Origin: Thermotogaceae bacterium
GTDB lineage: Bacteria > Thermotogota > Thermotogae > Thermotogales > Thermotogaceae
Reading direction: 5' to 3'
NCBI GenBank assembly: GCA_027077795.1
Contig: JALWTT010000002.1
Location: forward strand, 1 to 64,000
Length of the DNA stretch: 64,000 nucleotides
The stretch's first letter is position 1. Each line of letters starts with the position of its first letter. Made by a program: the position numbers and the translations under genes. The notes beneath the pieces are model-generated. The model saw only the letters and a list, made by a program, of their open reading frames with translations. It did not search any database and had not been told where the DNA came from. Below are positions 1-64,000 of the stretch, one piece after another.

Positions 1-286
1 GGTATGAAGTCTCTTCCAGCGTGTCGGTACCATGTGTTATCACAACTCCATCGACCTCTGGATCATCCACAATTGACTGAACCTTCCTTGATAGCCTCCA
101 CATCATTTCAGGTGTCATATAGGGACTTGGAACATTTGAAAACTCAACGTGATCTATCTCAGCAACTCTTTCAAGGCCAGGGATCTGCGTTATGAGGGAA
201 TTTCCTTCGGAGAAAGGAACAACCCCTTCGTGGGTCTTGGTCATGGCTATCGTTCCACCAGTTGTCACTATAATTACCTTCTTCAC
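1..286 (-). CDS. L-asparaginase (type I/II family), N-terminal part only; runs off the left edge
   Basis: Reading leftward from a GTG at 286, the frame gives an asparaginase N-terminus: a beta-strand followed by TGGTIAM, which carries the first catalytic Thr, and later VVITHGTDTLEET, which carries the second catalytic Thr/Asp pair of the family. The enzyme hydrolyses asparagine to aspartate and ammonia. About 95 codons are present and the C-terminus lies outside the window. The GTG overlaps the stop of the HIT gene by four bases (GTGA), so the two are translationally coupled. A relative such as the GatD subunit of archaeal Glu-tRNA amidotransferase shares these motifs and cannot be excluded from the fragment, but a bacterial asparaginase is the simpler reading. 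Confidence 0.85.
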   Translation of the reverse strand, partial: MKKVIIVTTGGTIAMTKTHEGVVPFSEGNSLITQIPGLERVAEIDHVEFSNVPSPYMTPEMMWRLSRKVQSIVDDPEVDGVVITHGTDTLEETSY

Positions 287-621
287 GCTATCTTCCCCAG
301 CTTCCTTCCGCCTATCACGTGAAAGTGCAGATGGTCTATCTCCTGCCCAGCTTCTGGACCGTTGTTGACAACCACCCTGTAGCCGCTCTCGAGAATCCCT
401 TCTCTCTCCGCAACCTTTGTGATAACCTCGAAAACTCTCGACACCCTTCTCCTATCTTCGTCTGAAAGTTGATGCATTTTTCCAACGTGCCTTTTGTAAA
501 GGACTAAAAGGTGAACAGGGGCAACCGGTTTTATATCTCTAATGACAAGAAAGTCTTCGTCCTCATACACCTTATCCGAGGGTATCTCGCCGTTTATTAT
601 CTTGCAGAATATGCAATCCAT
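283..621 (-). CDS. HIT (histidine triad) family nucleotide hydrolase
   Basis: This is a 112-residue protein with the N-terminal CxxC pair of HINT-type proteins (CIFCKI) and the histidine triad HLHFHVIGG near the C-terminus, where the middle His is the nucleophile. HIT/HINT proteins hydrolyse purine nucleoside phosphoramidates and related adenylates in the cytoplasm. The length is normal for the family (110 to 120 residues). It is the middle gene of a leftward operon: 18 bp after the glycosyltransferase and overlapping the asparaginase start by 4 bp. The physiological substrate cannot be read from the sequence. Confidence 0.93.
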   Translation of the reverse strand: MDCIFCKIINGEIPSDKVYEDEDFLVIRDIKPVAPVHLLVLYKRHVGKMHQLSDEDRRRVSRVFEVITKVAEREGILESGYRVVVNNGPEAGQEIDHLHFHVIGGRKLGKIA

Positions 622-639
622 CCTCTTTCCTCCCCCTTC

Positions 640-1824
640 TCACCCTTTGTCTCTTTTCACCTTGTACCAATCATCCCTTTTTCTCATTCCCCTTCCGATT
701 TTATCCATGACCTCGAAATATCTCTCCACAAAAAGCGATTTTAGCATGGCAGGTATTAGGACGGAGAGCTCAAAGATCATGACAAAGGCTGGTAACAGAA
801 AAGAACTCAGAATGCTCAATCTTCTTTCAACATTCAAAACCTGGGAGAAGGCAAAAAGAGAATACGCGTAGATTATCAAGTACAGTCCTATGAAAAGCCA
901 GATATTTCCGAAAAAAAACCACAGAATGGTGAACCATATAGGAGCGGTGAAAAGCCCAACCGTGAACAGATAGAAAAACAAGTATTTTAAATTCCCCGCT
1001 TTCATGAGTTTCACTATTTCCCTGAATCCCCCATAGTACCATCTCATATGTTGCTTCCACAAATCATGGAGGGTGTTGGCATATTGTATATTCACCCATG
1101 GATATATCGAGAAAATCTCGTCGATCTTCATCTCCGAAAGCTTTGAAGCTATGGTGAAATCATCTACAAGGGTTGTGGGATCTATGGGAACAACCTTGTC
1201 TAAAACCTCTCTTCTGAAGAAAACCCCGTTCCCCATGAAGATCATCTTTACAAATATGTTTGAGTATATTACATCCTTTGCAAAGGAGAAGAAGAGTTCT
1301 TGAACCCTGTGAGCTAAGTTTTCAGGCTTGTAATTATACGGTTCAAAATCTGTGAAAATCATGTTGATGCAGGGATGGGAGAAGCAGGCAACATGGGTTG
1401 ATATATACTCAGGGGAAATCCTGGAATCAGCATCCAAGAAGAGTATGATCTCCCCCTTTGCCACCTCCATTGCTTCGTTTATGGACTGAGGTTTCCCCTT
1501 CCTTCCCTTTTTCTGCAAAACGGTGAGGTTGTTATACTTCCTTTCCAGCTTCCTGAGGATCTCGTATGTACCATCCTCTGACCTGTCGTCAACTACCACA
1601 ATTTCAAAATCCCTGTAGAAGCTTCCCTCTACATTCTTGATTGTATTTTCAATAACATCTGCTTCATTCCACGTGGGTATCACAACAGACACGAATGGTT
1701 TAAAATCCTTCTCCATGTTGACATGTAGTCTCGTTGTTCTCATGTGGTTTATATACTTTCCGAGCAGAACCGTGAATATCCCAGCGGAAACCACAAGAAA
1801 GAACATCGCAATGCTCAAGCTCAT
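640..1824 (-). CDS. membrane-associated family 2 glycosyltransferase
   Basis: This 394-residue processive-type GT2 has an N-terminal membrane anchor, then a GT-A domain with VVVDDRSEDGT (nucleotide binding), FLDADS (DxD metal site) and a later QHMRWYYGG, which matches the Q-x-x-R-W motif of GT2 enzymes. Three to four hydrophobic helices follow. I place the start at ATG 1824 because it overlaps the preceding stop as ATGA and has GGAGGGG a few bases upstream. A longer frame opening at 1911 would overlap the neighbouring gene by 90 bp. It probably transfers a sugar to a lipid or polysaccharide acceptor at the cytoplasmic membrane. It sits in an operon with another GT2 and a flippase-like protein. 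Donor and acceptor are unknown. Confidence 0.85.
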   Translation of the reverse strand: MSLSIAMFFLVVSAGIFTVLLGKYINHMRTTRLHVNMEKDFKPFVSVVIPTWNEADVIENTIKNVEGSFYRDFEIVVVDDRSEDGTYEILRKLERKYNNLTVLQKKGRKGKPQSINEAMEVAKGEIILFLDADSRISPEYISTHVACFSHPCINMIFTDFEPYNYKPENLAHRVQELFFSFAKDVIYSNIFVKMIFMGNGVFFRREVLDKVVPIDPTTLVDDFTIASKLSEMKIDEIFSIYPWVNIQYANTLHDLWKQHMRWYYGGFREIVKLMKAGNLKYLFFYLFTVGLFTAPIWFTILWFFFGNIWLFIGLYLIIYAYSLFAFSQVLNVERRLSILSSFLLPAFVMIFELSVLIPAMLKSLFVERYFEVMDKIGRGMRKRDDWYKVKRDKG

Positions 1825-2843
1825 CGATTCCCCTCCACTTTGGGAAATTTGAAAAACCCCAGTACTAACATCCCAAGTAGTATTTGACCATAGTATGAAA
1901 CGAATCTCCACGCTGTAACGGATTTAAGTGCTACCTCCGAATTACCCACAATTCCGGACAACACGAATTGATATGTAAACTCTATACCCCCAGCTGCTCC
2001 TGGAGTCGGAATGAAATATGCCAAAGCGTTCACAGCATTCACAGAACCAAAAACCATCCAAAAGTTCAGGTTCATCTTTGATAGAAAATGCAATATATAG
2101 TATAGCGAATATATTTGGAGAACCAAGGCTGAGAACCATTCAGTCGCATCGAGAAACATCAAATAAGCGTTATCCCTCCACATGTATTTTATGCTACTTT
2201 CAAAACGCTCCCTCCATTCCTTAAAAGATTCTTCCAGGTTGCTGAGCTTGAACAACTTAGAAATCACTCTTACAATTGGGATCAAAATTCCCGGCTTTAG
2301 CATAGCCAGGAAAATAGCAGTAGAGACCGAGATGCTTATAAATATGCCTAGAATGACCATATGTCCTCTTTTCAGCAACCACCCCAAACTCGTGTTTAGC
2401 ATTATGACAGCGATGACAGCTCCACCTAGGGAATTTTCCAGAACCCTGGTTCCCATTATCCCAGTCGCGTAGCCAGAATCCACTCCGAGTCTCGATAGAT
2501 GAACAACCTGAAATGGCTGGCCTCCCATGGCGAAAGGAGTTAGAAACGAAAAGAGGTAGCCTATCATGGTGTTGTAAAGAGCACCCCAAAAACTTATTTT
2601 GTATCCCTTGTGCCAAACTAGATACACCAGTCTTAAGGCTTCTAGAAGATAAGAACCAGTGAATATTAGAAAAGCCACCACATACACCGGAACTGGCAAA
2701 GCTCCCAGTAAGCTGAAAAAACCCGCTCTGCCCCTATGGAAGAAATTCAAAAATGAAACAACGGTGAAACCAGATATAAATGCCACCAGAAGTGATATCA
2801 ATATCCTTTTTAGACTCATAGCGTTGAGATTATACCAGAACAC
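1821..2843 (-). CDS. flippase-like integral membrane protein (UPF0104 / LPG synthase TM family)
   Basis: This 340-residue polytopic protein has about eight hydrophobic segments and the family signature around FLTPFAMGGQPFQVVHLSRLG and PTPGAAGGIEFTYQFV, typical of PF03706 (the flippase half of MprF and its stand-alone relatives). Such proteins are thought to move glycolipids or aminoacylated lipids across the membrane. Its position between two glycosyltransferases, with a 4-base overlap to one and a 6-base gap to the other, suggests it translocates their glycolipid product. The start is uncertain: GTG 2843 lies just after the upstream stop, and ATG 2819 is an alternative. Neither has a strong ribosome site. 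Confidence 0.8.
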   Translation of the reverse strand: MFWYNLNAMSLKRILISLLVAFISGFTVVSFLNFFHRGRAGFFSLLGALPVPVYVVAFLIFTGSYLLEALRLVYLVWHKGYKISFWGALYNTMIGYLFSFLTPFAMGGQPFQVVHLSRLGVDSGYATGIMGTRVLENSLGGAVIAVIMLNTSLGWLLKRGHMVILGIFISISVSTAIFLAMLKPGILIPIVRVISKLFKLSNLEESFKEWRERFESSIKYMWRDNAYLMFLDATEWFSALVLQIYSLYYILHFLSKMNLNFWMVFGSVNAVNALAYFIPTPGAAGGIEFTYQFVLSGIVGNSEVALKSVTAWRFVSYYGQILLGMLVLGFFKFPKVEGNR

Positions 2844-2849
2844 CTTAGA

Positions 2850-4049
2850 TCAACTTTTGGAAACTTTGTACCAGCCTCTGTCCACTTTCCCCAAGGCTAT
2901 TTTGCAAAAAGATCTGATTATCAGAAATGTGTTAACAAGGATCATCGCTATTCCACTTGACCCAGCGATGAACCAATTTGGAGCTGCCTCCGTCAACTTT
3001 CCAGAGAATGCGGAAAAGATAAAAACTTCCAATAGGAAACCCAAGAAAATCTCAAAATACCATCCAAAATGAAGTAGCACCGAAATTATCCCAAGGAAAA
3101 TCACGGAGAAAACCAAACCTGTGTAGATTCCAAAAACAATTGGCATGAACTTTGCACCTTTTTCATAAGTTTCCAGCATTCCCAAGCTGTACCATCTGTT
3201 CCTCTGTCTCACAAAATCGTTAAAACTCTCCGTGGCGAATTCTTTGAGAGCAGGTCCTAAGAAATATCTGTATCTGAACCCTCCTAAAGCAACGGCAGAA
3301 TTTATCATTGCACCGTCGTCCTTTCCAACTATGCCGTTTTCTTCCAGAAAATTCAGAACCTTTTTTCTTATGAACATCCCTCTACCTGTGAAGTTTGGAA
3401 AAAAATTCAACATCCTTATAAGACTCATCATCGATATTTCAAGGGAATGAAGCATGGCCACGAAACCTTCGCTGAAATTATAGGTTGACAGAGGTGTTTC
3501 TAGAGCATCAATGCCCTTCATTCTGTTCACATAGTACTCCAAATAATCCATGGAAAACTCGTTATCCGCATCTACAATCACGTAGATATCTGCATCCACT
3601 TCTTTAAAAGCTCTTAGAACCGATTGAAATTTCCCCAAGTTTTCGTCATTCTTGAGATATACAACCTCATGATTCACCGTTGAATATCTCCTCATTATCT
3701 CTCCCGTTCCATCACGTGAATTATCGTCTACCAAAACGATCAGCTTGTTTTCATAGCTCTGGGAAAGGGCAGACTTGATACATCTTTCTATAGTCCCTTC
3801 CTCGTTATAAGCCGGTATCACCAAACATACTCTCTCAGATGTGTGAGCTAATTTTGGAGGTCTGCTTCGAATCATCAGTAGGATTGCAAAAACCACCGAG
3901 AGTAAAACCAGTAGAGGTACGCTCCACCACCCCATTCCGAAGAGAGCTACTAGCGTAAATCCCCCTATAAAACTCATCGTGAAATCCCAGACTATTCCCA
4001 GTCTTGCCCCATTCTTAGCTATCTTGATCACCTCTGATGTCTTGGTCAT
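2850..4049 (-). CDS. family 2 glycosyltransferase with terminal membrane helices
   Basis: This is a 399-residue protein: two N-terminal hydrophobic helices, a GT-A domain with CLVIPAYNEEGTIERC, VLVDDNSRDGT and IVDADNEF (DxD-type), a QRNRW motif, and C-terminal helices. It is the first gene of the leftward operon. Its ATG at 4049 is preceded by AGGAG at suitable distance. Together with the downstream flippase-like protein and second GT2 it probably builds a cell-envelope glycolipid or polysaccharide. It is transcribed divergently from hppA across a 143-bp intergenic region. Specificity cannot be assigned. Confidence 0.85.
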   Translation of the reverse strand: MTKTSEVIKIAKNGARLGIVWDFTMSFIGGFTLVALFGMGWWSVPLLVLLSVVFAILLMIRSRPPKLAHTSERVCLVIPAYNEEGTIERCIKSALSQSYENKLIVLVDDNSRDGTGEIMRRYSTVNHEVVYLKNDENLGKFQSVLRAFKEVDADIYVIVDADNEFSMDYLEYYVNRMKGIDALETPLSTYNFSEGFVAMLHSLEISMMSLIRMLNFFPNFTGRGMFIRKKVLNFLEENGIVGKDDGAMINSAVALGGFRYRYFLGPALKEFATESFNDFVRQRNRWYSLGMLETYEKGAKFMPIVFGIYTGLVFSVIFLGIISVLLHFGWYFEIFLGFLLEVFIFSAFSGKLTEAAPNWFIAGSSGIAMILVNTFLIIRSFCKIALGKVDRGWYKVSKS

Positions 4050-4170
4050 TTTTCAAATGACTCCTGAAAAAAATTTTAATCGATGGGATTTCCAATTGCA
4101 AAAAATCGCACTTCTCTGTACAATTCTTTCATCCCTTGGGAATTTTTTCTTTTCCCAACCGTCTTTTCGA

Positions 4171-4187
4171 TATAATCTAGGGGGGGA
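4171..4187 (+). promoter_or_regulatory. -10 element and ribosome-binding site of hppA
   Basis: A consensus TATAAT lies at 4171-4176, followed at 4181-4187 by GGGGGGA, which serves the GTG start at 4193. No good -35 hexamer is visible at 17 bp. If the -10 is right, the 5' leader would be only about ten bases. Confidence 0.55.
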
Positions 4188-4192
4188 TAACC

Positions 4193-6382
4193 GTGCATAT
4201 ATGGTGGATCTTGGCAACCTCTGTGATAGCCCTGCTGTATGCCTCTTTCAACTACTCTTCAGTTAAAAAGAGAAGAGAAGGAACCAAGGAGATGTCAGAA
4301 ATAGCCCACTTCATTCGCGAAGGGGCGAGAACTTTTCTCTCAGATGAGGCAAAGGCTGTCCTCAAAACAGCTACACTGGTTGCAGTTGTGATATCGATGG
4401 TAATCAGCTGGCATGTGGGAGTGTCGTTCATACTTGGAGCCATCATGAGTATGCTAGCTGCGTACATAGGTATGAAATCGGCAACTATAACGAACGTCAG
4501 GGTTGCGAACGCCGCAAGAACCACGGGAAACCTTACAGATTCCCTCAAGATTGCCTATGCCGGTGGAAGCGTAATGGGATTATCCGTAGCTGGACTGGCG
4601 ATTCTGGGTCTTGGAAGTGTGTACTTGGTGTTCGGAAAATTCCTAGGGCAAGCCACTGACATAAAGATTGTCACCAATTGGATTGGCATAAATTACATAC
4701 CGTTTGCGATGAGCATATCCGGATACGCCCTTGGAAGCTCTCTCATAGCAATGTTCAACAGGGTGGGAGGAGGAATCTACACAAAAGCTGCTGATATGGC
4801 TGCAGATCTCGTCGGGAAAACGGAACTCAACCTTCCAGAGGATGATCCCAGGAACCCCGCAGCGATTGCGGACAACGTAGGAGATAACGTTGGGGACATA
4901 GCCGGACTTGGATCCGATCTTCTCGAATCTTTCGTGGGATCCATAGTCGCCGCAATGGTACTCGCGATTTATATGTTCCCCATATACCAGCAAAAAGCAG
5001 ATTTAGCCTTGGTGAAAAGCATGCTATTGTTTCCACTATCCCTTGCAGCATCTGGGTTAATAGCATCGATAATAGGTATACTGTTCGTGCTAAACAAGAA
5101 AGGGTCTAGCGAACCCCTGCACGATCTGGATGCTGGATTGTGGTTATCAGCCATAATTACCCTCGGATTCGGAACGATGTTGAGCTATATCTTTTTCGGA
5201 AAATTTCAAGACTTGAACTCGTTTGGCTTTCGATATGGATGGTATTCGCCATGGGGAGCCATGACAGTTGGGATCATAGTTGGAATGTTCGTCGGGTACT
5301 GGGCGGAGTACTATACAAGCGATAGATACCATCCCACTCAAAGTTTGTGTTTCAAATCAACCAGTGGCGTTGGCCTGGTCATAACCAGTGGAATATCCCT
5401 GGGAATGAGAAGCACATTTTTACCGATAATCACTATAGTAATAGGTATCTTGTCAGCGAGTTATATAGCAGGCCTCTATGGGATAGCCATAGCAGCTTTG
5501 GGGATGCTCTCTTTCGTGGCAGCTTCTGTATCGGTCGACAGCTATGGGCCCATCGCTGACAACGCCGGTGGAATAAGCGAAATGGCGGGACTTGGTGAAA
5601 GCGTCAGGAAGATAACTGACAAGCTTGATTCCGTTGGAAACACCACAGCGGCGATAGGAAAGGGATTCGCCATGGGATCTGCGGTACTAGCCGCTCTCTC
5701 CCTCTTCGCATCTTATATATTTTCACAGCTCAGCGCAGATGCCATATCTGAGATAGGAAAGATGGCTTCTGGCAGCAATTTGCTTCACACAATTGGCGAA
5801 AAAGCCAGGATGTTCCTAACGGATGCGAAAACGATCAGTGGTGTTCTTTTTGGAGGATCATTACCATACCTTTTTGCAGCCATGATAACCGATTCCGTGA
5901 CAGAAGCTGCCAAGGCCATGATAGAGGAGGTAAGAAGGCAATTTGAAAAAATTCCTGGAATAAGTGAGGGAAAGGGGAAGCCAGACTACAACCGCTGTAT
6001 AGCCATCAGCAACAGACAGGCTTTAAAAGAGATGAAAAAACCAAGCTTTTTGGCACTCTTTACCCCAGTCGTGGTGGGCTTTTTGTTCGGCCCGGAATTC
6101 GTTGGAGGGCTTTTAATTGGAGCAGTCGTAAGCGGGTCTTTGGTGGCCATAACGATGGCAAACTCCGGAGGAGCCTGGGACAACGCAAAAAAATCCCTGG
6201 AAAGTGGTAAACTTGAGTGCGGCGAGAAAGGAAGAGAAGAACACAAAGCACTCGTAGTTGGAGACACCGTTGGAGATCCCTTGAAGGATGCAGCGGGGCC
6301 TTCTATAAACATCCTGATAAAGATCATGTCGATAGTTTCGATAATCATGGCATCGCTCTTTGTCAAATACCATCTCTTCTGA
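4193..6382 (+). CDS. hppA: K+-dependent-type membrane-bound ion-pumping pyrophosphatase
   Basis: This 729-residue protein has about 16 membrane helices. It hydrolyses pyrophosphate and pumps H+ and/or Na+ out of the cytoplasm. The substrate/metal loops are intact: an aspartate-rich run from KAADMAADLVGK through DDPRNPAAIADNVGDNVGD (residues about 200-240), and a second set near the C-terminus (GDTVGDPLKDAAGPSIN). The segment VGNTTAAIGKGFA has Ala where K+-independent H+ pumps have Lys, which by family knowledge predicts K+ dependence. The T. maritima homologue of this class pumps Na+, so Na+ pumping is likely but inferred. The GTG start has GGGGGG six bases upstream. It is the first gene of a rightward run. 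Confidence 0.95.
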   Translation: MHIWWILATSVIALLYASFNYSSVKKRREGTKEMSEIAHFIREGARTFLSDEAKAVLKTATLVAVVISMVISWHVGVSFILGAIMSMLAAYIGMKSATITNVRVANAARTTGNLTDSLKIAYAGGSVMGLSVAGLAILGLGSVYLVFGKFLGQATDIKIVTNWIGINYIPFAMSISGYALGSSLIAMFNRVGGGIYTKAADMAADLVGKTELNLPEDDPRNPAAIADNVGDNVGDIAGLGSDLLESFVGSIVAAMVLAIYMFPIYQQKADLALVKSMLLFPLSLAASGLIASIIGILFVLNKKGSSEPLHDLDAGLWLSAIITLGFGTMLSYIFFGKFQDLNSFGFRYGWYSPWGAMTVGIIVGMFVGYWAEYYTSDRYHPTQSLCFKSTSGVGLVITSGISLGMRSTFLPIITIVIGILSASYIAGLYGIAIAALGMLSFVAASVSVDSYGPIADNAGGISEMAGLGESVRKITDKLDSVGNTTAAIGKGFAMGSAVLAALSLFASYIFSQLSADAISEIGKMASGSNLLHTIGEKARMFLTDAKTISGVLFGGSLPYLFAAMITDSVTEAAKAMIEEVRRQFEKIPGISEGKGKPDYNRCIAISNRQALKEMKKPSFLALFTPVVVGFLFGPEFVGGLLIGAVVSGSLVAITMANSGGAWDNAKKSLESGKLECGEKGREEHKALVVGDTVGDPLKDAAGPSINILIKIMSIVSIIMASLFVKYHLF

Positions 6383-6394
6383 AGGGGTGATGAG

Positions 6395-8647
6395 ATGAGG
6401 GTAATAGGTAAGAGGGTGAGAAGAATAGATGCTATAGAAAAAGCCTTCGGTAAGGCAAAGTTTACCAATGATCTTTCCTTTCCAAGGATGCTTCATGCGG
6501 CAGTGGTTTATCCTGGGGTAGCCCATGGAGTGTTGAGGTCTCTGGATGTTTCAGAAGCCCTTAAGGCACCTGGAGTTGTGGCAATTGCAACTTATAAAAA
6601 TGTTCCAAACAACGAGATGGGGATAGTCACAAAAGATATGCATGTGCTGGTTCCTGTAGGTGGAAAAATTCGATTTGAAGCTGATCCGATCGCTATCATA
6701 GCAGCGGAGACAAGGGAGGCGGCAGAGGAGGCAACCTCACTGGTGAATTTTGATGTCGAAGAGTTACAGCCAGTTCTCACAATAGATGAAGCACTTAGAG
6801 ATGACCCAATCGTAAATGGGGAAAGAAATGTAGCATTTCAAAGGAAGATTCGAAGGGGCGATATTGAGAAGGGATTTCAAGAGAGTGATTTAATCTTAGA
6901 AATGGACTTTGAGACTGGATATCAAGAGCACGCATATTTGGAGCCGCAGTCGATAATTGCTTTGTGGGATGGTGATAACTTAACCATATACGGGTCGATG
7001 CAGTGCCCGTTTTATGTGCACAATGACGTTGCCGAAGTTCTCAAGCTTCCACTCAACAGAGTAACAGTGATACAGATGGAAACCGGAGGAGGATTCGGCG
7101 GAAAAGAAGATGTCCCTTCTTACATAGCCGTCAAAGCAGCCCTTCTCTCATACCTCACAAAAAGACCGGTAAAGCTCGTATACAACAGGGATATGGACTT
7201 CAGGGAGACGAGCAAAAGGCATCCGTCTAAATCCCATTACAAAGTTGGTTTCACGAAGGATGGAAAGATCAAGGCTGTCAAAGCCGCCGTTTACCTGGAT
7301 ATGGGAGCGTACTCGACACTCACCCCGATAGTCATGTACAGGTCCCTAACACACGCCGCCAGTGCTTACGATGTTGAAAACATCTTTGTAGACGTATACG
7401 GTGTGTATACCAACAAAGTCCCGACGGGTGCGTTCAGAGGATTCGGATCACCTCAGGTTCTCTTCGCAATGGAAAGAGTTATGGATGAAGCAGCAAAAAG
7501 ATTGGGGATGGATCCGTGGGAAATCAGATATAAGAACGCTTTAGAAATTGGAAAGGCCACGGCAACTGGACATGTTTTGGAAGAATCCGTGGGCGCGAAA
7601 GAAACGTTGGAAATAGTCAGGGAGATCTCAGATTATGAAAGGTTGAAAGAAGAGGTCAGAAAGTTCAATGAGGGGAACAAGTACAAAAAGAGAGGCCTTG
7701 GCTGGGCCCACACAATATACGGAGTTTCCCTTGGAGCTGCTGGACAGCCACTGGATGCTTCTTCTGGAGAAGTCCATGTGAAGATGGACGGAACGGTCTT
7801 GGTGATGATAGGTGGAACCGAGATGGGACAAGGCGCGAAGACTGTCATGGCTTTGATAGTATCAGAGATCCTCGGGGTGGATGTAGACAACGTGCGTGTG
7901 ATGCAACCGAACACCTCTATAGTTCAAGACAGTGGGCCAACTGTTGCGTCGAGAACGACTGTATTCTCTGGAAATGCCATCAGAATAGCTGCTGAAAGAA
8001 TAAGAGACAACATAATCGAGTATTTGAAATCCAAAGGGGTGGAAGATATCAAAATCGAAAACGGTTACTGGATAGCGGACGGAAAGGAAATTCCGTTCTC
8101 GGAGATAGCCAGAGAGGCCAACGCGGCAAATGTGAAACTTGCTGAGATGGGTTGGTTCAGCACACCAAAGCTCAATTTCGATTTTGAAACCGGGACAGGA
8201 GAAGCTTACGTGTCGTACACGTTTTCTACACAGCTTTCCCTGGTGGAAGTCGACCTGTTGACTGGAAAAGTTGAACTGAAGGAAGCGTGGGTTAGCCACG
8301 ACATAGGAAAAGTTCTCAATCCCGTTGGTGCAGAAGGTCAGGTCGAAGGTGGAGTAGTCCAGGGCATGGGATACGCCATATCTGAAGAGATAAAACACGA
8401 TGAAAACGGTAGAATGCTTACAACAAATTTCAACAACTACATAGTTCCAACAATAAGGGATATTCCAAGGGTCCATGTGAAATTCGCCGAATCTCCGTTC
8501 TCCAAAGGCCCGTTTGGTGCCAAAGGTTTGGGGGAGCCATCTCTCATGAGCAGTCCACCATCCATAGCAAATGCCGTAACAGACGCCTTGGGTATACTTA
8601 TAAACCGTCTTCCGATAACTCCTGAGGAGGTACTTTTAAAGTTGTGA
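6395..8647 (+). CDS. molybdenum hydroxylase large subunit (xanthine dehydrogenase / aldehyde oxidase family)
   Basis: This 750-residue protein matches the molybdopterin-binding subunit of XdhA/CoxL-type enzymes. Visible motifs in order: an N-terminal ald/xan hammerhead domain (about 1-115), GGGFGGKED, GAFRGFGSPQ, GGTEMGQGAKT and GAKGLGEP with the catalytic Glu. Such subunits hydroxylate purines, aldehydes or N-heterocycles using a Mo-pterin-cytosine dinucleotide cofactor. They normally partner with an FAD subunit and a 2Fe-2S subunit, and neither is encoded here. It starts 13 bp after hppA with GGGGTGAT before the ATG, and its last codons overlap the remA-like start by four bases (GTGA). The true substrate cannot be assigned. 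Confidence 0.88.
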   Translation: MRVIGKRVRRIDAIEKAFGKAKFTNDLSFPRMLHAAVVYPGVAHGVLRSLDVSEALKAPGVVAIATYKNVPNNEMGIVTKDMHVLVPVGGKIRFEADPIAIIAAETREAAEEATSLVNFDVEELQPVLTIDEALRDDPIVNGERNVAFQRKIRRGDIEKGFQESDLILEMDFETGYQEHAYLEPQSIIALWDGDNLTIYGSMQCPFYVHNDVAEVLKLPLNRVTVIQMETGGGFGGKEDVPSYIAVKAALLSYLTKRPVKLVYNRDMDFRETSKRHPSKSHYKVGFTKDGKIKAVKAAVYLDMGAYSTLTPIVMYRSLTHAASAYDVENIFVDVYGVYTNKVPTGAFRGFGSPQVLFAMERVMDEAAKRLGMDPWEIRYKNALEIGKATATGHVLEESVGAKETLEIVREISDYERLKEEVRKFNEGNKYKKRGLGWAHTIYGVSLGAAGQPLDASSGEVHVKMDGTVLVMIGGTEMGQGAKTVMALIVSEILGVDVDNVRVMQPNTSIVQDSGPTVASRTTVFSGNAIRIAAERIRDNIIEYLKSKGVEDIKIENGYWIADGKEIPFSEIAREANAANVKLAEMGWFSTPKLNFDFETGTGEAYVSYTFSTQLSLVEVDLLTGKVELKEAWVSHDIGKVLNPVGAEGQVEGGVVQGMGYAISEEIKHDENGRMLTTNFNNYIVPTIRDIPRVHVKFAESPFSKGPFGAKGLGEPSLMSSPPSIANAVTDALGILINRLPITPEEVLLKL

Positions 8648-8883
8648 AGAGCTTCGGAAAATTTCACATACCTTCAGAGAGGATCATAGCCGTTCTCCCT
8701 GTAGAAGCTTCCATATCCAGGAAGATCAGGGAAGCGGCTAATTATGAAGGGAAGATAATAGATTTGACATATGGGAAGAAAACCAGATCGGTGATACTCA
8801 TGGACAGCGGACATGTGATACTATCCCCAATGATTCCCAAGAGCGTGGTGGTGAAAATATGGGGAAAAAGTGGTTCTGGATAG
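8644..8883 (+). CDS. RemA/DUF370 family small DNA-binding regulator
   Basis: This 79-residue protein resembles Bacillus RemA: a PxEASxxRKIREA segment, then IDLTYGKKTRSVILMDS and HVILSP, against the RemA pattern IDATYGRRTRAVVIMDS / HVILS. RemA forms oligomeric rings that bind DNA cooperatively and control biofilm matrix genes in Bacillus. Here the role is unknown. Start GTG 8644 overlaps the preceding stop (GTGA), and the gene's end overlaps lgt by 25 bp, so it is embedded in a tightly coupled hydroxylase-remA-lgt-fliF-fliG run. Confidence 0.82.
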   Translation: MKSFGKFHIPSERIIAVLPVEASISRKIREAANYEGKIIDLTYGKKTRSVILMDSGHVILSPMIPKSVVVKIWGKSGSG

Positions 8884-9725
8884 CCATACTCGTGTTATCG
8901 ATAATCCTCATTTGGATCTTTTTGGCGCAGGTCTTCCCGGGAAAGATCATAGTAAGTAGGTACATATTCAAATCGGGACGTTTTGAACTGAGATGGTATT
9001 CAACCCTCATAGCCTTTGGAATACTCCTGGATTATTTCCTAGCCAGGTGGTTTTTCAAGAGAAAAGGATGGAAGACGGAGCATCTGGACGAAGCTCTCCT
9101 TTGGGGGGTTCTGATAGGTATAACGTGTGCCAGAGCGTACTACGTTGCGTTCGAATGGGATTATTTCAAGGCTCACCTATCAGAGATCCCGAAGATTTGG
9201 CATGGAGGAATAGCCATTCATGGTGGATTTCTCGGGGCAATTTTGGCAGTGTGGCTTTACACGAGCTTGAAAAAAGATGTCTCATTTTCCTTCGTGGAGG
9301 GTTTGGATGTCATGGGATGGCTCTTTCCCTTGGGGCAGGGAATAGGAAGATGGGGAAATTTCTTCAACTACGAGGCTTTCGGAGTCCCGACGAACTTGCC
9401 GTGGAAGATGTTCGTTCCGGAAAGCCACAGACCCATTCAATACGTAAACTACAAGTTCTTCCATCCAACATTTCTTTATGAATCAGTTTGGGATTTCATG
9501 ATATTCGCCATCCTCACCGCGTACATACTGAAGCACTACAGAAAACCCGGTGAGATGATAGCGCTCTACATGGTCTTGTACTCAATGGGTAGGATCATGA
9601 CGGAGGCTCTGAGAACAGACAGCTTGTGGTTTGGACATATAAGGGCTGCTCAGCTTTTCAGCGCTGTGGCTATGCTCCTAGGGGCCACCTGGTACCTCAC
9701 ACTTCAGAGGAGAAAAACCCAGTAG
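8859..9725 (+). CDS. lgt: prolipoprotein diacylglyceryl transferase
   Basis: This 288-residue membrane enzyme transfers diacylglycerol from phosphatidylglycerol to the lipobox Cys of prolipoproteins, the first step of lipoprotein maturation. Family signatures are all present: HGGFLGA, GQGIGRWGNFFNYEAFG (the Lgt signature) and HPTFLYES, within seven or so membrane helices. The ATG at 8859 lies inside the remA-like gene. The N-terminus (MGKKWFWIAILV) begins directly with a helix. Supply of lipoproteins such as solute-binding proteins fits the rest of the locus only in a general way. Confidence 0.95.
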   Translation: MGKKWFWIAILVLSIILIWIFLAQVFPGKIIVSRYIFKSGRFELRWYSTLIAFGILLDYFLARWFFKRKGWKTEHLDEALLWGVLIGITCARAYYVAFEWDYFKAHLSEIPKIWHGGIAIHGGFLGAILAVWLYTSLKKDVSFSFVEGLDVMGWLFPLGQGIGRWGNFFNYEAFGVPTNLPWKMFVPESHRPIQYVNYKFFHPTFLYESVWDFMIFAILTAYILKHYRKPGEMIALYMVLYSMGRIMTEALRTDSLWFGHIRAAQLFSAVAMLLGATWYLTLQRRKTQ

Positions 9726-9751
9726 TGGTAAAATACCTCTGAGGTGGTAAT

Positions 9752-11350
9752 ATGGGTTTTTGGAACCGATTAAAAGAATATTCTGAACGCTTCAAAGAAT
9801 GGTGGAAAGGCCGATCAAAGGCGCAGAAATATCTCGTCGGAGGTTCTATTTTTGCCATCCTCATTGCCGTGATCATAGGTGCTTATATCGGAGCTCATCC
9901 CCCATATGCCCTTTTAATAGGAGGGTTATCCGATGAGGAATCCGGAGCTATCACCGGGAAGCTGGAGGAGCTTGGCGTACCTTACAAAGTCGGACCTGGA
10001 AACAGGATATACATTCCAGTCAAATACAACGTTTATGAAGTGAGAATGAAATTAGCATCGGCGGGTGTCCTGCGTGGTAATAAGGGATACGAGCTCATAG
10101 AGCAAGGAGGCTTGGGAGCCACCAGTTTCGACAAGCAGGTTAGATACCAAATAGCGCTTCAAGGAGAACTCGAAAGGAGCATAGAAACAATTAACGGAGT
10201 CAAAGCCGCCAGAGTTCACCTGGTCTTGCCAAAGTACACCTACTATGTTAGAGGGAACATGACAGAGCCAAGAGCAGCTGTCTTGGTAGTTTTGGATCCC
10301 GGAGTGGATTTAACAAGAGAGCAGATAAAGGGAATCATGGAGCTGGTTGCAGGTGCTGTTGAGGGGTTGAAACTTGAGAACGTCAAAGTCATAGATCAGT
10401 ATTCAAGGGTACTGAGCGACAGGGTTCTCGCGGATATGAGCACTATGATGGCCTCCAGTAAGCTAGAGCTCAAAATGGAACTTGAGAAGTACTACCGTGA
10501 GAAGATTAAAAACACACTGGAGAAAGTTTTCGGTTTGGGAAGAGTTGAGGTCATTCCGGATATAAAACTCGATTGGACGAAAATAGAGAAGGAAACGAAG
10601 AAGTACGAGAAACCTGATAGGAAAGGAGGACTTATAAGGAGTGAACAGACGGAAAGTGAGAAAGCTGTGAACATGCCTCCGGGGGGTGGAGCAGTTGGCT
10701 CGGAGAGTAACATACCCCCGGGATATCAGTATGTGACAGGTGAAGGTAGTGGATCTTACGAGAGGGAGAGTCAAACCATCAACTACGAACTCAACGAAAC
10801 ATACGAGAAGATCATGCAAAACAAAGAGGGAGAGATCAGTGAGATGTCGATTTCCGTGGTGGTAGATGCATCATCTTCGGTAATAAAGGGAAATGTGGAT
10901 AAATGGGCGACGGAGGTTAAAAACCTCGTTGAAAAGGGGATCTCCGCTAGTGCTAGTGTGACTGATCTCAAAGTGGCTGTTGCGTTTCTGCCATTTGACA
11001 GGTCAACCGAAAGAGAGCTGTACGCGGTTAAAATGGAGGAAGAGAAGAGGGCAAAATTCAGGTTACTGGCTACTGGGGTGATCTTACTCACCATAATATC
11101 GTTCTTCATAATATACCTCTTAATGGTTCAAATGAAGAAGAGAAAGGCTAGAAGGATAATAGAGGAGAGGAAAACCATCCTTGAAGAGGAGTTGAAAAGG
11201 GCTTTGACAGAAGAGAGAGTTGAAGAGGAGGTTTTGACAGAAGAATCAAAAGAGCTGAAGGAACTCACCGATAGACTGGAGAAGGCTTTCGGAAGAGACC
11301 CATCAGAAATTGCCTATGTGATAAAACTGTGGATAAGCGGCTCCTCCTGA
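9752..11350 (+). CDS. fliF: flagellar MS-ring protein FliF
   Basis: This 532-residue protein has a first membrane helix near residues 27-49 (LVGGSIFAILIAVIIGAYIG), a periplasmic region with the YscJ/FliF secretin-ring building motifs (EESGAITGKLEELGVPY; ARVHLVLP), a low-complexity Gly/Pro-rich linker near 305-335, a second membrane helix around 430-455 and a charged cytoplasmic tail that binds FliG. It forms the base ring of the flagellar basal body. GAGGTGG precedes the ATG. fliG follows 15 bp downstream, as in many flagellar operons. No fliH, fliI or other flagellar gene follows; the next gene is a glycosidase. Confidence 0.95.
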   Translation: MGFWNRLKEYSERFKEWWKGRSKAQKYLVGGSIFAILIAVIIGAYIGAHPPYALLIGGLSDEESGAITGKLEELGVPYKVGPGNRIYIPVKYNVYEVRMKLASAGVLRGNKGYELIEQGGLGATSFDKQVRYQIALQGELERSIETINGVKAARVHLVLPKYTYYVRGNMTEPRAAVLVVLDPGVDLTREQIKGIMELVAGAVEGLKLENVKVIDQYSRVLSDRVLADMSTMMASSKLELKMELEKYYREKIKNTLEKVFGLGRVEVIPDIKLDWTKIEKETKKYEKPDRKGGLIRSEQTESEKAVNMPPGGGAVGSESNIPPGYQYVTGEGSGSYERESQTINYELNETYEKIMQNKEGEISEMSISVVVDASSSVIKGNVDKWATEVKNLVEKGISASASVTDLKVAVAFLPFDRSTERELYAVKMEEEKRAKFRLLATGVILLTIISFFIIYLLMVQMKKRKARRIIEERKTILEEELKRALTEERVEEEVLTEESKELKELTDRLEKAFGRDPSEIAYVIKLWISGSS

Positions 11351-11365
11351 CGGAGGTGGTTCAAA

Positions 11366-12382
11366 ATGGGAAACATCAAAGCCAGTGATATACCTGGGAG
11401 AAGAAAAGCCGCAATTCTTCTTGTGGTACTTGGTCCAGAAAGGGCTGCAGAGGTTTTAAAACATCTCGATGACGCAGATATAGAGATGCTCACAGTGGAG
11501 ATCGCGAACCTGGGACAAGTTCCGGAAGAAGAAAAGAGGACTGTCCTCCAAGAATTTTCAAACATTTTGAAAGCTCGTCAAATGCTTGCAACAGGAGGAA
11601 TAGAATACGCCAAAAAGGTATTGGAGAAAGCATTTGGCCCTGAAAGAGCCATGAAGATAATTGAAAGGCTGGTTTCCAACCTTCAGGTTAAACCGTTCGA
11701 GTTCGTAAGAAAAACCGATCCCATCCAGCTCGTAAACTTTCTACAGAGTGAGCATCCACAAGTTATAGCTCTCGTTTTAAGCTACTTAGAACCAACGATG
11801 GCGTCACAGGTTCTTGGTGCCCTCCCAGAGGACCTCCAGGTTGAAGTTGTCAAGAGGGTTGCACTCCTTGAAAGAACATCACCAGAAATAGTTAGAGAGA
11901 TAGAAAAGAGCCTTGAGAGAAAGCTATCAGGTGTTGTCAGTCAGCAATTTAGCAAAGTGGGTGGCGTTGATACCGCTGCAGAGATAATGAACAACATAGA
12001 TAGGCAAACTGAGAAAACGATAATGGAAAGGTTATCCCAGGAAACACCTGAGCTTGCAGAGGAGATCAGAAGGAAGATGTTCGTCTTTGAAGATATATTG
12101 AAGCTTGACGATAGATCCATTCAGCTTGTATTGAGGGAAGTGGACACAAGAGACCTCGCAGTTGCCTTGAAGGGGGCCTCAGAGGAAGTCAAAGAGAAGA
12201 TATTCAAAAACATGTCAAAGAGAGCTGCACAGCTTTTGAAAGATGAACTGGAGTTCATGGGACCAGTTAGGGTGAAAGATGTTGAAGACGCTCAGCAGAA
12301 GATAATAAACATCATAAGGAGACTCGAAGAAGCAGGAGAGATAGTAATAGCAAGAGGTGGAGGAGAAGAACTCATACTGTGA
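11366..12382 (+). CDS. fliG: flagellar motor switch protein FliG
   Basis: This 338-residue protein has the expected length. N-terminal helices match the FliF-binding domain (PGRRKAAILLVVLGPERAAEVLKHL). The middle domain has the EHPQ motif (QSEHPQVIALVLSYL), and the C-terminal domain has the charged helix (KMFVFEDILKLDDRSIQLVLREVD) that contacts the stator MotA. FliG converts ion flow into torque and sets rotation direction. An AT-rich stretch with TTTTTT follows the stop without a clear hairpin. Confidence 0.96.
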   Translation: MGNIKASDIPGRRKAAILLVVLGPERAAEVLKHLDDADIEMLTVEIANLGQVPEEEKRTVLQEFSNILKARQMLATGGIEYAKKVLEKAFGPERAMKIIERLVSNLQVKPFEFVRKTDPIQLVNFLQSEHPQVIALVLSYLEPTMASQVLGALPEDLQVEVVKRVALLERTSPEIVREIEKSLERKLSGVVSQQFSKVGGVDTAAEIMNNIDRQTEKTIMERLSQETPELAEEIRRKMFVFEDILKLDDRSIQLVLREVDTRDLAVALKGASEEVKEKIFKNMSKRAAQLLKDELEFMGPVRVKDVEDAQQKIINIIRRLEEAGEIVIARGGGEELIL

Positions 12383-12467
12383 TTTTTTACCCCGTACAAG
12401 TCTGAAGATCTGAACCCGCCAATTGGTTTTCAACCTTTGTTGAAAGATTAGTTGAATATGTGCCTTC

Positions 12468-12504
12468 TTGACTTTTTACCTTCAGGTAGCAGTAAAATGC
12501 TACC
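12468..12504 (+). promoter_or_regulatory. promoter with overlapping palindromic operator, upstream of the GH4 gene
   Basis: TTGACT at 12468-12473 and TAAAAT at 12493-12498 resemble -35 and -10 hexamers, though the spacer is 19 bp. The -10 lies in the loop and right arm of a perfect 7+7 bp inverted repeat (GGTAGCA, 6-base loop, TGCTACC; 12485-12504), well placed for a repressor. The repeat could also form an RNA hairpin, but no T-run follows. Confidence 0.45.
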
Positions 12505-12559
12505 GGTTATTTTCACTCAAGTATCTCGAGAATTCATTCCAAACAGAGGAGGGATAGTC

Positions 12560-14005
12560 ATGCCATCGTTGAGAGTTGGAATCATAGGTGCTGGAAGCGC
12601 CGTTTTTTCCTTGAGGATCATAGGAGACCTTATAAAGGCTGGGATTTTTCCAGAGAGTGGGATAGTGCTGATGGACGTTGATAGAAAACGTCTTGAAAAC
12701 GTGGGAGTTCTTGCTAGGAGGTTCAACGAGGAGTCAGGGGGCAACATGAGATTCATCGAAACGCAGAATCTAGATGAAGCTATACGCGATAGCGACTATG
12801 TTGTGAACACGGCGCTCGTTGGAGGGCATGAATACCTGGAAAAAGTCAGGTCTATAGGAGAAAAGCACGGTTACTACAGAGGAGTTGAGGCTCAGGAGTT
12901 CAACATGGTATCGGACTATTACACGTTCACCAATTTCAACCAACTGAATTACTTTGTAAAGATCGCGCAGAAAATCGCTGAACTCTCTCCAAAAGCATGG
13001 TTGATTCAAGCTGCCAACCCCGTATTTGAGGGGGTTACTCTTATAACCAGGATGGTGCCCGACGTCAACGTGGTTGGGTTCTGCCATGGACACTACGGTG
13101 TTCATGAGATTGCCAGATCCCTTGGCATGGATATGAACAAATTAGATTGGCAAGTGGCGGGGTTCAATCATGCCATATGGCTCAACAGGTTCGTATACGA
13201 CGGAAAAGATGCTTATCACCTTGTAGAAAATTTAGAGAGCAAAGATTGGAAACCCACGAATCCTTTCGATGACCAGCTCTCTCCCATGGCATTTGAGATG
13301 CTCAGGAAGTACGGAATGATGCCTATAGGGGACACGGTTAGAAACAGCTCCTGGAGATATCACAGAAATCTCGATACAAAGAAGAAGTGGTACGGTGAAC
13401 CATGGGGAGGTGTAGATTCAAAAGCCGGTTGGGAATGGTACAGGAAATGGCTTGAAGGTGTTGTGAATTCAATCGAACTGGTAGCGGATTATGTAAAGCA
13501 ACATCCACGTGAGGAGATATTCGAGGTGAACAAATTATCGGAATTTCTCAAAAGTCATGGTGTTCCAGAGAGTGTTTGGAAAAGCGTGGTGAGAATCGCG
13601 GAAAGAGATAAGATGAGTGCAGAACAGCACGTCCCATTCATGATGGCTGTATCTGCCGGAATAAAGCAGAGGCTCATCGTGAACATTCCAAACAGGGGAG
13701 TTTTGAAAGACATTCCCGATGATGTCGTTGTGGAAATCCCCGCAATAGTGGATAAAAACGGAATACACCCTGAGGAAATCTCCCCACCTTTAACGGATGA
13801 AGTCGTCAGGATGTACCTGTACCCGAGGATGACCAGGATGGAGCTCGCAGTTAGAGGATTCATGGAGAGGAAATTCGAATATATAAAAGAAATCCTGTAC
13901 AGAGATCCGAGGACGAAATCAGACGATCAAGTTGAAAACACTTTGCAGGAAATCATCAACCTACCTGAAAATGTGGGGTTGAAAAAGCATTACCTTCTTT
14001 CATAG
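12560..14005 (+). CDS. GH4 family NAD- and metal-dependent alpha-glycosidase (CHGx type; alpha-glucuronidase or alpha-glucosidase)
   Basis: This 481-residue enzyme starts at ATG 12560, preceded by AGAGGAGGG; a longer open frame from 12452 lacks such support. The N-terminal Rossmann motif is GIIGAGSAVFS. NPVFEG (Asn153), GFCHGH (Cys175/His176) and GFNHAIW (His204) supply the NAD- and Mn2+-site residues; AglA of T. maritima has Cys174 and His203. GH4 enzymes cleave by an oxidation-elimination mechanism that starts at C3. The CHGx signature belongs to the alpha-glucosidase/alpha-glucuronidase subgroup. A glucuronidase role would suit the beta-glucuronidase locus nearby, but that is inference. 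The protein is cytoplasmic with no signal peptide. Confidence 0.85.
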   Translation: MPSLRVGIIGAGSAVFSLRIIGDLIKAGIFPESGIVLMDVDRKRLENVGVLARRFNEESGGNMRFIETQNLDEAIRDSDYVVNTALVGGHEYLEKVRSIGEKHGYYRGVEAQEFNMVSDYYTFTNFNQLNYFVKIAQKIAELSPKAWLIQAANPVFEGVTLITRMVPDVNVVGFCHGHYGVHEIARSLGMDMNKLDWQVAGFNHAIWLNRFVYDGKDAYHLVENLESKDWKPTNPFDDQLSPMAFEMLRKYGMMPIGDTVRNSSWRYHRNLDTKKKWYGEPWGGVDSKAGWEWYRKWLEGVVNSIELVADYVKQHPREEIFEVNKLSEFLKSHGVPESVWKSVVRIAERDKMSAEQHVPFMMAVSAGIKQRLIVNIPNRGVLKDIPDDVVVEIPAIVDKNGIHPEEISPPLTDEVVRMYLYPRMTRMELAVRGFMERKFEYIKEILYRDPRTKSDDQVENTLQEIINLPENVGLKKHYLLS

Positions 14006-14055
14006 AGTCAGAAAAATCTCCACAGATTTCGTATGCACTAGATTTGGGTTTTCCG

Positions 14056-14090
14056 GGATCATCTGGTATATAATTTATACCAGGTGATCC
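14056..14090. promoter_or_regulatory. large palindromic operator overlapping the gntR promoter
   Basis: An inverted repeat with 15-base arms (14056-14070 and 14076-14090), one mismatch and a 5-base centre surrounds a TATAAT at 14069-14074. Its core TGGTATA-n5-TATACCA matches the TGGT/ACCA half-sites known for GntR/FadR-type regulators. It begins 38 bp upstream of the regulator's TTG start, so autoregulation and control of the downstream sugar operon are likely. Confidence 0.7.
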
Positions 14091-14093
14091 GGT

Positions 14094-14807
14094 TTGAGGA
14101 GAGAAAGGCTATCGATAAATCTAGCTAATGAGCTTAAAAAGTACATATTGGAAACGGGAGCAAGAAAACTTCCCTCGGAGAGAAAACTCTCCAAAATGTT
14201 CGGTGTCACTCGCACGGTCATAAGGGAAGCACTGAGGCTCTTGGAATATGAAGATGTGATCACGGTTATACCAGGTAAAGGATCCTTGGTATCAAACATC
14301 GAGAAGATCTCACTGGAATACAACATTCCCTTCAAATTCAACGTTCAGGACAAAAAGTTCATAAGGGAAATACTCGATGTACGGGCAGCGTTGGAAGAAG
14401 CGGCCGTTAGGCTCGCCATACAGAATGCAACCGACAAGCAACTGGAAGATCTATGTTCCATATCCGAGGAGCTCTTAAAGATGTTTGAAAACGGCGAGGA
14501 ATTTTCCGAAACGGATTACCTGTTTCATGAGATGATATTCCTCATATCCGGCAACGATCTTCTTAAGTACCTTCACAAGGTCATCCGAGACATAACCGAT
14601 CTCTTGTGGAAGTCTCCTCTGGGAAATCCGGAATTCGGTGACCGAGGGATACCACTTCACAGAGATCTAGCCATTAAGATGCGCGAGAGAAACGAAAAAG
14701 ATGCCGTTGAAACCCTCAGAAAAATCATAGAGATAGACAGAGAAGATTTGACAAAGTGGAGGGGAGGACAATCACATGGGCTTCAAAAAGGTTTCAGACC
14801 TCATTAG
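14094..14807 (+). CDS. GntR/FadR-family transcriptional regulator
   Basis: This 237-residue regulator has an N-terminal winged helix (RKLPSERKLSKMFGVTRTVIREALRLLEYEDVI, about residues 22-55) followed by an all-helical FCD ligand-binding domain (VRAALEEAAVRLAI onward). The FCD domain typically binds sugar acids or organic acids through a metal. The TTG start is preceded by AGGTGAT. The long palindrome just upstream is its probable operator. It is the first gene of an operon with glycosidases and a sugar importer, so it probably senses a breakdown product of the imported glycan. Members of this family often respond to uronates, which would fit the neighbouring genes. Confidence 0.9.
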   Translation: MRRERLSINLANELKKYILETGARKLPSERKLSKMFGVTRTVIREALRLLEYEDVITVIPGKGSLVSNIEKISLEYNIPFKFNVQDKKFIREILDVRAALEEAAVRLAIQNATDKQLEDLCSISEELLKMFENGEEFSETDYLFHEMIFLISGNDLLKYLHKVIRDITDLLWKSPLGNPEFGDRGIPLHRDLAIKMRERNEKDAVETLRKIIEIDREDLTKWRGGQSHGLQKGFRPH

Positions 14808-16983
14808 CAGCGACGAAAAGTGGTACCTAGGGTTCGGTGAAAGGCTCGTTTGGACGCCAACCCACCCTACTTGCATGGATTGCCTGGGATTCTGGGATGC
14901 TTCGAACTTTTATGATATCCGCATATATCCAAACTACACGGTGCACCTGTTTCTGGATAAATCCGCTTTACCGGCGAAATTGAAAAAGGTCAGGAGTAAA
15001 TGGCTCCCCGATCTTCTCATTTCAGAGTATGAAAATCATCCAATACAACTCAAGGAGACGAAATCAGTTGTTCACGACGCTCTAGTGAGCGACTTGCAAT
15101 TGAAGAACGAACTGAATAAACCCTTGACTGTACACCTGATAGCTTGGGGAAAAGTTTTGAATAGTGACAAGGTGAAGATCAAAAGGACGGAATCGGAAGG
15201 AGATTTACTCCTAATTGAGGAGACCAGAAGAAGAGGAAATGGAAACGTTGTAGGGCTTTTCAGAGCTTTTGGAATGCAAGGAGCCGAGAGCTACCAAATT
15301 CAATTTTCCAAGGATAATTTAAATTTACCTGAGTTTGAATATACCCCATTTTTCGATTACTTCAACGGATCTTTGCCGAACACAATTAGAGTGTTTGAGG
15401 AAAGTGGAAGCATCTACTACGCCCTCCACCGTGAAGTAACCCTACCCCCCAGAAGGGTTACAACTGTCAGAGTGTTCATGGCGTTTGGACTCAACCAAAG
15501 AGAAGTGATTGAAAGAAGGAAAAGGATTTATGGAACCTCAAACTTAGTTGAATACGTCGAGAAATTCTGGAACGACTTTTCAGAGGGTATACCAGAGTTT
15601 GAGTCAACTGATCGGAGGTTCACGAGGTATTACTGGTACAGGTGGTACGGACTCAAACTGTTTTCACTTAAGAGGGGTGAGGGGAACTACAAGTACCCGA
15701 TTGTATTCGAGGGCCCCGACTATTTCAGAATTCATATAACATACAGTGCGCAATGTCATATGAGAGAAATGAAATGGGCATACTGGGATTTTGCGGAAGG
15801 TAGCCTTCTGAATTTTGTGGAGAATCAAAAACCAGATGGAAGTTTTCCAGGCCACGTGTACTTCGACGGAACGTTCAGGAATAGCTTTTACCATGCCGAT
15901 TGGGGAAAAGCAGCTTTGGAAGTTTTTTCACACACAGGAAATATCGATTTTCTCAAGAAGGCCACTTATGGGTTGATGAAGTATTCAGAATACATGGACA
16001 AGTTCAGAGATCCCGAGCAAACGGGAATGTACGATATATTCGATCACTTTGAAACCGGTCAAGAGTTCTCCAGAAGATACACTGTTGTGGATGAAAATGT
16101 CGACACATACGAATGGAGAAGAAATCTGAAACTCAAGGGTATAGATGTCACAGTTTACATGTACAACTTGAAAAAAACCCTAGCCGTTTTCTTGAAGATA
16201 CTGGGTGATGAGGAAAAGTCGGCCAGGTTTCAAAGAGAAGCGGAGTTCATTGCAGATGCCGTTAGATCTAAGATGTGGGATCCCAATATGGAGATGTTTT
16301 TCGATGTGAATCCAAAAACTGGAGAAACCACCGGTGTGAAAGCCGCTGTGTGCTTTTATCCGTACATGACAGACATTCCTCAAAAGCCTCACCTTGAGGG
16401 TTTCAAAAAGCATCTGTTCAATCCTAACGAGTTTTGGACGCCCTATCCAGTACCAACTCTGAGTGTCGACGATCCCATGTTTAACCCCCACGCGGAGTGG
16501 AGGGGGAAAAGACTCTCTTGTCCATGGAACGGCAGGGTCTGGCCCATGACAAATAGCCATATTGCTGAGGCTATGGGAACAACTGCCAGGCGGTTTAGAG
16601 ATGAGACCTTAAGAGACAAGACTGTAGTGTTCATTGAAAAATTCATAGACATGCTCTTCTTCAACGATGAGCCCAACAGTTATGAGCATTACAACCCTTA
16701 CAACAAGAGGCCCAGCTTTTACAGAGGGGTGAACGACTATCAGCACTCCTGGATAGTTGACCTCATTTTCAAATACGTGGTGGGGCTTTACTTTACAGAT
16801 GATGGCGTTCTGAAATTCGATCCTTTTCCGTTCAAACAGGATTTCAGCATGAGAGGTTTAAGGATTCGGGATCTCATACTGGATGTTGAAAAGAGAGGTG
16901 AGAAATACGAAGTTTTCGTGAATGGTTCGAAGTTCTTCGAAGGGTACCCTGAAGAAGGGGTAACCATATCAAAGTTCTTCTAA
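14776..16983 (+). CDS. (alpha/alpha)6-barrel glycoside hydrolase, GH63/MGH1-like
   Basis: This 735-residue protein has no signal peptide. An N-terminal beta-rich part (1 to about 260) precedes a six-hairpin toroid with motifs of the mannosylglycerate hydrolase/GH63/trehalase group: EMKWAYWDFAEGSLLNF, QKPDGSFPGHVYFDG, MYDIFDHFETGQEFSRRY, and CPWNGRVWPMTNSHIAEAM close to the C-terminus, resembling the NGPxWP motif. It would remove a sugar from an imported oligosaccharide. The ATG overlaps the gntR end by 32 bp and has GAGGGGAGG upstream. I cannot assign a CAZy family with certainty, and the exact catalytic acids are not identified. Confidence 0.7.
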   Translation: MGFKKVSDLISSDEKWYLGFGERLVWTPTHPTCMDCLGFWDASNFYDIRIYPNYTVHLFLDKSALPAKLKKVRSKWLPDLLISEYENHPIQLKETKSVVHDALVSDLQLKNELNKPLTVHLIAWGKVLNSDKVKIKRTESEGDLLLIEETRRRGNGNVVGLFRAFGMQGAESYQIQFSKDNLNLPEFEYTPFFDYFNGSLPNTIRVFEESGSIYYALHREVTLPPRRVTTVRVFMAFGLNQREVIERRKRIYGTSNLVEYVEKFWNDFSEGIPEFESTDRRFTRYYWYRWYGLKLFSLKRGEGNYKYPIVFEGPDYFRIHITYSAQCHMREMKWAYWDFAEGSLLNFVENQKPDGSFPGHVYFDGTFRNSFYHADWGKAALEVFSHTGNIDFLKKATYGLMKYSEYMDKFRDPEQTGMYDIFDHFETGQEFSRRYTVVDENVDTYEWRRNLKLKGIDVTVYMYNLKKTLAVFLKILGDEEKSARFQREAEFIADAVRSKMWDPNMEMFFDVNPKTGETTGVKAAVCFYPYMTDIPQKPHLEGFKKHLFNPNEFWTPYPVPTLSVDDPMFNPHAEWRGKRLSCPWNGRVWPMTNSHIAEAMGTTARRFRDETLRDKTVVFIEKFIDMLFFNDEPNSYEHYNPYNKRPSFYRGVNDYQHSWIVDLIFKYVVGLYFTDDGVLKFDPFPFKQDFSMRGLRIRDLILDVEKRGEKYEVFVNGSKFFEGYPEEGVTISKFF

Positions 16984-16995
16984 GGAGGTGGGGTC

Positions 16996-18288
16996 ATGAG
17001 AAAATTTTGGGTGATTTTCCTGGTAGCCTTGATCCTGGCAACGCTGGCGTTCGGTAAGATAAAGCTCAGAGTAGCAAGTTGGGCAGGTGCTTTAGAAGCA
17101 TCTCTGGATGAAAAGATCATAGCAGAATTCATGAAACTTCATCCAAATGTGGAAGTGGAGTACGAGCCGATTCCGAGTGACTATTATCAGAAAATACTGA
17201 CGGATATTGCAGCTGGGACACCACCGGATGTCTTTCTACTGGACGCCGAAATGGTTCCGAGGTACTCCGAAGAAAAATTACTCTTGAATTTAGCGCCGTA
17301 CCTAGCTAGACTGGCAAAGGAAGGTGTATCGGGGGCGAATCTGAAAGACTACTTCGACGTGTTGGTCAACATCTTCAAGCTAGGCAGAGCTGTGTACGCC
17401 ATCCCAAAGGACACCAGCCCGGTCGGCGTTTTCTACAACAAAAAGCTATTCGACAAATACGGAGTGCCGTATCCTTCAGAAAAAGGCTGGACATGGAGTG
17501 AATTTGAACAAGTGGTTGCAAAGCTTTCACACGATACCAACGGTGATGGCAAAAACGATGTTTGGGGATTCTCATTCCCAGGTTGGGTAGGCGTTGCAGT
17601 GCCATTGCTCTGGGCTGGAGGTGGAGAGGTGTTTTCACCTGATTTCACCCACACAAAAGGATATCTCAACAGTGATGCAAACGTCAAAACATATAGCTTC
17701 TATGTGAACCTTTTGAGGAAAGGATACGCCCCTGATCCGGAGGAGGCTTCATCACTTGGGGGAACCTCGTCGCTGTTCTACACAGGTAAAATTGGAATGG
17801 TCATAACCGGAAGGTGGTTCTGGATAGGAATCAAAAAACAGATCAAAGAAGGAGCGCCACTCGATATCGGAGTGGCTCCGATTCCCCACGCTCCAGGTTT
17901 TCACAACGTAACTGTTACATATGCTTCCGGATGGGCTGTTCCGTCCAACGTCAAGAACAAGAAACTCGCCGTTGAGCTTGCTGCATGGCTATCAAGTGAA
18001 TACGCTCAAAGAGAAAGATGCCTAAAAGGAGGGTTGGCGATATCAGCCAACAAGAAGGTAGCTGAAGAACAGGCGGCAACGGATAAAGTCGATTCGGTCT
18101 TCATAAAGATGCTCGATTTCTCCAGAGTTCCAATAGGATCAAAGACGAAATACTACAGGCCTTTGTTTGAAAGGACATGGGGAGATGCTGTGGATAGAAT
18201 TCTGATCAAGGGTTGGACCGTTAAGAAAGCTCTGGACTGGGCCGCTCAGCAAATAGACACAGCTATAGAAAATGGGAATTGGGAATAA
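16996..18288 (+). CDS. sugar ABC transporter substrate-binding protein (family 1)
   Basis: This 430-residue protein has a classical signal peptide (charged MRKF, hydrophobic core to about residue 20, then KIKLRVASWAG) and a maltose-type fold: ILTDIAAGTPPDVFLLDAEM, GVFYNKKLFDKYGVPYP, TWSEFEQVVAKLSHDTNGDGKNDVWG. It captures a mono- or oligosaccharide outside the membrane and delivers it to the two permeases encoded next. TAAGGAGGTGGGG precedes the ATG. A hairpin lies just after the stop, so it may be expressed above the permeases. No lipobox Cys is seen, so it may be anchored by an uncleaved signal or be free in the periplasm. Confidence 0.93.
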   Translation: MRKFWVIFLVALILATLAFGKIKLRVASWAGALEASLDEKIIAEFMKLHPNVEVEYEPIPSDYYQKILTDIAAGTPPDVFLLDAEMVPRYSEEKLLLNLAPYLARLAKEGVSGANLKDYFDVLVNIFKLGRAVYAIPKDTSPVGVFYNKKLFDKYGVPYPSEKGWTWSEFEQVVAKLSHDTNGDGKNDVWGFSFPGWVGVAVPLLWAGGGEVFSPDFTHTKGYLNSDANVKTYSFYVNLLRKGYAPDPEEASSLGGTSSLFYTGKIGMVITGRWFWIGIKKQIKEGAPLDIGVAPIPHAPGFHNVTVTYASGWAVPSNVKNKKLAVELAAWLSSEYAQRERCLKGGLAISANKKVAEEQAATDKVDSVFIKMLDFSRVPIGSKTKYYRPLFERTWGDAVDRILIKGWTVKKALDWAAQQIDTAIENGNWE

Positions 18289-18293
18289 GCCTT

Positions 18294-18316
18294 AGGGAGG
18301 GTTCCCCCTCCCTTTT
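18294..18316 (+). terminator. terminator-like hairpin between binding-protein and permease genes
   Basis: AGGGAGGG (18294-18301), a 4-base loop and CCCTCCCT (18306-18313) run into TTTT. Placed inside the operon, it probably acts as partial terminator or 3' stabiliser, raising binding-protein mRNA above that of the permeases. Confidence 0.65.
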
Positions 18317-18342
18317 CTCCATCGAAGATTGGAGGGTGAAGC

Positions 18343-20568
18343 GTGAGCGGGAAAGTGAAGATGTATCTGATTCTCATAGCAATAATATTTGTAGCCATCA
18401 TTTTTGGGGTATCGATTGTTTACTTCAAATTCAAAGCCACAGAGTACAGAAAGTCCGTTGAAAACGATCTCGTTCGGCTGAGCCTTTTCTCGCTGAAAAG
18501 CTCCATCCGCGACTTCGAAGAAAGGGTGTCTAGCTTTCTGAAGAAAAATGAGATCTCCTCTTCAAACCTCAAATCGCTGAGCGAGGACATGTGCAAAATG
18601 GGATGTTCGTTCGTCTTGTGGATGGATACAGATGGAAATGAATTAAACCAATTCGGAAGTGTGCCAAATGAGGACATATACAATAGTGACCTGATCCAAT
18701 CCGTTCTCTATGAAGAAGATTACACCTTTCTGTCAGATTTATTCTTCACGAAATCTGGCATTGAGATCCGAAGCACGGGAATTGTCAAGACAAAAGATGG
18801 GAAGGAATTACTCGTCGTCGCTGGAAAAACACTTCCCAAGAATTACTTCTCCGAAATAGGCAAAGTGATTCATCGTAATGTGTTTTTCATCTCAAAAGAC
18901 GGGAGGGTTTTTGGGAGAGGCTTTCACATAGACCCCAAGGTTCTAAACGAAGCTGAGGAAGGTCAAAAACCTGAAACGACCTTTTCAAAGAACGGTATGT
19001 TGGTGAGCGTTATCCCACTCTTCGATTTCGAAGAGTGGAACGTGAAAGGATTCTTGGTGAATTTCACCGCTATTAAGAAAGCGATGGGAAAGATCTCTGG
19101 ATTTATAATATTCGACCTACTCCTGCTTTCCATAACGCTGGCCTTTTTCATATGGGGCATACTACTGGCTGGAAAGAGGAGGAATGCTGCCACAAAAATT
19201 TTGTACATATTTTCTATACCCCTGTTGATCTCAATATTCGTGATCTTCACGTTTCAAACTTCGAAATCCTTGGGTTCAGAACACGCCGAGTACATAAGAT
19301 CAATGGCACGTGTTCTAAATGGTCACGGGGAAATATGGGCGGGCGAAAATCGCCTAGACGAGATGAAAAAAATTCTGAACATCCAAGCCATATTGAGGGA
19401 AGATGGGAAGATCCTAGCTGCCACGCTGAAGAAGAACTTGCTAGACAAATTGGACAATTGGAAATCGCTTGAAACATCAGGACCTGTTAGGATTGGAGAG
19501 GTGGATGTCAACAAGGTTGAACACTCCTATCTGAGAATGAAGGTGGGAAACAAGGATTTAATCGTGATGAAGGAAAAAACCGTTCTCATCAACAACATCG
19601 TGAAATCTGAATTCGTGGGAATCATATTGCTCACTACATCCATATTCTTTGTGCTGATACTCGGATTCTCCATAAAGAATGCGCACCGCCCTAGACTCCT
19701 CAAGGCAACCCTGATAGGCTATTCTTTTCTCGCCCCTGCTCTTATACATCTCTTGTGGTGGGCTGCAGGACCTGTTGTGTTTTCCCTCTTCTTGGCATTC
19801 CATAGGTGGAATGTCATAGACCCTGCGAAGCCGTTCGTAGGGCTTGAGAATTTCAAGATACTATTCCAAGACAAGCTGTTTTGGAACGCCATGAAGAACA
19901 CTGCTATATTCTCTCTTCAAGTTCCCATAAGCATGTTTCTTTCACTACTCTTGGCGTTAGGAGTTAACAGAAGAACCAGGAGCATGGCACTCTTAAGAAC
20001 CATTTACTACCTTCCTGCAGTGACATCTGGCGTGTCTACGATCATAGTTTGGAGATGGATACTCAACAAGGAGTATGGAATATTGAACTACATCCTGGGG
20101 TTTTTCGGAATCCCAAAGGTTCCATGGTTGACTTCTCCAAGAACGGCACTCATAGCTATAATGATAATGAGCATTTGGCAAGCTCTGGGGAGCCAGATGA
20201 TAATTTTCTTAGCAGGACTCCAAAGCATTCCACAAGCCTTCTATGACGCCGCTAGTGTGGATGGCGCGAACAGACTCCAAAAGTTCCAACATATAACCTT
20301 GCCACTTTTAAAGCCGACTTCTCTTTTCGTTCTTGTAACCAGTATTATCGGATCTTTTCAGATATTCACCCCGGTTTATGTTCTAACTCAGGGTGGACCT
20401 TTGAGGAGCACAGACGTTGTTTTCTACCACATATGGGAGGCCGCATGGATAGAACTGAAAATGGGGTATGCTGCTGCACAATCTTGGATGCTGTTTGTCG
20501 TATTGCTGGTGTTGACCTATATGGAATTCAAGTTTTTCGGCAAGGAGAGTTGGAAGCAGTACTTCTGA
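18343..20568 (+). CDS. sugar ABC permease (MalF type) fused to an N-terminal double extracytoplasmic sensor-like region
   Basis: This 741-residue protein has a C-terminal 290 residues (about 450-741) forming a normal CUT1 permease (LGYSFLAPALIHLL-like start; EAA loop YDAASVDGANRLQKFQHITLPLLKPT). The N-terminal 450 residues are unusual: membrane helix 8-28, extracytoplasmic region 29-250 with a Cache/PAS-like strand (VFFISKDGRVFGRG) and a Cys84/Cys88 pair, helices 251-276 and 285-304, a second extracytoplasmic region 305-422 with another such motif (IQAILREDGKILAAT), and helix 423-444. The start GTG 18343 is preceded by GGAGGGTGA. Long MalF proteins exist in Thermotoga, but this layout looks like a receptor joined to a transporter. 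No ATPase gene is nearby, so a shared ATPase is inferred. Confidence 0.85.
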   Translation: MSGKVKMYLILIAIIFVAIIFGVSIVYFKFKATEYRKSVENDLVRLSLFSLKSSIRDFEERVSSFLKKNEISSSNLKSLSEDMCKMGCSFVLWMDTDGNELNQFGSVPNEDIYNSDLIQSVLYEEDYTFLSDLFFTKSGIEIRSTGIVKTKDGKELLVVAGKTLPKNYFSEIGKVIHRNVFFISKDGRVFGRGFHIDPKVLNEAEEGQKPETTFSKNGMLVSVIPLFDFEEWNVKGFLVNFTAIKKAMGKISGFIIFDLLLLSITLAFFIWGILLAGKRRNAATKILYIFSIPLLISIFVIFTFQTSKSLGSEHAEYIRSMARVLNGHGEIWAGENRLDEMKKILNIQAILREDGKILAATLKKNLLDKLDNWKSLETSGPVRIGEVDVNKVEHSYLRMKVGNKDLIVMKEKTVLINNIVKSEFVGIILLTTSIFFVLILGFSIKNAHRPRLLKATLIGYSFLAPALIHLLWWAAGPVVFSLFLAFHRWNVIDPAKPFVGLENFKILFQDKLFWNAMKNTAIFSLQVPISMFLSLLLALGVNRRTRSMALLRTIYYLPAVTSGVSTIIVWRWILNKEYGILNYILGFFGIPKVPWLTSPRTALIAIMIMSIWQALGSQMIIFLAGLQSIPQAFYDAASVDGANRLQKFQHITLPLLKPTSLFVLVTSIIGSFQIFTPVYVLTQGGPLRSTDVVFYHIWEAAWIELKMGYAAAQSWMLFVVLLVLTYMEFKFFGKESWKQYF

Positions 20569-20586
20569 TCATCTGAGAGGTGATCT

Positions 20587-21432
20587 GTGTTGAGAGAAAA
20601 AGAAGCCCTAACTAAGATTCCTTTAAAGCTTTTAGCGGTTTTTCTTCTAACGGTTTTGGCCATTTCAACTTTACTACCGTACATAATGATGGTTTCAGCC
20701 TCATTCATGGCACAATTTGAGATATACAACTTTCCCCCGAGGTTGTTTCCTTCCCACCCAAAACTGGATAACTACGTAGAAATGTGGAAATCTCAACCTT
20801 GGGGAAGGTACATATTCAACACAGTTTTCGTCGCCGTTACGGTCGTGATAGGGCAACTTTTTGTCATATCAATGGGAGGGTATGCACTCTCCAGGCTCCA
20901 CTTTCCGGGAAGAGATACTGTTTTCAAGATGTTCATAGCCTTTATGATGCTTCCGGGGGTTGTCACACTCATACCAGGTTTCATAATACTGCACAGTCTA
21001 AGATGGATTGACACATATATGGCGTTAATAGTACCCTCACTTGGAAACATATGGGGACTGTTTCTCATGAGACAATACATGTTAAGTCTTCCAAAAAGTT
21101 TAGAGGATGCGGCTAGAATAGACGGAGCCTCTGAATTCACCATATTCTGGAAGATAATATTGCCTTTGTGTAAGCCCGTTCTAGCAACGGTAGCGACTTT
21201 CACGTTCCTGGGAATGTGGAGATCTTTCCTCTGGCCGTTGATAGTCACAAGGAGTAAAGATATGAGGATGATAGAGGTTGGCATAGCCATGTTCGCCACG
21301 CAGTACACCGTGGACTATCCCGTTCAACTGGCCGCTGCTACTCTGTCCTCTATCCCGTTGATAATCGTGTATTTCCTGGCACAGAAGTGGCTACTTCAGG
21401 GGATAAAAATATCCTCCGGTTACGAGAGGTGA
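20587..21432 (+). CDS. sugar ABC permease (MalG type)
   Basis: This 281-residue CUT1 permease has six membrane helices and the EAA motif DAARIDGASEFTIFWKIILPLCKPVLAT that docks the ATPase. It is the second half of the transmembrane channel with the preceding fused permease. The start is GTG 20587 (TTG 20590 possible) behind AGAGGTGATC. The N-terminal cytoplasmic tail and the last residues (ISSGYER) are typical of the family. It lies 18 bp after the first permease and 6 bp before the GH172 gene. Confidence 0.93.
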   Translation: MLREKEALTKIPLKLLAVFLLTVLAISTLLPYIMMVSASFMAQFEIYNFPPRLFPSHPKLDNYVEMWKSQPWGRYIFNTVFVAVTVVIGQLFVISMGGYALSRLHFPGRDTVFKMFIAFMMLPGVVTLIPGFIILHSLRWIDTYMALIVPSLGNIWGLFLMRQYMLSLPKSLEDAARIDGASEFTIFWKIILPLCKPVLATVATFTFLGMWRSFLWPLIVTRSKDMRMIEVGIAMFATQYTVDYPVQLAAATLSSIPLIIVYFLAQKWLLQGIKISSGYER

Positions 21433-21438
21433 TAAAGC

Positions 21439-22461
21439 GTGTTTATGGACCTGTATGATTTCAAAGGATGGGAATCTTTTTCCATATCCGCAGAAAATCC
21501 AACGGGGGAAAGAGACAAAGGTGCTCTAGAAATCCCAGGCCCGAACAGTCCAGCCAGGAAGTTGGGAAAGGGTTGGAAGGTTAGGCCAAGCATCGTACTT
21601 GAGAAGAGTAAAGAAACTCTATTGGCAGATATAGAAGGGCCAGGAGTTATAACCTACATGTGGATGACCGTCGATGAGAAAGCATATAGAAGTTGCATTT
21701 TAAGGATGTACTGGGACAGTGAATCGGAGCCCTCCGTTGAAGTCCCACTAGGGGATTTCTTTGTGAACCCATTTGGAATCAGGTTTGAAGTCAATTCCCT
21801 TCCCATTTCAGTTAATCCTTCAGGAGGTTTCAATTCTTACTGGCCAATGCCATTCAGGGAAAGGGCGAGGGTCACCGTTGAAAATCAGGGAAACGAAGAT
21901 ATACCCCATTTCTTCTATCAAATAAGCTTCATAAAGAAGAAGCTTGAAAGTAACATCCTTTACTTCCATTCCCAATGGCGCAGGAGCATGACATCAAGAA
22001 ATAGTCCCCAACACGTTATTTTGGAAACTGAAGGTAAAGGGAAGTACGTGGGAACTGTCATAGCTTGGGAACAACTCTCAAACGGATGGTGGGGAGAAGG
22101 TGAGGTCAAATTTTTCATAGATGGTGAAAAGAACCCCAGCATATGCTACACGGGTACAGAAGATTACTTCGGTGGGGCATGGTGCTTCGGAAAAACCTAT
22201 TCCACTGCCTTTCTGGGATATCCCCTGTGGATAAAAAGGGAAGGCCAGATTCCCAAACATGTGATGTACAGATGGCACATCCCAGATCCAATATACTTCA
22301 AAGAGAGGTTGAAAGTCCTAATCCAAGCACTAGGCTGGTGGCCTGATGGAACTTACCAGCCTCTGACAGATGACATCACCTCGGTGGCATACTGGTATCA
22401 AACGGAACCACATTCAAATTTTCCAAGTCTTCCGGATTTGGAAAAGCGTTATCCCAGATGA
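21439..22461 (+). CDS. GH172 (DUF2961) family glycoside hydrolase
   Basis: This 340-residue cytoplasmic protein matches DUF2961: ADIEGPGVITYMWMT, VEVPLGDFFVNPFG and CYTGTEDYFGGAWCFG, the last being the conserved GTEDYFGGAW block. Characterised GH172 members act on alpha-D-fructofuranosides and D-arabinofuranosides and assemble into trimers or larger. The specificity here is unknown. The start is GTG 21439 (ATG 21445 possible) after GAGAGGTGAT. It is the last gene of the rightward operon. Its stop TGA abuts the stop of the convergent sialidase-fold gene, the two forming the palindrome TGATCA. Confidence 0.85.
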   Translation: MFMDLYDFKGWESFSISAENPTGERDKGALEIPGPNSPARKLGKGWKVRPSIVLEKSKETLLADIEGPGVITYMWMTVDEKAYRSCILRMYWDSESEPSVEVPLGDFFVNPFGIRFEVNSLPISVNPSGGFNSYWPMPFRERARVTVENQGNEDIPHFFYQISFIKKKLESNILYFHSQWRRSMTSRNSPQHVILETEGKGKYVGTVIAWEQLSNGWWGEGEVKFFIDGEKNPSICYTGTEDYFGGAWCFGKTYSTAFLGYPLWIKREGQIPKHVMYRWHIPDPIYFKERLKVLIQALGWWPDGTYQPLTDDITSVAYWYQTEPHSNFPSLPDLEKRYPR

Positions 22462-23679
22462 TCACTCACTGGGAGAAGTTATCCACTCTTCGTTGAACTC
22501 CGCATGTTTTATGGTTTTACCTTGTGGCGAGTGATAGCTGTACGCCACGTGTATGAACCCGTCACGATCTTGCCAGATCGATGGATATGCCACACTTATA
22601 CCCGCATCCTTCGGATGCTCCTCTATGACTTTCCTCCATCTCCAGCTCTTCCCCTCATCGTTTGACATGAAAACAACCAGCCTATATCTCCCATCTTCCA
22701 AGTCGTTCCCAACTATTATCCATTTGCCATCTTTCAGCACTATCCCATCAGCCCTACTACCAGGATTCGGTATCTCAGTGTACTGAACTTCGCTCCAGCT
22801 CATCCCCCCATCTTTCGAGTAGCTTACATATAGCCTGTGTGGCGCCGGCCCGTTGTTCCTCATGAACGCCACCAGCGTCCCATCTCTCCTCATAAGCAAA
22901 GCCGGCTGAATGTTGGCAATGCCAACTATTGGCTCGCTAAATTTCCAAGTCTTCCCACTGTCTCCCGTGATCGCCACCAGCGATGTCTCAAGACCATCAG
23001 AGTAGATCGGAAGAAGTATCTTGCCCCCAAGGATTATCGCCCTGTTGCCCGTCTGCCAGCCAAGCCTTTGCAAAAGAGGATATCCTTCCTTCAAAGAGGC
23101 TTTCCTGCCCCATACCTTGTCAAGTTGCTCGCTTATATAAGCCATCGCTATTTTCTTCGTGTCTTCTTCGCTGTACCCCGGAATCGCTTTGTACTTGTCC
23201 AGGTATCCTTGAATGAACCCTTTCAGCTTCTTCTCGTACACAGACGCAAAGGAGTCGCTTTCCTTGATCCCATTTCTAAAGCTATCGTGCTTGACGATGA
23301 TCACATCTTGCCATTCCCACCTGGGAGCACCCGACCCCATGTAGTCGTGCGTGTAGGCATACCTCAATAGAGAGCTCTCCCATAGGTTGGTCAAAACGGT
23401 GTACCAAAAGAGCCATAGCTTCCCTCCCTTGTCTATAAAGAGAACCGGGTTTATGTCCGGAAATCCTGGATAGTCCATGACAACAAATGGCTTCGTCCAT
23501 TTACCACTTATCTTCTTCGCACCCATTATCCTGACGTCGTCCCCTTTCCTCTCGTCTGTCCCTTGAAACCAGACTACAAATAGGTCCCCATTCGAAAGCT
23601 GAATTATGGAAGGCGCATGTACGTGCTCCTTGACAAGTGGAAAAATCCTTGATTCATTAAATTGTACTTCTTGAATCAT
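22462..23679 (-). CDS. sialidase-fold (BNR/Asp-box) protein, copy 1
   Basis: This 405-residue protein lacks a signal peptide and has a beta-propeller pattern with Asp boxes TGDSGKTW, SKDGGMSW and SNDEGKSW. Sialidase-type start motifs include APSIIQLSNGDLFVVWFQGTDE and a later RNNGPAPHRLYVSYS. Automatic annotation would say exo-alpha-sialidase, but BNR proteins also include lyases and other glycosidases; next to a beta-glucuronidase a sialic acid role is doubtful. It is the last gene of the leftward operon. The ATG has TAAGGAGGTAGC upstream. The last few codons lie outside the repeat, so the C-terminus reads TSPSE here and MS in copy 2. Confidence 0.75.
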   Translation of the reverse strand: MIQEVQFNESRIFPLVKEHVHAPSIIQLSNGDLFVVWFQGTDERKGDDVRIMGAKKISGKWTKPFVVMDYPGFPDINPVLFIDKGGKLWLFWYTVLTNLWESSLLRYAYTHDYMGSGAPRWEWQDVIIVKHDSFRNGIKESDSFASVYEKKLKGFIQGYLDKYKAIPGYSEEDTKKIAMAYISEQLDKVWGRKASLKEGYPLLQRLGWQTGNRAIILGGKILLPIYSDGLETSLVAITGDSGKTWKFSEPIVGIANIQPALLMRRDGTLVAFMRNNGPAPHRLYVSYSKDGGMSWSEVQYTEIPNPGSRADGIVLKDGKWIIVGNDLEDGRYRLVVFMSNDEGKSWRWRKVIEEHPKDAGISVAYPSIWQDRDGFIHVAYSYHSPQGKTIKHAEFNEEWITSPSE

Positions 23680-23743
23680 TATGCTACCTCCTTAGCAAGC
23701 TCTAACTATTACCCAATATTCAAACAATTGATACGTTCAAAAT

Positions 23744-25441
23744 CTACTTTGATTCCTGAAAATCATTAAGCCATAGTTTTCTCAAAGTATGGGCAGCAAG
23801 TTTTGGGGCCCTTGTCCTAGTGAAAACACCCTTATGGTTCAAAATAGGCCTCAGTACATTTTGAAGGGTTTTGAAATCGGCAAAGGCCCATACATGTGTT
23901 CCTATAATATACTCTTTCTTTACCAAAACATCTATCGTCCTTTTTATGATCTCGGCTTGATATTCCTCAGAGAACATTTGAGGAGGATCATAGTGTAAAC
24001 CTGCAATCGCATCGGCACCAAATTCTGTCACAAAAACAGGTTTCTTGTGACGTTGATATAAGAGATCGAGATCCTCTTTTAAAGCTTTCAATCCCTCGTC
24101 TATTCTCCCTTGAAAATCGTACCAACCATAATATCTATTTACAGATACTATGTCGAAAAACTTCATCGCAAAGTCTCTTGTACTTTCATCAGGGCGATCC
24201 TTTGCACTAACAAATGTTACTGGTCTTGTTTCATCCGACGACTTTGCACCTTCATAGAGCGCTTTAAAGAAACTCTCTGCCCCTGGATGATTTGATTCTG
24301 GTTCATTCGCAACACTCCACATAATGACACTAGGGTGATTTTTATCACGATCTATCATTCTCTTCACATTCTCCACTGCTTGTTCTTGAGTTCCCGAATT
24401 GTAGTGGTACCTTGTGATTCCTACATGCGGTGCCTCGTCAATCACAAGTATTCCCGTTTCATCTGCTAGGTCTAACCACTCTTCACTATAAGGATAATGC
24501 GATGTTCTGAAAGAATTCGCTCCTATCCATTTTAGAAGGTTAAAATCTTTCACCATGAGAGGATAAAATGTTCCTTGACCTAGTATTGGGAATTCCTCGT
24601 GTTTTCCAAAGCCTTTGAGAAAAATAGGCTCTCCATTGAGGTATAGGTTCTTATCATCCCATTCAATCGTACGGACTCCAATTTTTAAGTGGTACTTGTC
24701 TTCTTCTCCTATACTTATTTTTAAATCATATAAATAAGGGTCTTTTATGCTCCAAAATCTTGCTCCCTCTATTTCAAACAATATTTTTTGTATCTTTTCA
24801 GCTTGCAGCACTTTTTCTTGTCCTGCTAATTCAATCTTCATTTCCTTTCCTACTGCCTCGTCTGATACATTTACTGTCAGTTCGATCACTCCTTGGCCCT
24901 TCTTTGGGAGAGATTGATTTGTTTTCACCCATATATCTTCAATCCTTGCATCTGAGCTAAATTCTAGGATCACAGGCCTTATGATTCCTCCATAGGGAAT
25001 AAAGTCAAATTTTGCGGGTGGAAAACTTCCCAGAAACCAGCGACCTTCTTCTGGAATTTTTGATGGGAACCCTCCAGTTTTTAGTTTGTTTATCACCCTT
25101 ACCACTAGCTCATTCTTTCCAACTTTTATTGAATCTGAAACGTCTATTTCGAATGGAAGATATCCTATGTGATTTTCACCAACTTTTCTTCCGTTTATAT
25201 ATACTTCACAATCTGTATTTACTGCACCAAAGTAAAGTCTGATTCTCCCCATTCTTGCCCACTTCGGAATATTCAACTCCCTCCTGTAGAACACAGGGCC
25301 TTCCTCGTAAAAAAGCTCTTGATGTTGTTCATTCCAGCTTGCTGGTACTGCTATCGATTTACTTTTTCCTCCCACATCTATCTCCCATATTCCTCCCAAA
25401 TCAATTACCATTCTTGAAGCGTTCATCTGAGGTCTCAACAT
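23744..25441 (-). CDS. uidA: beta-glucuronidase (GH2), copy 1
   Basis: This 565-residue cytoplasmic enzyme has GH2 order: sugar-binding jelly roll (about 1-165), immunoglobulin-like domain (166-260) and TIM barrel. The acid/base Glu380 is in WSVANEPESN, the nucleophile Glu473 in FVTEFGADA, and the RTSHYPYSEEWLDLADETGILVIDE motif is typical. Asn535 and Lys537 in NHKGVFTRTRAPK form the NxK motif that recognises the carboxylate in beta-glucuronidases. It releases glucuronic acid from non-reducing ends of imported oligosaccharides. The ATG has TAGGAGGG upstream. It lies between the ATP-binding gene and the sialidase-fold gene of one operon. Confidence 0.92.
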   Translation of the reverse strand: MLRPQMNASRMVIDLGGIWEIDVGGKSKSIAVPASWNEQHQELFYEEGPVFYRRELNIPKWARMGRIRLYFGAVNTDCEVYINGRKVGENHIGYLPFEIDVSDSIKVGKNELVVRVINKLKTGGFPSKIPEEGRWFLGSFPPAKFDFIPYGGIIRPVILEFSSDARIEDIWVKTNQSLPKKGQGVIELTVNVSDEAVGKEMKIELAGQEKVLQAEKIQKILFEIEGARFWSIKDPYLYDLKISIGEEDKYHLKIGVRTIEWDDKNLYLNGEPIFLKGFGKHEEFPILGQGTFYPLMVKDFNLLKWIGANSFRTSHYPYSEEWLDLADETGILVIDEAPHVGITRYHYNSGTQEQAVENVKRMIDRDKNHPSVIMWSVANEPESNHPGAESFFKALYEGAKSSDETRPVTFVSAKDRPDESTRDFAMKFFDIVSVNRYYGWYDFQGRIDEGLKALKEDLDLLYQRHKKPVFVTEFGADAIAGLHYDPPQMFSEEYQAEIIKRTIDVLVKKEYIIGTHVWAFADFKTLQNVLRPILNHKGVFTRTRAPKLAAHTLRKLWLNDFQESK

Positions 25442-25460
25442 GGAATAATCCCTCCTAAAC

Positions 25461-26420
25461 TTAATCTTTGTACAAGAAACATTTTACTTTGACACCGCCA
25501 ACATCAAAATATGGGGGGGATTCTCTCTTGCAAATTTCCATTGCCTTAGGGCATCTGCCTGAAAACTTACATCCTTGCCTCAAATACTCACTTTGTTCAG
25601 TTTCGGAGAGGTTTATACGTGTATTCCACTTTCTATTTGGATCAGGTTCAGGAACAGATTCTTTCAAAAGTTGAGTATATGGATGCCTTGGCTCCATAAG
25701 TACTTTCTCCGCCGGGCCGATCTCTACTATACTCCCCCTGAACATGATAGCTATCCTATCAGATATGTAATACGCGGTTGTAAGATCATGTGTGATGTAT
25801 ACCACGCTTACACCGTATTTATCTTTTAGATCTTTAAAAAGATTTACAATCGACATTCTTAAGGAAGCATCTACCATGGACACTGGCTCATCTGCTATGA
25901 GAATAGAAGGATTCGTCAGAAGCGCCCTTGCTATAGATATTCTTTGAAGCTGCCCTCCGGAAAACTCATTAGGATACTTTTCAACAAACTCTTCAAAAGA
26001 GATTCCAACAGCTGCAAGCTTTTCCTTTATGATTTCATCTGCCTTTTCTTTCGTGTCTGCTATACCTAGATTGTAAAGAGTCTCGTAAAAATATCTATCC
26101 ACCTTTCTCAAAGGGTTAAATGTAGAAAAGGGATTCTGAAAAACTGCTTGCATCTCTTTCAACAGTTCCCTTCTTTCTCGGTGGTGAATGTGGTCTATTC
26201 TTTTACCTTTATATACTATCTCTCCGGAAGTGGCCTCTTCAAAGCCAAGTATGATCTTAGCTGTTGTAGTTTTCCCGCACCCACTCTCTCCTGCAATTGT
26301 GAAAATCTCAGATTCTTCTACATCGAAACTTATGTTGTCCACAGCAATTACTTTTTTCCTTGAAAAAACATTTCCAATGGTGAAAATCTTTGTTAGATTC
26401 CTTACTTCAAGCAGTGGCAT
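25461..26420 (-). CDS. Opp/Dpp-type ABC transporter ATP-binding protein (OppF-like), copy 1
   Basis: This 319-residue ATPase has Walker A GESGCGKTT, signature FSGGQLQR, Walker B ILIADEP and H-loop VYITHDL. The C-terminal oligopeptide-type extension contains a CKFSGRCPKAMEICKRE Cys cluster typical of OppD/OppF (a possible Fe-S site). It pairs with the OppD-like protein to energise the permeases. Its start ATG overlaps the upstream gene's end by 14 bp and has GAGGAGGGGG upstream. In Thermotogales, Opp-like systems next to glycosidases often carry oligosaccharides. Confidence 0.93.
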   Translation of the reverse strand: MPLLEVRNLTKIFTIGNVFSRKKVIAVDNISFDVEESEIFTIAGESGCGKTTTAKIILGFEEATSGEIVYKGKRIDHIHHRERRELLKEMQAVFQNPFSTFNPLRKVDRYFYETLYNLGIADTKEKADEIIKEKLAAVGISFEEFVEKYPNEFSGGQLQRISIARALLTNPSILIADEPVSMVDASLRMSIVNLFKDLKDKYGVSVVYITHDLTTAYYISDRIAIMFRGSIVEIGPAEKVLMEPRHPYTQLLKESVPEPDPNRKWNTRINLSETEQSEYLRQGCKFSGRCPKAMEICKRESPPYFDVGGVKVKCFLYKD

Positions 26421-27414
26421 TTTCCCCCTCCTCTACCCTCCAGCATGCTACTTTATGGCCTACTTTATATTCTTTCAAGGGAGGCACTTCCTCTCTACAC
26501 TTTTCAAAAGCAAAAGGACACCTAGGGTGGAAACTGCAACCCGATGGAGGATTTGAAAGTGATGGAGGGGCCCCCGGTGCACTTTCTCTCTTCTTCTTAT
26601 CTCCAAATTTTGGAATAGAGTAGATCAAATACCTTGTATAAGGATGGAGTGGGTTCTCAAAAATCTCTTCCGTGGAAGCTTCTTCTATGATCCTACCAGC
26701 ATACATAATGGCTATTCTGTCGGCCATATTTGCATGAACTCCCATATCATGCGTGACGATGATAATTGTGTTCCTCTTCAAAGCTTGTATATCCTTCAAA
26801 AGCTGAATTACACCTCTTTGTGTGACTACATCCAAAGCTGTTGTGGGTTCATCTGCTATGACAACCTTTGGGGAAAGAACTGTGGCAAGAGCTATTGTTA
26901 TCCTTTGTCTCATCCCCCCTGACAACTGATGAGGATAAGCATCTAAAATTCCAGAAGGAAGCCCTAAATCTCTTATATGGGATTCTGCGATTTCATATAT
27001 CTCTTCTTTCGTCTTTCCCTTTGTATGGGTTTCTATAAAGTCCTTGAAGATCTCCTTTATTTTCATCACTGGGTTTAAAACGCTCATTGACCCTTGAGGC
27101 ACATATGATATGAAATGCCATCTAAATTTTTTTCTCTCCTCTTCACTAATATGATATACATCATATTCTTTTCCATTATCTCTGTATATCACCTTACCTC
27201 CAATAATTCTTTGTGGAGGTTCTACCGCCGCGAACATTGCCTTGAGTAGTGTACTCTTCCCACAACCACTCTCTCCTGCAATTCCATATATTTCGTTTTC
27301 CTTTATCGATATACTCACATCCTCTACTGCTTTTATAACTTTTTTCTTTCCAAATATATCCAGTATATAGTAGGATTTTAAATTCTCAGTCCTTAATACC
27401 TCCACGCTCATCAC
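26407..27414 (-). CDS. Opp/Dpp-type ABC transporter ATP-binding protein (OppD-like), copy 1
   Basis: This 335-residue ATPase has Walker A GESGCGKST, signature LSGGMRQR, Walker B VIADEPTTALD and H-loop VTHDM, ending in the oligopeptide-transporter C-terminal domain with CSFHPRCPFAFEKCREE. The start is GTG 27414 (GTGA overlap with the preceding stop) or ATG 27411. It works with the adjacent OppF-like ATPase. Confidence 0.93.
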   Translation of the reverse strand: MMSVEVLRTENLKSYYILDIFGKKKVIKAVEDVSISIKENEIYGIAGESGCGKSTLLKAMFAAVEPPQRIIGGKVIYRDNGKEYDVYHISEEERKKFRWHFISYVPQGSMSVLNPVMKIKEIFKDFIETHTKGKTKEEIYEIAESHIRDLGLPSGILDAYPHQLSGGMRQRITIALATVLSPKVVIADEPTTALDVVTQRGVIQLLKDIQALKRNTIIIVTHDMGVHANMADRIAIMYAGRIIEEASTEEIFENPLHPYTRYLIYSIPKFGDKKKRESAPGAPPSLSNPPSGCSFHPRCPFAFEKCREEVPPLKEYKVGHKVACWRVEEGENATA

Positions 27415-28277
27415 CTTGCTTGACCTATTCTCTGAATTCTCATCCTAGGATCTAAATACTCGCTTATGCTGACCGAAAGGAGATAAACGGATATAAAAAG
27501 AAGGATCAGTACTGTGACGGGGAAAAACACCCACCACCAAACTCCTAAAAATAGAGCTTGATAGCTTAACGCCCAATGCAGAGTTGTTCCCAGAGTAGGT
27601 ATTAGAGGGTTTGTCAATCCCAAGATGGAAAGGGTGGTTTCTATTCCTATAGCCCATAACATGTTATTCAAAGTTGATGCGAAAACTATGGGTAGAATAT
27701 GAGGAAAATACTCCTTGAAAACAACAGAAAGGGATTTAGATCCAGATAAGATCGCTGTAAGGGTGAAATCCCTTTCTCTTAAACTTAATATCTGAGATCT
27801 TATTACCCTAGCATCCCATGCCCAGCTAAGACTTGCCATGACAAGCGCTAGGATGTATAAGTTTAAGCCCTCTCTGAAGATTGCTCCGACTAATATCAAA
27901 ACAGGTACTCTTGGCAGTGATATCAGACTGTCAGAGAGTATCATTATAGATCTATCGACTATTCCTCCTTCAAAGCCGGATATCATTCCTGCTACTATTG
28001 CTAGCACTCTCGATAAAAATGCCGTTGTTAATGCAAATATTAAGCTATTTTTAATGGAAAAACACACTATCCAAAAAAGATCTTGTCCCAATGATGTTGT
28101 ACCCATAAGGTATTTCAAAGAAGGGGGCTTTTCTTCCGGAACAACATTCCAACGGACGGGGCTGTAAGGTGACATTACAGAAATAAGAGCAAGTACAGTA
28201 AGAATAATAATCACTGTGAATCCAAAGCTAAATCGCTTATCGGACATTAGATCCCTGAAGTAAATCAACATTTTCAT
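27411..28277 (-). CDS. Opp/Dpp-type ABC permease (OppC-like), copy 1
   Basis: This 288-residue permease has six helices: N-terminal helix, then the OppC hallmark LMGTTSLGQDLFWIVCFSI, and a binding-protein-dependent transport domain with LSGSKSLSVVFKEYFPHILP as the coupling (EAA-type) loop. It forms the channel with the OppB-like permease. The ATG is preceded by GAGGTGG. Confidence 0.93.
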   Translation of the reverse strand: MKMLIYFRDLMSDKRFSFGFTVIIILTVLALISVMSPYSPVRWNVVPEEKPPSLKYLMGTTSLGQDLFWIVCFSIKNSLIFALTTAFLSRVLAIVAGMISGFEGGIVDRSIMILSDSLISLPRVPVLILVGAIFREGLNLYILALVMASLSWAWDARVIRSQILSLRERDFTLTAILSGSKSLSVVFKEYFPHILPIVFASTLNNMLWAIGIETTLSILGLTNPLIPTLGTTLHWALSYQALFLGVWWWVFFPVTVLILLFISVYLLSVSISEYLDPRMRIQRIGQAR

Positions 28278-28297
28278 CCTTTTTCCACCTCATTTTT

Positions 28298-29302
28298 TTA
28301 AGAATATCTAATTCGTGGGTCAAAAAGTGGATAAATGAAATCTAATACAAGGGTACCCAAAGATACTGCCACAATTGAGAACAAAACTATCCCTATTATT
28401 AAGTTATAGTCACTCGACATTATTGCCGAATACAAAGTTCCTCCTAAACCAGGATATGAAAACACAATTTCCGTTATTAGCGCTCCACCAAAAATCCTCC
28501 CCAGAGATAATGATAGGCTTGTTACCTGTGGAAGAAGAGCATTTCTGAATACATACCTGAAGATGATCTTGTGGTTTGAAATCCCTCCATATTTTGCGTA
28601 AATTACGAAGTCCTCATTGGTAACACCAGTTGAAATAATTTTCATACTTTGAAACCACATTGTCGTTTGCAGAAGTATCATACTCAGTGCAGGAAGAGTA
28701 GCATGCTTCAGTACATCTATGATAAATGACAAATTAAATCCTGGCATCATACCTACACTATATGCGCCTTGAGAAGGAAAAGCCGGTATTAAATAAGAGA
28801 AAAGTACTAGGAAAATGAAAGCAAGTATGTAATAGGGAATGGGGCGTATTATCATGAAAATTAGATCAAGCAGTTTCATCGCAGTTGGGAGTTTTTTCGA
28901 GTAATAACCTGCTATTACCCCCAAAATATTGCCAATTGTCCAGGAAACTAGAATAACTACTCCTAATAAACCAACTGTCCAGAAAACAGATTCCTTTATT
29001 ATAGAAGAAACAGGTGTTGGAAAGAAGCTTAAAGAGGGCCCAAAGTTAAGGGTGATTAACCTCCTCCACGTTTGAAAATACTGACTTAAAATACTACCTT
29101 CAAGCCCATACATTTCTCGGAGAGACTTTATCATCTTCTCTACATCACTTGGATCCAAAAAAGTCCCGGTAGATGTTATCTGGGCTATGGTTTTTTCAAC
29201 GGGGTCACTTGGCATCATCCTAACAATGATAAAAACAAGTGTTACGCTTAAAAACACCACTATGAGAAATTGCAGAAATCTTGTGAGAAAATATTTTACC
29301 AT
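28298..29302 (-). CDS. Opp/Dpp-type ABC permease (OppB-like), copy 1
   Basis: This 334-residue permease starts with the typical OppB N-terminus (YFLTRFLQFLIVVFLSVTLVFIIVRMMPSDP) and a long extracytoplasmic segment before helix 2. The coupling loop is near YAKYGGISNHKIIFRYVFRNALLPQ. GGAGG lies before the ATG. It is separated from the binding-protein gene by 66 bp that hold a strong hairpin. Confidence 0.93.
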   Translation of the reverse strand: MVKYFLTRFLQFLIVVFLSVTLVFIIVRMMPSDPVEKTIAQITSTGTFLDPSDVEKMIKSLREMYGLEGSILSQYFQTWRRLITLNFGPSLSFFPTPVSSIIKESVFWTVGLLGVVILVSWTIGNILGVIAGYYSKKLPTAMKLLDLIFMIIRPIPYYILAFIFLVLFSYLIPAFPSQGAYSVGMMPGFNLSFIIDVLKHATLPALSMILLQTTMWFQSMKIISTGVTNEDFVIYAKYGGISNHKIIFRYVFRNALLPQVTSLSLSLGRIFGGALITEIVFSYPGLGGTLYSAIMSSDYNLIIGIVLFSIVAVSLGTLVLDFIYPLFDPRIRYS

Positions 29303-29320
29303 ATACTTTTCCTCCTTTAT

Positions 29321-29348
29321 CCCAAGTGGGGAAACACCCCCACTTGGG
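29321..29348 (-). terminator. strong hairpin after the binding-protein gene, copy 1
   Basis: An 11-bp stem (CCCAAGTGGGG at 29321-29331 with CCCCACTTGGG at 29338-29348) has a 6-base loop. No T-run follows in the reading direction; the oppB ribosome site comes next. It is probably a 3' stabiliser or weak attenuator giving excess binding protein. Confidence 0.6.
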
Positions 29349-29368
29349 AGAAGAAAGCTCTCTAATCA

Positions 29369-31240
29369 TTATTTTTTCCCTGTCTGTTTCAAGAAAGGCA
29401 TTTCAAATCCAAATGTAGGCCATGTGTGAACTGGCTGAATGTAGGGATTCTCTGCCGTTGACCAATTTGTCCAGTAATATTCGTCATAAAGGACCAGCCA
29501 CGTGACTTGGAAGGCAGGTATCGTCGGCATTTCTTGTACGAGTACTTTCAACGCTTCCCTTCCTAAGTTGAGCGTTTCATTGGTGTTAAATGGTGAGGTT
29601 TTCTCCATCTTTTCTATGATTTCGTCCATCTCAGGATTTGACCATCTCGAATTATGGCCAGGATTGTATTCACCAATTGGTCTTTGATATTTACTGGCAA
29701 ATGGCTCAATAGTTCTGTAAAGGTCTATATTGCCCCCCCAAGGTTCAACAGCAGGCCAGTTGGAAGAAGCATCAAATCTACCGTACTTATAAATAGAGTG
29801 GTTTTTATTGGGCCTTATGTCTACTTGTATTCCAAACTTTTGCCACTGTTGTGCAATGGCAGTTGGGACACGGTTATCAGCTCTGTTAGGATCAGCATTT
29901 ACAAATACCTCAATTTTCCATGGTTGTCCATTTGGTAACAGCCACTGGCCCTTCTCATTTCTCTTAAAGCCATGTTTTTCTAGCAACTTCGCCGCCACAT
30001 CAGGTGCATACTTCCACCATCCGATGCCGAAGAGCTTTTCCAGCTCTTCCCGAGAATCTGGAACACTATATCCCTTCTCCTTAGCAAGTTTGGCTAGTTT
30101 TTCTGGAATAGTGGGATCAAATGGTTTGAACTTTTCTCCATTACCTATTTGAAGTTCGAAGTTCTCTAAGAAACTCTTTAGAGGTTCATAGTAGTATTTC
30201 ATATAAAGAGGTGTTGGCGGAACATGGAGGGGAGCCAAACGCACTGCCCCATTTAAAACCAGATCTGCCACTTCAACTATGTTTACAGAGAGTGTCAATG
30301 CCCATCTAACGTCCCGAATGTTGAAAGGAAATTTAGCTGTGTTAAGAGTTATGCCAGCAACTGTTGGTTCCACAAATGAACCCCATGGAAAGTCTTTTCT
30401 AAAAGATCTGACAGTAGGAATTTTTAAAACGGATCTGAGGAGTTCCAGTGAGAAAGTGTATGCAACATCTAATTGATGTTTTCTCATAGCAAGGACCATT
30501 TGCTCTGGAGAGTTATAAGCTTGGAAAAGGATATAACGAGGTTTCGGCATACCGTAAAGCACTCCAACGGGAGTTCTCTGCCAATCTTTTCTCCTCTCAT
30601 ATAAGAACCAATATCCAGCTGGGTCATAGGACTTCAGAATATAAGCACCGGTTCCTATTGGCGGATAGAATGAGAATTTCACAGGATCACTTACTTTCTC
30701 AAATATGTGCTTGGGAAATGGCCTCCAGCAACCCCATCTATCGACAAAATAATAATGAAATCTCGGATTCGGCTTCTTCAAGTCAAATACTACGGTGTAT
30801 CTGTCCAACGCCTTAACGTCTTTTACCCACTCTGATAGTTGGGTATGATAAGCCATCCCTTCGTGTTGAATCGTGAGTTTAACTGCATATACCACATCAT
30901 CTGCGGTAAACTCAACCCCATCACTCCAATAGATACCTTTTCTTAGTTTCACAGTCATTGTTGTGAAATCACTATTATAAATAGGCTTTGATTCTGCGAG
31001 AACGTTGATCACCTTTCCTCCTGCAGGGTCAACCATCCAGAGAGGGCGAAAGACGAGTTGATGAAGCCCTCTATCTGGATACCTCCATGAAGTTGTGAAA
31101 ATGTTAGTATTCCCCGGGTTGGGAACTCTTCCATGAGCGTTCTGAACGATTAGCAAGTCTGACCTTGGTACACCGGCAACTAGTGCGAAAACTGAAAAAG
31201 CAACCAGTAAAGCAACAGAAACAAGCACTTTTCTCGCCAT
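29369..31240 (-). CDS. ABC transporter substrate-binding protein, family 5 (oligopeptide/oligosaccharide), copy 1
   Basis: This 623-residue protein has a signal peptide (MARKVLVSVALLVAFSVFALVAG). Family 5 features include LRKGIYWSDGVEFTADDVVYA, YPPIGTGAYILKSYD and RDVRWALTLSVNIVEVADLVLNG. Family 5 proteins bind peptides, but in Thermotoga several bind oligosaccharides such as xylo- or gluco-oligomers. With a beta-glucuronidase in the same operon, a uronate-bearing oligosaccharide is the likely ligand (inference). The ATG is preceded by GGGGAGGTG. It is the second gene of the operon, 118 bp downstream of the iolB-like gene. Confidence 0.92.
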   Translation of the reverse strand: MARKVLVSVALLVAFSVFALVAGVPRSDLLIVQNAHGRVPNPGNTNIFTTSWRYPDRGLHQLVFRPLWMVDPAGGKVINVLAESKPIYNSDFTTMTVKLRKGIYWSDGVEFTADDVVYAVKLTIQHEGMAYHTQLSEWVKDVKALDRYTVVFDLKKPNPRFHYYFVDRWGCWRPFPKHIFEKVSDPVKFSFYPPIGTGAYILKSYDPAGYWFLYERRKDWQRTPVGVLYGMPKPRYILFQAYNSPEQMVLAMRKHQLDVAYTFSLELLRSVLKIPTVRSFRKDFPWGSFVEPTVAGITLNTAKFPFNIRDVRWALTLSVNIVEVADLVLNGAVRLAPLHVPPTPLYMKYYYEPLKSFLENFELQIGNGEKFKPFDPTIPEKLAKLAKEKGYSVPDSREELEKLFGIGWWKYAPDVAAKLLEKHGFKRNEKGQWLLPNGQPWKIEVFVNADPNRADNRVPTAIAQQWQKFGIQVDIRPNKNHSIYKYGRFDASSNWPAVEPWGGNIDLYRTIEPFASKYQRPIGEYNPGHNSRWSNPEMDEIIEKMEKTSPFNTNETLNLGREALKVLVQEMPTIPAFQVTWLVLYDEYYWTNWSTAENPYIQPVHTWPTFGFEMPFLKQTGKK

Positions 31241-31280
31241 AGTAAAACACCTCCCCTAAGTTAAGAATCTAAAAAACCAC

Positions 31281-31308
31281 GTTAAAAATTCTTCCAAGCG
31301 TTTTTAAC
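31281..31308. promoter_or_regulatory. inverted repeat in the iolB-like/binding-protein gap, copy 1
   Basis: GTTAAAAA (31281-31288) and TTTTTAAC (31301-31308) form an 8+8 inverted repeat with a 12-base centre, about 40 bp upstream of the binding-protein ATG. It could be an operator or mRNA hairpin for an internal promoter. The AT-rich composition makes chance occurrence possible. Confidence 0.3.
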
Positions 31309-31358
31309 ATTTGATCTGAAAAACAGCTCACTTTTAGATATCTCCCTTCACCTGAGTT

Positions 31359-32171
31359 TTACCAATTTTTCACGGCTTGCTCCAATGCCTTTATCCAAGC
31401 ATGATTGGGATCATCTCTAGGTATGAGAATCCTCCTTTCACCTGCCAAGGCCCAAAGGTAATAAACCTCGTATCCAGGAGCTGCCACAACCGGATGATAT
31501 CCTTTGTCTATCTCCACGGTGAGCCCATCTCGAATCTTTATGACTTCGTTAACACTCCCATCATCTGTGTATATAAACTGTGCACCAAAACCATTCCTCG
31601 GGAAAACTCTGAAGTGATATACTTCCTCCATGTCACTCTCCTGCGGAATGTTGTCAACATCGTGCCTGTGTGGCGGATAAGATGACCAATTCCCTGGAGG
31701 GTTGAAAGTCTCCCCAACTAGCAGCATGTCAGCATCTATTTCCAGGGTTATGACATCGTGAACATGCCTCCTCCAGTTTAGCTGACCAACAACCCTGACC
31801 TTGACATCGTCAGGCCCCACGAAAACAACGTCGTGTTCCCCCTTAGAGGGAGCACTGATGACGGCTATCTCGGTAGGGTAGATAGCCTTCACGAAAACCT
31901 CCGAATCTCTTGGGACGTAAACTGCGTACGCCTTGGATGAGAATACATCCTTCCTTGGCCCTATCCTCTCTCTCATCCCTTCTACCTCTATCTCAAAAAG
32001 CCCACTCAGAAGTAGTAAAGCGTATTCCCTGTTCCCGGAATTTAGCTTCCAGCTCTCAGATGCGTTTAAGCGCAAAATCCCAAAACCCAGGTGCTTCATG
32101 TCCCCACGCTTCACAATTTCCATGTATGTCCAATCCCCTTCAGGAAGTGGAATCGCTCTCAACTCGATCAC
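31359..32171 (-). CDS. IolB-like (KduI/IolB family) sugar-acid isomerase, copy 1
   Basis: This 270-residue double cupin resembles 5-deoxy-glucuronate isomerase (IolB). GNWSSYPPHRHD gives the metal-binding His pair, MEEVYHFRVFP the metal-binding Glu, and GYHPVVAAPGYEVYYLWALAG is the IolB C-terminal block. IolB converts 5-deoxy-glucuronate to 5-dehydro-2-deoxy-gluconate in inositol breakdown, but no other iol gene is in the window. As first gene of a beta-glucuronidase operon it more likely isomerises glucuronate or a derivative (inference). The start is GTG 32171, the only start codon in the open frame; no clear ribosome site precedes it, only a palindrome. Confidence 0.8.
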   Translation of the reverse strand: MIELRAIPLPEGDWTYMEIVKRGDMKHLGFGILRLNASESWKLNSGNREYALLLLSGLFEIEVEGMRERIGPRKDVFSSKAYAVYVPRDSEVFVKAIYPTEIAVISAPSKGEHDVVFVGPDDVKVRVVGQLNWRRHVHDVITLEIDADMLLVGETFNPPGNWSSYPPHRHDVDNIPQESDMEEVYHFRVFPRNGFGAQFIYTDDGSVNEVIKIRDGLTVEIDKGYHPVVAAPGYEVYYLWALAGERRILIPRDDPNHAWIKALEQAVKNW

Positions 32172-32183
32172 CCCGTCTATAAA

Positions 32184-32200
32184 TTCGTATTCAATACAAA
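32184..32200. promoter_or_regulatory. palindromic operator upstream of the iolB-like gene, copy 1
   Basis: TTCGTATT-C-AATACAAA is a 17-bp palindrome with one mismatch, only 13 bp from the GTG start, where a bound repressor would block transcription. The GntR (14094-14807) or ROK (43719-44882) regulator could bind it. The half-site GTAT is shared with the gntR palindrome core. Confidence 0.5.
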
Positions 32201-32207
32201 CATTATG

Positions 32208-32777
32208 GTATTATTATGCTAGCACAAAGGAGCGTAGAAACTGCAAAGTCTTTTTTCTGGAAAATCCCGAGAAATTCTAGTTTATACGAAATTATCTCCA
32301 ATTATCGTTGAAAATCAAACAAAGGGAAACCTTGAAACTTTCCTCCAGCATCTTTGCTGAAAGGAAGAAGGCAAAAAGAAGGAGATACACGTAAAGGATT
32401 CGAAATTTACTATGACCTTATTGTATACTTTCAAGGTGCAAAAGAATGGACACAGTAAGAGATTCGAAAATAGGAAGGTATACATAACGGAATGGAAGAG
32501 TTCTGAAGCTAGGCCAGGAGAGATTTCGATTTTCACAGGCCATCTCTAAATTATCCCCGTTACATTGAAAGAGTTTGAACTCAAATACAATGTCAAAGAT
32601 AAGGATTTCTACGAAGAATCTCTCAAAATTTTGAGGTTGGATTATTTTGAGAAACTGCTAGAGTCGCATCCAGAAAACTTTGCAAATATCTTTTAAAACA
32701 GTGATAACTCCTGATTAATTGCGAATGGCTTCAACATTGTATAAGTCGGTAAATATTTTCCTATACCATTCACGACA
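32208..32777. other. 570-bp spacer between the two operon copies
   Basis: This spacer holds no intact gene. Its first 120 bp resemble the sequence right of copy 2 (42507-42625) with many differences: both have TTTTTT, GAAAATCCCG or a close form, and TTATxCGA in the same order. The rest contains a broken reading frame (32361-32696, listed separately). No transposase, tRNA or clear terminator is seen. Confidence 0.6.
32361..32696 (+). pseudogene. possible decayed gene fragment in the spacer
   Basis: One frame stays open from after a TGA at 32358 to a TAA at 32694 apart from a single stop at 32547 (111 codons). The last 48 codons look coding: a charged, helical C-terminus (KEFELKYNVKDKDFYEES, then LRLDYFEKLLESHPENF). 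Another frame is also open near 32353-32455. This suggests a gene that has decayed by frameshift and nonsense changes. The run FELKYNVKDKDF faintly resembles FKFNVQDKKF of the GntR regulator, too short to rely on. Family unknown. Confidence 0.3.
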
Positions 32778-33978
32778 TTATCCACTCTTCGTTGAACTCC
32801 GCATGTTTTATGGTTTTACCTTGTGGCGAGTGATAGCTGTACGCCACGTGTATGAACCCGTCACGATCTTGCCAGATCGATGGATATGCCACACTTATAC
32901 CCGCATCCTTCGGATGCTCCTCTATGACTTTCCTCCATCTCCAGCTCTTCCCCTCATCGTTTGACATGAAAACAACCAGCCTATATCTCCCATCTTCCAA
33001 GTCGTTCCCAACTATTATCCATTTGCCATCTTTCAGCACTATCCCATCAGCCCTACTACCAGGATTCGGTATCTCAGTGTACTGAACTTCGCTCCAGCTC
33101 ATCCCCCCATCTTTCGAGTAGCTTACATATAGCCTGTGTGGCGCCGGCCCGTTGTTCCTCATGAACGCCACCAGCGTCCCATCTCTCCTCATAAGCAAAG
33201 CCGGCTGAATGTTGGCAATGCCAACTATTGGCTCGCTAAATTTCCAAGTCTTCCCACTGTCTCCCGTGATCGCCACCAGCGATGTCTCAAGACCATCAGA
33301 GTAGATCGGAAGAAGTATCTTGCCCCCAAGGATTATCGCCCTGTTGCCCGTCTGCCAGCCAAGCCTTTGCAAAAGAGGATATCCTTCCTTCAAAGAGGCT
33401 TTCCTGCCCCATACCTTGTCAAGTTGCTCGCTTATATAAGCCATCGCTATTTTCTTCGTGTCTTCTTCGCTGTACCCCGGAATCGCTTTGTACTTGTCCA
33501 GGTATCCTTGAATGAACCCTTTCAGCTTCTTCTCGTACACAGACGCAAAGGAGTCGCTTTCCTTGATCCCATTTCTAAAGCTATCGTGCTTGACGATGAT
33601 CACATCTTGCCATTCCCACCTGGGAGCACCCGACCCCATGTAGTCGTGCGTGTAGGCATACCTCAATAGAGAGCTCTCCCATAGGTTGGTCAAAACGGTG
33701 TACCAAAAGAGCCATAGCTTCCCTCCCTTGTCTATAAAGAGAACCGGGTTTATGTCCGGAAATCCTGGATAGTCCATGACAACAAATGGCTTCGTCCATT
33801 TACCACTTATCTTCTTCGCACCCATTATCCTGACGTCGTCCCCTTTCCTCTCGTCTGTCCCTTGAAACCAGACTACAAATAGGTCCCCATTCGAAAGCTG
33901 AATTATGGAAGGCGCATGTACGTGCTCCTTGACAAGTGGAAAAATCCTTGATTCATTAAATTGTACTTCTTGAATCAT
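32770..33978 (-). CDS. sialidase-fold (BNR/Asp-box) protein, copy 2
   Basis: This 402-residue protein is identical to copy 1 (22462-23679) up to EEWI. The repeat border then replaces the last residues, so it ends MS instead of TSPSE. Three Asp boxes are retained. It is the last gene of the second operon copy. The altered C-terminus is outside the propeller core and is not expected to affect folding. Confidence 0.75.
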   Translation of the reverse strand: MIQEVQFNESRIFPLVKEHVHAPSIIQLSNGDLFVVWFQGTDERKGDDVRIMGAKKISGKWTKPFVVMDYPGFPDINPVLFIDKGGKLWLFWYTVLTNLWESSLLRYAYTHDYMGSGAPRWEWQDVIIVKHDSFRNGIKESDSFASVYEKKLKGFIQGYLDKYKAIPGYSEEDTKKIAMAYISEQLDKVWGRKASLKEGYPLLQRLGWQTGNRAIILGGKILLPIYSDGLETSLVAITGDSGKTWKFSEPIVGIANIQPALLMRRDGTLVAFMRNNGPAPHRLYVSYSKDGGMSWSEVQYTEIPNPGSRADGIVLKDGKWIIVGNDLEDGRYRLVVFMSNDEGKSWRWRKVIEEHPKDAGISVAYPSIWQDRDGFIHVAYSYHSPQGKTIKHAEFNEEWIMS

Positions 33979-34042
33979 TATGCTACCTCCTTAGCAAGCT
34001 CTAACTATTACCCAATATTCAAACAATTGATACGTTCAAAAT

Positions 34043-35740
34043 CTACTTTGATTCCTGAAAATCATTAAGCCATAGTTTTCTCAAAGTATGGGCAGCAAGT
34101 TTTGGGGCCCTTGTCCTAGTGAAAACACCCTTATGGTTCAAAATAGGCCTCAGTACATTTTGAAGGGTTTTGAAATCGGCAAAGGCCCATACATGTGTTC
34201 CTATAATATACTCTTTCTTTACCAAAACATCTATCGTCCTTTTTATGATCTCGGCTTGATATTCCTCAGAGAACATTTGAGGAGGATCATAGTGTAAACC
34301 TGCAATCGCATCGGCACCAAATTCTGTCACAAAAACAGGTTTCTTGTGACGTTGATATAAGAGATCGAGATCCTCTTTTAAAGCTTTCAATCCCTCGTCT
34401 ATTCTCCCTTGAAAATCGTACCAACCATAATATCTATTTACAGATACTATGTCGAAAAACTTCATCGCAAAGTCTCTTGTACTTTCATCAGGGCGATCCT
34501 TTGCACTAACAAATGTTACTGGTCTTGTTTCATCCGACGACTTTGCACCTTCATAGAGCGCTTTAAAGAAACTCTCTGCCCCTGGATGATTTGATTCTGG
34601 TTCATTCGCAACACTCCACATAATGACACTAGGGTGATTTTTATCACGATCTATCATTCTCTTCACATTCTCCACTGCTTGTTCTTGAGTTCCCGAATTG
34701 TAGTGGTACCTTGTGATTCCTACATGCGGTGCCTCGTCAATCACAAGTATTCCCGTTTCATCTGCTAGGTCTAACCACTCTTCACTATAAGGATAATGCG
34801 ATGTTCTGAAAGAATTCGCTCCTATCCATTTTAGAAGGTTAAAATCTTTCACCATGAGAGGATAAAATGTTCCTTGACCTAGTATTGGGAATTCCTCGTG
34901 TTTTCCAAAGCCTTTGAGAAAAATAGGCTCTCCATTGAGGTATAGGTTCTTATCATCCCATTCAATCGTACGGACTCCAATTTTTAAGTGGTACTTGTCT
35001 TCTTCTCCTATACTTATTTTTAAATCATATAAATAAGGGTCTTTTATGCTCCAAAATCTTGCTCCCTCTATTTCAAACAATATTTTTTGTATCTTTTCAG
35101 CTTGCAGCACTTTTTCTTGTCCTGCTAATTCAATCTTCATTTCCTTTCCTACTGCCTCGTCTGATACATTTACTGTCAGTTCGATCACTCCTTGGCCCTT
35201 CTTTGGGAGAGATTGATTTGTTTTCACCCATATATCTTCAATCCTTGCATCTGAGCTAAATTCTAGGATCACAGGCCTTATGATTCCTCCATAGGGAATA
35301 AAGTCAAATTTTGCGGGTGGAAAACTTCCCAGAAACCAGCGACCTTCTTCTGGAATTTTTGATGGGAACCCTCCAGTTTTTAGTTTGTTTATCACCCTTA
35401 CCACTAGCTCATTCTTTCCAACTTTTATTGAATCTGAAACGTCTATTTCGAATGGAAGATATCCTATGTGATTTTCACCAACTTTTCTTCCGTTTATATA
35501 TACTTCACAATCTGTATTTACTGCACCAAAGTAAAGTCTGATTCTCCCCATTCTTGCCCACTTCGGAATATTCAACTCCCTCCTGTAGAACACAGGGCCT
35601 TCCTCGTAAAAAAGCTCTTGATGTTGTTCATTCCAGCTTGCTGGTACTGCTATCGATTTACTTTTTCCTCCCACATCTATCTCCCATATTCCTCCCAAAT
35701 CAATTACCATTCTTGAAGCGTTCATCTGAGGTCTCAACAT
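34043..35740 (-). CDS. uidA: beta-glucuronidase (GH2), copy 2
   Basis: This is identical in sequence to the gene at 23744-25441: acid/base Glu380, nucleophile Glu473 and the Asn535/Lys537 carboxylate-recognition motif are all retained, so both copies should be active. Confidence 0.92.
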   Translation of the reverse strand: MLRPQMNASRMVIDLGGIWEIDVGGKSKSIAVPASWNEQHQELFYEEGPVFYRRELNIPKWARMGRIRLYFGAVNTDCEVYINGRKVGENHIGYLPFEIDVSDSIKVGKNELVVRVINKLKTGGFPSKIPEEGRWFLGSFPPAKFDFIPYGGIIRPVILEFSSDARIEDIWVKTNQSLPKKGQGVIELTVNVSDEAVGKEMKIELAGQEKVLQAEKIQKILFEIEGARFWSIKDPYLYDLKISIGEEDKYHLKIGVRTIEWDDKNLYLNGEPIFLKGFGKHEEFPILGQGTFYPLMVKDFNLLKWIGANSFRTSHYPYSEEWLDLADETGILVIDEAPHVGITRYHYNSGTQEQAVENVKRMIDRDKNHPSVIMWSVANEPESNHPGAESFFKALYEGAKSSDETRPVTFVSAKDRPDESTRDFAMKFFDIVSVNRYYGWYDFQGRIDEGLKALKEDLDLLYQRHKKPVFVTEFGADAIAGLHYDPPQMFSEEYQAEIIKRTIDVLVKKEYIIGTHVWAFADFKTLQNVLRPILNHKGVFTRTRAPKLAAHTLRKLWLNDFQESK

Positions 35741-35759
35741 GGAATAATCCCTCCTAAAC

Positions 35760-36719
35760 TTAATCTTTGTACAAGAAACATTTTACTTTGACACCGCCAA
35801 CATCAAAATATGGGGGGGATTCTCTCTTGCAAATTTCCATTGCCTTAGGGCATCTGCCTGAAAACTTACATCCTTGCCTCAAATACTCACTTTGTTCAGT
35901 TTCGGAGAGGTTTATACGTGTATTCCACTTTCTATTTGGATCAGGTTCAGGAACAGATTCTTTCAAAAGTTGAGTATATGGATGCCTTGGCTCCATAAGT
36001 ACTTTCTCCGCCGGGCCGATCTCTACTATACTCCCCCTGAACATGATAGCTATCCTATCAGATATGTAATACGCGGTTGTAAGATCATGTGTGATGTATA
36101 CCACGCTTACACCGTATTTATCTTTTAGATCTTTAAAAAGATTTACAATCGACATTCTTAAGGAAGCATCTACCATGGACACTGGCTCATCTGCTATGAG
36201 AATAGAAGGATTCGTCAGAAGCGCCCTTGCTATAGATATTCTTTGAAGCTGCCCTCCGGAAAACTCATTAGGATACTTTTCAACAAACTCTTCAAAAGAG
36301 ATTCCAACAGCTGCAAGCTTTTCCTTTATGATTTCATCTGCCTTTTCTTTCGTGTCTGCTATACCTAGATTGTAAAGAGTCTCGTAAAAATATCTATCCA
36401 CCTTTCTCAAAGGGTTAAATGTAGAAAAGGGATTCTGAAAAACTGCTTGCATCTCTTTCAACAGTTCCCTTCTTTCTCGGTGGTGAATGTGGTCTATTCT
36501 TTTACCTTTATATACTATCTCTCCGGAAGTGGCCTCTTCAAAGCCAAGTATGATCTTAGCTGTTGTAGTTTTCCCGCACCCACTCTCTCCTGCAATTGTG
36601 AAAATCTCAGATTCTTCTACATCGAAACTTATGTTGTCCACAGCAATTACTTTTTTCCTTGAAAAAACATTTCCAATGGTGAAAATCTTTGTTAGATTCC
36701 TTACTTCAAGCAGTGGCAT
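35760..36719 (-). CDS. Opp-type ABC ATP-binding protein (OppF-like), copy 2
   Basis: This is identical to 25461-26420, including Walker A, signature and Walker B motifs and the C-terminal Cys cluster. It overlaps the OppD-like gene by 14 bp as in copy 1. Confidence 0.93.
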   Translation of the reverse strand: MPLLEVRNLTKIFTIGNVFSRKKVIAVDNISFDVEESEIFTIAGESGCGKTTTAKIILGFEEATSGEIVYKGKRIDHIHHRERRELLKEMQAVFQNPFSTFNPLRKVDRYFYETLYNLGIADTKEKADEIIKEKLAAVGISFEEFVEKYPNEFSGGQLQRISIARALLTNPSILIADEPVSMVDASLRMSIVNLFKDLKDKYGVSVVYITHDLTTAYYISDRIAIMFRGSIVEIGPAEKVLMEPRHPYTQLLKESVPEPDPNRKWNTRINLSETEQSEYLRQGCKFSGRCPKAMEICKRESPPYFDVGGVKVKCFLYKD

Positions 36720-37713
36720 TTTCCCCCTCCTCTACCCTCCAGCATGCTACTTTATGGCCTACTTTATATTCTTTCAAGGGAGGCACTTCCTCTCTACACT
36801 TTTCAAAAGCAAAAGGACACCTAGGGTGGAAACTGCAACCCGATGGAGGATTTGAAAGTGATGGAGGGGCCCCCGGTGCACTTTCTCTCTTCTTCTTATC
36901 TCCAAATTTTGGAATAGAGTAGATCAAATACCTTGTATAAGGATGGAGTGGGTTCTCAAAAATCTCTTCCGTGGAAGCTTCTTCTATGATCCTACCAGCA
37001 TACATAATGGCTATTCTGTCGGCCATATTTGCATGAACTCCCATATCATGCGTGACGATGATAATTGTGTTCCTCTTCAAAGCTTGTATATCCTTCAAAA
37101 GCTGAATTACACCTCTTTGTGTGACTACATCCAAAGCTGTTGTGGGTTCATCTGCTATGACAACCTTTGGGGAAAGAACTGTGGCAAGAGCTATTGTTAT
37201 CCTTTGTCTCATCCCCCCTGACAACTGATGAGGATAAGCATCTAAAATTCCAGAAGGAAGCCCTAAATCTCTTATATGGGATTCTGCGATTTCATATATC
37301 TCTTCTTTCGTCTTTCCCTTTGTATGGGTTTCTATAAAGTCCTTGAAGATCTCCTTTATTTTCATCACTGGGTTTAAAACGCTCATTGACCCTTGAGGCA
37401 CATATGATATGAAATGCCATCTAAATTTTTTTCTCTCCTCTTCACTAATATGATATACATCATATTCTTTTCCATTATCTCTGTATATCACCTTACCTCC
37501 AATAATTCTTTGTGGAGGTTCTACCGCCGCGAACATTGCCTTGAGTAGTGTACTCTTCCCACAACCACTCTCTCCTGCAATTCCATATATTTCGTTTTCC
37601 TTTATCGATATACTCACATCCTCTACTGCTTTTATAACTTTTTTCTTTCCAAATATATCCAGTATATAGTAGGATTTTAAATTCTCAGTCCTTAATACCT
37701 CCACGCTCATCAC
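36706..37713 (-). CDS. Opp-type ABC ATP-binding protein (OppD-like), copy 2
   Basis: This is identical to 26407-27414, with all ATPase motifs intact and the same GTGA overlap with the permease gene upstream. Confidence 0.93.
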   Translation of the reverse strand: MMSVEVLRTENLKSYYILDIFGKKKVIKAVEDVSISIKENEIYGIAGESGCGKSTLLKAMFAAVEPPQRIIGGKVIYRDNGKEYDVYHISEEERKKFRWHFISYVPQGSMSVLNPVMKIKEIFKDFIETHTKGKTKEEIYEIAESHIRDLGLPSGILDAYPHQLSGGMRQRITIALATVLSPKVVIADEPTTALDVVTQRGVIQLLKDIQALKRNTIIIVTHDMGVHANMADRIAIMYAGRIIEEASTEEIFENPLHPYTRYLIYSIPKFGDKKKRESAPGAPPSLSNPPSGCSFHPRCPFAFEKCREEVPPLKEYKVGHKVACWRVEEGENATA

Positions 37714-38576
37714 CTTGCTTGACCTATTCTCTGAATTCTCATCCTAGGATCTAAATACTCGCTTATGCTGACCGAAAGGAGATAAACGGATATAAAAAGA
37801 AGGATCAGTACTGTGACGGGGAAAAACACCCACCACCAAACTCCTAAAAATAGAGCTTGATAGCTTAACGCCCAATGCAGAGTTGTTCCCAGAGTAGGTA
37901 TTAGAGGGTTTGTCAATCCCAAGATGGAAAGGGTGGTTTCTATTCCTATAGCCCATAACATGTTATTCAAAGTTGATGCGAAAACTATGGGTAGAATATG
38001 AGGAAAATACTCCTTGAAAACAACAGAAAGGGATTTAGATCCAGATAAGATCGCTGTAAGGGTGAAATCCCTTTCTCTTAAACTTAATATCTGAGATCTT
38101 ATTACCCTAGCATCCCATGCCCAGCTAAGACTTGCCATGACAAGCGCTAGGATGTATAAGTTTAAGCCCTCTCTGAAGATTGCTCCGACTAATATCAAAA
38201 CAGGTACTCTTGGCAGTGATATCAGACTGTCAGAGAGTATCATTATAGATCTATCGACTATTCCTCCTTCAAAGCCGGATATCATTCCTGCTACTATTGC
38301 TAGCACTCTCGATAAAAATGCCGTTGTTAATGCAAATATTAAGCTATTTTTAATGGAAAAACACACTATCCAAAAAAGATCTTGTCCCAATGATGTTGTA
38401 CCCATAAGGTATTTCAAAGAAGGGGGCTTTTCTTCCGGAACAACATTCCAACGGACGGGGCTGTAAGGTGACATTACAGAAATAAGAGCAAGTACAGTAA
38501 GAATAATAATCACTGTGAATCCAAAGCTAAATCGCTTATCGGACATTAGATCCCTGAAGTAAATCAACATTTTCAT
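37710..38576 (-). CDS. Opp-type ABC permease (OppC-like), copy 2
   Basis: This is identical to 27411-28277: six-helix permease with the LMGTTSLGQDL hallmark. Confidence 0.93.
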   Translation of the reverse strand: MKMLIYFRDLMSDKRFSFGFTVIIILTVLALISVMSPYSPVRWNVVPEEKPPSLKYLMGTTSLGQDLFWIVCFSIKNSLIFALTTAFLSRVLAIVAGMISGFEGGIVDRSIMILSDSLISLPRVPVLILVGAIFREGLNLYILALVMASLSWAWDARVIRSQILSLRERDFTLTAILSGSKSLSVVFKEYFPHILPIVFASTLNNMLWAIGIETTLSILGLTNPLIPTLGTTLHWALSYQALFLGVWWWVFFPVTVLILLFISVYLLSVSISEYLDPRMRIQRIGQAR

Positions 38577-38596
38577 CCTTTTTCCACCTCATTTTT

Positions 38597-39601
38597 TTAA
38601 GAATATCTAATTCGTGGGTCAAAAAGTGGATAAATGAAATCTAATACAAGGGTACCCAAAGATACTGCCACAATTGAGAACAAAACTATCCCTATTATTA
38701 AGTTATAGTCACTCGACATTATTGCCGAATACAAAGTTCCTCCTAAACCAGGATATGAAAACACAATTTCCGTTATTAGCGCTCCACCAAAAATCCTCCC
38801 CAGAGATAATGATAGGCTTGTTACCTGTGGAAGAAGAGCATTTCTGAATACATACCTGAAGATGATCTTGTGGTTTGAAATCCCTCCATATTTTGCGTAA
38901 ATTACGAAGTCCTCATTGGTAACACCAGTTGAAATAATTTTCATACTTTGAAACCACATTGTCGTTTGCAGAAGTATCATACTCAGTGCAGGAAGAGTAG
39001 CATGCTTCAGTACATCTATGATAAATGACAAATTAAATCCTGGCATCATACCTACACTATATGCGCCTTGAGAAGGAAAAGCCGGTATTAAATAAGAGAA
39101 AAGTACTAGGAAAATGAAAGCAAGTATGTAATAGGGAATGGGGCGTATTATCATGAAAATTAGATCAAGCAGTTTCATCGCAGTTGGGAGTTTTTTCGAG
39201 TAATAACCTGCTATTACCCCCAAAATATTGCCAATTGTCCAGGAAACTAGAATAACTACTCCTAATAAACCAACTGTCCAGAAAACAGATTCCTTTATTA
39301 TAGAAGAAACAGGTGTTGGAAAGAAGCTTAAAGAGGGCCCAAAGTTAAGGGTGATTAACCTCCTCCACGTTTGAAAATACTGACTTAAAATACTACCTTC
39401 AAGCCCATACATTTCTCGGAGAGACTTTATCATCTTCTCTACATCACTTGGATCCAAAAAAGTCCCGGTAGATGTTATCTGGGCTATGGTTTTTTCAACG
39501 GGGTCACTTGGCATCATCCTAACAATGATAAAAACAAGTGTTACGCTTAAAAACACCACTATGAGAAATTGCAGAAATCTTGTGAGAAAATATTTTACCA
39601 T
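38597..39601 (-). CDS. Opp-type ABC permease (OppB-like), copy 2
   Basis: This is identical to 28298-29302. It is again preceded by GGAGG and the strong intergenic hairpin. Confidence 0.93.
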   Translation of the reverse strand: MVKYFLTRFLQFLIVVFLSVTLVFIIVRMMPSDPVEKTIAQITSTGTFLDPSDVEKMIKSLREMYGLEGSILSQYFQTWRRLITLNFGPSLSFFPTPVSSIIKESVFWTVGLLGVVILVSWTIGNILGVIAGYYSKKLPTAMKLLDLIFMIIRPIPYYILAFIFLVLFSYLIPAFPSQGAYSVGMMPGFNLSFIIDVLKHATLPALSMILLQTTMWFQSMKIISTGVTNEDFVIYAKYGGISNHKIIFRYVFRNALLPQVTSLSLSLGRIFGGALITEIVFSYPGLGGTLYSAIMSSDYNLIIGIVLFSIVAVSLGTLVLDFIYPLFDPRIRYS

Positions 39602-39619
39602 ATACTTTTCCTCCTTTAT

Positions 39620-39647
39620 CCCAAGTGGGGAAACACCCCCACTTGGG
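39620..39647 (-). terminator. strong hairpin after the binding-protein gene, copy 2
   Basis: This is the same 11-bp stem as at 29321-29348, shifted by 10,299 bp. Confidence 0.6.
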
Positions 39648-39667
39648 AGAAGAAAGCTCTCTAATCA

Positions 39668-41539
39668 TTATTTTTTCCCTGTCTGTTTCAAGAAAGGCAT
39701 TTCAAATCCAAATGTAGGCCATGTGTGAACTGGCTGAATGTAGGGATTCTCTGCCGTTGACCAATTTGTCCAGTAATATTCGTCATAAAGGACCAGCCAC
39801 GTGACTTGGAAGGCAGGTATCGTCGGCATTTCTTGTACGAGTACTTTCAACGCTTCCCTTCCTAAGTTGAGCGTTTCATTGGTGTTAAATGGTGAGGTTT
39901 TCTCCATCTTTTCTATGATTTCGTCCATCTCAGGATTTGACCATCTCGAATTATGGCCAGGATTGTATTCACCAATTGGTCTTTGATATTTACTGGCAAA
40001 TGGCTCAATAGTTCTGTAAAGGTCTATATTGCCCCCCCAAGGTTCAACAGCAGGCCAGTTGGAAGAAGCATCAAATCTACCGTACTTATAAATAGAGTGG
40101 TTTTTATTGGGCCTTATGTCTACTTGTATTCCAAACTTTTGCCACTGTTGTGCAATGGCAGTTGGGACACGGTTATCAGCTCTGTTAGGATCAGCATTTA
40201 CAAATACCTCAATTTTCCATGGTTGTCCATTTGGTAACAGCCACTGGCCCTTCTCATTTCTCTTAAAGCCATGTTTTTCTAGCAACTTCGCCGCCACATC
40301 AGGTGCATACTTCCACCATCCGATGCCGAAGAGCTTTTCCAGCTCTTCCCGAGAATCTGGAACACTATATCCCTTCTCCTTAGCAAGTTTGGCTAGTTTT
40401 TCTGGAATAGTGGGATCAAATGGTTTGAACTTTTCTCCATTACCTATTTGAAGTTCGAAGTTCTCTAAGAAACTCTTTAGAGGTTCATAGTAGTATTTCA
40501 TATAAAGAGGTGTTGGCGGAACATGGAGGGGAGCCAAACGCACTGCCCCATTTAAAACCAGATCTGCCACTTCAACTATGTTTACAGAGAGTGTCAATGC
40601 CCATCTAACGTCCCGAATGTTGAAAGGAAATTTAGCTGTGTTAAGAGTTATGCCAGCAACTGTTGGTTCCACAAATGAACCCCATGGAAAGTCTTTTCTA
40701 AAAGATCTGACAGTAGGAATTTTTAAAACGGATCTGAGGAGTTCCAGTGAGAAAGTGTATGCAACATCTAATTGATGTTTTCTCATAGCAAGGACCATTT
40801 GCTCTGGAGAGTTATAAGCTTGGAAAAGGATATAACGAGGTTTCGGCATACCGTAAAGCACTCCAACGGGAGTTCTCTGCCAATCTTTTCTCCTCTCATA
40901 TAAGAACCAATATCCAGCTGGGTCATAGGACTTCAGAATATAAGCACCGGTTCCTATTGGCGGATAGAATGAGAATTTCACAGGATCACTTACTTTCTCA
41001 AATATGTGCTTGGGAAATGGCCTCCAGCAACCCCATCTATCGACAAAATAATAATGAAATCTCGGATTCGGCTTCTTCAAGTCAAATACTACGGTGTATC
41101 TGTCCAACGCCTTAACGTCTTTTACCCACTCTGATAGTTGGGTATGATAAGCCATCCCTTCGTGTTGAATCGTGAGTTTAACTGCATATACCACATCATC
41201 TGCGGTAAACTCAACCCCATCACTCCAATAGATACCTTTTCTTAGTTTCACAGTCATTGTTGTGAAATCACTATTATAAATAGGCTTTGATTCTGCGAGA
41301 ACGTTGATCACCTTTCCTCCTGCAGGGTCAACCATCCAGAGAGGGCGAAAGACGAGTTGATGAAGCCCTCTATCTGGATACCTCCATGAAGTTGTGAAAA
41401 TGTTAGTATTCCCCGGGTTGGGAACTCTTCCATGAGCGTTCTGAACGATTAGCAAGTCTGACCTTGGTACACCGGCAACTAGTGCGAAAACTGAAAAAGC
41501 AACCAGTAAAGCAACAGAAACAAGCACTTTTCTCGCCAT
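39668..41539 (-). CDS. ABC substrate-binding protein, family 5, copy 2
   Basis: This is identical to 29369-31240, including the signal peptide, so ligand specificity has not diverged between the copies. Confidence 0.92.
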   Translation of the reverse strand: MARKVLVSVALLVAFSVFALVAGVPRSDLLIVQNAHGRVPNPGNTNIFTTSWRYPDRGLHQLVFRPLWMVDPAGGKVINVLAESKPIYNSDFTTMTVKLRKGIYWSDGVEFTADDVVYAVKLTIQHEGMAYHTQLSEWVKDVKALDRYTVVFDLKKPNPRFHYYFVDRWGCWRPFPKHIFEKVSDPVKFSFYPPIGTGAYILKSYDPAGYWFLYERRKDWQRTPVGVLYGMPKPRYILFQAYNSPEQMVLAMRKHQLDVAYTFSLELLRSVLKIPTVRSFRKDFPWGSFVEPTVAGITLNTAKFPFNIRDVRWALTLSVNIVEVADLVLNGAVRLAPLHVPPTPLYMKYYYEPLKSFLENFELQIGNGEKFKPFDPTIPEKLAKLAKEKGYSVPDSREELEKLFGIGWWKYAPDVAAKLLEKHGFKRNEKGQWLLPNGQPWKIEVFVNADPNRADNRVPTAIAQQWQKFGIQVDIRPNKNHSIYKYGRFDASSNWPAVEPWGGNIDLYRTIEPFASKYQRPIGEYNPGHNSRWSNPEMDEIIEKMEKTSPFNTNETLNLGREALKVLVQEMPTIPAFQVTWLVLYDEYYWTNWSTAENPYIQPVHTWPTFGFEMPFLKQTGKK

Positions 41540-41579
41540 AGTAAAACACCTCCCCTAAGTTAAGAATCTAAAAAACCAC

Positions 41580-41607
41580 GTTAAAAATTCTTCCAAGCGT
41601 TTTTAAC
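41580..41607. promoter_or_regulatory. inverted repeat in the iolB-like/binding-protein gap, copy 2
   Basis: GTTAAAAA and TTTTTAAC with a 12-base centre, identical to 31281-31308. Confidence 0.3.
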
Positions 41608-41657
41608 ATTTGATCTGAAAAACAGCTCACTTTTAGATATCTCCCTTCACCTGAGTT

Positions 41658-42470
41658 TTACCAATTTTTCACGGCTTGCTCCAATGCCTTTATCCAAGCA
41701 TGATTGGGATCATCTCTAGGTATGAGAATCCTCCTTTCACCTGCCAAGGCCCAAAGGTAATAAACCTCGTATCCAGGAGCTGCCACAACCGGATGATATC
41801 CTTTGTCTATCTCCACGGTGAGCCCATCTCGAATCTTTATGACTTCGTTAACACTCCCATCATCTGTGTATATAAACTGTGCACCAAAACCATTCCTCGG
41901 GAAAACTCTGAAGTGATATACTTCCTCCATGTCACTCTCCTGCGGAATGTTGTCAACATCGTGCCTGTGTGGCGGATAAGATGACCAATTCCCTGGAGGG
42001 TTGAAAGTCTCCCCAACTAGCAGCATGTCAGCATCTATTTCCAGGGTTATGACATCGTGAACATGCCTCCTCCAGTTTAGCTGACCAACAACCCTGACCT
42101 TGACATCGTCAGGCCCCACGAAAACAACGTCGTGTTCCCCCTTAGAGGGAGCACTGATGACGGCTATCTCGGTAGGGTAGATAGCCTTCACGAAAACCTC
42201 CGAATCTCTTGGGACGTAAACTGCGTACGCCTTGGATGAGAATACATCCTTCCTTGGCCCTATCCTCTCTCTCATCCCTTCTACCTCTATCTCAAAAAGC
42301 CCACTCAGAAGTAGTAAAGCGTATTCCCTGTTCCCGGAATTTAGCTTCCAGCTCTCAGATGCGTTTAAGCGCAAAATCCCAAAACCCAGGTGCTTCATGT
42401 CCCCACGCTTCACAATTTCCATGTATGTCCAATCCCCTTCAGGAAGTGGAATCGCTCTCAACTCGATCAC
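41658..42470 (-). CDS. IolB-like (KduI/IolB family) sugar-acid isomerase, copy 2
   Basis: This is identical to 31359-32171, with the PPHRHD metal site and Glu ligand retained. Only the region more than 36 bp upstream of its GTG differs from copy 1, so the two operon copies may respond to different promoter strength. Confidence 0.8.
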   Translation of the reverse strand: MIELRAIPLPEGDWTYMEIVKRGDMKHLGFGILRLNASESWKLNSGNREYALLLLSGLFEIEVEGMRERIGPRKDVFSSKAYAVYVPRDSEVFVKAIYPTEIAVISAPSKGEHDVVFVGPDDVKVRVVGQLNWRRHVHDVITLEIDADMLLVGETFNPPGNWSSYPPHRHDVDNIPQESDMEEVYHFRVFPRNGFGAQFIYTDDGSVNEVIKIRDGLTVEIDKGYHPVVAAPGYEVYYLWALAGERRILIPRDDPNHAWIKALEQAVKNW

Positions 42471-42482
42471 CCCGTCTATAAA

Positions 42483-42499
42483 TTCGTATTCAATACAAA
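42483..42499. promoter_or_regulatory. palindromic operator upstream of the iolB-like gene, copy 2
   Basis: This is the same 17-bp palindrome as at 32184-32200. Just upstream (reading leftward) this copy has a consensus TATAAT (42512-42517 on the minus strand) within a TGCTA...TAGCA imperfect inverted repeat (42504-42524). Copy 1 lacks this TATAAT. Confidence 0.5.
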
Positions 42500-42635
42500 C
42501 ATTATGCTATGATTATAGTAGCATATCAGGTAGTGATCTTTGCAAAAAATTTTTTCGCTAATTTTGGAGAAAATCCCGGAATATCTCTGATTATTCGAGA
42601 AAACCTTTTCAAAATTCACAGAGGGAGGGGTTTTT

Positions 42636-43724
42636 GTGGAGGAAGTGCTGTGGAAAATTCAAAAAGTCAGGGAACTCATGGAGGAGAAGTCTCTTTCCTC
42701 TTTTCTAATCACCAGGAATGATAATTTCTCGTGGATAACAGCTGGTGGCAGAGGCTGGGTGGTTTCTGGAAGTGACTCTTCAGTTGCATGGGTGCTCGTG
42801 ACGAATAATTCTGCCTATCTTGTTTCAAACAACATCGAATCGAGAAGGCTTCTGGAAAATGAAGTCAGCGAGGATTTCAAGCTTCTGGAATACAAATGGT
42901 ATGAGAGCCCGCTGGATGCTCTGAGGAAGTACATGGGGAAATTTCCAGCTTCTGATGGCACTGTTGAAGGCTTCCTGAATCTATCAGAAGACATTAAAAA
43001 TATCAGAATGAGACTCAGTGAGTGGGAAATCAAAAGAGCAGAAAAAATCGGGACTGAGATTGAGGAGACATTTGAGGAGATTTTGAAAAGCTCCAATCCA
43101 AACATGACAGAGAGAGAACTGGCTGGACTTTTGAATCTCGAGTTTACAAAGAGAGGCTACGAGCTTCCAGTTCTTCTGGTCTTTTCGAATAGAACCAGAA
43201 ATCTCTACAGGCATAACCTTCCAGGTGATGAGAAACTTGGGCAGTTCTTTTTTGCTTCAATCTGTGCAAGAAAGAGCGGACTGGTTCTCTCGATCACAAG
43301 ATCTGTGGCATTCGGGAAAATCCCAGATGGTATAGAAGATCAACACATGCTGAACACAAAAATTGACGCTGAAATTATATCAAAAACGGAAACTGGAAAA
43401 AGTTTGGGGGATATGTTCTTCAAGATAAGAGAGGTTTACATAAAATATGGGCAAGAAGCGGAGTTCGAGAAACACCATCAAGGTGGAATAGCCGGGTACA
43501 ACTCTAGAGAAGAAAAGGCGACTCCAGACTCTCCCATAATTTTGGAGCCTGGAATGCTGATAGCCTGGAATCCGACGATAACCGGGACAAAATCCGAGGA
43601 TACTTTTCTGCTCATGGAAGATGAGAGAGAGTTTCTGACGTTCACGAGGAACTCGAAATGGCCAAAGCTCAAGTTTGAAATAGAAGGCAAATTTGTGGAA
43701 AGGCCGGGGATAATGGTGCTATGA
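42636..43724 (+). CDS. M24 family (creatinase/Xaa-Pro peptidase-like) protein lacking metal ligands
   Basis: This 362-residue protein has an N-terminal creatinase-type domain (1 to about 135) and a C-terminal pita-bread domain. In active M24 peptidases five residues bind two metals (Asp, Asp, His, Glu, Glu). Here SICARKSGLVLSITRSVAFG has Ser208 and Ser219 in place of both Asp, WNP has Asn312 in place of the first Glu, while His280/281 and Glu321 (SEDTFLL) remain. It is therefore unlikely to be a metallopeptidase; creatinase works without metal and is a functional precedent. GTG 42636 has GAGGGAGGGG upstream. It is divergent from operon copy 2 and convergent with the ROK gene, which it overlaps by 6 bp. 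Confidence 0.8.
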   Translation: MEEVLWKIQKVRELMEEKSLSSFLITRNDNFSWITAGGRGWVVSGSDSSVAWVLVTNNSAYLVSNNIESRRLLENEVSEDFKLLEYKWYESPLDALRKYMGKFPASDGTVEGFLNLSEDIKNIRMRLSEWEIKRAEKIGTEIEETFEEILKSSNPNMTERELAGLLNLEFTKRGYELPVLLVFSNRTRNLYRHNLPGDEKLGQFFFASICARKSGLVLSITRSVAFGKIPDGIEDQHMLNTKIDAEIISKTETGKSLGDMFFKIREVYIKYGQEAEFEKHHQGGIAGYNSREEKATPDSPIILEPGMLIAWNPTITGTKSEDTFLLMEDEREFLTFTRNSKWPKLKFEIEGKFVERPGIMVL

Positions 43725-44882
43725 GCATACAGATTTGACGAAATCTTCTATGGCTATTGTGGAAGCTCCAAGAGCGGTTGAAAACTCGCCCAGGTTTGAC
43801 ATTACTATTTTTATCTTTCCTTTCAGTGGAGGAATAGTGTTGGTTTCAAACTCTGCTTTAAAAGCGGACTCCATGAGGTTCCACGAATTCGATAGCCCAC
43901 CACTTATGAGTATCATTTCGGGATCCAATATGTTCGCCGCGTATGCGAGAACCTTCCCGAGGTATTTTCCCGCGTTTTGAAAGACCTCTAAAGCGTCCTT
44001 GTCACCATTTTCCGCCCTCTCTGCAACCTTGTCAGCTCCGTATATGTCGCTCCAGGTTTCGCCAATCTTCTTGGTGTATTCTCTGACAATTCCCCACGCT
44101 GCCGAGACCGTCTCAAGACACCCTTTTTTTCCACACCTGCAAAGTTCTCCATCAGGGACGATGCTTATATGCCCTATTTCACCCGAGAAGTTGTGAGACC
44201 CCCTTATCAAGTGCCCTTCCGAGACAAAAGATGCCCCTATTCCAGGTCCTATGTTGACCAACAAAACGTTTGAATAACCTTTTGCGTTTCCGTATTCCCT
44301 TTCTGCTATCATCATGAGCTTGACGTTATGCTCTATCGTCATCCTCTTTTTTATCCTCTTGGACAGAATTCTGAGAAGAGGGAATTCTTTCAAATCCAGG
44401 TTGGGAGAGTGTATCACAACACCAGATTTGTGGTCGACCATACCGGATATTCCAAAACCGATCTCAACTATCTTGTCCCAAACATCCTTCGCCACCTCTG
44501 AAATTTTCCTTCCCACTTGATCCACTAGGTTATCTTCTCCCTGAAGTGTGCGAAAAACCTTCTTTCTGAGAATCTCCCCACGCAGGTTTGTCAATATCAC
44601 CCGACTGTTCAAGGTTCCTATGTCGTACCCAATCACCAGGAAATCCTCGGAGTTTATGTCAACCAGTATTCCTCTTCTTCCAACACCGTAACTCGACTTG
44701 GTTCCGACTTCCTTGAGCACACCAGTCTTTATGAAAAAAGATACGATTTCAGAGATCGTGGATTTCGTCAACCCGGTCATGCGAGAAAGATCCGCCCTAG
44801 AAATAGGACCGGAGTTCTTCACGGTTTCAAGAACTAGAAGGCGATTGCTCCTTCTCATCGATGTGTGCGATACCTTCTTCAA
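43719..44882 (-). CDS. ROK family transcriptional repressor (NagC/XylR type)
   Basis: This 387-residue protein has an N-terminal winged helix (ISRADLSRMTGLTKSTISEIVSFFIKTGVL, about 28-57) and a sugar-kinase-like ROK domain with GIGASFVSEGHL, the zinc motif CRCGKKGCLE (CxCGxxGCxE) and EHNVKLMMIAE. It probably represses a sugar locus and is released by a sugar ligand; the adjacent glucuronide operons are the obvious targets (inference). The start is TTG 44882 behind GGTGATG. A TATAAT lies on the minus strand at 44901-44906. Confidence 0.92.
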   Translation of the reverse strand: MKKVSHTSMRRSNRLLVLETVKNSGPISRADLSRMTGLTKSTISEIVSFFIKTGVLKEVGTKSSYGVGRRGILVDINSEDFLVIGYDIGTLNSRVILTNLRGEILRKKVFRTLQGEDNLVDQVGRKISEVAKDVWDKIVEIGFGISGMVDHKSGVVIHSPNLDLKEFPLLRILSKRIKKRMTIEHNVKLMMIAEREYGNAKGYSNVLLVNIGPGIGASFVSEGHLIRGSHNFSGEIGHISIVPDGELCRCGKKGCLETVSAAWGIVREYTKKIGETWSDIYGADKVAERAENGDKDALEVFQNAGKYLGKVLAYAANILDPEMILISGGLSNSWNLMESAFKAEFETNTIPPLKGKIKIVMSNLGEFSTALGASTIAIEDFVKSVCS

Positions 44883-44900
44883 CTCACATCACCGCTTTAG

Positions 44901-44906
44901 ATTATA
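44901..44906 (-). promoter_or_regulatory. -10 element of the ROK repressor gene
   Basis: A consensus TATAAT (minus strand) lies 18 bp upstream of the TTG start and is preceded by TG. A -35 hexamer is not evident. Confidence 0.45.
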
Positions 44907-44919
44907 CAACACGTTGAAA

Positions 44920-46308
44920 TCACGCGCTGGAAGATTCAAGCAAAACTCGACCGGATGTTTTTTCGGATAAGCTTCTAGGACTCTTAACTCTGAGAAGCCT
45001 CCAGAAGTACGGAAGGCCTCTCCTGAACAGCATCTTCGGCGTTGTGTATATCTTGAAATAAGCCTTCACAAATTCCCTTCTGAGCTCTTCTGGCGTGAAG
45101 TTCGGGTGCTTAAAAACGAGATGAGTTCCGTCAAATAATCTCCAATCCTTTGTCAGAAGAAGAGGCTTGAGCTTCATGAAGAGCCTGGTTCCAGGGTAGG
45201 GTGTCAAAATGGAAAACTGAACGATGCTAGCACCGAGGGAAGAAAGCTTTTTCGCAAATTTTACAGTTTTCTTTATACTATCTTTTGTGTCGCTTAGAGC
45301 TCCTAGTATAAAGCTTGCAAAAACATCTATTTTATACCTCTTCAAGAATCTCACAACTTCAAAAGCAATGTCACTTTTTAGCTTCTTCTTGAACTCTTCC
45401 AAAGCTTTGTCGTTGGCACTCTCAAAACCTATGAAAAGCATCTTACATCCGGACTTTGCCATCGCCTCAACCATATCCTCGTGTCCCAGAAGCTCATCCG
45501 CTCTTGAGAAAGCCCACCAGCTTATCTTCAAATCGTTTTTTAATATCTGTTCTGATATCTCTGTGGCTCTTTTCGAATCCAAAGTGAAGTTATCATCGAA
45601 AAACACTATGGATTTGTAACCATACTTCTCTACGAGGATCTTCAGCTCTTCTATCGAGCTTTCAACGCTTCGTTTTCTCCAAATTCTTCCCATGAACTGA
45701 GAAGCAGAGCAGAACTCACAGTCAAAAGGGCAACCTCTAGATGTGATCATGCTGGTTGCCCTTTTTCCATCGAACTTTATGACATATCTATCAAGGGGAA
45801 GCCCATCTCTATCTGGAAATGGAATGGAATCGAGATCTTTCACGAACCCATGAGGTTTCACCTTAACCACTCCATCCTTCAGATATGCCACACCTTCAAT
45901 ATCCGGAAATCTCTCGCCACTCTTCAGGGATTCAACTAGTTTCAAGAAAGGGAACTCACCTTCCCCAAGAACTACGTAGTCCGCTATCCCACCCTTTAGT
46001 ATGTTGTGAATATCAAAAGTGGGGTGAGTTCCACCCATAACAACGGGAACCCCTTGACTTCTTGCTAGCTTTGCTATTCTAGAAGCCAGTGGAAATCTGA
46101 CGGTGTCGCTGGACACCCCAACTACATCGTATTCTTTGAAGTTCACCACCTTGTAATCGAACCTTTCAGCGTTCATGTCAACTATTTTCACATCATGGCC
46201 TGCTTCTTTCAGAACGGAACTTATGTAAGCGAGTCCCAGTGGTGGAAAAAACGCTCCAAGCCTGTAGTAATATCCTTCGTCTTTTGGGTTTATCAGAAGA
46301 ATCTTCAT
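44920..46308 (-). CDS. B12-binding-domain radical SAM protein
   Basis: This 462-residue protein starts at ATG 46308 with AGGAGGTG eight bases upstream; a longer frame from 46353 lacks such support. The N-terminal cobalamin-binding-type Rossmann domain (ILLINPKDEG, PPLGLAYISSVLKEAGHDVKIVD; about 1-135) precedes a radical SAM core with Cys193, Cys197 and Cys200 (CPFDCEFC) and KSIVFFDDNFTLD. Proteins of this layout include methyltransferases, cyclases and methylthiotransferases. The substrate here is unknown. It stands alone, divergent from the nicotinamidase gene. Confidence 0.88.
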   Translation of the reverse strand: MKILLINPKDEGYYYRLGAFFPPLGLAYISSVLKEAGHDVKIVDMNAERFDYKVVNFKEYDVVGVSSDTVRFPLASRIAKLARSQGVPVVMGGTHPTFDIHNILKGGIADYVVLGEGEFPFLKLVESLKSGERFPDIEGVAYLKDGVVKVKPHGFVKDLDSIPFPDRDGLPLDRYVIKFDGKRATSMITSRGCPFDCEFCSASQFMGRIWRKRSVESSIEELKILVEKYGYKSIVFFDDNFTLDSKRATEISEQILKNDLKISWWAFSRADELLGHEDMVEAMAKSGCKMLFIGFESANDKALEEFKKKLKSDIAFEVVRFLKRYKIDVFASFILGALSDTKDSIKKTVKFAKKLSSLGASIVQFSILTPYPGTRLFMKLKPLLLTKDWRLFDGTHLVFKHPNFTPEELRREFVKAYFKIYTTPKMLFRRGLPYFWRLLRVKSPRSLSEKTSGRVLLESSSA

Positions 46309-46414
46309 TTGCAAGCACCTCCTTCGCCGCTCAATTATACATCTTTTTATCAAATGCGTTTCAGTTTGATAGAATACTTTGAGAAAACAAATGGTACAAA
46401 AAGGAGGGAAAGTA

Positions 46415-46939
46415 ATGAAAGCCCTTTTGATAATCGATCTTCAGAGGGATTTTGTAGACCCAGGAGGGGCTCTTTACTACAAAGGAGCTGAAAAGGTTGT
46501 GAACTATATAGTAAACCTTGTGGAGAAGTTCAAGAGCGAAAGCCTGCCGATAATAACCACCCAGGATTGGCACAGTGAAGATGACAGGGAGTTTCAGGTT
46601 TGGCCAAAGCACTGTATCGCCGAAAGCGAAGGGGCCCGTTTGACAGAAAAATTGGAAAAAGCGCTCAAAGGATACGAGAAACATTATTCAATCAAGAAAA
46701 CTAGGTTCAGTGCATTTTACAACACGAATTTTGATGATCTAATCGAGAAATTTGGAATAGACGAATTCGAAGTAGCTGGTGTTGTGACAAATATATGCGT
46801 AATGTTCACCGTGGAAGAGATAAGAAACAGGGATATTCCCGTGAGAGTCCATGAAAAAGGTGTGTCATCCTACGATGAGGATCTCCACAAATTTGCCATA
46901 AGGCAGATGAGAGAAGTACTTGGAGCTGAAATTGTCTGA
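46415..46939 (+). CDS. pncA: nicotinamidase (isochorismatase-like hydrolase)
   Basis: This 174-residue enzyme is called from ATG 46415 with AAGGAGGG upstream. The catalytic triad is visible: Asp8 (LLIIDLQRDF), Lys94 or 95 (SIKKTRFSAF) and Cys128 (VVTNICVMFT). Metal ligands are Asp51 and His53 (QDWHS) and His66 (PKHC). It deaminates nicotinamide to nicotinate. The next gene, 13 bp downstream, uses nicotinate, so the pair forms an NAD salvage operon, which strengthens the call over other isochorismatase-family hydrolases. Confidence 0.9.
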   Translation: MKALLIIDLQRDFVDPGGALYYKGAEKVVNYIVNLVEKFKSESLPIITTQDWHSEDDREFQVWPKHCIAESEGARLTEKLEKALKGYEKHYSIKKTRFSAFYNTNFDDLIEKFGIDEFEVAGVVTNICVMFTVEEIRNRDIPVRVHEKGVSSYDEDLHKFAIRQMREVLGAEIV

Positions 46940-46952
46940 GGAGGTGGAGAAG

Positions 46953-48251
46953 TTGTCAAAAAGACTTCATCCGAAAGTTTTTAAAGTCCCGATAGATAAG
47001 ATAAGAAGCGGGTACTACTCTGATATATATTTCATAAGGTACGTTCAGGTTCTCAAGAGAGCCAAAAGAGTAGTCAGGGTTCTCTATCAATTTTTCCCAA
47101 GAGAGGATTCCGTGGTAGTTGGGATAGACGAGGCTTTGGCAATACTCAGGTATGGAACGGGTTACTACAAAGATGAGGAGAAAGCAAATGAGATTTTCTC
47201 AAAACTCTTGGAATCTGAGAGGAAGATCCAGGAGGCAGCTTCGGAATTCGATATAAACAAGGTAATTGAAATAACAAAAGAGAAATGGGAGATGAAACAA
47301 AAGCTTTCAGAATTGTGGGTGGATAAATGGGATGAGATAGAAGTTAAAGCCCTGTATGATGGTGAAGAAGCTAAGGAAAGAGAGCCAATAATGACCATAG
47401 AAGGGGATCCAAGGTACTTTGGATATTTGGAAACGGTGCTTTTGGGTGTCATCGCGAGAGCCACGAGCACCGCGACAGCCGTTAGAAAAGTTGTGAAAGC
47501 CGCGAGAGGAAAACCGGTGCTCTTCTTCAGTGCGAGGTTTGACCATTACTGGGTTCAGGCAACTGATGGATATGCAGCCTTAAAAGCGGGAGCTTTCGGC
47601 GTATCAACTGATGCAAATGCGGATTATTGGGGAGTGGAGTCGGCTGGAACCATGCCACATGCACTCATCGCAGCGTACATGGGAAAAACCGAAGACGCCG
47701 CTTTAGCCTTCGACGACCATATAGAAGGTCACGTGAATAGAATAGTTCTCGTTGATTGGGACAACGATGTTATAGGGACTACATTTAGGGTGGTTAAAAA
47801 ACTCTACGAAGAGAGAACAGGGAAACCTTTTAAACTGGGCAAGACCGATCCCAGTCCAGTAATAGGAAGCGGTAAGGGAAAACTCTGGGGAGTGAGGTTC
47901 GACACATCGGGGGATTTGAGAGATAAGTCCGTGGTGCCAAAAGATAAATCATCACTTGGGGTATGCCCAGAATTAGTTTGGAGAGCGAGGCAGGAATTCG
48001 ACAAAGTTGGGCTTGAGGACCTGAAAATTCTCGTCTCGGGAGGCTTCGATGAGAACAAAATAGAGTTGTTCGAGAAACTTCAAGTTCCCGTTGATGCGTA
48101 CGGCGTTGGTTCAAAACTGCTCAGGAGTAAAATAGACATAACCGCTGATATCGTTGAAGTGAACGGTAAACCGTGTGCGAAGGTCGGGAGGTACAAGATA
48201 GAAAGCCCAAGACTCAAAGTCGTCCAAAAGAACTACTGGGAAGAGGATTGA
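46953..48251 (+). CDS. pncB: nicotinate phosphoribosyltransferase
   Basis: This 432-residue enzyme makes nicotinate mononucleotide from nicotinate and PRPP. NAPRTase features: SGYYSDIYFIRYVQVL near the N-terminus, a central FFSARFDHYWVQATDGYAAL, HALIAAY, and a phosphate-binding LVSGGFDENKI followed by AYGVGSKL. I prefer the TTG at 46953, which has GAGGAGGTGG at the right distance and lies just past the pncA stop; the frame is open to 46920, inside pncA. A clear bidirectional terminator follows. Confidence 0.9.
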   Translation: MSKRLHPKVFKVPIDKIRSGYYSDIYFIRYVQVLKRAKRVVRVLYQFFPREDSVVVGIDEALAILRYGTGYYKDEEKANEIFSKLLESERKIQEAASEFDINKVIEITKEKWEMKQKLSELWVDKWDEIEVKALYDGEEAKEREPIMTIEGDPRYFGYLETVLLGVIARATSTATAVRKVVKAARGKPVLFFSARFDHYWVQATDGYAALKAGAFGVSTDANADYWGVESAGTMPHALIAAYMGKTEDAALAFDDHIEGHVNRIVLVDWDNDVIGTTFRVVKKLYEERTGKPFKLGKTDPSPVIGSGKGKLWGVRFDTSGDLRDKSVVPKDKSSLGVCPELVWRARQEFDKVGLEDLKILVSGGFDENKIELFEKLQVPVDAYGVGSKLLRSKIDITADIVEVNGKPCAKVGRYKIESPRLKVVQKNYWEED

Positions 48252-48256
48252 AAACG

Positions 48257-48283
48257 AAAGGTGGCGGAGATTTCGCCACCTTT
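48257..48283. terminator. bidirectional intrinsic terminator between convergent pncB and hydantoinase genes
   Basis: AAAGGTGGCG (48257-48266), 7-base loop, CGCCACCTTT (48274-48283) forms a perfect 10-bp stem. T-rich sequence follows on the plus strand, and the A-rich left flank gives T-rich RNA on the minus strand. Confidence 0.85.
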
Positions 48284-48309
48284 GACTTTCATATCAATCT
48301 CTTTACCCT

Positions 48310-49641
48310 TTACCAGTGTATCTCTTTTCTTTCCAAATACTCACCGTGCCCTTCTTTCCCGACGAATTCACCATCTTTCACAACAAACTCCCCTCTGCTT
48401 ATAGTGGATACGACCTTTCCCCTTACCTCGAATCCTTCATAAACATTGTAATCCGATGCACTGTGATGACCTTTTATTACCCATTCGACATCTGGATCGA
48501 ATATCACCACATCGGCATCACTCCCAATTTCAAGCGTACCTTTCTTAGGATAGAGCCCATAAGCTTTTGCAACGTTTTCAGTAAATTTGTCGATGACCTT
48601 CTCTCCAAACAGTGTGTACATCAAAACAAACGAGAATTCCACTCCACCTATCCCCTGAGGGATCTCTTTTGTGAATCTCCCCGAGAGTTTTTCAGATTTG
48701 TTGAATGGGCAGTGATCCGTTCCAATGGTGTACACCGCGTCGAAGTTTTCTCTGAGAGTTTCCACCTCTTCTTCCGACCTCAGGGGTGGTGTCATGAGAA
48801 AAAGCCGACCGTTTCCTTTAGCAAAGTAAAGGTCATTGAGGTAGAAGTAATGCGGACAGCTTTCGAGAGCCAAAGTATACCCAAGAGCATCGGAAAAGCG
48901 CTCGAGAACCTCACGAGCTGTGAAACCGCTCGAAACATGAACTATGTAAAGTTGACCTTCTCTGTAAACGGACATCTGAGCCAATTTCACAACTTCTGAC
49001 AATTCCGCTATAGTTGGCCTAGCCTTTGAATGATCCTTTGGTGGAACCTCCTTCTCCTCAAAACGCTTTATTATCTCGTCATTCTCAGCGTGGGCCACGA
49101 CTACAAACCCCATGCTCCTTGAAATAGCGAGGAGATCGTCTATATACGCATCGAAAGTCCTTCTGCCTGTTGAGGAATATGTCGTGAACAGCTTTATGCT
49201 GGACATACCAAGCTCCTTGCTTTTTTCCGCTATTCTCTCCGCTGGATCTTTTGGATTCGCTATCGTTGAGTGAAGGGCGTAGTCAACAACGCTTCTCCTC
49301 GCGAGGCTGATTCTCCTATCAAATGCTTTTTTGAGCTCACCAATGCTAGAAACCGGATCGATAAAGTCTATGAATGTTGTCACGCCGCCAAAGGCTGCGC
49401 TAACAGAGCCCGTGTAGAAGTCATCCACAGATGTCCAATTCGCAACCGTCAAATGAAAGTGAACATGTGGATCTATGAACCCGGGAAGAACCCACTTGAA
49501 ATAGGCATCATATTCCTGAGAAGCTTCCAGTTTCTCCTCACTTATAGCGGCTATCTTCCCATTCTTGATGTAAAGATTCGCGTTCAAGAATTCTCCCTTT
49601 CTGTAAACAAGCCCGTTTTTAATGGCAAGGTCAAACATCAT
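48310..49641 (-). CDS. dihydropyrimidinase / D-hydantoinase family amidohydrolase
   Basis: This 443-residue cyclic amidohydrolase has HxH (DPHVHFH), a carboxylatable Lys in MSSIKLFTTYS, His in VVAHAEN and YIVHVSS, and Asp in IGTDHCPFN, so the two-metal site is complete. It opens cyclic diamides such as dihydropyrimidines or hydantoins; allantoinase or dihydroorotase activity cannot be excluded. The ATG at 49641 overlaps the upstream stop as ATGA and has GGAGGTGG upstream. It is the third gene of a leftward cassette with an ATP-grasp ligase and an APS-kinase-like kinase, so its substrate may be their product rather than a pyrimidine. Confidence 0.85.
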   Translation of the reverse strand: MMFDLAIKNGLVYRKGEFLNANLYIKNGKIAAISEEKLEASQEYDAYFKWVLPGFIDPHVHFHLTVANWTSVDDFYTGSVSAAFGGVTTFIDFIDPVSSIGELKKAFDRRISLARRSVVDYALHSTIANPKDPAERIAEKSKELGMSSIKLFTTYSSTGRRTFDAYIDDLLAISRSMGFVVVAHAENDEIIKRFEEKEVPPKDHSKARPTIAELSEVVKLAQMSVYREGQLYIVHVSSGFTAREVLERFSDALGYTLALESCPHYFYLNDLYFAKGNGRLFLMTPPLRSEEEVETLRENFDAVYTIGTDHCPFNKSEKLSGRFTKEIPQGIGGVEFSFVLMYTLFGEKVIDKFTENVAKAYGLYPKKGTLEIGSDADVVIFDPDVEWVIKGHHSASDYNVYEGFEVRGKVVSTISRGEFVVKDGEFVGKEGHGEYLERKEIHW

Positions 49642-50150
49642 ATCCACCTCCAATCTCTGAGAAGCTTTAAAACCTCCCAAATCTCCTCCTTGATACTTGC
49701 AACGCAGGAGTTCAGAAATAGATCAGCACCTATTGGTTCCTCATACGGCTCGGAGTATCCGGGAAGGAACATCTCACCCCTATCTGCCATTTGGTAGACT
49801 CCCTTTTCATCCCTTTTCTTGAGAATTTCAAGTGGACATTCTAGATGAACATGAAACGTTGGAATGGCTGCTTTTAACTTTTCCCTTTGCCATTTTTTGT
49901 GAGCGACTATGGAATATATGAGGAGGAGATCCTTTTCAAGGAAAACCTCTGTAAAGTTCAATATATAGCTGAAGAGTTCGCCGTTGGACTTACGGCTGAA
50001 ATTCTTATTTGAGAAAATCCTCCGGAATTCCATCCCATCCATATGAACCGTGAACACTCCCTCGTTTCTCAAAACAACTTGAAGTTCTCTTGAAAGGGTG
50101 GTTTTCCCAGATGATGGCATCCCAGTCACGAGGATGAGTCTGGAGCTCAA
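49638..50150 (-). CDS. adenylylsulfate-kinase-like P-loop kinase
   Basis: This 170-residue protein has Walker A GMPSSGKT (10-17), HMDGMEFRR where APS kinases have DGDNVR, FHVHLECPLEILKKRDEKGVY (CPLE..RD.KGLY in CysC) and GYSEPYEEPIGADLFL. The fold is clearly CysC-like. However, the APS-binding SPF..DR loop is replaced by YSIVAHKKWQREK, and no sulfate adenylyltransferase is nearby, so it may phosphorylate another substrate. The TTG at 50150 overlaps the upstream stop as TTGA and has AAGGAGG upstream; it overlaps the hydantoinase start by 4 bp. Confidence 0.75.
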   Translation of the reverse strand: MSSRLILVTGMPSSGKTTLSRELQVVLRNEGVFTVHMDGMEFRRIFSNKNFSRKSNGELFSYILNFTEVFLEKDLLLIYSIVAHKKWQREKLKAAIPTFHVHLECPLEILKKRDEKGVYQMADRGEMFLPGYSEPYEEPIGADLFLNSCVASIKEEIWEVLKLLRDWRWI

Positions 50151-51091
50151 AGTCCATACCTCCTTCTGGCGGACATGACTATCTCGAGCACCAAGTCGTC
50201 GTATTTCAAACCCGCAGCTTCCGCCATTTTGATTATGTCAGAGTACCCTGGAACTAGAAGTGGTAGCGAATTAACATCCAAAATGTAGTAACTTTTGCCC
50301 TTTATCCTGATGTCAATTCTGGCGTAGTCCCTCAAACCCAGAACTTTGAATACTTTCTTTGCTACACTCTCAAGCTCTTCTTTTAGGTCAAGCGGCAGTC
50401 TGGCCGGTATATGATAGACGATGTACCTGTCATACCCTTGATTTTTCACCCTATCTGAATAGAACTTTTCCACCCCATCTGGAAGATTTGAAAAGTCTAT
50501 CTCCATTATGGGTAGAACCTCCAGCCCGTTTTCTCTCTCTAGGATTCCAATTGTCACTTCCATCCCGTCTATGAACTCCTCAACCAAAGCTGGTTCGTTG
50601 AATCTCTCATGAATCCAGAAAATGGCTCTCTTCATGTCCTCGATATTCGTAACCACGGAATTCTTCTTTAACCCTTTGGAACTCCCTTCCCTAATCGGCT
50701 TCACGATGACCGGATACCTGAGTTCATGATCTTCCGAGACATACTCACCGGGGTGAACCACTAAAAAGTTTGCCGTACTTACACCGTGCTTTAACAGTAC
50801 CGACTTGGTAAAGGATTTGTCCATACACACGGCGTGCGTTGAAGCCGGAGCTCCGGTGTATGGGATCCCCATCAGGTCGAGAATGGAGGGCACATGAAGC
50901 TGCCTAGTATCTTTGCCACCTGATGTCGACAAGTTGAAAGCAAGGTCATAGCCTTTGATCCTTCTCATGAAGTTTTCATCAAAAGCGATGACATCAACAT
51001 CGTACTTCTTCAACAAGGCGTTTTTCACAGATTCCACCATTTTTTTCTTGTTCCCATCTAATTTTTTATCCACAACTAGAGCAACTTTCAC
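50147..51091 (-). CDS. D-Ala-D-Ala-ligase-like ATP-grasp ligase
   Basis: This 314-residue ATP-grasp protein has GIPYTGAPASTHAVCMDK, a P-loop-like REGSSKGLKKNS, LVEEFIDGMEVTIGIL and a C-terminal RIDIRIKGKSYYILDVNSLPLL. Ddl joins two D-alanines for peptidoglycan. Two family motifs deviate: GGKDTRQ stands where Ddl has GEDGxxQ, and DVNSLP where Ddl has EVNTxPG. A canonical role is possible, since murB is the divergent neighbour, but a ligase for another amino acid or carboxylate is equally plausible. It is the first gene of the leftward ligase-kinase-hydantoinase cassette. Confidence 0.7.
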   Translation of the reverse strand: MKVALVVDKKLDGNKKKMVESVKNALLKKYDVDVIAFDENFMRRIKGYDLAFNLSTSGGKDTRQLHVPSILDLMGIPYTGAPASTHAVCMDKSFTKSVLLKHGVSTANFLVVHPGEYVSEDHELRYPVIVKPIREGSSKGLKKNSVVTNIEDMKRAIFWIHERFNEPALVEEFIDGMEVTIGILERENGLEVLPIMEIDFSNLPDGVEKFYSDRVKNQGYDRYIVYHIPARLPLDLKEELESVAKKVFKVLGLRDYARIDIRIKGKSYYILDVNSLPLLVPGYSDIIKMAEAAGLKYDDLVLEIVMSARRRYGL

Positions 51092-51177
51092 GGCCTTTTC
51101 ACCTCTTTGTTTAAACTTTTAATACCGTGAGACAGTCTAAGAAGTAAAGGCCTCTTGAAAATAGATCCTCCCCTTTT

Positions 51178-51206
51178 GCCTCCCCCTGCGGAGGCTTTTT
51201 TCTTTT
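51178..51206 (+). terminator. intrinsic terminator in the divergent ligase/murB gap
   Basis: GCCTCC (51178-51183), 6-base loop, GGAGGC (51190-51195) followed by TTTTTTCTTTT. It reads rightward yet no rightward gene precedes it; the nearest upstream gene runs the other way. It may end a small RNA or act as leader attenuator. Confidence 0.65.
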
Positions 51207-51270
51207 CATCCCGATGGTAAAATTTTATCAAACGCCACTTCTCATACGAAAGAAAACTTTTGGGGTGATT

Positions 51271-52158
51271 GTGTTGGATATCCTGGAGAAGATATACCTA
51301 ACTGGGTCAGAGGTTCTCCCAAAGGAGCCTCTTTCAAGGCACACCAGTATAGCAGTAGGCGGGCCTGCAAAAGCCCTGATAATACCAAACGGTATCAAGT
51401 CACTCCTAATAACTTTAAAGCTCCTCGAAGCGAGTGATGAGAGCTACAGAATAATGGGTATGGGGACCAACCTTCTCGTTTCAGATAGGGGCTTAAATGA
51501 CTTCGTCGTAAAGATGGAGAGGCTGGGCGGGTACGAGGTTACGGGAGAGATTCTCATCGCCGAGAGTGGGATATCGCTAAAAAGGCTCTGTGAGATAGCT
51601 TTGGAAAGGGGCCTATCGGGACTTGAAGAACTTTATGGAATCCCAGGAAGTGCTGGCGGTGCGGTTTATATGAATGCTGGAGCCTATGGTAAAGAGATCA
51701 AGGATGTCTTGGAATGGGTGGAACTCTTCAACGGTGAGGAGATGGAAAGGCTCTCTCCGGGAGATCTAAACCTCGGTTACAGAAGCTCTGATGTTGGCAG
51801 GAGAGTTATAACCAAGGTAGCGCTGAGGTTGAAAAGAGATGATCCTGAGAGAGTGGAGAAAAGGATGAGAGAGTTTTTAAGAAAAAGACTTGAAAAGCAA
51901 CCGGTTTTCGATCGAAGTGCCGGGAGCCTTTTTAAAAGGCCAAAACCGAATTTTTACATTGGAAGTACCCTGGAAGCTTTGGGGTTAAAAGGATACAAAG
52001 TTGGAGGAATGAAGATATCGGAAAAACATGCCGGCTTCCTAGTGAACGAAGGTGACGGGAGCTTTCAGGATGCAATGAAGCTTGTGGAAAACGTTAGAAA
52101 GATAATCCTGAAGGAATTCGGAGAGAATTTGGAAATGGAAGTGGTGGTATGGAAATGA
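51271..52158 (+). CDS. murB: UDP-N-acetylenolpyruvoylglucosamine reductase
   Basis: This 295-residue FAD enzyme reduces UDP-GlcNAc-enolpyruvate to UDP-MurNAc for peptidoglycan. Motifs: HTSIAVGGPAKAL and MGMGTNLLVSD (FAD binding), GIPGSAGGAVYMNAGAYG, SAGSLFKRP with the proton-donating Ser, and a C-terminal KISEKHAGFLVN. The start is GTG 51271 (TTG 51274 possible) behind GGGGTGAT; a longer frame from 51214 would include the -10-like TAAAAT around 51218. It is the first gene of a long rightward run. Confidence 0.94.
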   Translation: MLDILEKIYLTGSEVLPKEPLSRHTSIAVGGPAKALIIPNGIKSLLITLKLLEASDESYRIMGMGTNLLVSDRGLNDFVVKMERLGGYEVTGEILIAESGISLKRLCEIALERGLSGLEELYGIPGSAGGAVYMNAGAYGKEIKDVLEWVELFNGEEMERLSPGDLNLGYRSSDVGRRVITKVALRLKRDDPERVEKRMREFLRKRLEKQPVFDRSAGSLFKRPKPNFYIGSTLEALGLKGYKVGGMKISEKHAGFLVNEGDGSFQDAMKLVENVRKIILKEFGENLEMEVVVWK

Positions 52159-52733
52159 AAGGTGTCAAAGAGAGTGCCAAGATTAAGATCAATGTGAAAA
52201 GGTCCATCTTTATAGCGAGTACATCGAGAGTCAACTCGGTGGATGAAGCGAGAGAGTTCATTTCAATGAAGAAAAGAGAATTCAGAGACGCAACTCACAA
52301 CTGCTGGGCATTCAGAGTTTTTGAAAGTGGCCAGATATTGGAAGGTCATTCCGATGCAGGGGAACCTTCGGGAACAGCTGGGGTTCCCATACTGAATGCT
52401 ATAAGGGAAAAAGGTCTTGTGAACACAGTGATTGTCGTGACTCGGTATTTCGGTGGAGCAAAGCTCGGTGTTAGAGGCCTTATAGATGCCTATCACCGTG
52501 CAGCTGAAAGCGTTTTGGATGAAGCGGGATATGTGAGCATAAAACTACTTGAGGAATTCGAAGTGGTGGTGCCATTTGAGAAATATGGAGAGGTGAAATC
52601 GGCGATTTCAAGGAGTGGTAGTAAAATCGAGAAGGAAACTTTCGGTGAAAATGTTAAAATAGTCTATCTGTCGAGCAATCCCGTTGTGAAGGATTCGAAA
52701 AAAATTGGAGAAAGGTTTGTTGTTGAGTGGTAG
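52149..52733 (+). CDS. YigZ/IMPACT family protein
   Basis: This 194-residue protein has the IMPACT-domain signature: RDATHNCWAF, SDAGEPSGTAGVPIL and VVTRYFGGAKLGVRGLIDAY, then the C-terminal DUF1949-like ferredoxin-fold domain. Function is unsettled: the eukaryotic relative regulates Gcn2, and bacterial YigZ binds nucleic acid or GTP in some reports. The ATG at 52149 overlaps the murB end by 10 bp. Confidence 0.88.
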   Translation: MEMKGVKESAKIKINVKRSIFIASTSRVNSVDEAREFISMKKREFRDATHNCWAFRVFESGQILEGHSDAGEPSGTAGVPILNAIREKGLVNTVIVVTRYFGGAKLGVRGLIDAYHRAAESVLDEAGYVSIKLLEEFEVVVPFEKYGEVKSAISRSGSKIEKETFGENVKIVYLSSNPVVKDSKKIGERFVVEW

Positions 52734-52753
52734 AATTAAGCGGGGGTGAGAGA

Positions 52754-54043
52754 ATGGATGTTATAGAAAACGTTGTGCGCTCTCTGATAAAAGAGGGAAA
52801 ATTGAGTAGGGCAAGGGCTCTTCTGAGCGTGTTTTACGACGAGTATCCGCAACTCGTGTTCGAACTAGAAGAAGCCGCTGGAAATTTCGGGGAAGCCCTC
52901 AAAGCCTACGACAAGATGCCAGAGGAACTGAAGAAAATCTATGAATCGAGGGCTCAGAGACTTAAAGAGAGGCTCAAAAAGGACTACAAATCGGACTTTA
53001 GAGATGCGGTAGCTGAGATGGAAAAGAAAAACTATGAAGGAGCTTTCGCTCTTCTTGAGGGGATAACTAAAGAGTATCCAGAACTCGTAGAAGCCATTGC
53101 ACTGAAGCTGGAGATCGCTAGAAAGCGTGGAGATAGAGCCAGAGCTCAATCTCTTCAAGAACTATTGGAAGCTCTCGATTCAACCCACCCAACGCTTATA
53201 GCCAGAAGAACCTCCAAAAGGAGAACGAGCTCCTTTGGGACATTTGAGTACACAGTCATAGTGCTTGCCGCTGTCATACTTGCTGTTTCTCTACTGGCAC
53301 TTTTCAATGTACCTTCAAAGGCCTTCATGGAAGCAAAATTCGCAAGTTTAAGCAGACCGCAGATTGTGAAGCAACAGGTGGATTTGAAACCAGTTGAGCA
53401 GAAAATAGAAGAAAGCTACTCAAAGATAGAAGAGTCTCTGAAGGAGATCAAGCCACAGCAGATGGGAATTGAAGACATAGAGAACGTGGTTAAAAAGGTG
53501 GTGGATGAGAGAATTTCCGGACTCGAAGAGAAAATAGGGTCCGCTAGTCAAACAGATGTGGATATAAAGACGCTGGTTGACAAAGTGACCGGTTTGGAGA
53601 AGAAGGTGAGCGAGCTAAAAACGACAAGCTTCGACACAAAACCGTTGGTTGATGAGATAAGCAGTTTGAAGGATGAAGTGAACGAGTTGAAGAAGAGAAT
53701 GAATGGCTATTTCGCCCCGCCGATTCTTCCCGGAGAGAAGGTTTACAAACCCTCCACACAACTCGATGCTGCCAAGATATATTGGCTTGCTGGGTACATA
53801 ATGTACCTGAGAAACGAATTTGGTCCCGCTATTGAACTTTTCAAAAAATCTTTGAAGATAATTAACGAGAAGTTTCCACATGTTTACTTCCAAGATGACT
53901 GCTACTACTACATGGCACTTTCTTACTACATGATGGGAGATTATAAGACGGCTAAAAACCTGTTTGAAAGCTTTATAAAAGACTTTCCAAAGAGCGAATA
54001 TGTTGACGACGCTGAGAGATTCTTGAAAAGGATCAGGGGGTGA
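52754..54043 (+). CDS. single-span membrane protein with N-terminal helical repeats, coiled coil and C-terminal TPR (CpoB-like) domain
   Basis: This 429-residue protein starts at ATG 52754 with GGGGGTGAG upstream. Residues 1-150 form TPR-like helical pairs in the cytoplasm (VVRSLIKEGKLSRARALLSVFY), a membrane helix lies at about 164-184, a long coiled coil at about 206-326 (heptads such as KVTGLEKKVSELK, EISSLKDEVNELKKR), and the C-terminus has two TPR units (YWLAGYIMYLRNEFGPAIELFKK; YYYMALSYYMMGDYKTAKNLFE) like CpoB/YbgF. CpoB links envelope constriction to peptidoglycan synthesis. A role in attachment of the outer sheath is possible but speculative. Genes on both sides are housekeeping. Confidence 0.7.
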   Translation: MDVIENVVRSLIKEGKLSRARALLSVFYDEYPQLVFELEEAAGNFGEALKAYDKMPEELKKIYESRAQRLKERLKKDYKSDFRDAVAEMEKKNYEGAFALLEGITKEYPELVEAIALKLEIARKRGDRARAQSLQELLEALDSTHPTLIARRTSKRRTSSFGTFEYTVIVLAAVILAVSLLALFNVPSKAFMEAKFASLSRPQIVKQQVDLKPVEQKIEESYSKIEESLKEIKPQQMGIEDIENVVKKVVDERISGLEEKIGSASQTDVDIKTLVDKVTGLEKKVSELKTTSFDTKPLVDEISSLKDEVNELKKRMNGYFAPPILPGEKVYKPSTQLDAAKIYWLAGYIMYLRNEFGPAIELFKKSLKIINEKFPHVYFQDDCYYYMALSYYMMGDYKTAKNLFESFIKDFPKSEYVDDAERFLKRIRG

Positions 54044-54049
54044 ACGATT

Positions 54050-55399
54050 TTGAAGATATCGGATTTCATCGGAGCAAGGGAGGAAAAAATAAAAGGACTT
54101 CTAAAAGACATAAAAAAGAGGGACAAAGATATCAATGCTTTCTTAACACTTCTCGAGAATCCAGAGATTCCAGAGGGACCATATTCTGGAGTTCCAATAG
54201 CCATAAAAGACAACATAACAACTGAGGGTATAAGAACCACATGTGGGTCAAAAATATTGGAAAACTTCATTCCGCCATACAACGCCACGGTGATCGAGAA
54301 GCTGAGAAAAGCCGGATTTGTCGTGATTGGGAAAACGAACATGGATGAGTTTGCAATGGGATCAACCACGGAGAACAGCGCTTTCTTTCCAACGAAGAAT
54401 CCCAGGGATACGGAGAGGGTACCAGGAGGAAGTAGTGGTGGATCTGCAGCGGCTGTGGCAGCCGGTATGGTTCCTGTGGCCCTTGGAAGCGACACAGGAG
54501 GATCGATAAGGCAGCCTGCAGCTTTAACCGGGGTATTCGGCTTTAAACCAACTTATGGCGTCGTTTCAAGATATGGGCTGGTGGCCTATGCTTCATCACT
54601 AGATCAAATTGGACCTCTTGCCACAACGGTTGAAGATATAGCTACTGTGATGGACGTGATAAGCGGGAAGGATGAGAAGGATTCCACAACTTCAGATGTG
54701 AAGCTGAATTTCAGGGGTTTTAAGGATATAGAAATTTCCGGGAGAAATGCCGTAATAGTCAAAGAGATGATGGAATATGAAGGGCTAGATAGTGAGGTAG
54801 CGAAGTCATTTGAAGAGTTCGTGAAGACGCTGGAGAAGATGGGAGTGAGCGTTAGAAGAGTTTCCCTTCCAACGATAAAGTACTCGATCGCCACTTATTA
54901 CATAGTGGCACCGGCTGAGGTCAGTTCTAACCTGGCCAGATTTGACGGGATAAGGTATGGCCTGAGGGTGAGCGGCGAAAATCTCAAGGAGCTTTATCTA
55001 AAAACCAGAAACGCTGGGTTCGGCGAAGAGGTCAAAAGGAGAATCCTTCTGGGAACATTTACACTGAGTGCCGCATACTACGATGCATACTTTGAAAAAG
55101 CTCAGAAGGTTAGGAGAAAAATTTCAGAAGAGATGTACGAAGTTCTGGAAGATAACGACTATATGATATCGCCGACATCTCCAATAGTGGCTCCAAAGAT
55201 TGGAGAGAAGACGGACCCGTTGAGCCTGTATCTAATGGATTTTTACACGATACCGGCAAATCTTGCGGGAATCCCAGCTATAAACATTCCTTTCGGTGAA
55301 GTGAGAGGTCTTCCAGTTGGAATGCAGATAATGGGCGGGAGGTTTAGCGATGCCAGCGTCCTAGCTCTCGCCTGGAAGGTGGAGAAGGCGATGGGATGA
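54050..55399 (+). CDS. gatA: Asp/Glu-tRNA(Asn/Gln) amidotransferase subunit A
   Basis: This 449-residue amidase releases ammonia from glutamine to amidate misacylated Glu-tRNA(Gln) or Asp-tRNA(Asn). The Ser-cisSer-Lys triad is in place: Lys in GVPIAIKDNI, Ser in GGSSGGSAAAVA and GSDTGGSIRQPAAL. The ATG-less start is TTG 54050 with GGGGGTGA upstream. gatB and gatC are not adjacent, so the complex is encoded from separate sites. The stop overlaps the HD-domain gene by 4 bp. Confidence 0.94.
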   Translation: MKISDFIGAREEKIKGLLKDIKKRDKDINAFLTLLENPEIPEGPYSGVPIAIKDNITTEGIRTTCGSKILENFIPPYNATVIEKLRKAGFVVIGKTNMDEFAMGSTTENSAFFPTKNPRDTERVPGGSSGGSAAAVAAGMVPVALGSDTGGSIRQPAALTGVFGFKPTYGVVSRYGLVAYASSLDQIGPLATTVEDIATVMDVISGKDEKDSTTSDVKLNFRGFKDIEISGRNAVIVKEMMEYEGLDSEVAKSFEEFVKTLEKMGVSVRRVSLPTIKYSIATYYIVAPAEVSSNLARFDGIRYGLRVSGENLKELYLKTRNAGFGEEVKRRILLGTFTLSAAYYDAYFEKAQKVRRKISEEMYEVLEDNDYMISPTSPIVAPKIGEKTDPLSLYLMDFYTIPANLAGIPAINIPFGEVRGLPVGMQIMGGRFSDASVLALAWKVEKAMG

Positions 55400-56838
55400 T
55401 GAAGTACAAGGTCTCGAGGGATCCCATATATTCAGAGATATTCATATCCCCATTGGAAAGAGCGATTATAGACACAAAACCTGTACAGAGGTTGAGGTTT
55501 CTCTCGCAGCTCACAGGAGCTGTTATGGTTTACCCTGGAGCGAGTCATACGAGGTTCGCCCATTCAATTGGAGTAATGCACGTAAGCGGAATGTATGCAG
55601 AACACCTATTTCCAAATGACTATCCAAAGATAAGAATTCTCCGTTTGGCAGGGCTTCTTCACGACATAGGGCATGGACCGTTCAGTCATCAATTTGACGA
55701 TGTTGTCTATCCGCTAGCTGGTGTGAAAGAGGGGCATGATGAGTACAGAGAGAGGATCCTGCTTGAGTTGATGCCCAAACACACTCTTGAGGAAATAGAA
55801 AACATGAGGGAAGAGGACAGATCGGAAGTTTTGAAAGATCTGAGCATGACGGTCGGAGAATCCCAAAATCTTGAGGATGGCTTAAAACGGTTGTTCAAGG
55901 CGATAGTTGAGATATTCGAAGGAGAAGAGGAAGGAACAGTTGAGTTCAACGTAATACAAGGCCCACTCGGGGCTGACAGAATAGATTTCATACTCAGGGA
56001 TTCCTACAACAGTGGAACTAGAACATTTGGAACAGGTGCACCGGATAGGATCATAAGAAATTCTCTAATAGTCGAGAAAGATGGAAAAAGGTTGCTCTGC
56101 TACAAAAATAAAGCGATGGATGATATATACACCGCACTATTTGGAAGGTTCATGATGTACAAAAACGTATATTTTCACAAAACATCCAGAGCAGCGGATT
56201 TGATGATACAAGAGATACTGAGGTTGGCGTTCGATCCTCTCAAACTTGGAGAGAGGATAAAGGATTTGGAGGAGTTCGTTGACTTGACAGATATGACCAT
56301 ATTCGAGGAGATAAAGTACATGTACAAGCACGGAGAAAGAGATGAATCCCTTGAGAAAGCTTATAAGGTTCTTCAACGACTCTTGAAGAGAGACTTGTGG
56401 AAGGTAGTCATAGAAATGCCATTTCCTATAGAAGGGATCGACCCAGCGTTGGTTGGAAAGTCGATAGCCAGAGAGACTCTGAACAAGATGAAGGAGAAAA
56501 CGGAAGAGGTGATCAACAGGGATGATCTGAAAAACCCAAAGGATGCAGATATTTTGAAGTATATACTGGATAATTTTGATGATCTCTTCGTAGTTGATAC
56601 CCCTTATCAGCTCACACTCGTTCATCCGGATGAGTTTGTTCAAAGTAGCGTTTTGGTATTTGACGGGACAAATGTCATGGGATTTGAGGAGTATGTGAAG
56701 AGGTATCCCGCCTACAAGCTCATGACGAACAACCTCATACAGATCGTCAGGATCTACATAACCGAAGACTACAGAGATATCCTTAAGAAATACGAGATAA
56801 TACCGGAGGAAAGAGTTAGGATGGTGACACGCTGGTGA
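55396..56838 (+). CDS. HD-domain phosphohydrolase (dNTPase/SAMHD1-like)
   Basis: This 480-residue protein has metal-binding residues in order: HTRFAHSIGVMHVSG (H), LLHDIGHGPFSHQFD (HD) and GPLGADRIDFILRDSYNSG (D). This arrangement is typical of the dGTPase/SAMHD1 group and its bacterial relatives. It probably hydrolyses a nucleotide triphosphate; whether dNTPs or another nucleotide is unknown. The ATG at 55396 forms ATGA with the gatA stop, and its own stop forms GTGA with the next gene. Confidence 0.85.
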   Translation: MMKYKVSRDPIYSEIFISPLERAIIDTKPVQRLRFLSQLTGAVMVYPGASHTRFAHSIGVMHVSGMYAEHLFPNDYPKIRILRLAGLLHDIGHGPFSHQFDDVVYPLAGVKEGHDEYRERILLELMPKHTLEEIENMREEDRSEVLKDLSMTVGESQNLEDGLKRLFKAIVEIFEGEEEGTVEFNVIQGPLGADRIDFILRDSYNSGTRTFGTGAPDRIIRNSLIVEKDGKRLLCYKNKAMDDIYTALFGRFMMYKNVYFHKTSRAADLMIQEILRLAFDPLKLGERIKDLEEFVDLTDMTIFEEIKYMYKHGERDESLEKAYKVLQRLLKRDLWKVVIEMPFPIEGIDPALVGKSIARETLNKMKEKTEEVINRDDLKNPKDADILKYILDNFDDLFVVDTPYQLTLVHPDEFVQSSVLVFDGTNVMGFEEYVKRYPAYKLMTNNLIQIVRIYITEDYRDILKKYEIIPEERVRMVTRW

Positions 56839-58667
56839 GAAAGGTCATACTGTTCTTGATAGATCTATCCCTGACATTTCTAGCTGGGCTTGCGGCTCTG
56901 TTTATGAGGTTTGGCTTCAACTTCTCCGAGATGTCGGAATATTTCATTTCCGTTCCCATCTACACCGCGGTTGCTTCCCTGATACATTATCTAAACGGGA
57001 ATTACAAGGTCGTGTGGGCTTATGCATCTCCCAGAGACTTGATGATGCTCTTTCGTGGATCGCTCATAGCCTATTTCACAAACCTTGCGGTATTTCAGCT
57101 TTTCCTAACCCCTCAATCCGGCATGGTCTTGCCGAGATCCGTTGGCTTTTTGACCTTTCTTGGAAGCTTCACACTGATAGTGATGAGCAGGCTGTTTTGG
57201 CAATGGGTTTCACACTACTCAAGCAGAAGAAATGGTGATAACAAGGTCGTGATAGTTGGAGCTGGTGACGCTGGGAGCGCACTTCTTGAGGAGTTTGAAA
57301 GAAGACCCGAGCTTGGGAAAGTGGTCGCATTTGTGGACGATTCCACGAGAAAAATAGGGAGAAAAATAAGAGGGGTTCCGGTTTATGGCCCAGTCAGAAA
57401 GACCATGGATATCGTTGAGAGGTACGGAGCGAGTGAGGTCATCATAGCAATTCCTTCAGCCAGTTCGGATCAGATGAGAAAGATCGTGGACTCCATAGAC
57501 CTCAAAAGGGTACGGGTTAGAACGCTTCCAGGGATATACGAGCTCACCGACAGGAGAGCGAGAATAGGTGAACTAAGGGAGATTTCCATAGAAGATCTCC
57601 TCGGTAGAGAACAGGTGAAGGTGGATATAGAAGAGATAGGAGACTATATAAGAGGAAAGAGAATCATGGTAACTGGAGCTGGGGGTAGCATAGGGTCTGA
57701 ACTGGTCAGGCAAGTGGCAAGACTTGATCCTGAAGGCATAATCCTGCTCGGAAGAGGAGAAAACAGCATATACAGAATAGACGAGGAGCTTTCAAGGGAC
57801 TTCCCAGGCTTGAAAAAATTTAGAGTTATAGGAGATGTGGCGGATGAGAAGTGGATGAAGCAGGTCTTTGAGAAGTACAGGCCACAGATAGTTTTTCACG
57901 CAGCAGCCCATAAGCATGTCCACCTCATGGAAGAGAACCCATACGAGGCATTCAGGGTGAACGTGCTTGGAACCAAGAACATAGTAGAGCTCTGCTGTGA
58001 ACACGAAGTTGAAAGAATGATATTCATCTCCACGGACAAAGCCGTTAACCCGACATCCATAATGGGACTCAGTAAGAGAATCGCCGAACTGTACATCCTC
58101 TATGGGATAGAGTGTCAGACTAGATTTGCCGTTGTGAGGTTTGGAAATGTGCTTGGTAGCAGGGGAAGCGTGATACCGAAGTTCAGAGAACAGATTGAAA
58201 AGGGCGGTCCAATCACGGTGACAGATCCCAGGATGAAGAGGTTCTTCATGTCGATACCAGAAGCCGTATCTTTGGTGCTCCAAGCTGGTGCTTACACCGA
58301 AGGTAAAGACCTTTTCGTCCTCGACATGGGTGAACAGATATCCATAAACAAGCTAGCTAGAACCCTCATAACTCTCTCTGGACTCATACCAGATCAGGAT
58401 GTAAAAATCGTCTACACCGGAATACGGCCAGGGGAAAAGCTCTACGAAGAGCTGTTTTATCCGCATGAAACGTTTGAAAACACCCCACACCAGAAGGTTA
58501 TGAGGGTGATTTCGAAAAAGAGATATGACGGAGTTAAAGAAGCTGTTGAAAATATAGAAAAGGCTGTGAAATCAGGAGACTGGAAAACTGCTCTGAAATT
58601 GTCAAAACACATAGTTCCTGAGTACGGGGGTGATGGATTTGTGGATGGTGATAAGCGACACACATGA
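56835..58667 (+). CDS. membrane-anchored sugar-nucleotide 4,6-dehydratase (CapD/WbpM family)
   Basis: This 610-residue protein has four N-terminal membrane helices (1 to about 115), a CoA-binding-like Rossmann domain (VIVGAGDAGSALLEEF), then the SDR catalytic domain with MVTGAGGSIGSELVRQ, FHAAAHKHVHLMEENP, FISTDKAVNPTSIMGLSKRIAE and VRFGNVLGSRGSV. Where small SDR enzymes have YxxxK, this family has MxxxK (MGLSK), as in WbpM and PglF. It converts UDP-GlcNAc-type nucleotides to 4-keto-6-deoxy sugars for surface glycans. The start is GTG 56835. It is possibly functionally linked to the glycosyltransferases at 640-4049. Confidence 0.92.
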   Translation: MRKVILFLIDLSLTFLAGLAALFMRFGFNFSEMSEYFISVPIYTAVASLIHYLNGNYKVVWAYASPRDLMMLFRGSLIAYFTNLAVFQLFLTPQSGMVLPRSVGFLTFLGSFTLIVMSRLFWQWVSHYSSRRNGDNKVVIVGAGDAGSALLEEFERRPELGKVVAFVDDSTRKIGRKIRGVPVYGPVRKTMDIVERYGASEVIIAIPSASSDQMRKIVDSIDLKRVRVRTLPGIYELTDRRARIGELREISIEDLLGREQVKVDIEEIGDYIRGKRIMVTGAGGSIGSELVRQVARLDPEGIILLGRGENSIYRIDEELSRDFPGLKKFRVIGDVADEKWMKQVFEKYRPQIVFHAAAHKHVHLMEENPYEAFRVNVLGTKNIVELCCEHEVERMIFISTDKAVNPTSIMGLSKRIAELYILYGIECQTRFAVVRFGNVLGSRGSVIPKFREQIEKGGPITVTDPRMKRFFMSIPEAVSLVLQAGAYTEGKDLFVLDMGEQISINKLARTLITLSGLIPDQDVKIVYTGIRPGEKLYEELFYPHETFENTPHQKVMRVISKKRYDGVKEAVENIEKAVKSGDWKTALKLSKHIVPEYGGDGFVDGDKRHT

Positions 58668-59109
58668 CAATTTGGAGAAGGCTAGAAAAGCGGTTAAGGA
58701 GGCCAAAAATAGAGGAGTCAATGTGGTGTTCCACTGTGGAGATGTAGTCGCCCCATTTGTAATACCGATCTTTGATGATTTCAAACTCCATGCCGTTTTT
58801 GGAAACAACGATGGTGAATGGCTTTTCATGAAGGAGAAAGCTGGTGATGCTATAGCGAAAGGACCAAGGGAAGTAGAAGTCGATGGGAAGAAGGTGGCAA
58901 TCATGCATGAACCTTTTCTCCTCGATGCTATCGTTAGGTCCCAGATGTACGACTTTGTATTCTACGGCCACACGCATCAACTTGACATAAGAAAAGAGGG
59001 AAGGACTCTCGTTGTGAATCCAGGAGAGGCTTGCGGGTGTCTAACGGGGAAATCAACCGCTGTCTTCGTGAACCCTGACGATCAGAGCTACGAGGTGTTC
59101 GAAATTTGA
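58639..59109 (+). CDS. YfcE/MJ0936-type metallophosphoesterase
   Basis: This compact phosphodiesterase of about 156 residues has ligands visible: SDTHDN (D, H), FHCGDV (D), GNNDGE (N), IMHE (H) and YGHTHQ (H, H). Members hydrolyse cyclic or model phosphodiesters; the substrate is unknown. The N-terminus is ambiguous: TTG 58639 is best spaced after GGGGG, while GTG 58630, ATG 58633 and ATG 58645 are alternatives. It overlaps the dehydratase end and the birA start. Confidence 0.9.
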   Translation: MWMVISDTHDNLEKARKAVKEAKNRGVNVVFHCGDVVAPFVIPIFDDFKLHAVFGNNDGEWLFMKEKAGDAIAKGPREVEVDGKKVAIMHEPFLLDAIVRSQMYDFVFYGHTHQLDIRKEGRTLVVNPGEACGCLTGKSTAVFVNPDDQSYEVFEI

Positions 59110-59807
59110 TAGGCGAGAAACTGTACCGTTTTGAAATCATAGATTCCACGAACAGATATGTGCTTGAAAATCATAATTTGCTTCACAGCGGAGATGTTGT
59201 GATTGCTCTTGAGCAAACCAACGGGAGAGGCAGAGGAGGAAAAAAGTGGCATTCTCCCAGAGGTGGATTGTGGTTTAGCGTGGTTTTCAAACCCAAAAGT
59301 ATAAAGGATCTGAATTTCTACACAAAGCTCTCTTCCGTTTCAGTGGTGCAAGTTCTGAGGAGTATAAAGGTACCCGCCTATTTGAGATGGCCAAACGACG
59401 TATATTCTCACGGGAAAAAGCTCGCCGGGATCTTGACTGAAGGTATCTTCGACGGGGAGACGCCACTCGTTATAGCCGTTGGGATAGGTATGAACGTGAA
59501 CAATCACATACCTGATGAGATTAAACACCTTGCAACATCCATAAGAGAGCTCAGGAGCAGAGAATTTCCAGTGGATGAGATCCTCTCTTTGATATTGAAA
59601 AAGATGCGTTCCAATTGGAAAAAATACAAGCTTTCCAAAGGAGCCTTGACGAGGCTTTGGAAAAGGATGCTCGACATAAAAGAGGGACAGAAAATAGAAT
59701 TTCAAGGTGATGATGCAACGGTTTATAAGATCCTACCAGACAGACTTCTGATAAAGACAAAAAAAGGTTTTGAAGAAATAGCCAGCACACATCAGCTATA
59801 TGGATGA
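59106..59807 (+). CDS. birA: biotin--protein ligase (catalytic-domain-only BirA)
   Basis: This 233-residue enzyme makes biotinyl-AMP and attaches biotin to carboxylases. STNRYVLEN, QTNGRGRGGKKWHSPRGGLWFSVV (biotin/ATP loop), RWPNDVYSHGKKLAGIL and VGIGMNVNN are all present. It lacks the N-terminal DNA-binding domain of E. coli BirA, so it is a monofunctional ligase. The TTG start overlaps the upstream stop (TTGA). Its end overlaps the convergent rsgA gene by 12 bp. Confidence 0.94.
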   Translation: MIGEKLYRFEIIDSTNRYVLENHNLLHSGDVVIALEQTNGRGRGGKKWHSPRGGLWFSVVFKPKSIKDLNFYTKLSSVSVVQVLRSIKVPAYLRWPNDVYSHGKKLAGILTEGIFDGETPLVIAVGIGMNVNNHIPDEIKHLATSIRELRSREFPVDEILSLILKKMRSNWKKYKLSKGALTRLWKRMLDIKEGQKIEFQGDDATVYKILPDRLLIKTKKGFEEIASTHQLYG

Positions 59808-60692
59808 TCGCTTTGTCCTCCTACTTATCTCTCCCAACATTTTAAGATAGTTCTTGTACCGGTGTGGTGCTATCTCTCCCTGAGATGCCATCCTTCTTAT
59901 GTAACACCCGGGCTCTGATATATGCATACAATCTGCAAAAGCGCACATCCCCTCGTACTCCCTGAAGTCTACAAAATAGTTTTTCAGCTCGTCTGGCTCT
60001 ATTTCAGATATATCGAGATTGGCAAAACCAGGGGTATCTGCTACATAGCCACCGAAATCGAATTTGAGGAGACTGACCGATGTGGTGGTATGTCTTCCTC
60101 TACCAAGCTTTTCGGATATCTCCGCGACTCGCAATTTCAATCCGGGATTTATGGCGTTGAGCAGTGAACTCTTCCCGACGCCAGACATACCAGCCATTGC
60201 GCTGATTCTCCCCTTAAACAGCTCTTTCAACTTCCCAAGCCCTTTTCCAGTTACGACACTCGTTCTCATGGTCTTGTAATATCTTCCATAGTAACCCTCA
60301 AGTTCTGACAACCTTTCAAGGTCCCTTTCATCCAGAATGTCCACCTTGTTGAAAACTATGACAACTGGGAGTTTAGCCTTCTCTGCGAGAACGAGGAACT
60401 TATCTAGAACATACAAGGGAACATCTGGACTTTTCAGTGCGGTTACCAATATCACCTGATCCACATTTGCTATTCGCGGCTTCGGAAGAAATGCCCTTCT
60501 TGGGAGTATATTTTCTATCACCCCACCACCTGTTTCATCATCAGTGTATTCAACATGATCACCAACTATAACTTTTATCCCTTGCTTTCTGAATCTTCCA
60601 CGGAGCTTACACAAGATCTTCTCCTTACCCTCCATATCCTCAACAAGGGCTGTCGCTGAATGAAATCCAACCACTACCCCTCTCTTTCTCAC
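59796..60692 (-). CDS. rsgA: ribosome small-subunit-dependent GTPase A
   Basis: This 298-residue circularly permuted GTPase matures the 30S subunit. It has an N-terminal OB fold, NKVD (G4) before GMSGVGKSSLLN (G1), GRHTTTS (G2), DTPGF (G3) and a C-terminal zinc site CAFADCMHISEPGC. I choose GTG 60692, six bases after AAAGGAGG. An ATG at 60698 directly abuts that ribosome site, and a longer frame from 60794 lies inside the upstream hydrolase gene. Confidence 0.93.
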   Translation of the reverse strand: MRKRGVVVGFHSATALVEDMEGKEKILCKLRGRFRKQGIKVIVGDHVEYTDDETGGGVIENILPRRAFLPKPRIANVDQVILVTALKSPDVPLYVLDKFLVLAEKAKLPVVIVFNKVDILDERDLERLSELEGYYGRYYKTMRTSVVTGKGLGKLKELFKGRISAMAGMSGVGKSSLLNAINPGLKLRVAEISEKLGRGRHTTTSVSLLKFDFGGYVADTPGFANLDISEIEPDELKNYFVDFREYEGMCAFADCMHISEPGCYIRRMASQGEIAPHRYKNYLKMLGEISRRTKRSSI

Positions 60693-60694
60693 AC

Positions 60695-61537
60695 TCATCC
60701 TCCTTTGATCCATTTTCCAGATTCCTCCGATATCTCCTTCAACGATTCCAGGTCCTCCAGAAGCGCCATTACAAACGACTTGAACAGATACCAAAAACCC
60801 CCAGATATACTCAAATCGAATCTTCTGGACAGTTCAAGGGCTATCTCGTCGGGAAACATCGGCCTTTCCAAGATGTTCAAAGTCTCCTTCTCAAAGATGT
60901 CTATTCGGTCCATCATGAAATCTATATCACTTGAAGGATCTTTTGTAGGTTCCCCATGTGAGGGCACAACTAGGTTGAACCTCAGATTTCCGAACCTTTT
61001 CAAAGTCTCTCTAAGCTGGGAAATCGATGAGTGATAAGGGTAGGAATACTTCTCAACCACGGACTTTGAAAAGAAGAGATCCCCTGAGAAGAGAACCCCA
61101 TCTGGCGTTGCATACCCAACGTGGAAAGGTGTATGACCGGGAAGGCTCACCACTTTCAAGGGAATTTCCTCCTCTGGAATTGGCTTAACTTTGACTGGCT
61201 TTGCAACGAAAAATTCCCCTCTCAAGCTCGTTGGAGGGTTCGCCCCAAAGAGTATGTAAGATTCCAAGATTGGATTTGAAATCATGGACAGCTCACCGAG
61301 TGGTGCCAAAGCTTCACATCCGGTCATTCTCTGTATGTAAGATGCGTTTTTAATATGATCTGAATGGTGGTGAGTTATCAAAAGCGTTATCTTCTTTCCA
61401 TAAAGCTCTTTTATGGCTTCTCTCAGTGCTTTTCTGGATCCACCAGCGTCTATCATGTAAGCGCGATCATACTCTGTATAAATCCCGACGTTGGTTGCCC
61501 CTTCAATAAGATAGGTACCTCCCAAAAGTTTTTTCAC
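60695..61537 (-). CDS. metallo-beta-lactamase-fold hydrolase
   Basis: This 280-residue protein has the zinc motif THHHSDH, then LPGHTPFHVGY, FSGDLFF (Asp) and VPSHGEP (His), which complete a two-zinc MBL site. A helical C-terminal domain (about 205-280) resembles the winged-helix tail of LACTB2-like members. The substrate is unknown; a hydroxyacylglutathione hydrolase-like or nuclease role is possible. The GTG start has AGGGGGG upstream. It lies just past the terminator of the ribosomal operon and overlaps the ribosome-binding site of rsgA. Confidence 0.85.
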   Translation of the reverse strand: MKKLLGGTYLIEGATNVGIYTEYDRAYMIDAGGSRKALREAIKELYGKKITLLITHHHSDHIKNASYIQRMTGCEALAPLGELSMISNPILESYILFGANPPTSLRGEFFVAKPVKVKPIPEEEIPLKVVSLPGHTPFHVGYATPDGVLFSGDLFFSKSVVEKYSYPYHSSISQLRETLKRFGNLRFNLVVPSHGEPTKDPSSDIDFMMDRIDIFEKETLNILERPMFPDEIALELSRRFDLSISGGFWYLFKSFVMALLEDLESLKEISEESGKWIKGG

Positions 61538-61559
61538 TGAAAACCCCCCTTCAAAGAAA

Positions 61560-61579
61560 GCGGCCCCTGAAGGGGCCGC
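61560..61579 (-). terminator. intrinsic terminator of the rpsK-rpsD-rpoA-rplQ operon
   Basis: A perfect GC-only 8-bp stem (GCGGCCCC / GGGGCCGC) with a 4-base loop is followed leftward by T-rich RNA (TTTCTTT). It ends the ribosomal operon; some read-through into the MBL gene is likely because that gene lies close by. Confidence 0.85.
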
Positions 61580-61597
61580 AACCCTCCTTCGGAAGAT

Positions 61598-61987
61598 TCA
61601 GCCTTCCTCAGATCCAACTATCTGAACGAGTGCCATCTCTGCTCCATCTCCTCTTCTGTATCCAACCCTGATTATTCTCGTGTAGCCTCCTTTTCTGTCA
61701 ACATGGCCTGATGCTATTTCATCAACAAACTTGTTGGTGAGCCGCCTATCTCCAAGGTGTCTGTTTATCTGCCTCCTCAAATTCATGCTCTTTATCTTGT
61801 CATCTGTGGAAGCAGCTTTGACAGCTTTGCTCATAAGTTTGTCAAAAAAGATTTTAAGCGCCTTAGCCTTTGAAACCGTTGTCATTATTGACCCATGCTC
61901 TACGAGTTCCCTTGCCTGGTTTCTCAGGAGGGCTGTTCTGTGATCTCTAGGCCTATTAATCCTGTGCCTCTTCACCCTGTGCCTCAT
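61598..61987 (-). CDS. rplQ: 50S ribosomal protein L17
   Basis: This 129-residue protein with N-terminus [20 protein letters not shown] is typical of bacterial L17, which lines the exit tunnel region of the large subunit. The ATG lies inside the rpoA end (32-bp overlap) with AAGGAGGGAG upstream. The order rpsD-rpoA-rplQ is the classic end of the alpha operon. Confidence 0.97.
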
Positions 61988-62984
61988 CTGAGCTCCCTCC
62001 TTTTTTAAGGTCTACTCCTAGCTTCTCTTTCAAGATTCTCTTGAGATCTTCCAAAGATTTGGGGCCAAAGTGCTTGATTTTTAAGAGATCTTCTTCATCC
62101 CTCTTCAAAAGGTCTCTAACTGTTTCTATCTTTTCCCTTTTCAAGGCATTGATGATTTTTTTAGACATACCCAGATCTTCCACCTTTATCTCCAACAGCT
62201 CGTCCTCCAGTCCTCTTTCTTCCTCCAACTCCCCTTGCTCCTCAACTTCTCGCTTCTCTATGTTCAAAACAGCCACCTCTGGAAGATTCTGAGAGATCAA
62301 ACTGAAGTGATCTATGAGTATATCAACGGCTTTTCTCAATGCTTCCTCGGGTTTTATCGACTTCTTCGTCCATATCTCGAGGGTGAGTTTGTCATAGTCC
62401 GTCCTCTTCCCGACTCTGACGTTCTCCTGCGAAAAGTTAACTCTCAGCACTGGAGAAAATATCCCATCTATCAGGATCCATCCAATTTCGGGTTTTTCGT
62501 TCCTCTCAGAAGCTGGGTCATACCCTTTTCCAACCTCCGCATAGATTTCGAAAAGTAGGTCAGCGTCCTCGTTCAGATGCGCTATAACGTGCTCAGGATT
62601 GGCCACTTCTATTCCAGAAGGCGTCCTTATATCACCGGCTTTCAAAATGCCAGGTCCTTTTTTCTCCACCACCATTTTCACTTGACCATCGATTGGAACC
62701 ATGGTTCTGAACTGAACTTCCTTCAAGTTGAGGATTATCTCCAATATGTCTTCCTTAACACCTTCCACCGTGTCGTATTCATGGTACTTCTCAGGCTTTA
62801 TAAACCTCATGGAAGTTATAGCAAGTGATGGTATGGAAGAGAGTAAGACTCTTCTGAGAGCGTTTCCAATTGTTATAGCATATCCCTTCTCAAGTGGAGA
62901 GAGAACAAACTTCGCATAGTGGAAATCTGGACCTTCTTGAGTTTCCTCCAACCTCATCTTTTTTGGCATGACGAACTGATTCAT
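61956..62984 (-). CDS. rpoA: DNA-directed RNA polymerase subunit alpha
   Basis: This 342-residue protein has an N-terminal dimerisation domain with [24 protein letters not shown], an acidic linker (about 232-262, run of Glu/Leu), a C-terminal domain that contacts promoter UP elements ([30 protein letters not shown]), and a charged tail. AGGTGAT precedes the ATG; a downstream ATG at 62969 is also possible. Confidence 0.97.
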
Positions 62985-62988
62985 GCTA

Positions 62989-63618
62989 TCACCTCGAGTA
63001 GAACTCGATTATATCCTGCACATTTACGGGCAGATCTCTGACTTCTGCAAGTTTTGGATACCTGAGGTATGTACCCCTGAAATTATCGTAATCTACCTCA
63101 AGCCAAGGCATTAAGTCCCTTCCACTGTTGAACTCGATAGAAGCCTTTATAGGTTCAATCGACCTGGATTTTTCCTTAACTTCCACAACATCTCCAGGCC
63201 TGAGGAGATAAGAAGGGATGTCCACCTTTCTTCCATTCACCAAGAAGTGACCATGGTTGACAAACTGCCTGGCCTGATTCCTACTCATAGCAAATCCAAG
63301 TCTGTACACAACATTATCGAGCCTTGATTCGACGAGGGTGACCAAGTTTTCCCTGGTATCTCCTCTCATCTTTTGAGCTTTTTCAAAGTATCTTCTGAAC
63401 TGCCTTTCCATGATTCCATACATCCTCTTCATGGCCTGTTTGGCTCTGAGCTGTATCGCGTACTGCGTAGGTTTACTCCTTCTCCTTCCATGCTGACCAG
63501 GAGGATACGGCCTTCTGTCGTACGGACATTTGTCAGAATAGCACTTTTCCCCTTTGAGGTAGAGCTTCATACCTTCTCTTCTACACAGCTTACAAACAGG
63601 ACCAGTGTATCTCCCCAT
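62989..63618 (-). CDS. rpsD: 30S ribosomal protein S4 (zinc-binding form)
   Basis: This 209-residue protein has four Cys near the N-terminus (C9, C12, C26, C31) that make the zinc-binding form of S4. An S4 RNA-binding domain follows ([36 protein letters not shown]). S4 nucleates 30S assembly. TAAGGAGGG precedes the ATG. Confidence 0.97.
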
Positions 63619-63630
63619 TATCTTCCCTCC

Positions 63631-64000
63631 TTAGACTCTCCTCCTCTTTTTAGGCCTAACACCGTTGAACGGTATAGGTGTTACATCCCTTATTTGCCCT
63701 ATTTCGAGTCCGGCTGCCTGAATGGTCCTTATAGCGGCTTCTCTACCAGGGCCAGGTCCTTTCACCCAAACATCGACCTTCTTGACTCCCATCTTCGCCG
63801 CTTCTCTGGCTATCCTATCAGCGGCGAGCTGAGCAGCATACGGGGTTCCTTTTCTGGTGCCCTCAAATCCAACCGTTCCTCCACTGGCCCAGGCTAAAGT
63901 GTTCCCATCCACATCGGTCAACGTAACTATCGTGTTGTTAAAAGTGGATTTTATGTGCACGATACCACGATTCACCGATACTTTCTTTTTCTTTCTCCTC
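63631..64000 (-). CDS. rpsK: 30S ribosomal protein S11, start beyond the right edge
   Basis: At least 122 residues are visible. The basic N-terminal run RRKKKKVSV lies in frame up to the window edge, followed by [39 protein letters not shown], a central [18 protein letters not shown] and a C-terminal [15 protein letters not shown], all S11 hallmarks. A GTG at 63975 is internal; by comparison with other S11 proteins the true start is outside the window. rpsD follows 12 bp downstream. Confidence 0.95.

Follow-up and report, generated by a model that had tools for sequence, protein, structure and literature searches.

The 64,000-nucleotide stretch of DNA from a Thermotogaceae bacterium analysed here (the window) encodes a 741-residue protein in which a receptor-like N-terminal half (N-half) with two extracytoplasmic domains, ecto1 and ecto2, continues directly into the sugar permease of an ABC importer. 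Structural modelling gives good support to ecto1 having the dCache fold known from the sensors of chemoreceptors and histidine kinases, and sequence comparison indicates that the fused sensor-permease is a family and not a one-off. The combination of Cache and permease domains is real and conserved, and apparently undescribed. We propose that the N-half may place the importer under external control. The gene, the parts of its product and the surrounding cassette are as follows.

14094–14807, plus strand: GntR/FCD regulator, frequent cassette member (Pfam; neighbourhood comparison)
14776–16983, plus strand: MGH1-like glycoside hydrolase, frequent cassette member (Pfam; neighbourhood comparison)
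16996–18288, plus strand: substrate-binding protein (SBP) gene of the same cassette (Pfam SBP_bac_1; conserved neighbour)
18331–18336, plus strand: Shine-Dalgarno-like GGAGGG, six bases 5' of the GTG (read directly)
18343–20568, plus strand: fused sensor-permease gene, 741 aa, GTG start (open reading frame and translation; homologues with the same fusion)
18349–18438, plus strand: TM1 (residues 3–32), running on as a stalk helix to residue 68 (hydropathy, model)
18439–19071, plus strand: ecto1 (residues 33–243), stalk helix and two PAS-like modules, predicted dCache fold (AlphaFold2; Foldseek against the PDB)
19072–19263, plus strand: TM2-TM3 hairpin (residues 244–307) with the short, positively charged cytoplasmic turn KRRNAATK (hydropathy, model, charge)
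19264–19578, plus strand: ecto2 (residues 308–412), predicted small sheet of PAS/profilin-like type without significant relation to Cache (models, fold search)
19579–19677, plus strand: TM4 (residues 413–445), leading into the permease elbow helix (hydropathy, model)
19678–20565, plus strand: CUT1-type permease (residues 446–741), with the EAA loop DAASVDGANRLQKFQHITLPLLKP from residue 635 (Pfam, alignment)
20587–21432, plus strand: MalG-type partner permease, 281 aa, with no extra domain (Pfam; conserved neighbour)
21439–22461, plus strand: DUF2961 (GH172) protein, frequent cassette member (Pfam; neighbourhood comparison)

The open reading frame at 18343–20568 is real and intact, a single frame encoding 741 residues, and a sequencing or assembly artefact or a chance frame is ruled out by the presence of the same fusion in many other genomes. 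The sole Pfam match of the whole protein above the cut-off is BPD_transp_1 (PF00528) at residues 531–723. Hydropathy places transmembrane (TM) segments at residues 1–33, 247–278, 281–307 and 419–447, with the permease helices after them, and residues 1–445 have the order TM1-ecto1-TM2-TM3-ecto2-TM4 before running straight into the permease. The three predicted cytoplasmic segments all contain K/R residues and lack D/E, which places both large loops outside; the initial annotation, made from the letters of the DNA, had described four helices enclosing two outside regions of about 220 and 118 residues, an accurate description in the light of hydropathy and charge and close to the modelled limits of ~33–243 and ~308–412. 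By model and hydropathy the cytoplasmic segments are short, about 6 to 15 residues, and therefore hold no classical signalling output. Two hairpins are predicted between the SBP gene and the fused gene, an 8-bp, GC-rich one at 18294–18313 and another at about 18316–18336 that pairs with the GGAGGG ribosome-binding region (folding z -1.7); these could perhaps lower expression of the permease relative to the SBP. A pattern scan of this interval found no intrinsic terminator.

The C-terminal half is the ordinary permease that it had been taken for. Residues ~446–741 form a CUT1-type sugar permease with the BPD_transp_1 domain, the six-helix core and the EAA loop at 635, encoded in the MalF position together with an SBP and a MalG partner. 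Residues 458–734 match SugA and AlgM1 in alignments that span the whole core, and the solved relatives of the core are SugA, a related mycobacterial-type permease, AlgM1 and MalF, the last of which aligns only from its residue 262 on. The MalF P2 loop is absent, its site being occupied by a loop of only ~40 residues. That the extra regions might fold as the usual P2-type insertion, an outcome that the initial annotation had allowed for, is thus excluded both by the length of this loop and by the position of the extra domains. Two other oversized permease frames occur in the same genome, one of 753 residues (G000:C9:39979-40848) whose match includes an in-frame TGA and one of 825 residues (G000:C6:3897-4319); these are possibly the long MalF and MalG types reported previously (PMC2246101).

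The fold of the N-half was modelled with AlphaFold2 from residues 1–465 and an alignment of 16 family members, and the resulting model is confident (pLDDT 89, pTM 0.86). Residues 3–68 form one helix, the strands at 90–163 and 179–243 form two PAS-like modules, and ecto1 is followed by the TM2-TM3 hairpin, a single small sheet (348–411), TM4 and the elbow helix. Modelled ecto1 therefore has the double PAS-like fold and the long N-terminal helix of a dCache domain, and it fills the region between two TM helices. Foldseek returned 52 PDB matches to the N-half model at E <= 1e-3, and among those listed nearly all are dCache domains of chemoreceptors and histidine kinases, including Tlp3, PctA/B/C, KinD, Mlp24/37, TlpA and McpB. 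With TM-scores of at most 0.59 by target length, a moderate value, these matches indicate a fold relation but not a close one. No Pfam Cache model matched any of the 16 members, and neither ectodomain matched a sequence profile from Pfam, NCBIfam or PDB chains. The R-x-W-[YF] element of the dCache amino-acid ligand motif (PMC10104139, PMC11245519) is absent from 16 of 16 aligned members, making an amino-acid ligand of the usual type unlikely.

Ecto2 gave a different result. Both outside regions had been proposed to be Cache/PAS-like sensors, to be checked by structure prediction and fold search, and this proposal is supported for ecto1, with ecto2 only a possible sensor. Modelled alone, ecto2 is less confidently predicted than the N-half (pLDDT 83, pTM 0.75), and its fold search yielded no significant match to Cache, PAS or other folds (best E 0.07), the weak matches being a mixture of roadblock/profilin and Cache chains. 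The possibility that ecto2 is a copy of part of ecto1 was rejected, as a profile comparison finds no similarity between them (probability 0.5%). On these models a double sensor is only half shown, with one sensor fold well supported.

The survey of homologues suggested in the initial annotation shows that the same N-terminus recurs in three phyla, in one clade and beside SBP and MalG genes. It is carried by 15 of 103 Thermotogota genomes, in 6 of 38 genera; neither of the two further members sampled from the window's genus carries it, nor do the eleven further ones from its family, a patchy presence that suggests acquisition or repeated loss. The second phylum is Bacillota, with one genome (locus L119) whose 862-residue frame has a permease 58% identical and a related N-half, and the third is Chloroflexota, with one metagenome-assembled genome (MAG) whose permease is 52% identical (L027, a short, low-coverage contig, so that the host is tentative). 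Wide occurrence in Chloroflexota was rejected, since this single MAG was the only case in sets of ~300 genomes from the phylum, ~300 from the class and 46 from the order, and none was found in 296 Spirochaetota genomes at a strict cut-off in a search run without a positive control. In a tree of the permease domain only, the 17 fused proteins group together, apart from 61 unfused permeases (support 97/89); with the Bacillota protein added, 18 distinct fused permease domains form one clade against 62 unfused (SH-aLRT 95, quick method). The N-half is kept in all 18 distinct members of this clade, the sampling of which is uneven, such that unfused members could have been missed. In two genomes the SBP-F-G set is immediately adjoined by a second one, which is diverged and includes a fused F of its own; each of these tandems (L102, 6164–13916; L112, 4463–12203) has the order SBP1-F1-G1-DUF2961-SBP2-F2-G2-regulator, with two different fused sensor-permeases side by side.

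In every Thermotogota locus long enough to read, an SBP gene precedes the fused permease and a MalG gene follows it, and common neighbours are the GntR/FCD regulator, MGH1-like or GDE/GH116-like hydrolases, and DUF2961, which is family GH172 (PMC8605356, PMC10115798). A protein of ~1030–1050 aa with GDE_C/GH116/MGH1-like hydrolase similarity is a recurrent neighbour (L106, 13025–16105; L111, 4070–7198). In the Bacillota locus, GalT and galactokinase genes lie just before the SBP and fused permease (L119, 2188–4582), which suggests a galactoside importer. On the minus strand of the window at 22462–25441, a BNR-repeat (sialidase-like) gene and a GH2 gene face the cassette and suggest a wider glycan-use island. 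The cluster in the window contains no ATPase gene, and three OB_MalK-type ATPases are encoded elsewhere in the genome. Transporters can act as sensors, as those of the BceAB type do with their kinases, and this precedent together with the receptor-like fold would fit an N-half that acts as a co-receptor, binding a membrane signalling protein such as a kinase or chemoreceptor and reporting transport or ligand to it. We regard such a role as very improbable, given that the conserved cassette includes no histidine kinase or chemoreceptor gene and its recurring regulator is a soluble GntR/FCD protein.

The constant position of the fused gene between its SBP and MalG genes is also what would be expected of a docking platform, in which the ectodomains keep the SBP, or else a glycan or partner enzyme, close to the channel without sensing a small molecule. 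P2 of MalF shows that an additional ectodomain on an importer can make contact with the binding protein, and a P2-like role of this kind, as in E. coli MalF, might be filled by the N-half in a permease that has no P2 loop. Related permeases of the SugA type work with SBPs without any N-half, however, and a surface dedicated to SBP contact should track the SBP more closely, whereas between families identity falls to about 21–22% in the N-half and is about 59–72% in the permease, SBP and MalG. Pure docking of the SBP is therefore our second-ranked reading, and a rather doubtful one.

Between close homologues the N-half is under purifying selection yet evolves roughly ten times faster than the permease: dN/dS is 0.10–0.21 for ecto1, 0.21–0.30 for ecto2 and about 0–0.01 for the permease in the pairs G082-G083, where synonymous sites are close to saturation, and G085-G094, where the permease is partial. 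The N-half is thus retained under constraint, though a far looser one than acts on its partners. As judged from sequence, this loose constraint argues somewhat against a conserved dock for the SBP and for a sensor with a changing ligand, and a loosely constrained structural role would fit as well. The fast turnover, the missing dCache ligand motif and the failure of sequence profiles to recognize the N-half could likewise point to a degenerate receptor remnant, retained only because it helps the permease to fold, to stay stable or to be anchored in the envelope. Such decay is unlikely in view of the full plan of four helices and two ectodomains in 18 of 18 clade members, of dN/dS values of about 0.1–0.3, and of residues D228, W232 and Y396, which are invariant and fall in both modules.

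Based on these data, we judge it most likely among the readings, albeit at somewhat less than an even chance, that the receptor-like N-half lets an external ligand, or the SBP, modulate the activity of the importer. We propose that ecto1 would bind an extracellular small molecule, or respond to the loaded SBP, and that the resulting shift would pass from TM1/TM2 through the TM3-ecto2-TM4 hairpin and on via the elbow helix to the permease, where transport would be raised or lowered. Lacking a cytoplasmic output domain, the N-half could pass a signal only to the permease, its ABC partners or another membrane protein, and the external regulatory input would act on the importer itself and not on a kinase or chemotaxis array. 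This regulatory reading rests on the confident model and its significant PDB matches, nearly all of those listed being dCache receptors, on the lack of room for another output in the cytoplasmic segments, on the retention of the N-half under purifying selection in 18 of 18 clade members from three phyla, on an ectodomain turnover much faster than that of the permease, SBP and MalG, as is common for sensors with changing ligands, and on the constant SBP-F-G setting. Against it, the pocket of ecto1 could be empty given the absent R-x-W-[YF] element, no sensor is significantly matched by ecto2, which is predicted to separate ecto1 from the channel, and weak constraint would also suit the structural role noted above. 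The sensing domain of the Campylobacter receptor Tlp11 is of the Cache type. This galactose receptor provides a precedent for the direct sensing of a sugar (PMC5080441). In its strongest form, which we offer only tentatively and consider doubtful, the regulatory reading is that of a ligand-gated ABC importer, in which a chemoreceptor-type dCache sensor in the permease chain would directly control sugar uptake within the membrane in response to an extracellular signal, with no need for a kinase, a second messenger or transcription, in a manner conserved in at least three bacterial phyla.

The 2016 survey of Cache sensors reports every identified Cache domain to belong to a protein with a signalling output domain and mentions no transporter or permease in its text (PMC4822843), whereas in the protein described here only a transport domain follows the N-half. 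The fused family presents a Cache-fold domain on a transporter without an output domain. Searches of the open-access literature turned up no Cache-permease fusion, in agreement with the initial annotation, which did not recognize a double-sensor layout as described. If the domain does control transport, it would link an external signal directly to nutrient uptake and offer a lead for engineering regulated importers. The natural variants of the family (about 20–60% identity, in single and tandem copies) could be used for testing such control.

Compared with known systems, the protein shares with dCache sensors such as Tlp3, PctA, Mlp37 and KinD the predicted ecto1 fold, the long N-terminal helix and the placement between two TM helices; those proteins have a cytoplasmic output domain, whereas here the chain runs into a transport channel and there is no detectable sequence similarity. 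With CUT1 permeases of the UgpA/SugA/AlgM1 type it shares the core alignment, the EAA loop and the SBP-F-G gene order, but those are of about 300 residues, whereas the present core is preceded by an N-half of 445 residues that adds four helices and two ectodomains. E. coli MalF and Thermotogales MalF1/2 are likewise sugar permeases with an additional extracytoplasmic domain (PMC2246101), in their case P2, a ~180-residue periplasmic insertion between helices 3 and 4, while the additions here precede the core and have a predicted Cache fold. The same account of the Thermotogales mal operons, from which the fused layout is absent, describes in MalG1/2 a hydrophilic region of ~500 residues between TM1 and TM2 (PMC2246101), comparable as a large undescribed ectodomain on a sugar permease, but that is a single region on the G subunit, and the MalG of the window is of normal size. 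Finally, the alpha2delta protein of voltage-gated calcium channels also associates a Cache domain with a membrane channel (PMC4822843), although it is a separate auxiliary subunit of an animal ion channel and the likeness is one of analogy only.
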